Source: a virus. From it: a stretch of DNA of 34,881 bases. How positions within the stretch are numbered: position 1 is the stretch's first letter; the number at the start of each line of letters is the position of its first letter. Shown here piece by piece: positions 1 through 34,881 of the stretch. Both the position numbers and the translations under genes were made by a program. The notes under the pieces were generated by a model, which was given only the letters and a program-made list of their open reading frames with translations, did not search any database and was not told the DNA's origin. The DNA is taken from the IMG/VR virus record IMGVR_UViG_3300017748_000037, positions 1-34,881 of that record; one strand, written 5' to 3'.

Positions 1-1167
1 AGGTTTTTGTATCTTGCCATGGAGGTTAGAACGGGCAAGACGTTAACGAGTTTGAGTATGAGTAGCCTTCTGCCTGTTCAAAACCTTTTGTTCATCACCA
101 AAAAAAAAGCTATCTCAAGCATACAAGACGATTACGACAAGCTAAATCCCAGCTTTGATATTACTGTTATTAATTATGAATCTCTTCATAAGCTACCAGA
201 ATTAAAATTTGATATGATTATTTGTGATGAAGCTCATGGCATGGGTGCGTTTCCAAAACACAGTCGTAGGGCAAAACAAGTTAAGTCTTTGATTCTATTT
301 CACAAACCTTTCGTTATCTTACTCTCAGGAACTCCAACCCCTGAATCATACAGTCAGATGTATCATCAGGTTTATGGCATATCAGACAATCCTTTTAAAA
401 AATTTAAAAACTTTTATGCTTTTGCTTATGAGCATGTAGATATTAAAAAAAAATACATCAGCTCTATGCCTATAAATGATTATAGTCATGGTAAAGAATC
501 TATCATAGATTTAATGAAGCCCTACACTATTTCATATACTCAAAAGGAAGCTGGTTTTAAAGTTGAAACCAATGAAGAAATAATAAATGTAGAGATGAAC
601 AAAATAACTTACATGATTATTAATAAATTAAAAAAAGATTTAGTTGTGGAAGGAAAGGATCATGTGATATTAGCAGACACTGGAGTAAAACTTATGTCAA
701 AATTACATCAACTTTTTTCTGGCACAGTAAAATTTGAAGAAGGTGGGTCAATGGTCTTAGATTACAAGAAAGCCGAATCTATTTATTTTAAATTCAGAAA
801 TCAAAAAATAGCTATATTTTATAAGTTTAAAGAGGAATTAAATGCAATTAAGAGTGTGTATCGTGATGAGATATGCACAGAAGTAGATGAGTTTAACTCC
901 ACTGACAAGTCAATAGCGTTACAAATAGTCTCAGGTAGAGAGGGTATAAGTTTAAGAAAAGCTACCGCTATTGTTTATTATAACATTGATTTTAGCGCTA
1001 CAAGTTACTGGCAATCAAGAGATAGAATGACAACTAGAGATAGAAAGTATAATAAAATATTCTGGGTGTTTGCAAACAAGGGTATTGAAAAAAAAATTTA
1101 TAAGACTGTAATTAAAAAGAAAGACTATACCTTGAAACATTTCAACAGAGATTTATTAAGTTTGTAA
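1..1167 (+). CDS. Superfamily 2 (SNF2-like) DNA helicase, 5' end cut by window edge
   Basis: This is an ATP-dependent DNA translocase or helicase of superfamily 2, probably acting in phage DNA replication, recombination or repair. The frame is open from base 1 and the first in-window methionine falls inside the ATP-binding motif, so the real start lies outside. Counting from base 1, the Walker A motif is EVRTGKT at residues 8-14. The DEAH box is at 76-79, motif III is SGT at 109-111, and the C-terminal arginine-finger motif is QSRDRM at 338-343. Both RecA-like lobes are therefore present, with only the N-terminal edge missing. It is followed after one base by a VRR-NUC nuclease, a pairing common in phage replication regions. 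The exact substrate cannot be told from the sequence. Confidence 0.88.
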   Translation, partial: RFLYLAMEVRTGKTLTSLSMSSLLPVQNLLFITKKKAISSIQDDYDKLNPSFDITVINYESLHKLPELKFDMIICDEAHGMGAFPKHSRRAKQVKSLILFHKPFVILLSGTPTPESYSQMYHQVYGISDNPFKKFKNFYAFAYEHVDIKKKYISSMPINDYSHGKESIIDLMKPYTISYTQKEAGFKVETNEEIINVEMNKITYMIINKLKKDLVVEGKDHVILADTGVKLMSKLHQLFSGTVKFEEGGSMVLDYKKAESIYFKFRNQKIAIFYKFKEELNAIKSVYRDEICTEVDEFNSTDKSIALQIVSGREGISLRKATAIVYYNIDFSATSYWQSRDRMTTRDRKYNKIFWVFANKGIEKKIYKTVIKKKDYTLKHFNRDLLSL

Positions 1168-1168
1168 T

Positions 1169-1408
1169 ATGACTGAGCAACAGATACAAAAGAAAAGAAT
1201 TGATCAGTTAGAAAAGGAAGGTTACTATGTTTTAAAATTAATTAAAACAAATAAAAATGGTATACCGGATTTAATTGCAATAGGTAAAAACTCTGATGTT
1301 TTGTTTTCTGAAATTAAAGGAGCAAATGGAAGGGTTTCTCCTTTGCAACAATATAGAATGAAAGAGTTAAATAGTCATGGAATTAAAACAGAGGTATATA
1401 AAGGATAA
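1169..1408 (+). CDS. VRR-NUC domain nuclease
   Basis: This 79-residue protein consists of a single VRR-NUC (PD-(D/E)xK superfamily) nuclease domain. The catalytic pattern is visible: GIPDL with Asp34, SEIKG with Glu48 and Lys50, then the conserved PLQQ around residues 58-61. Stand-alone phage VRR-NUC proteins are thought to act as structure-specific or Holliday-junction-type nucleases, and their size matches this one. The gene starts one base after the helicase stop, so the two are very likely co-transcribed and act in the same DNA-processing pathway. Its last 32 bases overlap the next gene. Confidence 0.85.
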   Translation: MTEQQIQKKRIDQLEKEGYYVLKLIKTNKNGIPDLIAIGKNSDVLFSEIKGANGRVSPLQQYRMKELNSHGIKTEVYKG

Positions 1409-1745
1409 AGGCTATGATGTAGAGGATGAGTTTATGGATGAGCTCAAATCTATGGATAGTGAAACTGCAATAGCTATTGCATATTTTATAGAAAACAATG
1501 TTCAAGAAGTCAAGCCTAATGAATTAGCCACATATATTTTTGGCGGATTAGTTTATGTTAAAAATCAACCTATAACATTTGCGTTAGAAATTATGAAAGT
1601 CAAATACAGGCATCTTACTTTTACTGATATAAATTTAATTACAATGGACGAGTATTTAGACTTAATACTTGAAAATTCTTACATCAAATCAAATGAAAAC
1701 AATACAAAAACTAAATCAAATAGAAAAACACATAGAGTATTATAA
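1377..1745 (+). CDS. Hypothetical protein in DNA-metabolism operon
   Basis: I do not recognise this 122-residue protein. It looks mainly helical and acidic in its first half, with a lysine/asparagine-rich tail from about residue 103. It has no signal peptide or membrane segment. The ATG at 1377 lies inside the end of the VRR-NUC gene; the next in-frame ATG is at 1434, which would remove the overlap but shorten the protein by 19 residues. Its 3' end overlaps the next gene by 53 bases if that gene starts at 1693. The position suggests a replication or repair accessory role, but that is inference only. Confidence 0.6.
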   Translation: MELKQRYIKDKGYDVEDEFMDELKSMDSETAIAIAYFIENNVQEVKPNELATYIFGGLVYVKNQPITFALEIMKVKYRHLTFTDINLITMDEYLDLILENSYIKSNENNTKTKSNRKTHRVL

Positions 1746-1923
1746 GGATTATAAAAAAAGACTCTGTCAATTTATTATCCATAACTGTACTTATGTAAAT
1801 AACGGCAAACTCCACCAAAGAATAAATTTAAGTGCTGACCAAATGTTAAGATTGCTTAAAGAAATTCAAAATATTGAACGCCATGTATTTAAACTAGAAA
1901 TGAAAAATATTTACAAATATTAA
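1693..1923 (+). CDS. Small hypothetical protein, basic and helical
   Basis: This 76-residue protein has no recognised family. It is rich in Lys, Glu, Gln and Ile, probably forms two or three helices, and is basic overall. I prefer the ATG at 1693, followed by AAA ACA ATA; a longer frame from a TTG at 1669 is possible but would increase the overlap with the preceding gene. The 53-base overlap with the upstream gene is large even for a compact phage. Its stop codon is followed directly by another open frame (see 1924-2019). Confidence 0.5.
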   Translation: MKTIQKLNQIEKHIEYYKDYKKRLCQFIIHNCTYVNNGKLHQRINLSADQMLRLLKEIQNIERHVFKLEMKNIYKY

Positions 1924-2019
1924 CTAATATTAATAATTTTACTATCTTTATATGGAGGGTTTTATTTTTTACAAAGTATAAATGCTTCAACCCACTACTA
2001 TTATGGATATATAAAATGA
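1924..2019 (+). other. Open frame of 31 codons without an ATG, hydrophobic
   Basis: The 92 bases between two genes hold an uninterrupted frame, in phase with and directly after the TAA stop of the preceding gene. It reads as a hydrophobic stretch (LILIILLSLYGGFYFL) followed by a short polar tail. Its TGA overlaps the ATG of the next gene as ATGA, the coupling arrangement seen elsewhere in this genome. There is no ATG, GTG or TTG start in frame, so translation would need a non-standard start (ATA or ATT) or readthrough. It could equally be chance in AT-rich DNA. Confidence 0.15.
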
Positions 2020-2207
2020 GTAAAGTTTCATTAGAGGACGTAAACGCTATATCACATATTAATTATGTAACGCACACGTCTCACGACCTTGTAAATGATT
2101 TATACGAGGATTTAATGGAGCGTGATCATAGTCAAGCTAAACAAAAAGCTCAGAATATAGTAAAAATAATGTCTGAGCTGGTTCAATCCCTCTCAGATGA
2201 CATCTAA
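2016..2207 (+). CDS. Small hypothetical protein
   Basis: This is a 63-residue acidic, probably helical protein of unknown function, with no cysteine, membrane segment or recognised motif. The start is preceded by the A-rich sequence ATATATAAA, in line with the SD-less leaders of this genome. It overlaps the following metallophosphoesterase gene by 11 bases, so the two are probably translated from one message. Confidence 0.55.
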   Translation: MSKVSLEDVNAISHINYVTHTSHDLVNDLYEDLMERDHSQAKQKAQNIVKIMSELVQSLSDDI

Positions 2208-3303
2208 GAAAAAAATTTATGGTAAACGCCTTAGGTTATCTAAATCTGAAGTTGAGTTAGTATACCAGCATCGTGCCTCCCATATGGATAATATTAATGA
2301 CAATACAGCTTTGTCATTACATTTAAATGAAAGAGGGATAGATAAAGACGATGTAATAAGTGTAAAGCACTGGCAAAGTGCGAATGGAGAATATAGGTTT
2401 TCAGTAGTTACTAAAGAAAATTTAGGCATAAAAGAAAAAGAAATATTTGCTAAAGTACATAAATTTATTTCTGAATATTCTCCTAAATACATTTCTATTA
2501 AACACAAAAATAATACCAATAACCCACATCTTTTAGTAATCAATCCAGCGGATATTCACATTGGTAAATACGCAAATGCAAATGAAGCTGGAGATAAATA
2601 CAATACTGATATAGCTATTAAACGTGTGCTTGAAGGTATAGATGGGTTACTAGAAAAAGCTAAAGGTTTTAATATTGAAAAAATATTATTTTGTATAGGT
2701 AATGATGTGTTACACGTTGACAATGTTTACAACACAACCACAAAAGGTACACGTCAAGATACTGACGGAAAGTGGTGGGAGCATTATGAAAAAGCTTTAT
2801 CTCTTTATGTAAATTGTGTAGAGAAGTTAAGAAAGTTAGCTAAGGTTGATATACTACATAGTATGAGTAATCATGATTATCAATCAGGATTTCATTTAGC
2901 ACACACCCTACAAGCATGGTTTAGACACGCAGAAGATATTACTTTTGATATTTCAGTAGCACATAGAAAGTATTATAAATATGGTACATCTCTTATAGGC
3001 TTAGAGCATGGTGATGGAGCAAGATTAGATAATCTTCCTTTGCTTATGGCTCAAGAACAACCAAAACTATGGGCTTCAAATAAAACTAGGTACTGGTACT
3101 TACATCATTTACACCATAAAATAAAATACAAATGGCGTGACGCTAAAGACTATATAGGTGTTACAGTTGAATACATGAGATCACCATCATCTTCTGATAG
3201 CTGGCATGCACGTAAAGGTTTTACAGGAGCTCCTAAAGCTTGTGAAGGATTTATACACCACAAAGAACATGGACAAGTGGCTAGACTAACTCACTTTTTT
3301 TAA
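2197..3303 (+). CDS. Calcineurin-like metallophosphoesterase
   Basis: This 368-residue protein has a C-terminal two-metal phosphoesterase domain of the calcineurin/Mre11-SbcD type. The motifs occur in order: DIH at 119-121, GND at 168-170, NHD at 225-227, a lone EHG with His271, and the final HLH at 304-306. The first 110 residues are basic and lack the catalytic motifs; they could bind DNA. Phage members near helicases are generally assumed to be DNA exonucleases or repair phosphoesterases, but the substrate is not visible here. The gene overlaps the previous one by 11 bases. Its last 23 bases overlap the 3' end of the first opposite-strand gene, with no terminator in between. Confidence 0.82.
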   Translation: MTSKKKIYGKRLRLSKSEVELVYQHRASHMDNINDNTALSLHLNERGIDKDDVISVKHWQSANGEYRFSVVTKENLGIKEKEIFAKVHKFISEYSPKYISIKHKNNTNNPHLLVINPADIHIGKYANANEAGDKYNTDIAIKRVLEGIDGLLEKAKGFNIEKILFCIGNDVLHVDNVYNTTTKGTRQDTDGKWWEHYEKALSLYVNCVEKLRKLAKVDILHSMSNHDYQSGFHLAHTLQAWFRHAEDITFDISVAHRKYYKYGTSLIGLEHGDGARLDNLPLLMAQEQPKLWASNKTRYWYLHHLHHKIKYKWRDAKDYIGVTVEYMRSPSSSDSWHARKGFTGAPKACEGFIHHKEHGQVARLTHFF

Positions 3304-3541
3304 AATGTTGATTAAGTAATTTACAATTTAATAAGTCTTGACATTTTTCATACTCTTCAATACCTTCAAAGTATTCAATAAGTATATCATAAACATCGTC
3401 TTCCATAGGTATGATAGGTTTGGTGGGATTAAATATTAAAGCCACATTCTCACCTTTCTCTAATAATTTTTCGTAACCTATTTTATTAGTCAGAACATAG
3501 TAACTAGTAAGCATACATTTATGTTCATCAAATAGTTTCAA
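3281..3541 (-). CDS. Hypothetical protein at the end of the virion block
   Basis: I do not recognise this 86-residue protein. It is acidic in the middle (IPMEDDVYDIL) and helical towards the C terminus, with three cysteines and no membrane segment. Its ATG overlaps the stop of the 1910-residue ejection protein as ATGA, so translation is probably coupled, and it is the last gene of the minus-strand block. Its stop lies inside the coding end of the convergent metallophosphoesterase. It might be a virion protein or a small partner of the giant protein, but nothing in it shows which. Confidence 0.6.
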   Translation of the reverse strand: MKLFDEHKCMLTSYYVLTNKIGYEKLLEKGENVALIFNPTKPIIPMEDDVYDILIEYFEGIEEYEKCQDLLNCKLLNQHFKKSELV

Positions 3542-6500
3542 AATTCAAACGCTTTTTCTAATTCACTTTTCTTTTTTGGTTTTGCAAGAGGGTTTACTTT
3601 AAGAGGTATAAATCCTAAGTCAAACAAAGCATCAATTTCTTTTTTAGAAAAACCTATTTTTCTACCTTGCAGTGTCCTTTTAACATTTTCAGGATTTGCT
3701 CCTAAAATTAAAGCAGAAATAACCTGGTCTAAAACAAACATCCAGCTGTCTTTTCTTGATTTATTTACTTGTTTATATGATTTTACGATATTATCTAAAT
3801 CACTATCAGTAAATATTTGACTGTTCTCTAGTTTTTCTACCAACTTATAAATGTCTCCTCTATAACTACTTTCCCTTGCTAATTGCTTTCTTCTTTTCGG
3901 TTCTAAATTAAAATATAGTTGTTTTTCTATATCAATATCATAATCTCTATAACCTAAAAGTTTTAAAGGTTTAGCTTCTTTAACATCTCTTCCGCTTACA
4001 ACTCCTTTACCTACAGCATCTTCTATTTGTAATACCGCTCCTGGTGCAAAAGCTCTTGCTAAAAATGGTTGCAATAAATCTGTAAATATATCTTGTGATC
4101 CTTTTCTTTTGTAAGATTCATAGCTTTGTAAAGCAGCATCAATTACAAAATCAAGGCTTGCAAAAGTCTCCAAGTTTTCTATAAATGTTCCTTTAACAAT
4201 ATCTAAACCTGATTTAGATTGCATAAATCCATTAACCAATCTGTCTATCATTTGAAATGGATCAAATGTTGTAGCGTCTAAAAATTTTAATTTACCATCA
4301 GACGCTTGATAAACAATTAGTTTACTGTTCTTTTGCCAATCATACACAAACTCTCTTATAGCTTGCTCTTTAACTGTCAACCCTCCAAATGTTTGCTGTT
4401 CTTCATCTCTTGGTTCATCATCGTCAAAACCTCCGATACCCAACATAGGTAGTATACCTCCTAATAATTTACCTCCAGTAAATTTAGCAATAGCATAGAA
4501 GGCTCCATCTCTCATAGCAATATAGCCTAGCATATTAGCTAACTTTCTAAACCCTTCTTTTCTTAGCCTCTTACCTTTTGGTGTATCCTCACCTGCTTTG
4601 TTCCCTCTGTTTATTAATGATGCAAATCCTTGTTTACCAAACGCTACGTTATAAGCTGTTCTGTAAGACTCAAGTTGAAAAGAAATAAAGTTACCCACTA
4701 TAGGAGACGCTTTTAATATTCTACCTATTTTAGGAATACGCGAATAGTTTGGATATTGATTCTTTACCATTTCACCCGCCTCTTCTTGCACTTGTTTTAA
4801 CTCTGAATCAGTTAAATCATTTATGTCTTTATCAAACAATACTTTTGCTAGAGTTTTAGACTCTTGCTCGTAACCCATAATTTTCCAAAAATCATCCCCA
4901 ACTCGATACAGCTTAGACGCTCCTTTAAATAATTTTTTAAATGGTCTTGTTAACGCGTTACCTGCTTGTTTTTTATACGTTGGTTCTTGTGTAAATCTTT
5001 GCAATAAATCCTCTTCGTTTGTTGACTCTTTAAGCATATCTCTTAACTCTCTTACATCAACACTCTGATCTATAATACCAAGGTCATAATATGTTTCTAT
5101 AGTTTTACCTAACTCTTCATCGCTTTTATTAGTTAAAGTAGCTATAATTGCTTTAAGAGATTTTTTATACGAATCCATATCCATAGTTCCATTCATTATA
5201 GATATAGGCGCGTGTCCGTTAATTAATGCAAAATTAATATTGGATAAAAAGTTTATTAACTGTGTTGAAGGTGAAAGAACTGTCTTTGCAGCTCTTGGAA
5301 ATGCCATGAAGTATTTTAAATAAATATCTGAGAGCTTGTTATTGAACATAAACTGTTGAGAGTTTTTAGGAAATAAACCTTCCACTAATTCTGGATACGT
5401 ATACAAGCCATCAATAGGCCCGTAGTTTTCGTTATTAGCTGCACTTATTCTAACCATATCATCTGTTCTGTTGGGGTCGTTTTTAGTAAATAAATATCTA
5501 CCGATTCCGTTTTCATACACAGATTGTAAGAAGTTTGCGCTTGACAACAATGAACCCATTTTGGACATGGTAGTAATATAATTAGCTACCGGGTCGCTAA
5601 TCTCTCCGTATAGTTTTCTTATAGGTTCAGGTACCTCTTTCCTTTGTTGTAGTATGCCTCTTTTTTGTCCTGTGCCAACATATGTGTCTATAAAGGTTTG
5701 AGCAGTTGTTTTATCACTTAGTAAATCATTTATCTTCTGATCTACCATTCTTTCAAGAGTAGTATCAAAATCTTCTTTTACTTTTTTATTTTCTCTTTCA
5801 ACTTCTTTTAAAAACTTTTTCTCTTTCCTAAAAAAATCTTTAGCGTCTTCTATCACATCTTCTTTTAATGTTTTTCTAAATTCAGCTCCTGATAAAGCGC
5901 CTTCAAAAAGTCTGTACGACCTGGTTACATACTTGCCTAATTGTGCTTCAAATTTATTTCTGTACACCTTTCCATCTATTTCAACTGGAGTATCCTTATC
6001 CACGATATTAGGAGCATCTAATATTTGTTTTGTCATTACATCAATGTCCTGTCTCATTTTGACTATAAGCTCTCCTAGTTTCTTGCTTATATTTTTTACC
6101 TCACCTTTTTTATTAGTATATTTTATGTCTTTCAAATCCATTTCACCTTTTAAAACTTTCGATAAGTCTTCGTTAAGTTTTTTAAGCTCCTTTTCAGAAA
6201 TGTTTCCAGTGGCTCTTAGTTTGTCAAATAGATTTGCAAACTGCGCAGCCTTTCTACTTGCTCTGAATAATATTCTATTGGCTTGATTTTGTTTTTGTTC
6301 TTGAAATTTAAATAAGTTTCTAGGTAGATTACCTCGTGTAGAAAACAATTGTTTTACTTTTCTTTTTGCATTGTTTAAAAATCTAGAAAAGAAACTACCT
6401 TCCTTTTGTTCAGGCGTAAACTCCTCTTCTTTCTGAGCTTGTTTTACTTGTTCTGGTGTAAGCCTTGAATCTCTATCTAAATCTTCTTCAACTACTACTT

Positions 6501-9270
6501 CCTCTTCGGCCTGCGTTTCAGGCGGAGCTTGGTCTTGGGTTTTACCCGGCTCGGTAGGTTGCTCGGACTGTACTCCTTCTCCCACCTCTGTGCTATCTGG
6601 GGCAGATTCTGGTGCATCCACCTCCTTTGCGCTTTGCTTTTGAATGGCATAATTTATTATTTCGTTATCAGTTATACTTCGGTTAGGGTTTTGTTCTTCA
6701 AGTTCTTGTCTAGCTTCTTGTTTTAATCGTTTTTTTGTAGAGGAATCGAGGTCGCCAAAATTAACAGCTGAATCAATTCTTTGATTAGCCTCCTCTATTT
6801 TTTGATCCAATCTTGCTCTTACAGACCTTATTTTTGATTCTTGTTTTTGCTGCTCTAATTTATTTATCTCATAAACATCTTGCATTATAACAGAAGCTGT
6901 ATCTGCATCTAAGTCCCTTGGTATAAAATTAATACTACCAGCGTAAACATCCATTTGATTAACCACATTATCTCTTTGTTCTTGGGTCATTCTACCATCA
7001 GCAACTTGTGAATCCATTAAAGACAAAGATTTTTCTCTGTTAGCGTTTAATAAACCTAACATTTGTAATTTATCTATATTACTATCTTTAAATAAAGAAA
7101 CTGTACCGCTACTCACATCACCCAAACCTGGTATAAGCATACCTGCCGCAAAAGACAATATAGATGTGTTTACAAATTCTTCTCCTGTTATTGTATCAGC
7201 CATTATTTTCTGCGCAGCTCTTTCATTAATTCTAGGATTTACAACAAAACGTTCGCCAACCTGCTGTACATTTTCTTGAATAAATTCTTTAACTCCCTCT
7301 CCGCCATACTCTAAAGCTTTAAAACCTATTTGTTTAATTTGTTCTCCAAATGTTTTAGGATTTACTTTTCCTGCAACTTGTTTTGATTTGTTGATAGCTT
7401 CTTTTAATACTGATGAAGTATTAATGTTTCCAAATAAAGCTTCTGTAGCTTTGGTTTGTGGAGATATAAATGATGTTAAACCATATAGAACAGCCATTTC
7501 TCTTGCAGCTACTAAAGCTAATTCTTGCGCCTCATCGTTTGATAAACCAGCTACTTTAGCCTCTCTAAGTGTGTTTTCTAATCCGCTGGAATAACCTAAA
7601 CTAGATTGAGCTATAAATGCGCTAGACATACCTCTTGAAATAGGTATGCTTTTTAATGTTTTCATAGTGTTGCCTAAAACCCCAGCTCCTCTTGCAAAAG
7701 ATCCCGCGCTAGACAAACCTGTGGCAACATTTTTGGTTAAAGCTAAGTCTAATACAACAGCACCTAATACTCCTGTAGTATCAATAATGGCTCCTTGTGG
7801 ACTCAAACTTGAAGATTCTACACCACTCTCTTCTGCCTCTTTTTTTATCAACTTTTCTTGTTGTGTATCTAGCAAACCTGTTACATTAGCTTTGTGATCT
7901 ACATCTATTATGTTTCCATTTTCTTTAACTAAATAATTGACACCACCCACTTCTACTTCTTTCCCTTTTACATAAGTGTAATGAAGTGTGGGATCTTGAG
8001 TTAGTTTATCATATTCCTCAGCTAATCTTATGTCAGCTGCTGCTTTATCAGCCCCTGCCACATCTAGTATTGTAGCTGTAATTTGATTTAATCTATCATC
8101 AAACCCTCGACCAAATGATTTTGTTGCTTCCCATAATGAAAAACCTACTCCAGTTTTATCGTTTTTATATTTTTGATACAACGCACGAGCTTCTACTTGA
8201 TTTTCATTTAACTGCTCAACATAATTTGGCATATTAAATTCTATAAACTCAGACAAGCTTTTGGGATCTACATAATTTGTAGGCATAAAATCAAAGTCTT
8301 CTGCCTTCATACTCAATCCTTTGTTTCTCTTTCTGTAATCTAATTCTTGAAATCTTCTATCTCTTTTTTGCACATCCTCTAAATACAAAGTCAACATTCG
8401 TAACTCCTCCATTTCTTTTGAAGTTTGTAGTCTGTTTTTTTTCTGACCTACAACATAATTACTTGAGGTATCAAACAAGCCTTGATTTAATTTATCTACA
8501 TAATCTTTTTTTAGTCCGGTTGAAGTTATAAAACCATCAAAATCTGCTTTGTTTATACCTTGAAGATTATCTAAATTTTCGTATATACTGTCTATAACCC
8601 CATCCTCTTCTTGAAACTGTTCATATATAAAAGGAGTATCTAGTTTTTCTCTGTCAATTATTTCTTGAATTTCTTCTTCAGATTTTGCTCTAAATTCTTG
8701 CAGTTTATTTATAGCAGTTTCTCTTAATTTTTTTTTATTACTAGAAGCATTTTGTATATCAACAACAGTAACTTTACCTTTTTGTAAAGCATCTATGATA
8801 CCAGGGTCATTGTTAAGTGCGGTTATAAGCTCTTGATTAAACGTAACGTTACCACCTTGTTCATCTGTTTTATAACCTGTTGGCACCACGCCAGCTCTAC
8901 TTATAAAAACATTCTGTTCTGCATCCGGTATGTCTGTCTGAAACTGTTGCTCTATAAAACTAAGCTCCCTTGGTGTCTGACCAGATACCAATGAAACATC
9001 TTCTGTTTCGGTAGTTGATGAAGACTCCGTATCTCCCTCTGGAGAAATAAGAGATGAGTCGGAATCGTCTTTTTTTTTTACCTTTTCAATAAAGGTGTCA
9101 ACTGCGTATTTACTTGTAAAGTTATCATCTTTTGAAGAAATCCAATCATACATTTTTGTTGCATAATCTGTTTCGTTCATATTGGTTTTAAAGTCGTCTA
9201 TAGTGTACCTGTCCGTGAAGGTATTATCTTTTGAAGAAATCCATTGATATAATTGTTCTAAGTATTCCAT
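3538..9270 (-). CDS. Giant internal virion (ejection) protein, polyvalent type
   Basis: This 1910-residue protein is the largest in the window. It resembles the large multi-part internal or ejected proteins of podovirus-like phages. Residues 7-31 and 40-64 are a near-duplicate pair of about 25 residues (YQWISSKDNTF, YDWISSKDDNF). Next comes a Ser/Thr/acidic linker to about 95, then long helical regions. Hydrophobic or glycine-alanine stretches lie near residues 495-545 and 700-720 and might insert into the host envelope. A proline/acidic linker at about 885-950 separates the two halves. The C-terminal third contains an acidic FDDDEPRDEE patch near 1617. No lytic transglycosylase, peptidase or polymerase motif is evident. 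It follows two other probable internal proteins with an 8-base gap and overlaps the 86-residue gene downstream. Its role in DNA ejection is inferred from size, composition and position. Confidence 0.7.
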   Translation of the reverse strand: MEYLEQLYQWISSKDNTFTDRYTIDDFKTNMNETDYATKMYDWISSKDDNFTSKYAVDTFIEKVKKKDDSDSSLISPEGDTESSSTTETEDVSLVSGQTPRELSFIEQQFQTDIPDAEQNVFISRAGVVPTGYKTDEQGGNVTFNQELITALNNDPGIIDALQKGKVTVVDIQNASSNKKKLRETAINKLQEFRAKSEEEIQEIIDREKLDTPFIYEQFQEEDGVIDSIYENLDNLQGINKADFDGFITSTGLKKDYVDKLNQGLFDTSSNYVVGQKKNRLQTSKEMEELRMLTLYLEDVQKRDRRFQELDYRKRNKGLSMKAEDFDFMPTNYVDPKSLSEFIEFNMPNYVEQLNENQVEARALYQKYKNDKTGVGFSLWEATKSFGRGFDDRLNQITATILDVAGADKAAADIRLAEEYDKLTQDPTLHYTYVKGKEVEVGGVNYLVKENGNIIDVDHKANVTGLLDTQQEKLIKKEAEESGVESSSLSPQGAIIDTTGVLGAVVLDLALTKNVATGLSSAGSFARGAGVLGNTMKTLKSIPISRGMSSAFIAQSSLGYSSGLENTLREAKVAGLSNDEAQELALVAAREMAVLYGLTSFISPQTKATEALFGNINTSSVLKEAINKSKQVAGKVNPKTFGEQIKQIGFKALEYGGEGVKEFIQENVQQVGERFVVNPRINERAAQKIMADTITGEEFVNTSILSFAAGMLIPGLGDVSSGTVSLFKDSNIDKLQMLGLLNANREKSLSLMDSQVADGRMTQEQRDNVVNQMDVYAGSINFIPRDLDADTASVIMQDVYEINKLEQQKQESKIRSVRARLDQKIEEANQRIDSAVNFGDLDSSTKKRLKQEARQELEEQNPNRSITDNEIINYAIQKQSAKEVDAPESAPDSTEVGEGVQSEQPTEPGKTQDQAPPETQAEEEVVVEEDLDRDSRLTPEQVKQAQKEEEFTPEQKEGSFFSRFLNNAKRKVKQLFSTRGNLPRNLFKFQEQKQNQANRILFRASRKAAQFANLFDKLRATGNISEKELKKLNEDLSKVLKGEMDLKDIKYTNKKGEVKNISKKLGELIVKMRQDIDVMTKQILDAPNIVDKDTPVEIDGKVYRNKFEAQLGKYVTRSYRLFEGALSGAEFRKTLKEDVIEDAKDFFRKEKKFLKEVERENKKVKEDFDTTLERMVDQKINDLLSDKTTAQTFIDTYVGTGQKRGILQQRKEVPEPIRKLYGEISDPVANYITTMSKMGSLLSSANFLQSVYENGIGRYLFTKNDPNRTDDMVRISAANNENYGPIDGLYTYPELVEGLFPKNSQQFMFNNKLSDIYLKYFMAFPRAAKTVLSPSTQLINFLSNINFALINGHAPISIMNGTMDMDSYKKSLKAIIATLTNKSDEELGKTIETYYDLGIIDQSVDVRELRDMLKESTNEEDLLQRFTQEPTYKKQAGNALTRPFKKLFKGASKLYRVGDDFWKIMGYEQESKTLAKVLFDKDINDLTDSELKQVQEEAGEMVKNQYPNYSRIPKIGRILKASPIVGNFISFQLESYRTAYNVAFGKQGFASLINRGNKAGEDTPKGKRLRKEGFRKLANMLGYIAMRDGAFYAIAKFTGGKLLGGILPMLGIGGFDDDEPRDEEQQTFGGLTVKEQAIREFVYDWQKNSKLIVYQASDGKLKFLDATTFDPFQMIDRLVNGFMQSKSGLDIVKGTFIENLETFASLDFVIDAALQSYESYKRKGSQDIFTDLLQPFLARAFAPGAVLQIEDAVGKGVVSGRDVKEAKPLKLLGYRDYDIDIEKQLYFNLEPKRRKQLARESSYRGDIYKLVEKLENSQIFTDSDLDNIVKSYKQVNKSRKDSWMFVLDQVISALILGANPENVKRTLQGRKIGFSKKEIDALFDLGFIPLKVNPLAKPKKKSELEKAFEF

Positions 9271-9278
9271 TTTTTATT

Positions 9279-11282
9279 CTATGGTGCACCATCATCAGAC
9301 GTAGGCTTGGGTGCATTTATAGCCTCAGTTATTTTTTCAATTAACATTGAACCATTATTGTTTACTTGATTTAATGTAAGCCCTAGGTCAATAGTTTTAT
9401 TGTCGTAATTTATTTTAATAGTCTCACCTTGTTCTAAAGGTTGTACTTTAAACATTCTTCTTCCGCCTAAAGCTGCTTTATTAGTAAAAGCCTGGTCTAA
9501 CATACTAGATATTAACCCCCATTTATAAGTAAATAAGTCTTTATCTGCTTTCGCTATTGCTTCTTGTTTATTTTCATCGTCTTCACTTGCCTCCGCCGCC
9601 AATCTATCAGTAATTAATTGAGTCAATTTATCATCAGTATCAAAATCATTTTTAAGAACATCTGTAATTCCTTGGTCAACAGGGAATGAAGATTTACCTA
9701 ATTTAACACTTATACCACCAACATTACCTAACTCACCTAAAGTTCTATTGAAAGATGGAATACCCTCAAAAGTATTAAATGACTTACCTGCGCCTAAATG
9801 AGCGTCTATATAAGATTGTACCTGTGCTGCTGGAACTTTTAATTTTGTAAGAATATCTCTAACTATTTCTTGTCCGCTTTTAGCTATAGGATTACCGTTT
9901 TTATCTAACACAAACTCACCTTGTGCATTTTTCTTTTTAGTCTCTACATTAAGTGGTGTCATCTTACCATCAACTAACATAGTAAACTCTATTACATCAA
10001 CTTTATTAGCGTCAAAATCATCACTAGTTTTTTCAATTTGATTTCCATCTACATCTTTCATGATAATTTTTTCTACGTCTTTATATAAAGGATCAGTTTC
10101 TAGCATATTCTGTGCTGCTTTAGCGTCATCAAATACATTTGATATTAATCTGTTTGCAAAATCAACGCCTTTAAGTTTTTCCTCTTTTTGTACACCTCTT
10201 TGTTTATCATAAGCATCAGGCCTAAATGGCGGTGTCTTTTTAACTATACTGTCAAGTTGTGATTCTATAGCGCTTGCAGCAAAACCTTTAGCTTGTTGTT
10301 TTTGTAATGAAGTTAATTGTAGTTCTGGAGATCCTGAGCTTAAATCCATTTCAATAAATTTATCCATTCCTAAGTTGGGATATTTTTCAGCAAATTCTTT
10401 CTTAGAACTCGCATATTTATATCCTTGATTATATAAAATTTCAGCAATATCTGAATCAGTTGCTGTTAAAGTGTCTACTTGACTACCCAGCCATTCACTA
10501 TAACTTTTACCACCTATGTCGTCCATTTGTCTAAAGTCTTCGATAGATGTAATACTTCCGTTATTTATACTCGCTGTAATTACGGAGGCTAAAGGATCAG
10601 TCAATTTTTTAGCTTCATCCATTAAGTTTTTACTTTGTTCTTCAAACCGCATAAGCGCATTTACACTCATAGGATTTTGGAATAACTCAGGATTTTTTTT
10701 TGGATCCGGCATTATAGTAAAGTTGCCATCCTTGTCTGGTAACATGGACACCACTTGTATTTGTCCTGTTGCGGGATTTGTGTAAGTTGACTTGTTTTTT
10801 AAATTACCAAACGCTTCTATAGACTCAGCTACACTTTGCGTCAAACCTGAAACCTCACCACTTTTTATCTTTTGCATCATCTCATTATAATATCCGTCGT
10901 AATTTTTAAAACTCTCAGATAAACCCTTGAATCCTGATAAAACATTACCTTGAAATATTTTATAATCATTAGGTTTTGCAATACCTCTTTTGACTTGGTC
11001 ATAATAAGTGCGCATAGCATTTTTAGCATCATCTCCACCTTTGTAATATAATGTTAGTAAGGTTTGATTTTTTAAATCAGGCACCTCACTAAGCTTTTCC
11101 ATAGCTTTAGTAGTGTTGTCTTGAATTTCTTGTTTCCTTTGGTCTCGATCTTTTTTAATATCCGTAAATGTGTCAGACAAAGTACCAGCGACCGTAGCCC
11201 AATCTACTTGAGATTTAGTAACATCATCAATTTCCTTACGAATTTGAAATTTAGAAGGGTCTATATTTTTTTGTATAGCCAT
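9279..11282 (-). CDS. Probable internal virion/cargo protein
   Basis: This 667-residue protein is soluble, charged and mostly helical, rich in Lys, Asp and Gln, with no signal peptide or membrane segment. It lies between a 278-residue Ala/Gln-rich protein and the 1910-residue giant, with gaps of 5 and 8 bases. In podovirus-like and crAss-like phages this position after the tail genes holds internal or cargo proteins that leave the virion with the DNA. No catalytic motif is visible; the DVDGN in the middle is not a polymerase signature. The start follows an A-rich leader and begins MAIQ. The functional call is positional. Confidence 0.6.
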   Translation of the reverse strand: MAIQKNIDPSKFQIRKEIDDVTKSQVDWATVAGTLSDTFTDIKKDRDQRKQEIQDNTTKAMEKLSEVPDLKNQTLLTLYYKGGDDAKNAMRTYYDQVKRGIAKPNDYKIFQGNVLSGFKGLSESFKNYDGYYNEMMQKIKSGEVSGLTQSVAESIEAFGNLKNKSTYTNPATGQIQVVSMLPDKDGNFTIMPDPKKNPELFQNPMSVNALMRFEEQSKNLMDEAKKLTDPLASVITASINNGSITSIEDFRQMDDIGGKSYSEWLGSQVDTLTATDSDIAEILYNQGYKYASSKKEFAEKYPNLGMDKFIEMDLSSGSPELQLTSLQKQQAKGFAASAIESQLDSIVKKTPPFRPDAYDKQRGVQKEEKLKGVDFANRLISNVFDDAKAAQNMLETDPLYKDVEKIIMKDVDGNQIEKTSDDFDANKVDVIEFTMLVDGKMTPLNVETKKKNAQGEFVLDKNGNPIAKSGQEIVRDILTKLKVPAAQVQSYIDAHLGAGKSFNTFEGIPSFNRTLGELGNVGGISVKLGKSSFPVDQGITDVLKNDFDTDDKLTQLITDRLAAEASEDDENKQEAIAKADKDLFTYKWGLISSMLDQAFTNKAALGGRRMFKVQPLEQGETIKINYDNKTIDLGLTLNQVNNNGSMLIEKITEAINAPKPTSDDGAP

Positions 11283-11287
11283 AATTT

Positions 11288-12124
11288 TTACTGTGTTTTT
11301 CTAGGGGCAACGACAGAGGGATAGTATACACCTTTTTGTGAACCAGGGATAGCTATCGTTGGATTAAGTAAAAATTCATTAATTTGCATAGCTTGATCTG
11401 GAGGAATAACTGGATCAAATATTTCACTTGGGGTATAACTATCTCTTAAATCCATATTAGCTTTTTCAGTTCTGTATTGAATTTGATCCTCATAAAATCT
11501 ACTCCCGGGTTTTAAATCTTCACCAGTAATTTTACCTAACTTTCTGTCTATTTTATTTTTAAAAAAAAGCGGTATTGATTCTGCGGCTTTAGAAAAACCC
11601 GATGCTAAACCTTGAAATCCTTGACCGGTAGCAGCGGTAGCAAACTGTCTAGCTTCTCTTGCTCTTATATCTTGACTCATTGCCTCACCTACATCTAAAG
11701 AAACTAATTGGTCGTTTATAGCTGACATTTCATCAGCTTTTAATTTTTGTAACTGAAACAACCTTTCAGCCATATCTTCCCTTATTTTTTGATTTTCAGC
11801 AACACCAACTGCACCTACTTTTCCTACACCCGCAGCTAAAGTTCTTGGGTCTGATTCTCTCAAAGCTTGTAAAGATTGTTGTTGTTGAGCTGTGCTTTCT
11901 CTAAATTGTCTGTCGTAAGCTTCAGTGGGTACCTGTAATTGCTCGTAAAATTTAGTTTGCAAATTTCGTCTAGCTTGTTGCATCAACCTATTGCTCTCAC
12001 GTTCTGCTCTTTGTTGAGCTGCTTTTTGTTTTGCAGCTTGACCAAATCCTAGGGCGCCTCCCGCTACAGAAGTAAGCGCTCCTAAGCCTTGCATTACCGC
12101 TCCAAATGTTATTGGTTCTGCCAT
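11288..12124 (-). CDS. Probable internal virion protein, small Ala/Gln-rich
   Basis: This 278-residue protein starts with a glycine/alanine hydrophobic stretch (residues 5-28, containing GALTSVAGGALGFGQAA). A long Gln/Arg/Glu-rich helical region with coiled-coil character follows, and the C-terminal part is proline-containing. The layout resembles the smaller internal virion proteins of podoviruses (T7 gp14-like in size and style). That similarity is of composition, not proven homology. It heads the three-gene ejection set and has its own candidate promoter: the box TATCTTTG lies 23 bases upstream, overlapping a 16-base palindrome. The start context is AAAAAAATATAATTATGGC. Confidence 0.6.
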   Translation of the reverse strand: MAEPITFGAVMQGLGALTSVAGGALGFGQAAKQKAAQQRAERESNRLMQQARRNLQTKFYEQLQVPTEAYDRQFRESTAQQQQSLQALRESDPRTLAAGVGKVGAVGVAENQKIREDMAERLFQLQKLKADEMSAINDQLVSLDVGEAMSQDIRAREARQFATAATGQGFQGLASGFSKAAESIPLFFKNKIDRKLGKITGEDLKPGSRFYEDQIQYRTEKANMDLRDSYTPSEIFDPVIPPDQAMQINEFLLNPTIAIPGSQKGVYYPSVVAPRKTQ

Positions 12125-12135
12125 AATTATATTTT

Positions 12136-12151
12136 TTTGCTATCTAGCAAA
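12136..12151. repeat. Perfect inverted repeat, operator-like
   Basis: The sequence is TTTGCTA TC TAGCAAA, with seven-base arms around a two-base centre. On the minus strand one arm supplies the TTTG half of the promoter box at 12148-12155, and the centre falls where transcription would begin. A two-base loop is too tight for a normal hairpin, so a protein-binding site is the more natural reading, though chance cannot be excluded. Confidence 0.35.
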
Positions 12152-12155
12152 GATA
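12148..12155 (-). promoter_or_regulatory. Bacteroidota -7 promoter box (TATCTTTG)
   Basis: It matches the Bacteroidota consensus TAnnTTTG exactly and lies in the 38-base gap upstream of the first ejection-protein gene, 23 bases before its ATG. A clear -33 element is not visible. Confidence 0.5.
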
Positions 12156-12162
12156 GTAAATT

Positions 12163-12933
12163 CTAAGGATAACTTTTCATAACACTACTACCCACAGAAA
12201 AAAGCTCAACTGCACTAGTATCATCGTTAGATAAAGTAAATTCCATATAGTAACCTCTAGCTCCACTAGATTCTGCCACACTGTTTTTATAATACAATAT
12301 CATCTTACCTGTAGTTGGTATAGTTGCTCCTGCTCCTGAAGCATCTACTGTTACAGTTTTATTTGTCAAAGCAGTTACAGGCCCTGATATTACAGGAGCG
12401 TCAGTGTTACTTCCGGTGACTGTGGCTACATAAATTATATCTCCTATACTTATTATATTTCCAATATCTTTTGTGAACGTAATTACGGTAGCGTTTGCAG
12501 GCCCTGCTGTTGCAGCGCTTATTCCTAGTCCGCTTGCTGATCTTAATTTCCAATCCACAGCACCAGCGTTATTTCTTATATAAGAAAACCATTCTCCTTC
12601 TTTTTGTTCAAAATAAGTTTCTAACATTGAGCCACTATTCAAGTCTGTTTGTAAACTTGTTACAGCCCAACTAGCATTACTTTCAAACGACATAGTCTTA
12701 AACAACTTAATATCTATTGTTGGTCTAGGATTAAACACGCTTGTTATAGTAGATGCACCCTGCACACCATAATAGTTGTTTCTCAAACTATTAGTGTTAT
12801 GCCTGTATAAATTACCATTCTTAAATGAATAAAAATACCCATTCATTCCAATCATCTTTTCAGGAAAAAACGTGTAAAAAGACGGCCATCCTGGCGTTTG
12901 TCCTTCTGGGTTATATGATACTGTTATCGCCAT
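12163..12933 (-). CDS. Conserved tail protein downstream of the stabilisation protein
   Basis: This 256-residue beta-rich protein begins MAITVSYNPEGQ. The first 130 residues contain a block I associate with tail-region proteins of crAss-like and related flavobacterial phages: a WPSFYTFFPEKMIGMNGYF segment, then FKNGNLYRH and an IKLFKTM segment. The second half (about 130-235) is Gly/Thr/Val-rich and looks like a beta-sandwich insert. A longer frame begins at a TTG at 12942, but the ATG at 12933 has the typical TTAATTATGGC context and leaves a two-base gap from the previous gene. It most likely belongs to the tail or muzzle complex, where its exact position is unknown. Confidence 0.6.
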   Translation of the reverse strand: MAITVSYNPEGQTPGWPSFYTFFPEKMIGMNGYFYSFKNGNLYRHNTNSLRNNYYGVQGASTITSVFNPRPTIDIKLFKTMSFESNASWAVTSLQTDLNSGSMLETYFEQKEGEWFSYIRNNAGAVDWKLRSASGLGISAATAGPANATVITFTKDIGNIISIGDIIYVATVTGSNTDAPVISGPVTALTNKTVTVDASGAGATIPTTGKMILYYKNSVAESSGARGYYMEFTLSNDDTSAVELFSVGSSVMKSYP

Positions 12934-12935
12934 AA

Positions 12936-14168
12936 TTAACAACTTTGTGGGAACGTTGAGGCTACTTCACCTAGTGTTCCTGTTATTTGTAAATATCTTC
13001 TATTACCTGCACCTGTAGACGATGGGTCAATTTGATAATAACCCGCCGACAATGGCCCTAATCCTGCTGAGTCTACATAACAATGATCAGTCGCTGCAGG
13101 ATATGTTCCTGAACCATCATGATAGTATACTTGATTTATTGGATATACACTTCCATCTACAGCACACACTTGATTAAACACTGCACTTTGTGATGAATTG
13201 TAAGCTGTTAGACTTGCTCCACAACCTGTTATTGCACTGACTACACCTGAAGCCACTTCAGCTACTGAATTTGCGGTAATCTTATAGAAACCATCAGACA
13301 AAGCTGTAGCTCCTGTGCTGTTTGAAAATACAAAATTACCTGCTTGAGGTATAGTATTTGAGTCTACAACTGGGGGATTTGTTCCTGTTGTAGAAGAGTT
13401 TTTTGCAAAATAATATGTTTGATTTTGAGTTGCACTACATGCAGCTCCTGATGTTCCCTGTACTGCACTACTAGAAAATGAAGGTAAAGCCGTAGGGCAT
13501 ATAGCCTTAAATTGAAATGCTGTTCCAGAACATACTCCTACTAATTGCAATTGAACATTTGCAGGTGAAGCATTTGGTTTAGGTATTACTAAGGTATAGT
13601 AAATATTACCTGTTGCGTTTAAATTTACTGTACCTGAAGCCGGAATTACTATATTAGTATTAGTGCCTGTAGCTACAAAAGCCGATCCATTATATGTATA
13701 ATTAGCAACAGAAGTTGTGCTTCCTTGTAAATCAGATGTGTCACAACCTGATGTTCCAGTTACACCAACAAAGTTTAGTTGACCCGCAGTGGCTATCTCT
13801 ACACCATGACTGTTAGTAGTTAGGGTGTTGTATGTTGCTGAATCATATGTGCCTAATATACCATCTGGTATATTATAGGGTTGGAAATAAACCACGATTG
13901 CACCAACATCTGTACCTGTATTAATATCTACTATATAACTTCCTGTGGTTCCACTAGCTGAAATATCCGTTCCACAAGGCACAGCGCACTCACAATTTGC
14001 GGAAGCTCCTAATGTACCACCAGTTTGTTGTCTGTAAACTGTTGTGCTTTCTGAAGTATCTTGATACCAACCATCAGGTGCTTTACTCGTTAGAGCTGCA
14101 TCTGACCAGACTGCGGTTGCAGTTGAAAACAGTGATGTGTCTATGTAGTATGTACTGTCTTGTGCCAT
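12936..14168 (-). CDS. Cysteine-rich repeat protein, probable tail appendage
   Basis: This 410-residue protein is rich in Ser, Thr, Ala and Gly with about a dozen cysteines, unusual for this genome. Three copies of a loose unit can be seen, at about residues 3-62, 250-322 and 342-410. Each starts with YY or YF, passes a Leu-x-x-Gly-Tyr/Phe-Tyr core and ends at a cysteine. The first copy (TYYIDTSLFSTATAVWSDA) closely matches a unit at the C terminus of the preceding 1607-residue protein. Between copies one and two lies a beta-rich insert. The gene follows the stabilisation protein by four bases. An exposed tail-tip or fibre-like role fits the composition, but receptor binding is only a guess. 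Confidence 0.6.
   Translation of the reverse strand: MAQDSTYYIDTSLFSTATAVWSDAALTSKAPDGWYQDTSESTTVYRQQTGGTLGASANCECAVPCGTDISASGTTGSYIVDINTGTDVGAIVVYFQPYNIPDGILGTYDSATYNTLTTNSHGVEIATAGQLNFVGVTGTSGCDTSDLQGSTTSVANYTYNGSAFVATGTNTNIVIPASGTVNLNATGNIYYTLVIPKPNASPANVQLQLVGVCSGTAFQFKAICPTALPSFSSSAVQGTSGAACSATQNQTYYFAKNSSTTGTNPPVVDSNTIPQAGNFVFSNSTGATALSDGFYKITANSVAEVASGVVSAITGCGASLTAYNSSQSAVFNQVCAVDGSVYPINQVYYHDGSGTYPAATDHCYVDSAGLGPLSAGYYQIDPSSTGAGNRRYLQITGTLGEVASTFPQSC
14097..14155 (-). repeat. Coding repeat unit, copy in the 410-residue gene
   Basis: This stretch encodes the start of the first repeat unit of the cysteine-rich protein. It is recognisably similar in DNA as well as protein to 14576-14634 in the neighbouring gene; both contain ATCTG near one end and a GATGTRGTGTCTAT-like block at the other. 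Confidence 0.5.
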
Positions 14169-14172
14169 ATTT

Positions 14173-17100
14173 TTAACAAGTTAATAAATTTTCGACCATT
14201 CCATTTGAGTTTACATATATAACTGATGTAGCACTTAATGAATAATATCCTGCTCCTAATTTTGTAGTTGCATTACTATTTGAGTACACAAAGTTATATA
14301 CCACTGGTGTTGCTCCTGTTCCGTTGTGATAATAAGTTGCTGTTTGTGCTGTACCACAAGCTTCGCTTCTAGTTGTTTTTACAACAGAAGAAGTATAACT
14401 TGTAAACGTGCATCCTGTACAACACACATCGTCAGCGCTTGCACTACTGTAACACAATCCTACTGCTGTACCACAAGCTGCACAAGTTTGTGCTGGAAGT
14501 AATGCACCAGCTGATTGTTCTCTAACACTATTACCTGTTTGGTAAAATTGATTTGCTGCTTTTACTTGTAATGTAGCATCTGTATACACAGCAGTTGCTG
14601 TTGCAAAAGATGTAGTGTCTATATAAAATGTAGCTACACTACCACTACAACAAGCAATACTTGAAGTTGCACCAAAGCGTAAACTAATAGATGTAGGTGT
14701 TCTATAGTCCCAAATTAAATACAAGTATCTATTATTACTAGGATTACTATAATTAAAAGTTGCTTGAAACAATCCAGAAGAAGGGTTTGAAATAGGTGAA
14801 GCAGTTGAAGCTGCTGCATCTATAGTAGCCCAATCAGCTGAGGTATAAGCAGTATTGCTAACTAAATATTTGAATTTATTTACAGTGCTGTTAAACACAA
14901 AATCATCAAAATCTTTTTTATTAGACTGGGGTGTCAAGGTTGACCCTGTTACAGGAAATAGACCTAATGAAGATTGACCATCTGTAGATATAAAACTTGT
15001 TACCGGATCCGTAGGGGTTACACTAAATGTTATTAGTTCACTTGCGGTAGGACTAGATACTGAGTCTTTTTCCCACAAATACTGGTTATGTATAAATTTA
15101 TTTTCATCTGCCGAGCTACCCAATGTCATTTGCACAACAGTTAGTAAACTAGTTGCTGGACAGGATGGAGTAATATCATATGAAGCTGTGCCAGATGGTG
15201 TTATAGTTACTGTTGCTGTTTGTGGATTAGCTAAATTTTTATCAAATGTTAATGTGCCATTACCACTAATAGATTGGCTTATAACATTACTTCCGTTCCA
15301 ATTTACAGTTAAATTTACTGTGCTAGTGCTAACATTATAGTTAAATGTAACAACTCCTTGAGCTAAAGTAAAATCAACAATATAACTTGCAGCTGCTGTT
15401 ACATTTTGTTTTGCTATATTAACTCCACAGTTTGTGTTAGGAATAACTATTGGCATTGAACTGTCGCTTGAGCTTAAAACATACTCATCCATGTAAGGGT
15501 CATATCCACCTAATTTAAATTTATTAAAATTATCAATAAACAAATCTCTAAAATAAGACCTCATACCTATGTCAGACACAACGTTTAATTGTACTTTGTT
15601 TCCAATTCCATTTAACATTATCACAGAAGATCTTTTCGCATCAGTAAAAAATTTAAAAGCTCCGTAAGAAGCAAAACTTTCAGGATTAGAACTTATACCA
15701 TATTCTTCTACTCTAGCCACTTGTGTGCCTAACACTAAATTACTTGCAGTGACTGCATTGTTTCCACTTGTTGTAGAAAGTAAATCTTTGTTTGCTAATA
15801 CATAACTAATCTTATCTTCTTGTAAAACTAAAATATCTGTTTCTCTAGGGTGTAATATTTGTATAGGCCCATAAGAAACCTCTAAGTCTTTGAAATTAGC
15901 TAACCCTAAATTAAACTCATTAAGTCTATTAATATTTGTTTCTTCATTATATATACCACTGTATGTTAAACTAGCATTTCTATCTGCTTTTTTAAAATCT
16001 TGTTGCGATACTGATGTTACTCTCTGCCCTAAATTAAACGATTGGCCAGTTAATGAATCTTCTACCTTAAAACTTTCCACTCCATTACCAAAAGAAAAAC
16101 AATCAAAAAAACCTAAGTTGACTAATGCTGGCACCGAAGCTGTTTGGTTTTGATCACCAGTAGCCGAGCCTGATATGTGAAAATTATTTGTTATATCATA
16201 ACAAGTATCGTCTTCATAATATATATCTGTATCTACATCAACCGGAGTTGTTTCAAATATCATTATAGAGTCCGCAATTTGAACAACTATTCTTCCTTCT
16301 AATACTGAGTTAATACCTCTTATACTTCCACAACCAGGGGTACCAGAACTGACTCCTAAAAACAATTCATTACTGTTTGATGGAGTTGCTGAATCGCTTG
16401 TTGTAAACTGATACCTATTTTCATTCCTAACCTTATTAGGCACTGTACTATTACTACCATTTAAAGTGTTAATATAAACGTTTGTGTTAGCACCAGAATC
16501 ATCCTGACTTGTATCAATACCGCCTTGAAAATCTATATTTTCTCCATTTACAAAATCAAATAAATTGTTATAATCTTGACTTGCTTGAAACGTTCTGTTG
16601 TAATCATATATTTTTGAACCACAACCACCAGACCCTGTACCAATTCTTGTAAACTTAATGTTAAATGTTATTAAACTTGACGCTGGTATAACTAAATTAG
16701 TTTTTGTACCTGTTGGCGAAGTTTCAAAACAAGGAATCAAAATAGCAGGTTGATTATTTCTTTTTACTGTTCTTGCAATAATATTTTGTGAATCAAAAAA
16801 TGAACTAGCATCAGATGTATCTACGGTAAAACTTGTAGGTTTTATTTGCATATACAACCCAGCTAACTCAGATATGTAAGGGTCTTGACCAGAGGTAATA
16901 ATATTTGCTGAAGGTGTTAAAAAGTTTTGTGCTTTTGCTTCTACTTCTAAAACCTCGCATTCAGACAATACAGAACGTGGGCCTTGACTATCGGCTTTAA
17001 CTCTTAATATATCACCTACTTTTACTTTAGTTTGATTTTGTCCTTCAAGTTTAAAAAAGACTGAATTATCTAAAGTGCTTGAATAATAAAAATTACTATA

Positions 17101-18996
17101 TATAGTTTCGTAAGTTGCCTCTGCTCTTTTTAATACAAACTTATATTTAGTTGCCCAACTAGGCGGCTTTTGTGTTACAGGTATTGTTACTTTAATTTTG
17201 TTTTGTAATATAGAATTACTTGCTGGCACAAACACAGTGTTATCAGGAGATACTAAAGCTGTTGTGCTTCTTAAATATTCATCCATATAAACAACACCTA
17301 CCTCGTAATTTCTGTTACTGTGTAAACTTTGTATACTTGTGTTTCTAAGAAACTGAATATCTGCTCTTGTAAAATTAAAATACTCAAACAAAGGCGCTGC
17401 TGTACCTCCAGCAGCTTCGCTGTCTATAAATTTCATTGCAGGTATTTGAATAGTAACACTATCATTACCTGGTGTTGTAGTAATTAAAAATCCTTGATCT
17501 AAAGCTGTTATACCGCTGGCATTTTTTTGCCACGTTACATTGCTATCTGAATCTGCAGGATTAGTTATACTGCAATTAAACGCGTCAGTATAAGATGTGC
17601 CAGTCGCACAATTAGCAACTGTTTGAAAGTATTGAATTTCGGTTCCTATTGCCGCTTTGAAAGCATCGCTTGATGCCATTTCATAAACAGTATTAAATGT
17701 TTGAGGTAATGTAAAGACATTTGTTATTTCTGTAGAGCCTTGTTGACCTGTGACTGTTCCGTTATTTCCTGTATATTTATTATGTACAAATTGTAAATCT
17801 AAAGATAGTAATGCACCAACTTTTAATTTTGTTTTTACTGTACTAAAATCAATTACTATAGCAGCCTGAGTTATTGACTGAGAACTGTCTATAGTATAGT
17901 TTACACCTGCTGAATAACTACTACTCAACTCAGTTATATCGACTCCTTGGGTGGTTAATTCAGCTTCAAAATTCATTTGACAGTCCGCACCGTTAGAATC
18001 TATTAAATCATTTCCATCTTCATAGTTACCATAAATAAGCCTATTACCCATTATGGTTTGACCTTTAGCTATTAAAGGCACATTATCATATAACCTTAAC
18101 AATTCCGTATCAGGAAGAGTAGTATAAATTTTACTATTAGTAAACGTTTGTGTTTGAATTGAGTTGTCTGGCCAGCCAAAATCATCTTTATTGAATTTTT
18201 CAATAACATTAATTATGTTAGAATCAGAGAACTTAAAACATAAATCAAGTCCTTTTACCCTTGATGACCCTGTATTAAAACTTACTTCCACTGCATTAAA
18301 AATGTTTTTCATGCCAGCGTTTAAATTTGTAGACACATCTAAAGAAAAAACACCTGGAACAAAAGCTATATCACTAAACTGTGATAAAGCACTATATTCA
18401 TCATCTTCATATTTATACCTGTAAGCAAAAGTAACCATCCTGGATTCTAAGTAGTTAGCTTCTGTGCTTTGAGTTAACATTGTAATTCCAGGTGAAGAAA
18501 GTGGTGGTTGTACTATTACATTAAGCTCTGCTGCTGTAACGTTAGTATAGTTTTTAGTTACATTTATTTTTCTAGGAGGATTTATATCATCTGTAAAAAA
18601 TAATAAGTCACCAATTTTATTTACACCTGTAATTAAATATTGAGAATTAAAGTTTAACACGCTAGTAGATACTACATGGTATCTTAACAATTGAGAGTTT
18701 GTATCAAAAGATACAATCATATCAGCTGTATTAGAGGCTACAAACCAATATAAAGTTTCTTTTTCACCATCATCATAAGCGCCTATACATACACCGTCTG
18801 TTAATGGAGAATTGTTATATTTTAATGTGGTTAATTGAGAATTACCTTTTGAGTTTTCTACAGCCCCTATTTCTGTAGTTTCAGTTGAACCTAATCTAAC
18901 ATTAACAGCATCAACATACTCACCTGGTGGAAGAATCCTTTCATCCACACTTTTGTTCATTCTACCTGCTACAAAATTTGTTGTTACTATTGGCAT
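14173..18996 (-). CDS. Large tail stabilisation ('muzzle'-type) protein
   Basis: This 1607-residue protein opens with the signature I associate with the stabilisation protein of crAss-like phages: FVAGRMNKSVDERILPPGEY at residues 8-27, then NVRLGSTET. The long middle is beta-rich and Asn/Thr/Ser-rich, with few charged runs. Around residues 1150-1260 there is a more ordinary mixed region (LQEDKISYVLANKDLL, SSVIMLNGIGNKVQL). The last 150 residues form two Cys-containing repeat units also found in the next gene. Proteins of this class close the tail below the ring proteins. The start lies one base after the preceding connector gene. Length and N-terminal motif support the call; whether the repeat tail is typical for the family I cannot tell. 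Confidence 0.75.
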   Translation of the reverse strand: MPIVTTNFVAGRMNKSVDERILPPGEYVDAVNVRLGSTETTEIGAVENSKGNSQLTTLKYNNSPLTDGVCIGAYDDGEKETLYWFVASNTADMIVSFDTNSQLLRYHVVSTSVLNFNSQYLITGVNKIGDLLFFTDDINPPRKINVTKNYTNVTAAELNVIVQPPLSSPGITMLTQSTEANYLESRMVTFAYRYKYEDDEYSALSQFSDIAFVPGVFSLDVSTNLNAGMKNIFNAVEVSFNTGSSRVKGLDLCFKFSDSNIINVIEKFNKDDFGWPDNSIQTQTFTNSKIYTTLPDTELLRLYDNVPLIAKGQTIMGNRLIYGNYEDGNDLIDSNGADCQMNFEAELTTQGVDITELSSSYSAGVNYTIDSSQSITQAAIVIDFSTVKTKLKVGALLSLDLQFVHNKYTGNNGTVTGQQGSTEITNVFTLPQTFNTVYEMASSDAFKAAIGTEIQYFQTVANCATGTSYTDAFNCSITNPADSDSNVTWQKNASGITALDQGFLITTTPGNDSVTIQIPAMKFIDSEAAGGTAAPLFEYFNFTRADIQFLRNTSIQSLHSNRNYEVGVVYMDEYLRSTTALVSPDNTVFVPASNSILQNKIKVTIPVTQKPPSWATKYKFVLKRAEATYETIYSNFYYSSTLDNSVFFKLEGQNQTKVKVGDILRVKADSQGPRSVLSECEVLEVEAKAQNFLTPSANIITSGQDPYISELAGLYMQIKPTSFTVDTSDASSFFDSQNIIARTVKRNNQPAILIPCFETSPTGTKTNLVIPASSLITFNIKFTRIGTGSGGCGSKIYDYNRTFQASQDYNNLFDFVNGENIDFQGGIDTSQDDSGANTNVYINTLNGSNSTVPNKVRNENRYQFTTSDSATPSNSNELFLGVSSGTPGCGSIRGINSVLEGRIVVQIADSIMIFETTPVDVDTDIYYEDDTCYDITNNFHISGSATGDQNQTASVPALVNLGFFDCFSFGNGVESFKVEDSLTGQSFNLGQRVTSVSQQDFKKADRNASLTYSGIYNEETNINRLNEFNLGLANFKDLEVSYGPIQILHPRETDILVLQEDKISYVLANKDLLSTTSGNNAVTASNLVLGTQVARVEEYGISSNPESFASYGAFKFFTDAKRSSVIMLNGIGNKVQLNVVSDIGMRSYFRDLFIDNFNKFKLGGYDPYMDEYVLSSSDSSMPIVIPNTNCGVNIAKQNVTAAASYIVDFTLAQGVVTFNYNVSTSTVNLTVNWNGSNVISQSISGNGTLTFDKNLANPQTATVTITPSGTASYDITPSCPATSLLTVVQMTLGSSADENKFIHNQYLWEKDSVSSPTASELITFSVTPTDPVTSFISTDGQSSLGLFPVTGSTLTPQSNKKDFDDFVFNSTVNKFKYLVSNTAYTSADWATIDAAASTASPISNPSSGLFQATFNYSNPSNNRYLYLIWDYRTPTSISLRFGATSSIACCSGSVATFYIDTTSFATATAVYTDATLQVKAANQFYQTGNSVREQSAGALLPAQTCAACGTAVGLCYSSASADDVCCTGCTFTSYTSSVVKTTRSEACGTAQTATYYHNGTGATPVVYNFVYSNSNATTKLGAGYYSLSATSVIYVNSNGMVENLLTC
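14576..14634 (-). repeat. Coding repeat unit, copy in the stabilisation gene
   Basis: This encodes FYIDTTSFATATAVYTDAT, from about residue 1454 of the stabilisation protein, and is the counterpart of 14097-14155. A more divergent second unit follows, with YYHNGTG and LGAGYYSL, and runs to the C-terminal cysteine. Confidence 0.5.
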
Positions 18997-18997
18997 G

Positions 18998-19918
18998 CTA
19001 TTTTATCCATTTATTCTGGCCTCTTAAATTCATTAAAAGTCGACCAGGGTGTATATTACTTAATCTTATTTTTGCGTTTCTAAGCAAAGATGATTTATCT
19101 TTTCTTGCTCTGTTGACTATATACTCTTGTACCCCTAATCTACCATTCAAAATAGCATATTTAATATATGCGTAAATGTATTCTTCAAAAAGTTTATTTA
19201 GACTTATATTAGCGTCTGTTCCATTTTCCATACCATCTGATACGTATTCTAATACTATAGAAGAAGAAGCCGCTAAAGAACTAAAATTAATTACACCTCT
19301 TTGTTTGTCAATAGAAAAAGTAGGATTTGCGTTTGCTGTTTCTGTGTTTAGACCAAATCTTGAGCCAACTGCTTGGTCAAAATACCAACAGCCATCTACA
19401 CACCATCCTTCATAACCATTGTATGGACTTTTTTTGTTTAAATAAATAGACCGAGCTCCACTTGCAAACGAAAAATCTAACTCTGAATCTTGAGGTTTAA
19501 GTACATTACCATCTTGGTCAAATAAAATATTAGATTGGTTGTCTTGTAAATAAGCTGTAGCCCATCCTGTTTGAATATTTTCTGTTAATGGTAATAAAAT
19601 ACCATTACTATAATAAGAAATTCTAACCCAATTAACATAATCAGGAGGTAAAATAAATCTAAGATCATCATTTAAGTCTAGTTGTAATATCTTGACCTCT
19701 TTCATGGCATCATAATTCAATTCTTGAATCCCTCTTTTAGCATGAAATAAAACCTGGTATCTATCTATATTGTTTATTAATTCATTATTTCCTTGATACA
19801 TTAACATAAAATTATTAACTATATCATTCAAGGAAACAAATTGATAAGAACCCCAGTATTTATCTTTAGGGATTTGACCTGAATTTGTATAATATGCGTA
19901 ATCATTTATATATGCCAT
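18998..19918 (-). CDS. Head-tail connector / tail tubular protein (P22 gp4-like class)
   Basis: This 306-residue protein has the block I associate with the tail tubular or ring protein of crAss-like phages: FHAKRGIQELNYDAMKEVK near residues 53-71, ILPPDYVNWVRISYY near 89-103, then an ILFDQDGN segment. The first part is helical, the middle beta-rich, and the C terminus basic. It would form part of the ring stack joining portal and tail. It starts three bases after the preceding ring gene and ends one base before the stabilisation protein, an order matching the assembly path. The start ATG is preceded by TAGGGT and has no clear SD. Confidence 0.72.
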   Translation of the reverse strand: MAYINDYAYYTNSGQIPKDKYWGSYQFVSLNDIVNNFMLMYQGNNELINNIDRYQVLFHAKRGIQELNYDAMKEVKILQLDLNDDLRFILPPDYVNWVRISYYSNGILLPLTENIQTGWATAYLQDNQSNILFDQDGNVLKPQDSELDFSFASGARSIYLNKKSPYNGYEGWCVDGCWYFDQAVGSRFGLNTETANANPTFSIDKQRGVINFSSLAASSSIVLEYVSDGMENGTDANISLNKLFEEYIYAYIKYAILNGRLGVQEYIVNRARKDKSSLLRNAKIRLSNIHPGRLLMNLRGQNKWIK

Positions 19919-19921
19919 ACC

Positions 19922-20932
19922 CTATGATTGTGTTTGATTATCTTCTAATATTTCTTGTTTACCAAACTGATATACATCAGCTTCTCTAATTTCAATACCT
20001 ATGTATTGACAAATTTTTGCTACAATACCTGGTTCATCTGATAATGGTAATTCAAAATCTTGGTAGTCAGCTTGACTTGAATCAAACTCTGGACTACCAG
20101 TAGTACCACCGACATTTAAATAAGTCCATTTAGGTGCTAGTGGGTATCTTACATATTCTGCACTAATTGATCCGCTTTGTATCAAACTTGTCGGATACAC
20201 TGTTATTGTGTTACCTAACTGACCTGTTGCAGCATCACCACTTACTGCACTTGTAGCTCCACCTAATACATATGCTGGATAACCTGTTGATGGTGCTGTT
20301 AAAGGTGAATTGTTTAAATAAAATATTTTATTTTGATTTACTCTTTCTACTTCAACTATACCACTGGTGTTAAATATAGCATACGTATTACCCACAGTTC
20401 CAGCTACCCCAAAAGGACTCGCTGATAATGTTAATTGAGTTTCACTATCTATACTTACAACATAAGCGCTAAATCCACCGTAACTAACAGCAGATGTATT
20501 TACAACATACTGGCCAACTTTTACTACAGCTGTTGTTACAAAAGTTGCATTACCATCTATCAATTTATTAACTCCAGAACCTGTAGTTGTAGACCCTGCA
20601 ATGTAATTCGGATAATAGTTTATTTTGTTTATATAGTAGTAGTCAGAAGGTAAATTGTAAAAATTACTAGCTTGTTGTTTTAAAGATTGTGTTACAGAAA
20701 AACTATCTATAACTTCTACCAAACTTTTAACTATGTCCGCATATCCTGTCCCTGAAACTCTTTGATTTTGTTTTGTAATCCAACTATTGTATTGATAAAA
20801 ATAATCTTCAAATAAATCCATTTGAGCTTGTTGCGCATATAGATTAAAGTCTTGCGGAGAAACATAACCGTAATTATTTTTATTAGCTATAGCTAGGACT
20901 GTGTTTCGTACGCTATTTATCATTACACCCAT
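19922..20932 (-). CDS. Ring/adaptor structural protein
   Basis: In this 336-residue protein the N-terminal helical part (about 1-100) is followed by a Gly/Thr/Val-rich beta insert (about 115-230). The conserved-looking C-terminal block contains YVRYPLAPKWTYL, then DYQDFELPLSDEPGIVAKI. That block recalls structural proteins next to the tail tubular gene in crAss-like phages, so a ring or adaptor role below the portal is likely. The ATG at 20932 and one at 20923 are both possible. A -7 promoter box lies 17 bases upstream and a strong terminator just before it, so this gene opens the tail transcription unit. Confidence 0.65.
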   Translation of the reverse strand: MGVMINSVRNTVLAIANKNNYGYVSPQDFNLYAQQAQMDLFEDYFYQYNSWITKQNQRVSGTGYADIVKSLVEVIDSFSVTQSLKQQASNFYNLPSDYYYINKINYYPNYIAGSTTTGSGVNKLIDGNATFVTTAVVKVGQYVVNTSAVSYGGFSAYVVSIDSETQLTLSASPFGVAGTVGNTYAIFNTSGIVEVERVNQNKIFYLNNSPLTAPSTGYPAYVLGGATSAVSGDAATGQLGNTITVYPTSLIQSGSISAEYVRYPLAPKWTYLNVGGTTGSPEFDSSQADYQDFELPLSDEPGIVAKICQYIGIEIREADVYQFGKQEILEDNQTQS

Positions 20933-20949
20933 GAGTAATTTTGTTTATA

Positions 20950-20957
20950 CAAATATA
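20950..20957 (-). promoter_or_regulatory. Bacteroidota -7 promoter box (TATATTTG)
   Basis: This exact TAnnTTTG match lies between the intrinsic terminator at 20960-20994 and the start of the ring protein at 20932, so transcription could restart here for the tail genes. The -33 region would fall in the terminator stem. Confidence 0.5.
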
Positions 20958-20959
20958 AG

Positions 20960-20994
20960 TAAAAAAAAAGAGGCTTAATTGTTTAAGCCCCTTC
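20960..20994 (-). terminator. Strong intrinsic terminator after the 108-residue gene
   Basis: Reading the minus strand, GGGGCTTAA-ACAA-TTAAGCCTC forms a stem of about ten pairs with one G-U and a four-base loop, followed at once by nine or more T. It is the clearest Rho-independent terminator in the window. It sits 20 bases past the stop of the gene at 21015-21341. Confidence 0.85.
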
Positions 20995-21014
20995 TAACTG
21001 TAAGTTAAGTGTGA

Positions 21015-21341
21015 TTATGCCCACGCTTCTTGTAATTGAGCTATTCCTGTAATAGGATATTTTGGCTCAAGCACATAGAAAGGTTTTGTCCAGCTTGTAC
21101 TTAAAGCATTTTCAATATCATCAACGATGCTATTTAACTGCTCTTTTGTTTTAGCTGCGTCAGAAGCTGTTGAAGCTGTTAACTCAACACCTAAGACTTC
21201 TGCTGCACCTGTTGCGCTGTGTCCTACAAGGTTGAAAAGAATATCAACTTTTGTATTAGCACCAACCTCAACAGTTACAATGTCGTGAATAGGAATTAAA
21301 TAATGAGCGTCACTTAAACTAATTTTTAGAAATTTTACCAT
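21015..21341 (-). CDS. Small virion-like protein with its own transcription unit
   Basis: This 108-residue protein starts MVKFLKISLSDAHYL. The N-terminal half looks like a beta barrel or sandwich (IPIHDIVTVEV, KVDILFNLV) and the C-terminal half contains a helix (KEQLNSIVDDIENALSTSW). I do not know the family. A frame beginning at 21368 would place the start inside the presumed transcript leader, so I prefer the ATG at 21341. The gene has a good promoter box 32 bases upstream and the strong terminator just downstream, making a single-gene unit. That fits an abundant virion component such as a capsid decoration protein, an idea that rests on position and regulation alone. Confidence 0.6.
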   Translation of the reverse strand: MVKFLKISLSDAHYLIPIHDIVTVEVGANTKVDILFNLVGHSATGAAEVLGVELTASTASDAAKTKEQLNSIVDDIENALSTSWTKPFYVLEPKYPITGIAQLQEAWA

Positions 21342-21373
21342 AGTTAAAAATTTTAATGGGTTAAACAATCCAA

Positions 21374-21381
21374 CAAAGATA
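21374..21381 (-). promoter_or_regulatory. Bacteroidota promoter: TATCTTTG with upstream TTG
   Basis: This is the best promoter in the window. TATCTTTG is a perfect -7 box, and a TTG lies 21 bases further upstream, inside the end of the preceding gene, close to the -33 spacing of Bacteroidota promoters. The start of transcription would fall near 21367. Confidence 0.6.
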
Positions 21382-21387
21382 CGCTTT

Positions 21388-22143
21388 CTATTTGTCTTTT
21401 TTCAAGCGGTTAGATAGGTGTTTATATATCTCTAAACCTCCGTCACTTTGCATGTAAGCTGCTAAAGTATACTCTGGATCTTCACCAAAAGGTATAGTTA
21501 GTAGTTTTTTCTTATTACCCGGTAAATTAAAATATATATCCTTCTTACTGTTCTTAAATATCAAGTACCCATTAACCATAAATCTTCTGACCTCGTCTTG
21601 TAATTCAAGCATTGGGTCATTAACTGTGTCAATAAAATCTTCAGGGTTTGCTTTAGCGTAAATTAAAATATCTCTTTTTAATTGTGGTATAGTAAGTTTA
21701 TCCACATGATTACCCATCAAGACTCTACATACTGATAATAATTTATCCACTTCTAAATCTCTAGCCATAACTAAAGCATCAACTTCTAATTCAACTGATA
21801 TCAACTCTTCTTGAGCGTCTTTAGCTTCGTCTATTTCTTCAAACAAACTTCCGTTTGATGGATGGTAATGCAAAAATTGTTGCAATACTTGATTTTCTCT
21901 TGGGACATATAGCATGCCGTCTTCAAAAACAACAGGCTCTAAAATAGCGTTTCCATCTTGGTCATCTTCAAATGGTGTTTTTTGATTTCTTGCATATCGT
22001 AAAGGTCTATTAATTCCTTTTTCTTCGTCAAAATATAATAAGGGTGATCTTCTTGAGTGCCTTGAACTCAACATGTATGCTAATGGTGAGTTTCCGTTTT
22101 TAAGCCTATAAGCCTTGGCTTTTAGTGTAGTATTTTTTTTCAT
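21388..22143 (-). CDS. Conserved phage protein of unknown function, head region
   Basis: This 251-residue soluble protein has a basic N terminus (MKKNTTLKAKAYRLKNGNSP). The first half mentions no known motif. The C-terminal half contains LTIPQLKRDILIYAKANPED (about residues 151-170) and KKKLLTIPFGEDPEYTLAAY, a block I have seen in several Bacteroidota phages without a known role. It lies between the capsid gene and the small gene at 21341, after a terminator-like hairpin. Because no promoter box is seen in its 72-base leader, it may depend on readthrough from the capsid unit. Confidence 0.55.
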   Translation of the reverse strand: MKKNTTLKAKAYRLKNGNSPLAYMLSSRHSRRSPLLYFDEEKGINRPLRYARNQKTPFEDDQDGNAILEPVVFEDGMLYVPRENQVLQQFLHYHPSNGSLFEEIDEAKDAQEELISVELEVDALVMARDLEVDKLLSVCRVLMGNHVDKLTIPQLKRDILIYAKANPEDFIDTVNDPMLELQDEVRRFMVNGYLIFKNSKKDIYFNLPGNKKKLLTIPFGEDPEYTLAAYMQSDGGLEIYKHLSNRLKKDK

Positions 22144-22149
22144 TTTATT

Positions 22150-22199
22150 TAATTTAAATTTTAGTAAAAATAAATTCTACCCCCGCTTTTGCAGGGGTA
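22150..22199 (-). terminator. Terminator-like hairpin after the major capsid gene
   Basis: The minus strand reads TACCCCTGC-AAAA-GCGGGGGTA, a stem of nine pairs including one G-U with a four-base loop. It is followed by GAATTTATTTTTACT, U-rich but not a clean run. It would end a fraction of transcripts, or protect the 3' end of the capsid message, and let the rest continue into the gene at 22143. Confidence 0.6.
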
Positions 22200-22215
22200 A
22201 AACTTATAATAAATA

Positions 22216-23682
22216 TTAATCCTTAAATAAGAAGAAGTTGTTAGCACCTAAAGTACAAACAGCTCTCTCAGATAAGAAATTGACTTCCATCGCATCTAAG
22301 TCAGAAGTTCTTGCTCCACCGGCAGAACCAGTAATCCAAGTTTTGTATCTTCTATCTTCAGTTTCAGAAGCTCTATATCTTACATGTAAGAATGGTCTCT
22401 TAGCGTTTTTACCAAGAATTTGGTCATAAACAGTAGTTGAACCAGCAGGTACTAATAACCCATTGATAGAACCACCTACTAAGTCACCTCTCATTGTAGG
22501 ATCGTTTAGATATTTCCAGTCAGACTTGTAAAAGTCATAACCTCTTCTAAATCCTGTAAATCCAAGATTTAAAGCCATATCTTTATCATTATCAAATAAA
22601 CCATATGAAGAACCACCTGCTCCGTAAGAGTTTTGTGCTGCTAACATATCGTCAATGTCAAATGAAAATTCTCTATTTACGAAAATTACATTTTCTTCAA
22701 TAGATCCTTGTTTATCTAGTCTTTGTATAATACTGTCAAACTGAGAAAGGTTTTGAGGGTTTCCACCACCATAAACATTTCCTCTATTTTCAACAACATA
22801 AAATACACCGTCAGACCCGTTAAGGTTAGCTGCTGATCCTCCTGCACCTGTACCTTGTAAGAAATCTCCTGCACCAGAACCTGCACCAGCTGGTACTGCT
22901 TCAAGCATAGAAGTTTCTAAATAGTCTTCGAATCTTAATCTAGTATCGTGCTCAGATTTTAGATACCATAGATATCCATTTACTCCATCTTCGCCTGTGA
23001 TTTCAATCCAACCAATTTGAGCCATATCAGAACCTGATACAGAATATTTATCTTTAATGATAATTGGTTTGTTGTCAAAGATTAAGTCATCTGATTCGTT
23101 AGATCCTACCATTCCGTTTGTTCCTTTATTGAACTCAGAACCGTAGATCCAAATATCACATGCTACTGCTGCTCCCATAGCTTGACCTGTTGCTTCGTAA
23201 TAAGCAATAGTAACTTGGTTAACACCCATACCTCCTGAGTTAGGAGCAACTGTTACAATACCTTTGTTGAAAAGGCTTGAACCAGCTGATTTATCAGAAA
23301 TCATAACTGTTTGACCAACTCTAAGAACGTTAGTGTTTGATCCAGCTAAAGCGGGGTTAAAGTTTGTTGAGTTATTAGGAATAGTCCAGACTGCACTTCT
23401 TGTACCTGCACCAGCGGCTGATCCAGATGTACAATCTTGATATTTAACATGTAATCTACCTTGCTCTGCCCATTTGATAAGGTCAGAGTTTGAAGGCATT
23501 TCAGCGCCTACCATTCTTAGGAATGACGCTATTGTTCTATTACCATATCTTTCAAATTCCTTTTCATAAGTATCTGGTAGATACTGATTCAAGAAATTAA
23601 AATCGGTAATGTAATTTGTACTTACAGGCACTTGTTGTGCACTTGGTTGTAAGTCAAATCCTGGGACTGCATTTACTGCCAT
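22216..23682 (-). CDS. Major capsid protein
   Basis: This 488-residue protein begins MAVNAVPGFDLQPSAQQVPV and is rich in Gly, Asn, Ala and aromatic residues, as capsid proteins are. It contains FSFDIDDMLAAQNSYGAGG near residues 341-360 and a C-terminal block with HVRYRASETEDRRYKTW and LSERA. I associate these with capsid proteins of crAss-like and related Bacteroidota phages. Length and location fit: scaffold-like gene upstream, portal and terminase before that. It would adopt the HK97 fold, but this cannot be read from motifs. The leader is AAAAAAATTAAAATTATGGC with no SD, and a stable hairpin follows the stop. No proteolytic maturation site is visible. Confidence 0.8.
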   Translation of the reverse strand: MAVNAVPGFDLQPSAQQVPVSTNYITDFNFLNQYLPDTYEKEFERYGNRTIASFLRMVGAEMPSNSDLIKWAEQGRLHVKYQDCTSGSAAGAGTRSAVWTIPNNSTNFNPALAGSNTNVLRVGQTVMISDKSAGSSLFNKGIVTVAPNSGGMGVNQVTIAYYEATGQAMGAAVACDIWIYGSEFNKGTNGMVGSNESDDLIFDNKPIIIKDKYSVSGSDMAQIGWIEITGEDGVNGYLWYLKSEHDTRLRFEDYLETSMLEAVPAGAGSGAGDFLQGTGAGGSAANLNGSDGVFYVVENRGNVYGGGNPQNLSQFDSIIQRLDKQGSIEENVIFVNREFSFDIDDMLAAQNSYGAGGSSYGLFDNDKDMALNLGFTGFRRGYDFYKSDWKYLNDPTMRGDLVGGSINGLLVPAGSTTVYDQILGKNAKRPFLHVRYRASETEDRRYKTWITGSAGGARTSDLDAMEVNFLSERAVCTLGANNFFLFKD

Positions 23683-23703
23683 AATTTTAATTTTTTTAAA
23701 TGT

Positions 23704-24855
23704 TTAACTTCTTTTAATACTCTTTATTCGAAGTCCTCTTCCACTACTTTGGTTACCTATGCTCCTTATTTTACGCCCATCTTTTATTGTAACTTGTGGT
23801 GATTGTCTAACATCCATGTTAATGTTTTTCGATTTTTTCGCAACATTATCCACGGCAGATGACACACCTTGGTCATAAAAATATTGGGCGAACTTTTCAG
23901 GATTCATAGCAACAGCTAAAGATTTATGATAACCCGAGGCATCTTTCATCAAACCTTTCTCATCAGTAAATTTCTTAATAAAATTATTAATATCAGACTG
24001 AGTGTTGATAAGCTCATCAGAAGTGCCTGGTTTGTATGTAAATTTATTTTCTCCTAATGTAAAGTCAAAACCTTTGAACTCATTAGTAAAAACTTCTTTA
24101 GTTTTTGTGAGGAAATAATCATAACGCTTGTCAGCTGCTTCCTGTATAGTTTTAGATTCGTCGATATATTTCTTGTAAGCATTTAAATTTTCTTGTTGAT
24201 CAGCAGATAATCCATCCCGGCTTGACTCAAGCGGAACTTTATACTTATCTTTTTGTTCGGTCAAAAATTTTCTTGCTTTTGCAAGCTCACGTTTCTTAGA
24301 TAGCTTTTTTCTTTTAATATCTTTTGGATCGTCTAGTTCTTCATCAAAACCAAATTTGTCATCCATAATATCTTGAATGTCTATAGCATCTAAACCTTCT
24401 TCGTTTTGAGCTATAAACTCAGCTAATAAAGAATCATCGTCCATGGTATCAAAATCTCTTTGTGTGTTATAGAAATCTGAAATACCACGGCCCGTTTCTT
24501 GTTTGTATTTTAAATACATAGAAACGTCTTCAGGTAATTCGGGGGCTGTTTCTTTTACAGCCAACAAATCATCTACTGAATTTATCTCCTTATCATACCT
24601 ATTTTTAATATATGTAAGAACGTCTTCGTCACTTAACTCTGACGAGGGAGTTTTCTCTTCTTTTACTTCTTCAACAGGCTCTTTTGACTCTTCCTTTTCT
24701 TCTACCTGTTGTACTTCTTTTTGTTCTACCTCTACTTTTTCAGTTGAAGAATCTTGAACATCGAATTTCTCTTCATGTTTTTCAAGAAGTTCTTGTTCTA
24801 TTTCTGCTTTAGACTTCTCTTCTTGAAGCCCAATGTCTTTTACTTTTATTTCCAT
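23704..24855 (-). CDS. Probable capsid scaffolding protein
   Basis: This 383-residue protein is highly charged. Residues 1-75 are dominated by Glu, Lys and Val with coiled-coil potential, residues 130-185 are acidic (DTMDDDSLLAEFIAQNEEG), and 186-215 form a Lys/Arg-rich helix. The C terminus is basic and Gly/Ser-containing (SIGNQSSGRGLRIKS). Low-complexity, coiled-coil, highly charged proteins directly upstream of the major capsid gene are typically scaffolds, so the call rests on composition and position. A promoter box lies 16 bases upstream, and scaffold and capsid genes share that unit with a 21-base gap. Confidence 0.65.
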   Translation of the reverse strand: MEIKVKDIGLQEEKSKAEIEQELLEKHEEKFDVQDSSTEKVEVEQKEVQQVEEKEESKEPVEEVKEEKTPSSELSDEDVLTYIKNRYDKEINSVDDLLAVKETAPELPEDVSMYLKYKQETGRGISDFYNTQRDFDTMDDDSLLAEFIAQNEEGLDAIDIQDIMDDKFGFDEELDDPKDIKRKKLSKKRELAKARKFLTEQKDKYKVPLESSRDGLSADQQENLNAYKKYIDESKTIQEAADKRYDYFLTKTKEVFTNEFKGFDFTLGENKFTYKPGTSDELINTQSDINNFIKKFTDEKGLMKDASGYHKSLAVAMNPEKFAQYFYDQGVSSAVDNVAKKSKNINMDVRQSPQVTIKDGRKIRSIGNQSSGRGLRIKSIKRS

Positions 24856-24871
24856 TAGATTAAATTTTTTA

Positions 24872-24879
24872 CAAAGTTA
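24872..24879 (-). promoter_or_regulatory. Bacteroidota -7 promoter box (TAACTTTG) for scaffold and capsid
   Basis: The box lies in the 44-base gap before the scaffold gene. The sequence running from it, TAACTTTGTAAAAAAT, is repeated exactly upstream of the gene starting at 32335. No convincing -33 element is present. Confidence 0.5.
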
Positions 24880-24899
24880 TACAATTATTTATATTTATT

Positions 24900-25436
24900 T
24901 TAGAGTGTTTTGTAGTAGTTATACATATCCATACCTAACTGTTCTCCTACTTTTCTATCTGACTCATAATGAACATTGGCAAGTATTCTGCTTTTAGATA
25001 TATTTTGAGCAGCTTTATCAAACTCTGGAATCATTTCAGGATACATATCACTTAACACTTCTTTTAATAAGTAAGCCTGTGCTGCATGCCCTGAAGGAAA
25101 CGAAGGAGTTTGTGTTGAGTCTAATTTAACTATAGGAAGTTTTATACCAAACTCAGCTGCTGCAATATATGGTCTTTTTCGATTATGATAGTTTTTAATT
25201 TTTAATATTGGTTTTGTGCTTTCGTCAATTATCTCTTGCACCAATTCAGCAGGAAATTTTCTAGTCCTATTTTTAAATAAACTTTTGTATACATTAAAAA
25301 TAATATCAAACTTATTTGCAAACTGAGCGTCTAAAGGTTTTGACATTAAAAATTTTATCTCCCCTAGTGTTTTTAATGAAGAGTCTGCGGGGTGTTTAAT
25401 GTTTTTGTATTTCTGCCAATTAAATTTTTCAAACAT
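24900..25436 (-). CDS. Soluble PAP2-superfamily phosphatase
   Basis: This 178-residue protein carries the complete PAP2/vanadium haloperoxidase phosphatase signature. Motif one is KNYHNRKRP (Lys81 to Pro89), motif two is PSGH (114-117) with the active-site His117, and motif three is SRILANVHYESD (Ser149 to Asp160) with His156. Members dephosphorylate lipid phosphates, undecaprenyl pyrophosphate or other small phosphates. There is no membrane segment or signal peptide, so this one is a soluble form and could act in the cytoplasm or virion. The ATG follows the portal stop directly (TAAATG). An enzyme of this kind between portal and scaffold genes is unusual; its substrate is unknown. Confidence 0.85.
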   Translation of the reverse strand: MFEKFNWQKYKNIKHPADSSLKTLGEIKFLMSKPLDAQFANKFDIIFNVYKSLFKNRTRKFPAELVQEIIDESTKPILKIKNYHNRKRPYIAAAEFGIKLPIVKLDSTQTPSFPSGHAAQAYLLKEVLSDMYPEMIPEFDKAAQNISKSRILANVHYESDRKVGEQLGMDMYNYYKTL

Positions 25437-27872
25437 TTATCTTGGTTCAAATTCAGCTAAATCAAAACCATCTAAACTATCTTCATTTGATTCAAAATTA
25501 ACTGGAGGCAAGTTGTTTTTACGTTGCTCTATTAATTTAGATTGTTGTGTAGATTGTTGACTAATTCTACTATCTTTAGCTTTTTCTCTATTTTGTTCTC
25601 TTTGTTGAAGCCCAGATTGTTCGACACCTTTAATTTGCATTTGAAACTGAAACTCAGTTGACATTAAATTTCGTTTTAATTCTGCTTCAGCTTTTAGTTT
25701 CTCTATTTCAAAAGCTACATCAGCTTGTCTATACTGAATCTTAGCTTGTGACTCCATTTGAATTTTTTGCATCTCACCTTGAGATTTAGCTTGTTGTGCT
25801 TGCATTTGCATTTGAGCTGCCATTTGTTGTTCTTGCATTTTTTGTTGTTGCTCTCTATCCTGCTTTTGTTTTCTTTTTAATTTTAAAAGTTGATTAGCCA
25901 TTTTTAAATTATGCAGTTCTCTAATGTCAATAGCATCCTCTAGGTTAATATCTTGTTTCGATAAAGCCATTTGAATATTTTGTTCAAGCATAGCTTTTTC
26001 TTCCTCATCAGGTGCCAGCTCAATAAATATTCCAAAATCATATATATACAATTCTTTTATATCTTCTAAAATTTTTAAATTGTATTTACCAATCTGCATT
26101 GCAAATTCATCTTTAAAATCAGCAAATTCTAATATATCAGCTGTTCTAATTGATAAACACTCGGCAAGTGTACGAGTAATATATAAACTACCTTGAAGTA
26201 TATGCCTAGTGGCTGTATTACTATTCAAAGCAGCTAACTTCTGAACACCTACTAATGAATTAGGGTCGGGCGTAGAACCGTCTCGTGCTTCATTTAATCC
26301 AGTAACTGACCTTATCATATCCAAATAATGATTATAGTTAGCTATTAACATTTGCATTTTACTAGCGCCGCTATTGGCAGTAAGCTGCTGTATAGGAACT
26401 CTGGCGTTATTAAACTCTCCATCTTGAGTATAACTTCTACCTACTACACTACCGGTTTGGAAGTATAACCTCAAAGCATCTTCAGGATTATAAGCATTTC
26501 CTGTTCCTAAGTCTACCTCATTAAGACCATCTGCATCTATAAACACACCATCTGGTACAACTCTAGAAACTACTTGTTGAATTTTTAAATGAGTCATTTG
26601 TATTAAATCAGCAAATGGAATCATTCGTTTTACTAAGCTTTCAAAAATACCTTTATACATCCTAGGAGCACACGCTACATAATTAGGCATAGCAAACTGA
26701 TTGGAAGATTTTGGACGAACCATGTTTTCTGACAACTCCCATTTTAACATTATATTAGTACCCATTACCATAACTCCATCGTACCACACGTCTATCTTTT
26801 TTTCTACTCTCTCAAAGTTTCCTTCGTCCATCATTTCTTGCGGAGGATTAAACTGATCATCTTTCTCTACTGTCCTAAAACTACCGTCCGCCATCTTTTT
26901 TCTTTTATAAACAAAAGAATGAGTCGTTTTATAATTAAAATATAATATAGTTGCAGTGTCTCTGTAAAACATACTGTTTTCAAAAAACTGCTGATTGTTA
27001 TAATAATTGTACCAGGATTGGCTGTATTTAGCTATCGTATCTAAATCTTCATTACTCAAGCTTGGGTCAATTTTAATTAACTCTGTCATTGGAACAGTTT
27101 TAATTTCTCCCCAATAGAAACAATCTTTAAAATAAGGGTCTTCAGTGTAGCTATAAACTACATTGGCTGGATCTACATAATCTATTACAACACCTTGGCC
27201 AGCTAAAAATTGATGTTTTGTTATACCCACGCCTAGTGTGCAAATATCATAGTCTACACGACTTCTAATATCGTTGTAATGATTTTCATCCAATAGTGTG
27301 TTGATTGCTTCTTCTTCTGCTATTTCAATTGCAGGTTTATATTTTAATTGCATAAATAATTCTAACTCTTCATCACTCTCTGGTAATTCGTCAGTGTTAG
27401 TTGAAAACATATTAATACCCATGTCAGATTCAATTTGATTAAATAAAGGACGAGCAATCATATCGCCTTCAATCGTGTCTTGAAAATCACTTCTTTTTTC
27501 CGCAGACATTGCGTCTTGCGCATACGCTTTAACTTTAAACAATCTGTCGGACATTCCGTTTACTACTATATCTACAAACTTTGGAATAATAGCCACTGGT
27601 GTCCAATCAAGATTTAAATAAGATAAATCACCGTCTATAGCTAATTCGTTTTTATATTTTGCAATTGATTGTTCGCCACGCGCATACAGCCTTAATCGCA
27701 TAAACTCACCCCACTGATTGTAAAATCTACATGAACCATTGTCTCTACGGAACCATTCATACTGAATAGCTTGTCCTATTTGTAAACCATACTCAACTGT
27801 ATCTTTGACGGAATCCGATGCAAACTGATCAGGAAATGCGGCAGCTTGAATTTTTATTTCTACTTCTTTCAT
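25437..27872 (-). CDS. Portal protein
   Basis: This 811-residue protein fits a large portal. The N-terminal part has FMRLRLYARGEQSIAKYK near residues 57-74 and LDWTPVAIIPKFVDIVVNGM near 89-108, which I associate with crAss-like portals. A mixed central region follows. Residues of about 665-730 are Gln/Lys/Met-rich with strong coiled-coil character, as expected for a portal barrel or crown helix, and the tail is acidic. It would form the dodecameric DNA channel at one capsid vertex and dock the terminase. Its ATG overlaps the terminase stop as ATGA, and its stop touches the PAP2 gene. Confidence 0.82.
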   Translation of the reverse strand: MKEVEIKIQAAAFPDQFASDSVKDTVEYGLQIGQAIQYEWFRRDNGSCRFYNQWGEFMRLRLYARGEQSIAKYKNELAIDGDLSYLNLDWTPVAIIPKFVDIVVNGMSDRLFKVKAYAQDAMSAEKRSDFQDTIEGDMIARPLFNQIESDMGINMFSTNTDELPESDEELELFMQLKYKPAIEIAEEEAINTLLDENHYNDIRSRVDYDICTLGVGITKHQFLAGQGVVIDYVDPANVVYSYTEDPYFKDCFYWGEIKTVPMTELIKIDPSLSNEDLDTIAKYSQSWYNYYNNQQFFENSMFYRDTATILYFNYKTTHSFVYKRKKMADGSFRTVEKDDQFNPPQEMMDEGNFERVEKKIDVWYDGVMVMGTNIMLKWELSENMVRPKSSNQFAMPNYVACAPRMYKGIFESLVKRMIPFADLIQMTHLKIQQVVSRVVPDGVFIDADGLNEVDLGTGNAYNPEDALRLYFQTGSVVGRSYTQDGEFNNARVPIQQLTANSGASKMQMLIANYNHYLDMIRSVTGLNEARDGSTPDPNSLVGVQKLAALNSNTATRHILQGSLYITRTLAECLSIRTADILEFADFKDEFAMQIGKYNLKILEDIKELYIYDFGIFIELAPDEEEKAMLEQNIQMALSKQDINLEDAIDIRELHNLKMANQLLKLKRKQKQDREQQQKMQEQQMAAQMQMQAQQAKSQGEMQKIQMESQAKIQYRQADVAFEIEKLKAEAELKRNLMSTEFQFQMQIKGVEQSGLQQREQNREKAKDSRISQQSTQQSKLIEQRKNNLPPVNFESNEDSLDGFDLAEFEPR

Positions 27873-30118
27873 CTATTAAGTAATTGACTTAATGAGTTAG
27901 TGTTATTATATCTTGCAAAGTTAATGCTTATTTTTGATTGTTTTTCAATTGGGGTATATAGGTGTTTTTGATTTGCCATTATTGCTAGTCCTGAACTGAT
28001 ACTTGCATCAAACTTGGTACGATTGTTTATATCAAATTTAGCCCAGTCTTCTAAAGTTTTTTGAAAATACATACTCCCTATTTCGTCTTTATCCCTATAA
28101 TTTGCTTCTAAATCAAATCCTATATATTTTTCAATATAAGACTCAATTGCAGAAGCATGAGATTGTTTTACATCTTCTGATGTGTTAGGTATACCTCCTA
28201 ACTCTTTTTCTGTCTTTGATAGTTTGTTATATTTTTTATCTGGCCTATTCATACAAAAACCCCTGTATCCTCTGTTTTTAAAATGATACAACAATCTAGG
28301 TTTATTGTTTTCACACAAAATAGGCATGCCGTAAAAAATACAGGCCATCAAAACTTCTTCAAAAAATATCTCAGCAGTTTGTGGTCTAGCAATATATTGT
28401 AAAAAAAATTCATTACTAGGGGCGTCATCCATGTTAAATTTAGTTAGCCCATGTAAAGCTCCATTAGAGCCCTTACCAACAACTACTCCAGAAATATCAT
28501 ATGAATCACAACCAAATGATCCTATATGTTCATTGCCTGGATATTTTTTACCACCTTTTAAAACAACATTATTTTGAAGGGTAGCTTTGGGAATGTAAGA
28601 TACAAAAAATCTTCCTCTTTTATTAGGGCTCCAAATTACTTTAGAATCTTTAATTCCATCCTTCCAATAAAATCCACCTTGTGTAATGTGATGTGCAATA
28701 TTTAATGAATCGTTATAATCTATCTGTTGATATATTTTTGTTAAATTAAATAAAGATTGTTTGCTTTCATCTCTAAAAGCATGAGATTCGGTTCTAGGAA
28801 ATTGTCTGTAAAATTCGTTCAAAGCATCAGGATCAGACGCTAATGATTCTACTTCATTCTCCCAATAGTCTACAGCTCCTTGATAGATATATTCATCGTC
28901 AATCCCAAGTATGGGTTCGGTAGGATTTTTAAACACTGGCATACCATATTTGTCAATAAACCCTTCCATATTCCATTCCATAGGAATAAATAAATTATAC
29001 AATCCACTTTTTGTTTGGCCATTTGAGTTTCTATTTAAACAAATCGAAGATTCAAATAAGTTTTTAAAATTTTTCCCACCCTTATCTAAAGCGTTAGATG
29101 TAGAGCCCATTAAACATTTACCAATAACCTTACTTCCTAATCTTAAACAAGTTTTGGTTACCCTCCAGTTGTTTAATATATTCTCTGGCCGTTCCCATTT
29201 ACCACTTTCATCATGTATAAGTAATTGTAATTTTTCTCCATCATAACTATTGTCAGATGTATTTTTCCAGTCAATAGTTGTATCTAATCCTTCTAGCTCA
29301 CTATCATTTACTTCATACATATTTTTTTTGGTAATTTTAGAGGCTGGCACACGATAAGCTAATTCAGTTTTAGGTTTATCCATACCATCTTGGATGGGTT
29401 TAAAAAAGAAAGGATAATTATTTGATATAGGAACTATTTTGTCTGTAAACATTTTTTTTGCATCTGCACCGGTTTTAGATAAAATTCCAATTCTTGAATC
29501 TTTGGTTATTGTAGCGGTATTAACTCCCTCACAGGAACTCATAAAAGAAAATCCTGAACGTCTTATTTTTAAATAACACATACCAAAAGATCTTTTATCA
29601 GCTCTACACGCTTCCCAGTATATATAAAATATTCTATTAGCTTCTCTAAAATCTGGATGTCCTACATCTATTTTCGTCCATTGTAAATACATATAATGGG
29701 TTCCAGTAATGTATGTAGGTACGCCATTGTTTTTAAACCAAAAACCTTCTTCCCTTCTATCAAACTCTGTTTCTATGTAATCAATCCATTTGGTTTTAAA
29801 AGAACCTGGTGTTTCATGCCATTGAAAAATAGATTGAATTCTTTTTAATTCTTTTGGTAATTCAGTTGCTTCCCAGTATTGATCAATTTTATTTTTACTT
29901 TTTTGATATATACTATTAGGGGGTTTAGGTAAAGCAATTCGTAATCCATTAATATTAATTATATCTTGTATTTGACCAGATTTAGAAATAACTACTATAT
30001 CGTATTTTTCGTTATATCCATACTGCCATGTTCGTGCTTTATTTTTTGTAGATAAAACATTTTTAGGAACTACATCGTGTAGTTTTATATATAATTTATT
30101 TTGATCTTGATTCTGCAA
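27869..30118 (-). CDS. terL: Terminase large subunit
   Basis: This 749-residue protein is the DNA-packaging motor. In the ATPase part, the Walker A-like region is IRRSGFSFMSS (about 185-195), a deviant form common in terminases. Walker B is LLIHDES (299-305) and the coupling motif is GST (338-340). In the nuclease part the expected acidic residues are Asp538 (GCDSYD), Glu603 (LCENN) and Asp704 (KFDAS). The length is larger than in most families but fits terminases of crAss-like phages. It overlaps the small upstream gene by 23 bases and the portal start by four, the classic terminase-portal pairing. The gene is intact. Confidence 0.9.
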   Translation of the reverse strand: MQNQDQNKLYIKLHDVVPKNVLSTKNKARTWQYGYNEKYDIVVISKSGQIQDIININGLRIALPKPPNSIYQKSKNKIDQYWEATELPKELKRIQSIFQWHETPGSFKTKWIDYIETEFDRREEGFWFKNNGVPTYITGTHYMYLQWTKIDVGHPDFREANRIFYIYWEACRADKRSFGMCYLKIRRSGFSFMSSCEGVNTATITKDSRIGILSKTGADAKKMFTDKIVPISNNYPFFFKPIQDGMDKPKTELAYRVPASKITKKNMYEVNDSELEGLDTTIDWKNTSDNSYDGEKLQLLIHDESGKWERPENILNNWRVTKTCLRLGSKVIGKCLMGSTSNALDKGGKNFKNLFESSICLNRNSNGQTKSGLYNLFIPMEWNMEGFIDKYGMPVFKNPTEPILGIDDEYIYQGAVDYWENEVESLASDPDALNEFYRQFPRTESHAFRDESKQSLFNLTKIYQQIDYNDSLNIAHHITQGGFYWKDGIKDSKVIWSPNKRGRFFVSYIPKATLQNNVVLKGGKKYPGNEHIGSFGCDSYDISGVVVGKGSNGALHGLTKFNMDDAPSNEFFLQYIARPQTAEIFFEEVLMACIFYGMPILCENNKPRLLYHFKNRGYRGFCMNRPDKKYNKLSKTEKELGGIPNTSEDVKQSHASAIESYIEKYIGFDLEANYRDKDEIGSMYFQKTLEDWAKFDINNRTKFDASISSGLAIMANQKHLYTPIEKQSKISINFARYNNTNSLSQLLNR

Positions 30119-30371
30119 ATCCTTTCGGTGTATTTTTATTTTTTATTTCGTTACCTTCCAGTAAATCTTTTTCGTCCTCTATTCTTTTTAATATTTCAAA
30201 AGCGTCAAATATGGCTAGTTTTTTAGTAGCTGCTGCATTTTTTAATCTGTCCGCCGCTAACTCATCATCAGCGTCATATTTAATTATGTCTTCTTTAGCA
30301 ACTTTAATTAATTGTAAAACTGCTTTTTCTCCAGCTTTTATTATTTGTTCTTTAATCTGTTTATTATCCAT
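30096..30371 (-). CDS. Small helical protein before terL, candidate small terminase
   Basis: This 91-residue protein is charged and almost entirely helical, with an Ala/Lys/Asp-rich centre (DELAADRLKNAAATKKLAIF). It overlaps the terminase gene by 23 bases and the preceding gene by eight. Small terminase subunits usually lie directly upstream of the large one, but they also tend to carry an N-terminal DNA-binding helix-turn-helix and a larger oligomerisation region. This protein is short and I see no helix-turn-helix. The small-terminase label is therefore a positional guess. Confidence 0.45.
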   Translation of the reverse strand: MDNKQIKEQIIKAGEKAVLQLIKVAKEDIIKYDADDELAADRLKNAAATKKLAIFDAFEILKRIEDEKDLLEGNEIKNKNTPKGFAESRSK

Positions 30372-30936
30372 TATTTAAAACCATTGTTATATTTTCTGTA
30401 TACATTCTGTATAATTTTTCTCCATCAACACTGAACTCATATTCACTATCTGGAGTAAATGATATTTCATCACCAACTTTAACACCTAATTTTTCTAGTT
30501 GATTGTTTATAAATTTCATTCTACCAATTAAAGGTTCTTCTTTTCCTGTTTTATTTAAATAAGATAATTTTACAGGAACAGGTTTTACAAAACAATATTT
30601 AGAATGAGAACGCCATTCACTACCGTTGTAATATAAAAAAAATTGGTCAGGATCTATAAAAAACAAATCATTTCTAAAAAAACTTTTACCACTTTTTTCT
30701 ACACCCTGCATGTCATAATAAAATTTAAAAACATTATGATGTACTAATAATATATCTCCTATTTTTATTTCTCCTTTATAACTTATAGGTATTGAAATAA
30801 CTTGAGCAAAACGGTTGGATGATTTATGGTCTTCTTTTGAAACACTAATTATAAAATCTATGTCGCCAATTTTTTTCTCATTATCATACCTTTTACCTTT
30901 TAATGGACGTACAATAAATGAATATGGAGATTGCAT
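30364..30936 (-). CDS. Probable phage co-chaperonin with two GroES-like halves
   Basis: This 190-residue protein resembles GroES in its ordering of motifs. Residues 5-65 read FIVRPLKGKRY, then a loop with GDIDFII where GroES has its mobile loop, then a QVISIP strand and KIGDILLVHH, the GroES 'VKVGDRVLF' position. Residues 113-188 repeat the pattern: FVKPVPV, IGRMKFINNQLEKLGVKVGD, then EYEFSVDGEKLYRM and ENITMVL, like the GroES C-terminal strands. GroES itself is about 95 residues, so two linked halves fit the length. Phage co-chaperonins (T4 gp31 and others) help host GroEL fold the capsid protein. The gene overlaps both neighbours (one base and eight bases). The call rests on pattern similarity only. 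Confidence 0.6.
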   Translation of the reverse strand: MQSPYSFIVRPLKGKRYDNEKKIGDIDFIISVSKEDHKSSNRFAQVISIPISYKGEIKIGDILLVHHNVFKFYYDMQGVEKSGKSFFRNDLFFIDPDQFFLYYNGSEWRSHSKYCFVKPVPVKLSYLNKTGKEEPLIGRMKFINNQLEKLGVKVGDEISFTPDSEYEFSVDGEKLYRMYTENITMVLNNG

Positions 30937-31160
30937 TAGAAATTAATATTATATTCTAACGATATAGGTAGAGTCATTTTAAATTCTTTCCACAACAAAA
31001 GTTCTTTATTTTTTTCAATCCATATTTTATAAGATTCTTGCCCTTGGTCTTGTTGAATTAAATGTATTACATAAGTGCCACCTAAAACTTCCTGCCCTAC
31101 GATGTAGTGCATCGCTCCCGACTTATAGTCAGCTCCTATGGAAATCTTTCTAATGTCCAT
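30936..31160 (-). CDS. Small hypothetical protein
   Basis: This 74-residue protein, starting MDIRKISIGADYKSGAMHY, appears beta-rich with a short helical middle and has no known motif. Its stop and the start of the GroES-like gene share one base (TAATG), and it follows the 172-residue gene by three bases. Tight coupling to the co-chaperonin may mean a shared role, but nothing in the protein proves it. Confidence 0.55.
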   Translation of the reverse strand: MDIRKISIGADYKSGAMHYIVGQEVLGGTYVIHLIQQDQGQESYKIWIEKNKELLLWKEFKMTLPISLEYNINF

Positions 31161-31163
31161 TTT

Positions 31164-31682
31164 TTAGAATGAAGTATTGGCTGTAAGTATTCTATATAAA
31201 ATATTAATTCTTAAAATACCGTTTCCTTGAGTTGGATTACCAATATTAGTAAGTAGTAATGGTGCGTTAGCTCCTAAAGCGCCAGCTGTAACACTTTGTT
31301 TTAATATTACATCTGTAACAGAGTTTATGGTGCTTGAAGTAATGGTTGTTATTGCAACACCATTTAAACTTACAGTTGAGTTATTTATAAAATTATAAGC
31401 AGTAGTGCCTACATCCATAAATACATCAAATGAAATAATATCATAAACCTTACCTGCACCAGATGCTGGTAAAAGAGTTACATCTGTTGTTCCTAAAGTA
31501 GTTAAATCTGAATCTTTAACTTCAATATTAGCAACGACAGTGTCTATGCCAAATAAAGTTTTTACATTTTGTAACTTACAAGTTTTAGTTAATAAATTAT
31601 CATTTTCATCACTTAGAACAAAATAGTCGTTTAATGTCGGTGAAACATTTGGATACGCTACTGTGTTGCTAATTTTTGCCAT
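31164..31682 (-). CDS. Putative structural/fibre-associated protein
   Basis: This 172-residue protein is beta-rich, poor in charged residues and rich in Thr, Asn, Val and Leu. Its N terminus (KISNTVAYPNVSPTLNDYF, then VLSDENDNLLTKT) resembles openings I associate with small structural or fibre proteins of flavobacterial phages. The C-terminal 130 residues look like a compact beta-sandwich. It lies in the unit downstream of the tail fibre with three-base gaps on either side, so a head-fibre or tail-fibre adaptor is plausible. There is no signal peptide. Confidence 0.5.
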   Translation of the reverse strand: MAKISNTVAYPNVSPTLNDYFVLSDENDNLLTKTCKLQNVKTLFGIDTVVANIEVKDSDLTTLGTTDVTLLPASGAGKVYDIISFDVFMDVGTTAYNFINNSTVSLNGVAITTITSSTINSVTDVILKQSVTAGALGANAPLLLTNIGNPTQGNGILRINILYRILTANTSF

Positions 31683-31685
31683 AAC

Positions 31686-31952
31686 TTATTTTACCTCTTC
31701 AGTTTCTACTTCTTCGACTTTTTCTTGTTGTTTTACCTCACCAGTCATAATATCTATCACTGCATCTTTACCGTATTTTTCTGCTAAAGATTTTTCATCT
31801 ACAGCAAAAGCTTTACGTAAATCACCTATGTTTTCTACTTGAGCTAAAACTCTTAAAACATTATCAGCTATATCTATTTTAGCTTTTGTAAACTCTTGAT
31901 TTAATCCTTGGATTCTTTTTAACTCTTCGTCGTTTAATTTAATTTGATTCAT
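31686..31952 (-). CDS. Small coiled-coil protein
   Basis: This 88-residue, fully helical, charged protein starts MNQIKLNDEELKRIQGLNQE and ends in an acidic Glu/Val-rich tail. Leucine and isoleucine spacing in residues 5-45 suggests a coiled coil. Similar short proteins ending in a YGKDAVIDIMTGEVK-like segment are common in Bacteroidota phages, without known function as far as I know. It has its own promoter box 25 bases upstream and is followed by the 172-residue protein after three bases. Confidence 0.55.
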   Translation of the reverse strand: MNQIKLNDEELKRIQGLNQEFTKAKIDIADNVLRVLAQVENIGDLRKAFAVDEKSLAEKYGKDAVIDIMTGEVKQQEKVEEVETEEVK

Positions 31953-31977
31953 TTTATTTATTATTAAGATTTATTTT

Positions 31978-31985
31978 CAAATATA
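31978..31985 (-). promoter_or_regulatory. Bacteroidota -7 promoter box (TATATTTG)
   Basis: This exact TAnnTTTG match sits in the 44-base gap upstream of the coiled-coil gene at 31952. It could drive the whole tightly packed run through co-chaperonin, terminase, portal and PAP2, since no other gap of more than three bases occurs until 24899. Confidence 0.5.
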
Positions 31986-31996
31986 CTAATTATATT

Positions 31997-32335
31997 TTAT
32001 TCGACTGGAGGATTATTAAAAGTAAAATATAACATCTCATCCACCGGTTTCTTTTCTAAATCCACTTGTTCTTGTATAGATTTCTGCATCGACACCACAT
32101 CTAATCCTGCTTCTAACCATCCAATAACTACATTTTCAAAATCTTGATCATTAGCCCATGGTATAAAAGGGGTGTTGGGGTCGTATTGTATATTGTGAGT
32201 GGCAATAATACTAGAGCTATATTTACCCTCAGAACCAGTGTAAGTGTAATGTATTGTATAAATTACATTGTCATGACCTTCGTCATGTATTTTCGCATCC
32301 ATTGCGTTTATTGTCCATTGATATGCTAGTGCCAT
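31997..32335 (-). CDS. Small phage protein following the tail fibre
   Basis: In this 112-residue protein the N-terminal half is beta-rich (YQWTINAMDAKIHDEG, VIYTIHYTYTGSEGKYSSS). The C-terminal half contains TPFIPWANDQDFENVVIGWL and a proline-rich end. This layout recalls a small family in marine phages, beginning with a 'W-x-I-x-x-(M/L)-(D)' strand and lying next to fibre genes, for which no function is known to me. It has a promoter box 14 bases upstream and follows the fibre gene by 23 bases. Confidence 0.55.
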   Translation of the reverse strand: MALAYQWTINAMDAKIHDEGHDNVIYTIHYTYTGSEGKYSSSIIATHNIQYDPNTPFIPWANDQDFENVVIGWLEAGLDVVSMQKSIQEQVDLEKKPVDEMLYFTFNNPPVE

Positions 32336-32349
32336 AATTATATTTTTTA

Positions 32350-32357
32350 CAAAGTTA
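32350..32357 (-). promoter_or_regulatory. Bacteroidota -7 promoter box (TAACTTTG)
   Basis: This lies in the 23-base gap between the fibre stop and the gene at 32335. It shares TAACTTTGTAAAAAAT with the box before the scaffold gene, and AAAAAATATAATTATGGC with the leader of the gene at 12124. Confidence 0.5.
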
Positions 32358-32358
32358 A

Positions 32359-34881
32359 TTATTTATTTTTAAGTTTTTCTATTTCTGCTTTTAGTTCTTG
32401 TATCGCTGCAACTAGTAAAGGTGTTATTCTACCATAATCCATTCCTTGCATCTCTTTACCATCTTTTTCTCCTGAAATAGCATCTGGAAATATTTCTTGT
32501 ACCTCGTGAGCAATAAATCCTTCTGTTGATTCATCATTAAGTTTCCAATCACACTTTACAGGTTTTAATTTACTTAATCTTTCTAAACCATTTTCTAAAG
32601 GTTTAATATTCTTTTTCATTCTGTAATCAGAAGATGTATTATAAACAACAGACGTTTGGTTTGACCCTTCAATACCTCCTGCAATATTACCACCACTTCT
32701 AAATCTTTGGTATCTATAACCACTAGCATATATAACATCTGCATATAAATAAAGCGCATAATTATTAGCATTACCTCCAATATGACACATTGCATCATTT
32801 GAAGTATTTGTATTGTTTATTAAAACTCGCCCCGCACTTGTAATACGCATTCTTTCTGCAGGAGTTCCAACACTATTAGTCCAAAAAGTTAAATCAGTTG
32901 GATTCCCACTTGCAGCAGTATTTATAGCTTGTATTCCTGCTCCTCCTTTAAATTCAGCATCTCCTCCAAGACTTGTAGATATTGCTCCAAAAGATATACC
33001 TGTTTTTTTAGGATAAGAACCACCTGTACCAGTATTTACATTTATTGAAACATCATCTGTAGCATGATATAAATTTAATTTACTTGAAGGCGAAGTAGTT
33101 CCAATTCCAACATTACCTGAGCTATCTATCCGCATTCTTTCATTAGAATTTGTAGTAAATAAAATTGGATGTGTACTTTTTTTGTTTTCTATATAAGCAT
33201 TACCTCCACCATCTACACCGAAAACTGCTGTATCTGTATTACTGCTTGATTTAAATGCTAATGTTGAAAACGCTTGTGTTGATTCAAATAAAGCTACATC
33301 TGCTGCGGCTGTATTATAAACATGTAATTTTTTAGAAGGTGTAGAAGTTCCAATCCCTATTGCGCCTGTTGTTACTAGTGAAGTAAAAGCGGGATTACCT
33401 GAGCTTGCGCCAAGTGCCATCACTGAATTTGATACCACTGCAGACGTTGAATTAGGATTGTTTATAAAAACCCCGTCTCTAAAAGTATATGATGCGCTTG
33501 TATTAAAACTGCCGTCAGTAGCCACATGTAAATTCCCACCAAGATGTGAATTACCAGCAACGTGTAATTTAGCCCCAGGCGAAGTAGTTCCTATTCCTAC
33601 ATTTCCAGCGGAAGTAATACGCATTCTTTCATTCCAAGTAACTGTACCACCTGCTGTTCCACTAATTGCGTTATAAAAGTGCATTGTTCCATCTGTATTA
33701 TAATATTGCCTTGCTGCTGCACCAGAACCTATATATTCATAATCAGTACCATCGTAATAAGAATTGCTCATTAAATTCATATCTCCACCTGTTGAAGCTA
33801 AAGATGCTTTTTCAACTTGTAAAACAGTAAATCCACTCCAAGCACTTGGTATTTCTCCGATTCCTACATTTCCAGACGGAACTATAAAGTTTGTATTAGA
33901 GTTTAATGTAATAACATTACTAGTATAACCTGCTAAAGTATTTACATATAAAGTACCTGTTTCTCTAACATAAACATTGCCATTTACATCTAATTTAGCA
34001 CCAGGCGAGGTTGTTCCGATTCCTACGTTTCCTGCAAAAATTGCATTGGAGTTTGAACCAAGCGTTAAAACAGGTGTTCCTTCACTTGTTGCTGTTGCAC
34101 TAGAAGATTTTGATATAAATAAATCTCTATCACCACCATATACAATATGAGTATCTTTACCACTACCTGCACCACTTAAAAATAAAGTTGCATCATCATC
34201 ACTTGAAATTGCTGAAATAATTTTATCGCCACTTCCAGTTAGAGCAACATTTCCTGCAAAAGTTGTATTGTTATAAATATTAACACTACCGTCAGACCCA
34301 ATTCTTAATCTGTTTGTTCCATTAGTTTCATCCCTTATGTCAAATACACCATCATTGTTTTTTATAGAATAATCAGGATTAGAATTTGTATCTGTTAAGA
34401 ATAAAGTTGGAACATCTTTAGATATTGTAATATTCCCTGCAAAAGTTGCTAAACCATCTCCTCTAATTGAAAACAACTCACTTGCACTTGTGTTTTCAAC
34501 AAGTAAAGATTTATCAGATGAATTTGTTCCAGCCCTAAATCTTGCTCCGTAGCTTTGCCCTGTTGTTGTATTAGCGTCTAATCTCAAAGTATATGTGTTT
34601 GCAGCTCCAGCAACGACTAATTTAGCTGTTGTAGGCGATGTTGTTCCTATGCCTAGATTCCCACTAGACAACCATCTTCCTGCTTCATAAGCCGAACCAT
34701 TGTTTAACCAAAAACCTATTCCTTGTGTTGCGCCACTAGCTGTAGCATAAATTCCTAATCCAACTCCACTATAATGAAACATACCATAACCTATGTTTGG
34801 TGTACTTGAAGCATTACCAAAACCAAGTAGACCGTCATTTAAAGAAACGTTTCCTGAACCAGATATAGTTAATCGTTTTGC
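32359..34881 (-). CDS. Tail fibre/spike with S74 self-cleaving chaperone domain, 5' end cut by window edge
   Basis: This is a receptor-binding or fibre protein. The frame stays open to the window edge, adding 33 residues (AKRLTISGSGNVSLNDG and onward) before the first in-window ATG at 34782, so the N terminus is missing. Of the 840 residues present, most are Gly/Asn/Thr/Ser-rich. They carry about six copies of a GNVGIGTTSPGAKL-like unit and several NERMRITSAG units, which form beta-helical shaft repeats. The last 100 or so residues are an intramolecular chaperone of the peptidase S74 family: SSDYRMKKNIKPL with the Ser-Asp cleavage site, GFIAHEVQEIFP, YGRITPLLVAAIQELK, and a C-terminal coiled coil. 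The domain guides trimer folding and then cleaves itself off. Confidence 0.88.
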   Translation of the reverse strand, partial: AKRLTISGSGNVSLNDGLLGFGNASSTPNIGYGMFHYSGVGLGIYATASGATQGIGFWLNNGSAYEAGRWLSSGNLGIGTTSPTTAKLVVAGAANTYTLRLDANTTTGQSYGARFRAGTNSSDKSLLVENTSASELFSIRGDGLATFAGNITISKDVPTLFLTDTNSNPDYSIKNNDGVFDIRDETNGTNRLRIGSDGSVNIYNNTTFAGNVALTGSGDKIISAISSDDDATLFLSGAGSGKDTHIVYGGDRDLFISKSSSATATSEGTPVLTLGSNSNAIFAGNVGIGTTSPGAKLDVNGNVYVRETGTLYVNTLAGYTSNVITLNSNTNFIVPSGNVGIGEIPSAWSGFTVLQVEKASLASTGGDMNLMSNSYYDGTDYEYIGSGAAARQYYNTDGTMHFYNAISGTAGGTVTWNERMRITSAGNVGIGTTSPGAKLHVAGNSHLGGNLHVATDGSFNTSASYTFRDGVFINNPNSTSAVVSNSVMALGASSGNPAFTSLVTTGAIGIGTSTPSKKLHVYNTAAADVALFESTQAFSTLAFKSSSNTDTAVFGVDGGGNAYIENKKSTHPILFTTNSNERMRIDSSGNVGIGTTSPSSKLNLYHATDDVSINVNTGTGGSYPKKTGISFGAISTSLGGDAEFKGGAGIQAINTAASGNPTDLTFWTNSVGTPAERMRITSAGRVLINNTNTSNDAMCHIGGNANNYALYLYADVIYASGYRYQRFRSGGNIAGGIEGSNQTSVVYNTSSDYRMKKNIKPLENGLERLSKLKPVKCDWKLNDESTEGFIAHEVQEIFPDAISGEKDGKEMQGMDYGRITPLLVAAIQELKAEIEKLKNK

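Follow-up and report, generated by a model that had tools for sequence, protein, structure and literature searches.

A putative soluble PAP2 phosphatase encoded behind the portal gene, a probable accessory enzyme of phages related to Pervagoviridae and Elemovirus

The window, i.e., the whole stretch of DNA analyzed here, corresponds to a viral record 34,881 bases long. Its minus strand carries, in order and as assigned with PHROGs, genes for a GroES-like protein, the terminase large subunit, the portal, a PAP2 phosphatase, a putative scaffold, and the capsid (Table 1). The first-pass annotation had placed the PAP2 gene between portal and scaffold genes. The portal side of this placement is confirmed by a strong PHROGs match, while the gene on the other side is named a scaffold only by its position and acidic sequence, and no Pfam match was found for its product.

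Table 1. Features of the window around the PAP2 gene and two further genes of the same strand
Feature	Position	Strand	Basis and remarks
PAP2 gene, 178 aa, ATG start	24900..25436	-	ORF, Pfam, profile, predicted fold
Catalytic motif 1, K81-x6-R88-P89	25170..25196	-	K81, R86, R88, P89 invariant in 156/156 distinct relatives
Catalytic motif 2, P114-S-G-H117	25086..25097	-	invariant in 156/156
Catalytic motif 3, S149-R150-x5-H156-x3-D160	24957..24992	-	R150, H156, D160 invariant in 156/156; S149 is A in 3
Portal gene, 811 aa	25437..27872	-	phrog_6547, E 1.3e-141; TAA stop abuts the PAP2 ATG, 0-base gap
Terminase large subunit, 749 aa	27869..30118	-	phrog_6681, E 1.2e-175
Putative scaffold, 383 aa	23704..24855	-	assigned by location and acidic sequence only; phrog_16786 (a family of unknown function), E 6.7e-12
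Major capsid protein candidate, 488 aa	22216..23682	-	phrog_13704, virion structural protein, E 1.8e-98
Promoter-like box TTGTATAACTTTGTA, contains TANNTTTG	24870..24884	-	between PAP2 and putative scaffold
GroES-like co-chaperonin	30364..30936	-	phrog_13932, E 8.8e-21; Pfam Cpn10 16.3 bits, below cut-off 21.1
Crassvirus muzzle C-terminal domain match	12163..12942	-	PF25729, E 7.7e-13

The junction between the portal and PAP2 genes is tight. At 38 of 49 sites, the PAP2 ATG shares bases with the portal stop codon, and at 6 others the two are immediately adjacent. Three more sites (loci L024-L026) have a 95-aa basic gene interposed, and gaps of 6 and 24 bases occur in the remaining 2; some loci are repeats of one contig, and neither locus nor junction counts represent independent genomes. 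PAP2 follows the portal gene in 31/31 loci of the first scan of relatives, with the next gene visible in 30 (L023 is cut off); all 54 new loci of the second scan have the portal gene ahead of PAP2, and 53 of them show the next gene as well (L135 is cut off). Because the start overlaps or abuts the portal stop in 44/49 sites, PAP2 should be made together with the portal protein, late in infection, which supports the earlier proposal that it is produced along with virion proteins. The accompanying statement that the gene has no promoter of its own fits the zero-base gap.

The promoter-like box downstream of PAP2 contains TANNTTTG, which is presumably a Bacteroidetes promoter box. This element, or TAACTTTR, occurs within 60 nt upstream of the gene following PAP2 or the portal in 48/49 loci with PAP2 and 53/55 loci without it, as counted without a shuffle control. 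The exact 15-mer TTGTATAACTTTGTA is found once, and looser copies of it are no commoner than in shuffled sequences. TANNTTTG itself lies within 60 nt upstream of 7/22 minus-strand genes of the window, compared with a mean of 0.77 at shifted positions (P 0.0004), and one of these seven boxes falls inside the terminase gene. The boxes provide a map of possible late promoters in the window. Taken together with the junction, the arrangement suggests that PAP2 is the last cistron of a terminase–portal unit, placed before the promoter of the next unit.

The identity of the enzyme is indicated first by its catalytic site. The Pfam model PF01569 (PAP2) recognizes the window protein with E 3.5e-6 and 27.2 bits, exactly the curated cut-off of 27.2, and it matches 23/23 family members in an alignment of 23 relatives at E 0.1 or better. 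In a sister lineage of PAP2 genes, described below, three of the four proteins scored fall just below this cut-off (L235 26.5, L225 26.5, and L240 24.6), and one lies above it (L246 27.7). Residues K81, R88, S115, G116, H117, R150, H156, and D160 are kept in all 156 distinct relatives, a set obtained once partial and odd-length copies had been removed; 249 copies passed the filter, L023, L037, and L059 being partial copies and L009 having an altered C-terminus. Most scan patterns for PAP2 contained motif letters, which biases the sample toward intact motifs; the first-scan patterns held only K81 and P89, and the portal scan held none. The available part of a published description gives the motif with its spacers as KX6RP-(X12-54)-PSGH-(X31-54)-SRX5HX3D (PMC12356135). 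The window protein conforms to it, with spacers of 24 and 31 residues, as do 72/72 distinct proteins of the first lineage and 78/84 of the sister lineage. In the six exceptions, the second spacer measures 29 or 30 residues, and three of these proteins also carry A in place of the S of motif 3. The three motifs reported by the first-pass annotation are therefore confirmed, on an open reading frame with exactly the coordinates it gave, and the enzyme is probably catalytically active, as judged from its conserved residues and predicted structure.

The same annotation had noted that the protein lacks a membrane segment, and this holds for the whole family. The highest 19-residue Kyte–Doolittle mean is 0.73 in the window protein and 1.03 across all 156 proteins, none of which has a membrane-like stretch (a mean of at least 1.6). 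An export signal is likewise not seen by hydropathy, as the N-terminal 35 residues contain no 10-residue stretch of 1.8 or more in 156/156. Cysteine is absent from 153/156 proteins and occurs once in the other 3, which leaves no pair for a disulphide and suits a cytoplasmic protein. The proteins are basic, with median pI values of 9.61 and 9.89 in the two lineages.

Comparisons of fold point to soluble acid phosphatases. A profile built from 23 relatives matches PhoN (2akc) first among solved structures, with E 6.7e-11, and reaches the haloperoxidase 4cit (E 0.0012) and the membrane enzyme LpxE (E 0.0052) more weakly. The AlphaFold2 model of the window protein has a pLDDT of 96.1, and 26 of its 27 Foldseek matches at E of 0.001 or better are acid phosphatase chains, the other being the membrane PAP2 protein 5jki. 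In VIA alignments, the predicted model superimposes on PhoN 2a96 with Z 18.0 (2.7 Å, 170 residues), on LpxE with 14.6, on 5jki with 14.5, on haloperoxidases with up to 14.0 over 176 residues, and on PgpB with at most 9.4; the structure libraries give only Foldseek-ranked entries, in which a missing family is no proof of its absence. A model from the sister lineage aligns with a class A acid phosphatase at Z 18.2 (2.7 Å, 175 residues).

With class A non-specific acid phosphatases (PhoN 2a96/2akc, E. blattae 1d2t, PhoC 9qcj, and M2-32 9htz), the phage protein appears to share a whole-protein fold (Z 14.9-18.0 for the predicted model), the catalytic motif with its spacers, and solubility. The relationship is remote, at 16-21% identity, and the phage protein of 178 aa is shorter than the class A chains of 211-234 aa. 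Class A enzymes are homodimeric, disulphide-bridged phosphomonoesterases of the periplasm, are made with an export signal, and usually work outside the cytoplasm; the phage protein, in contrast, has neither a signal peptide, as judged by hydropathy, nor a disulphide, and it is encoded in a phage head operon. GSYPSGHT is the signature of class A enzymes and is found in 0/156 of the proteins, whose motif 2 mostly reads T-P-[AS]-[FY]-P-S-G-H-[SA]. The NCBIfam PhoC equivalog gives 16.2 bits for the window protein and 35.7 for the best of four proteins scanned, against a cut-off of 430. In effect, the phage PAP2 looks as if it worked like a class A acid phosphatase, yet it falls outside the formal definition of that class.

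An action on envelope lipids had also been proposed. An enzyme reaching the envelope through holin lesions or at entry could dephosphorylate lipid carriers, phospholipids, or lipopolysaccharide, and the PAP2 superfamily does include PgpB, LpxE, and undecaprenyl pyrophosphatases. Membrane lipid phosphatases (LpxE 6ebu, the B. subtilis PGP phosphatase 5jki, and PgpB) share the superfamily core and catalytic residues with the phage protein, and LpxE and 5jki come next in predicted structural similarity after the acid phosphatases. However, their Z scores are lower than those of the acid phosphatases, markedly so for PgpB, and the phage family has no membrane-like stretch. Weak NCBIfam matches to undecaprenyl-diphosphatase (E 0.0023 and 0.079) occur in L112, one of the four proteins scanned, for which the match to the acid phosphatase PhoC model is stronger (2.8e-7). 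As the nearest folds of the predicted model are soluble acid phosphatases, the proposal is not supported, and a role in the envelope or in lysis is improbable.

Vanadium haloperoxidases, whose chemistry is known from marine bacteria and algae, belong to the same superfamily and have active-site residues in common with PAP2 enzymes. The structural alignment given above would allow a vanadate-dependent, haloperoxidase-like activity, but the profile match is far weaker than that to PhoN, and 178 aa is far below the 410-639 residues of haloperoxidase chains, which makes such an activity highly improbable.

The window protein has no PHROGs family (best E 0.11), and none of three proteins scanned matched a PADLOC defence family at E 0.1, the library consisting of defence and not counter-defence models. 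A tblastn search of 50,697 named phage records gave seven weak partial matches, none covering 80% of the PAP2 query; two of them come from human-faecal fragments that carry no annotation, and host DNA may account for several. In BFVD, A0A1B1IV46 (176 aa; TM 0.93, 38% identity) is very likely a member of the same phage family, and A0A516M0A2 (271 aa) matches with TM 0.67 and 29% identity. A scan of bacterial and archaeal genomes found 18 relatives with 26-39% identity, in most cases covering part of the protein, and nothing close enough for a recent cellular donor. In a profile search of eight of these genomes, one from Bdellovibrionales gave the best match (E 1.4e-14), and one genome had none.

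The portal gene allows the phage to be placed. Its relatives among phage records are Flavobacterium elemo phages, Cellulophaga and Tenacibaculum phages, Maribacter phage Panino, and the environmental genome MW202828. The portals of elemoA, Panino, and MW202828 are homologous to that of the window, with 47-71% identity, and those of the Pervagoviridae Cellulophaga phage phi38:1 and Calle_3 are 38% identical to a portal of the sister lineage. The accessible text of a study on Pervagoviridae, which include Calle and phi38:1, lists the portal and cpn10 among core proteins and describes Calle as a podovirus (PMC8776804). A co-chaperonin gene adjoins TerL in Panino and elemoA. In MW202828, Panino, and elemoA, unlike in the window, the next gene directly follows the portal gene, and no PAP2 was found anywhere in these three whole records. 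Moreover, the 87 portal-related phage records and the seven records matched by the PAP2 tblastn search do not overlap.

Conservation of the position in related phages had been suggested as a check, and it was found to be partial. Among the best 80 of at least 597 confirmed portal matches, PAP2 is present at the site in 23 and absent in 52, the other 5 being cut off, i.e., it is found there in 23/75 resolvable relatives. Among 26 records searched as a whole, 10 contain PAP2, and the 16/16 that are empty at the site hold none elsewhere, many of these records being fragments. On a quick tree of 93 portals without bootstrap, in which five rows have no known state and two carry PAP2 elsewhere, presence of the gene changes 9 times, 8 of the changes being forced by starred branches; a single gain would need 13 losses. 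An example is provided by L055, which is empty, and L010 and L013, which are filled. Their portal proteins are very close on the tree, the last 1500 bases of the portal genes are ~89-90% identical, and PAP2 takes the place of about 20 bases that separate the portal stop from a conserved element preceding the next gene. Distances of PAP2 and portal proteins agree broadly (Spearman 0.73 over 31 rows, whose pairs are not independent). A fixed head-assembly factor can be rejected on these grounds, as PAP2 is optional. The best reading of the comparison is an accessory gene that is kept by uncultured marine phages related to Pervagoviridae and Elemovirus and changes its place.

The site behind the portal gene may also hold other genes, as it does in 9/52 loci without PAP2, of which eight encode small basic proteins there and one encodes a YadA-head-repeat protein. 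In the latter (L113), a 407-aa protein (PF05658, E 1.3e-24), encoded 43-1266 nt past the portal end, replaces PAP2 in the portal–scaffold gap. What fills the gap between the portal and the next gene can thus be an optional enzyme, a gene for a small basic protein, or one for a protein with YadA-head repeats. One contig of 105,284 bases (IMGVR_UViG_3300030101_004148, loci L122 and L155) carries two TerL–portal–PAP2–scaffold–MCP modules with different PAP2 genes and is probably a joined or chimeric assembly.

Where the gene is present, it is under purifying selection. The dN/dS ratio of PAP2 is 0.04-0.28 in 17 pairs, with dS near saturation in some of them. It is nevertheless less constrained than its neighbors: between the window and L005, L038, and L020, the ratio is 0.125-0.134 for PAP2, compared with 0.027-0.050 for the portal and 0.045-0.062 for the terminase, and dN against L005 is 0.165 for PAP2 versus 0.055 and 0.049 for portal and terminase. 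These ratios, together with the catalytic residues invariant in 156/156, rule out a chance open reading frame and a decayed gene. The first-pass annotation had stated that absence from relatives combined with inactivity would mean a random acquisition; absence is indeed frequent, but selection keeps the gene intact, so that a random inactive acquisition is unlikely. A gene taken at random from a host and without function in the phage would agree with the patchy presence and the at least eight gains or losses. It is already contradicted by the invariant residues and the selection, the phage proteins form two clades, and the 18 bacterial loci are distant and mostly partial, which leaves this explanation a very slight probability.

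The two PAP2 clades are separated with an SH-aLRT support of 97 on a quick tree without bootstrap. In G017 and G018, the two phages of the sister lineage that were read, the portal is 50% and the capsid 47-50% identical to those of the window, and the putative scaffold is also homologous, but no PAP2 lies between the portal and the next gene of their head modules. Across 110 sister loci, PAP2 stands behind a giant gene in 37, upstream of GroEL in 20, downstream of GroEL in 12, upstream of the terminase in 2, and near RNR only in 2, with 37 unclassified. The GroEL label is backed by Pfam Cpn60 (G017, E 4.1e-60; G018, E 2.6e-53), and Cpn60/GroEL is encoded by G005 as well as by these two phages. 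For the giant protein, neither Pfam nor PHROGs gave a match. As PAP2 is optional in one lineage and located elsewhere in the other, its place among head genes is no proof of virion membership, and the earlier suggestion that this placement implies packaging is not supported.

The immediate neighbors of PAP2 in the sister lineage are small and strongly basic. A pI of at least 10 was found for 76/79 upstream and 66/67 downstream neighbors, compared with 30/292 background open reading frames; the neighbors counted are mutually related, and the background may include non-genes. Coupled starts connect PAP2 with 74/79 upstream and 66/67 downstream neighbors. In 139 distinct neighbors, 99 [ST]P-K/R motifs occur, against a shuffled mean of 35.8 (300 shuffles, highest 54), and nine of the small basic proteins had no Pfam match at curated cut-offs. 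The PAP2 frame of L225 (4173-5036) continues into a small basic domain at the C-terminus that is of the cassette type. In L225-L343 (e.g., L254, L231, and L266), PAP2 is surrounded by such cassettes, whose translationally coupled genes encode small Lys/Arg-rich proteins with repeats like MKKAPAKMKK and the motifs PSAYASGWGVRCT and RSSKSNVKGARKKGATLRDWF. Similar small basic genes also occur elsewhere in G001, which has PAP2, and in G005, which lacks it.

The proposed function is that of a soluble phosphomonoesterase with a class-A-like fold and site, acting late in the cytoplasm on nucleotides and encoded by an accessory gene; as a whole, this proposal has about an even chance of being correct. 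PAP2 would be translated by termination–reinitiation with the portal, late in infection, and would remain in the cytoplasm, where the phospho-histidine mechanism of its superfamily may be used to strip phosphate from soluble phosphate esters. By analogy with the superfamily, H156 is presumably the nucleophile, H117 and D160 assist it, and K81, R88, and R150 hold the phosphate. The most likely substrates would be nucleoside monophosphates from the breakdown of host RNA and DNA, yielding phosphate and nucleosides. According to the available part of its description, the class A relative M2-32 hydrolyzes 5'-AMP and 3'-AMP far better than pNPP (PMC12356135), and nucleotides are favored here because of this preference and the lack of an export signal. 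Against the nucleotide part of the proposal, degrading nucleotides during infection could impair DNA synthesis by the phage itself. Against the cytoplasmic part, coupling to the portal and to Lys-rich proteins fits virion cargo equally well.

Virion cargo is the main rival explanation, in which the enzyme would be packaged, or ejected along with the DNA, to work in the cell upon entry. It would account for the coupling to the portal in the first lineage and to small polycationic proteins in the sister lineage, for the position of sister PAP2 behind the giant gene, which ends the structural run in G017, and for the basic nature of PAP2 itself. On the other hand, the gene is optional among relatives and not tied to one place, and the cultured relatives Panino and elemoA, searched whole, do without it; the probability of this explanation is low, though appreciable. 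A more specific variant may also be considered, in which PAP2 provides the enzymatic member of a late cassette that is mobile and translationally coupled and otherwise consists of Lys/Arg-rich, SPxK-type polycationic mini-proteins. The cassette would condense phage DNA or enter the virion; produced or delivered together with it, the phosphatase would remove phosphate esters at packaging or entry, e.g., nucleotide signals or competing polyanions. This scheme is rather unlikely to hold in full, and no description of a packaged phosphatase with a polycationic cassette was found in literature searches.

The literature searches also returned no paper on a PAP2 gene in phages related to Pervagoviridae or Elemovirus. 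In the accessible parts of the papers returned, 'PaP2' denotes a Pseudomonas phage and not the enzyme (PMC6209634 and PMC12747347), PAP2 is named among the genes of a viral contig with giant-virus matches (PMC9469726), the PAP2 gene belongs to the host (PMC10714931), or microbial acid phosphatases are only listed (PMC10987575). The proteins described here define a widespread phage-borne, soluble, and probably cytoplasmic PAP2 branch, with at least 508 matching stretches confirmed in one scan. They also serve as a warning that a virion function is not readable from a place in the head operon. With a phosphatase coupled to polycationic mini-proteins, a role in packaging or in the nucleotide turnover of flavobacterial phages becomes a question that can be tested.

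Apart from the head module, the window encodes a match to the C-terminal domain of the Crassvirus muzzle protein (Table 1), hinting at a tail architecture common to this phage and crAss-like phages.
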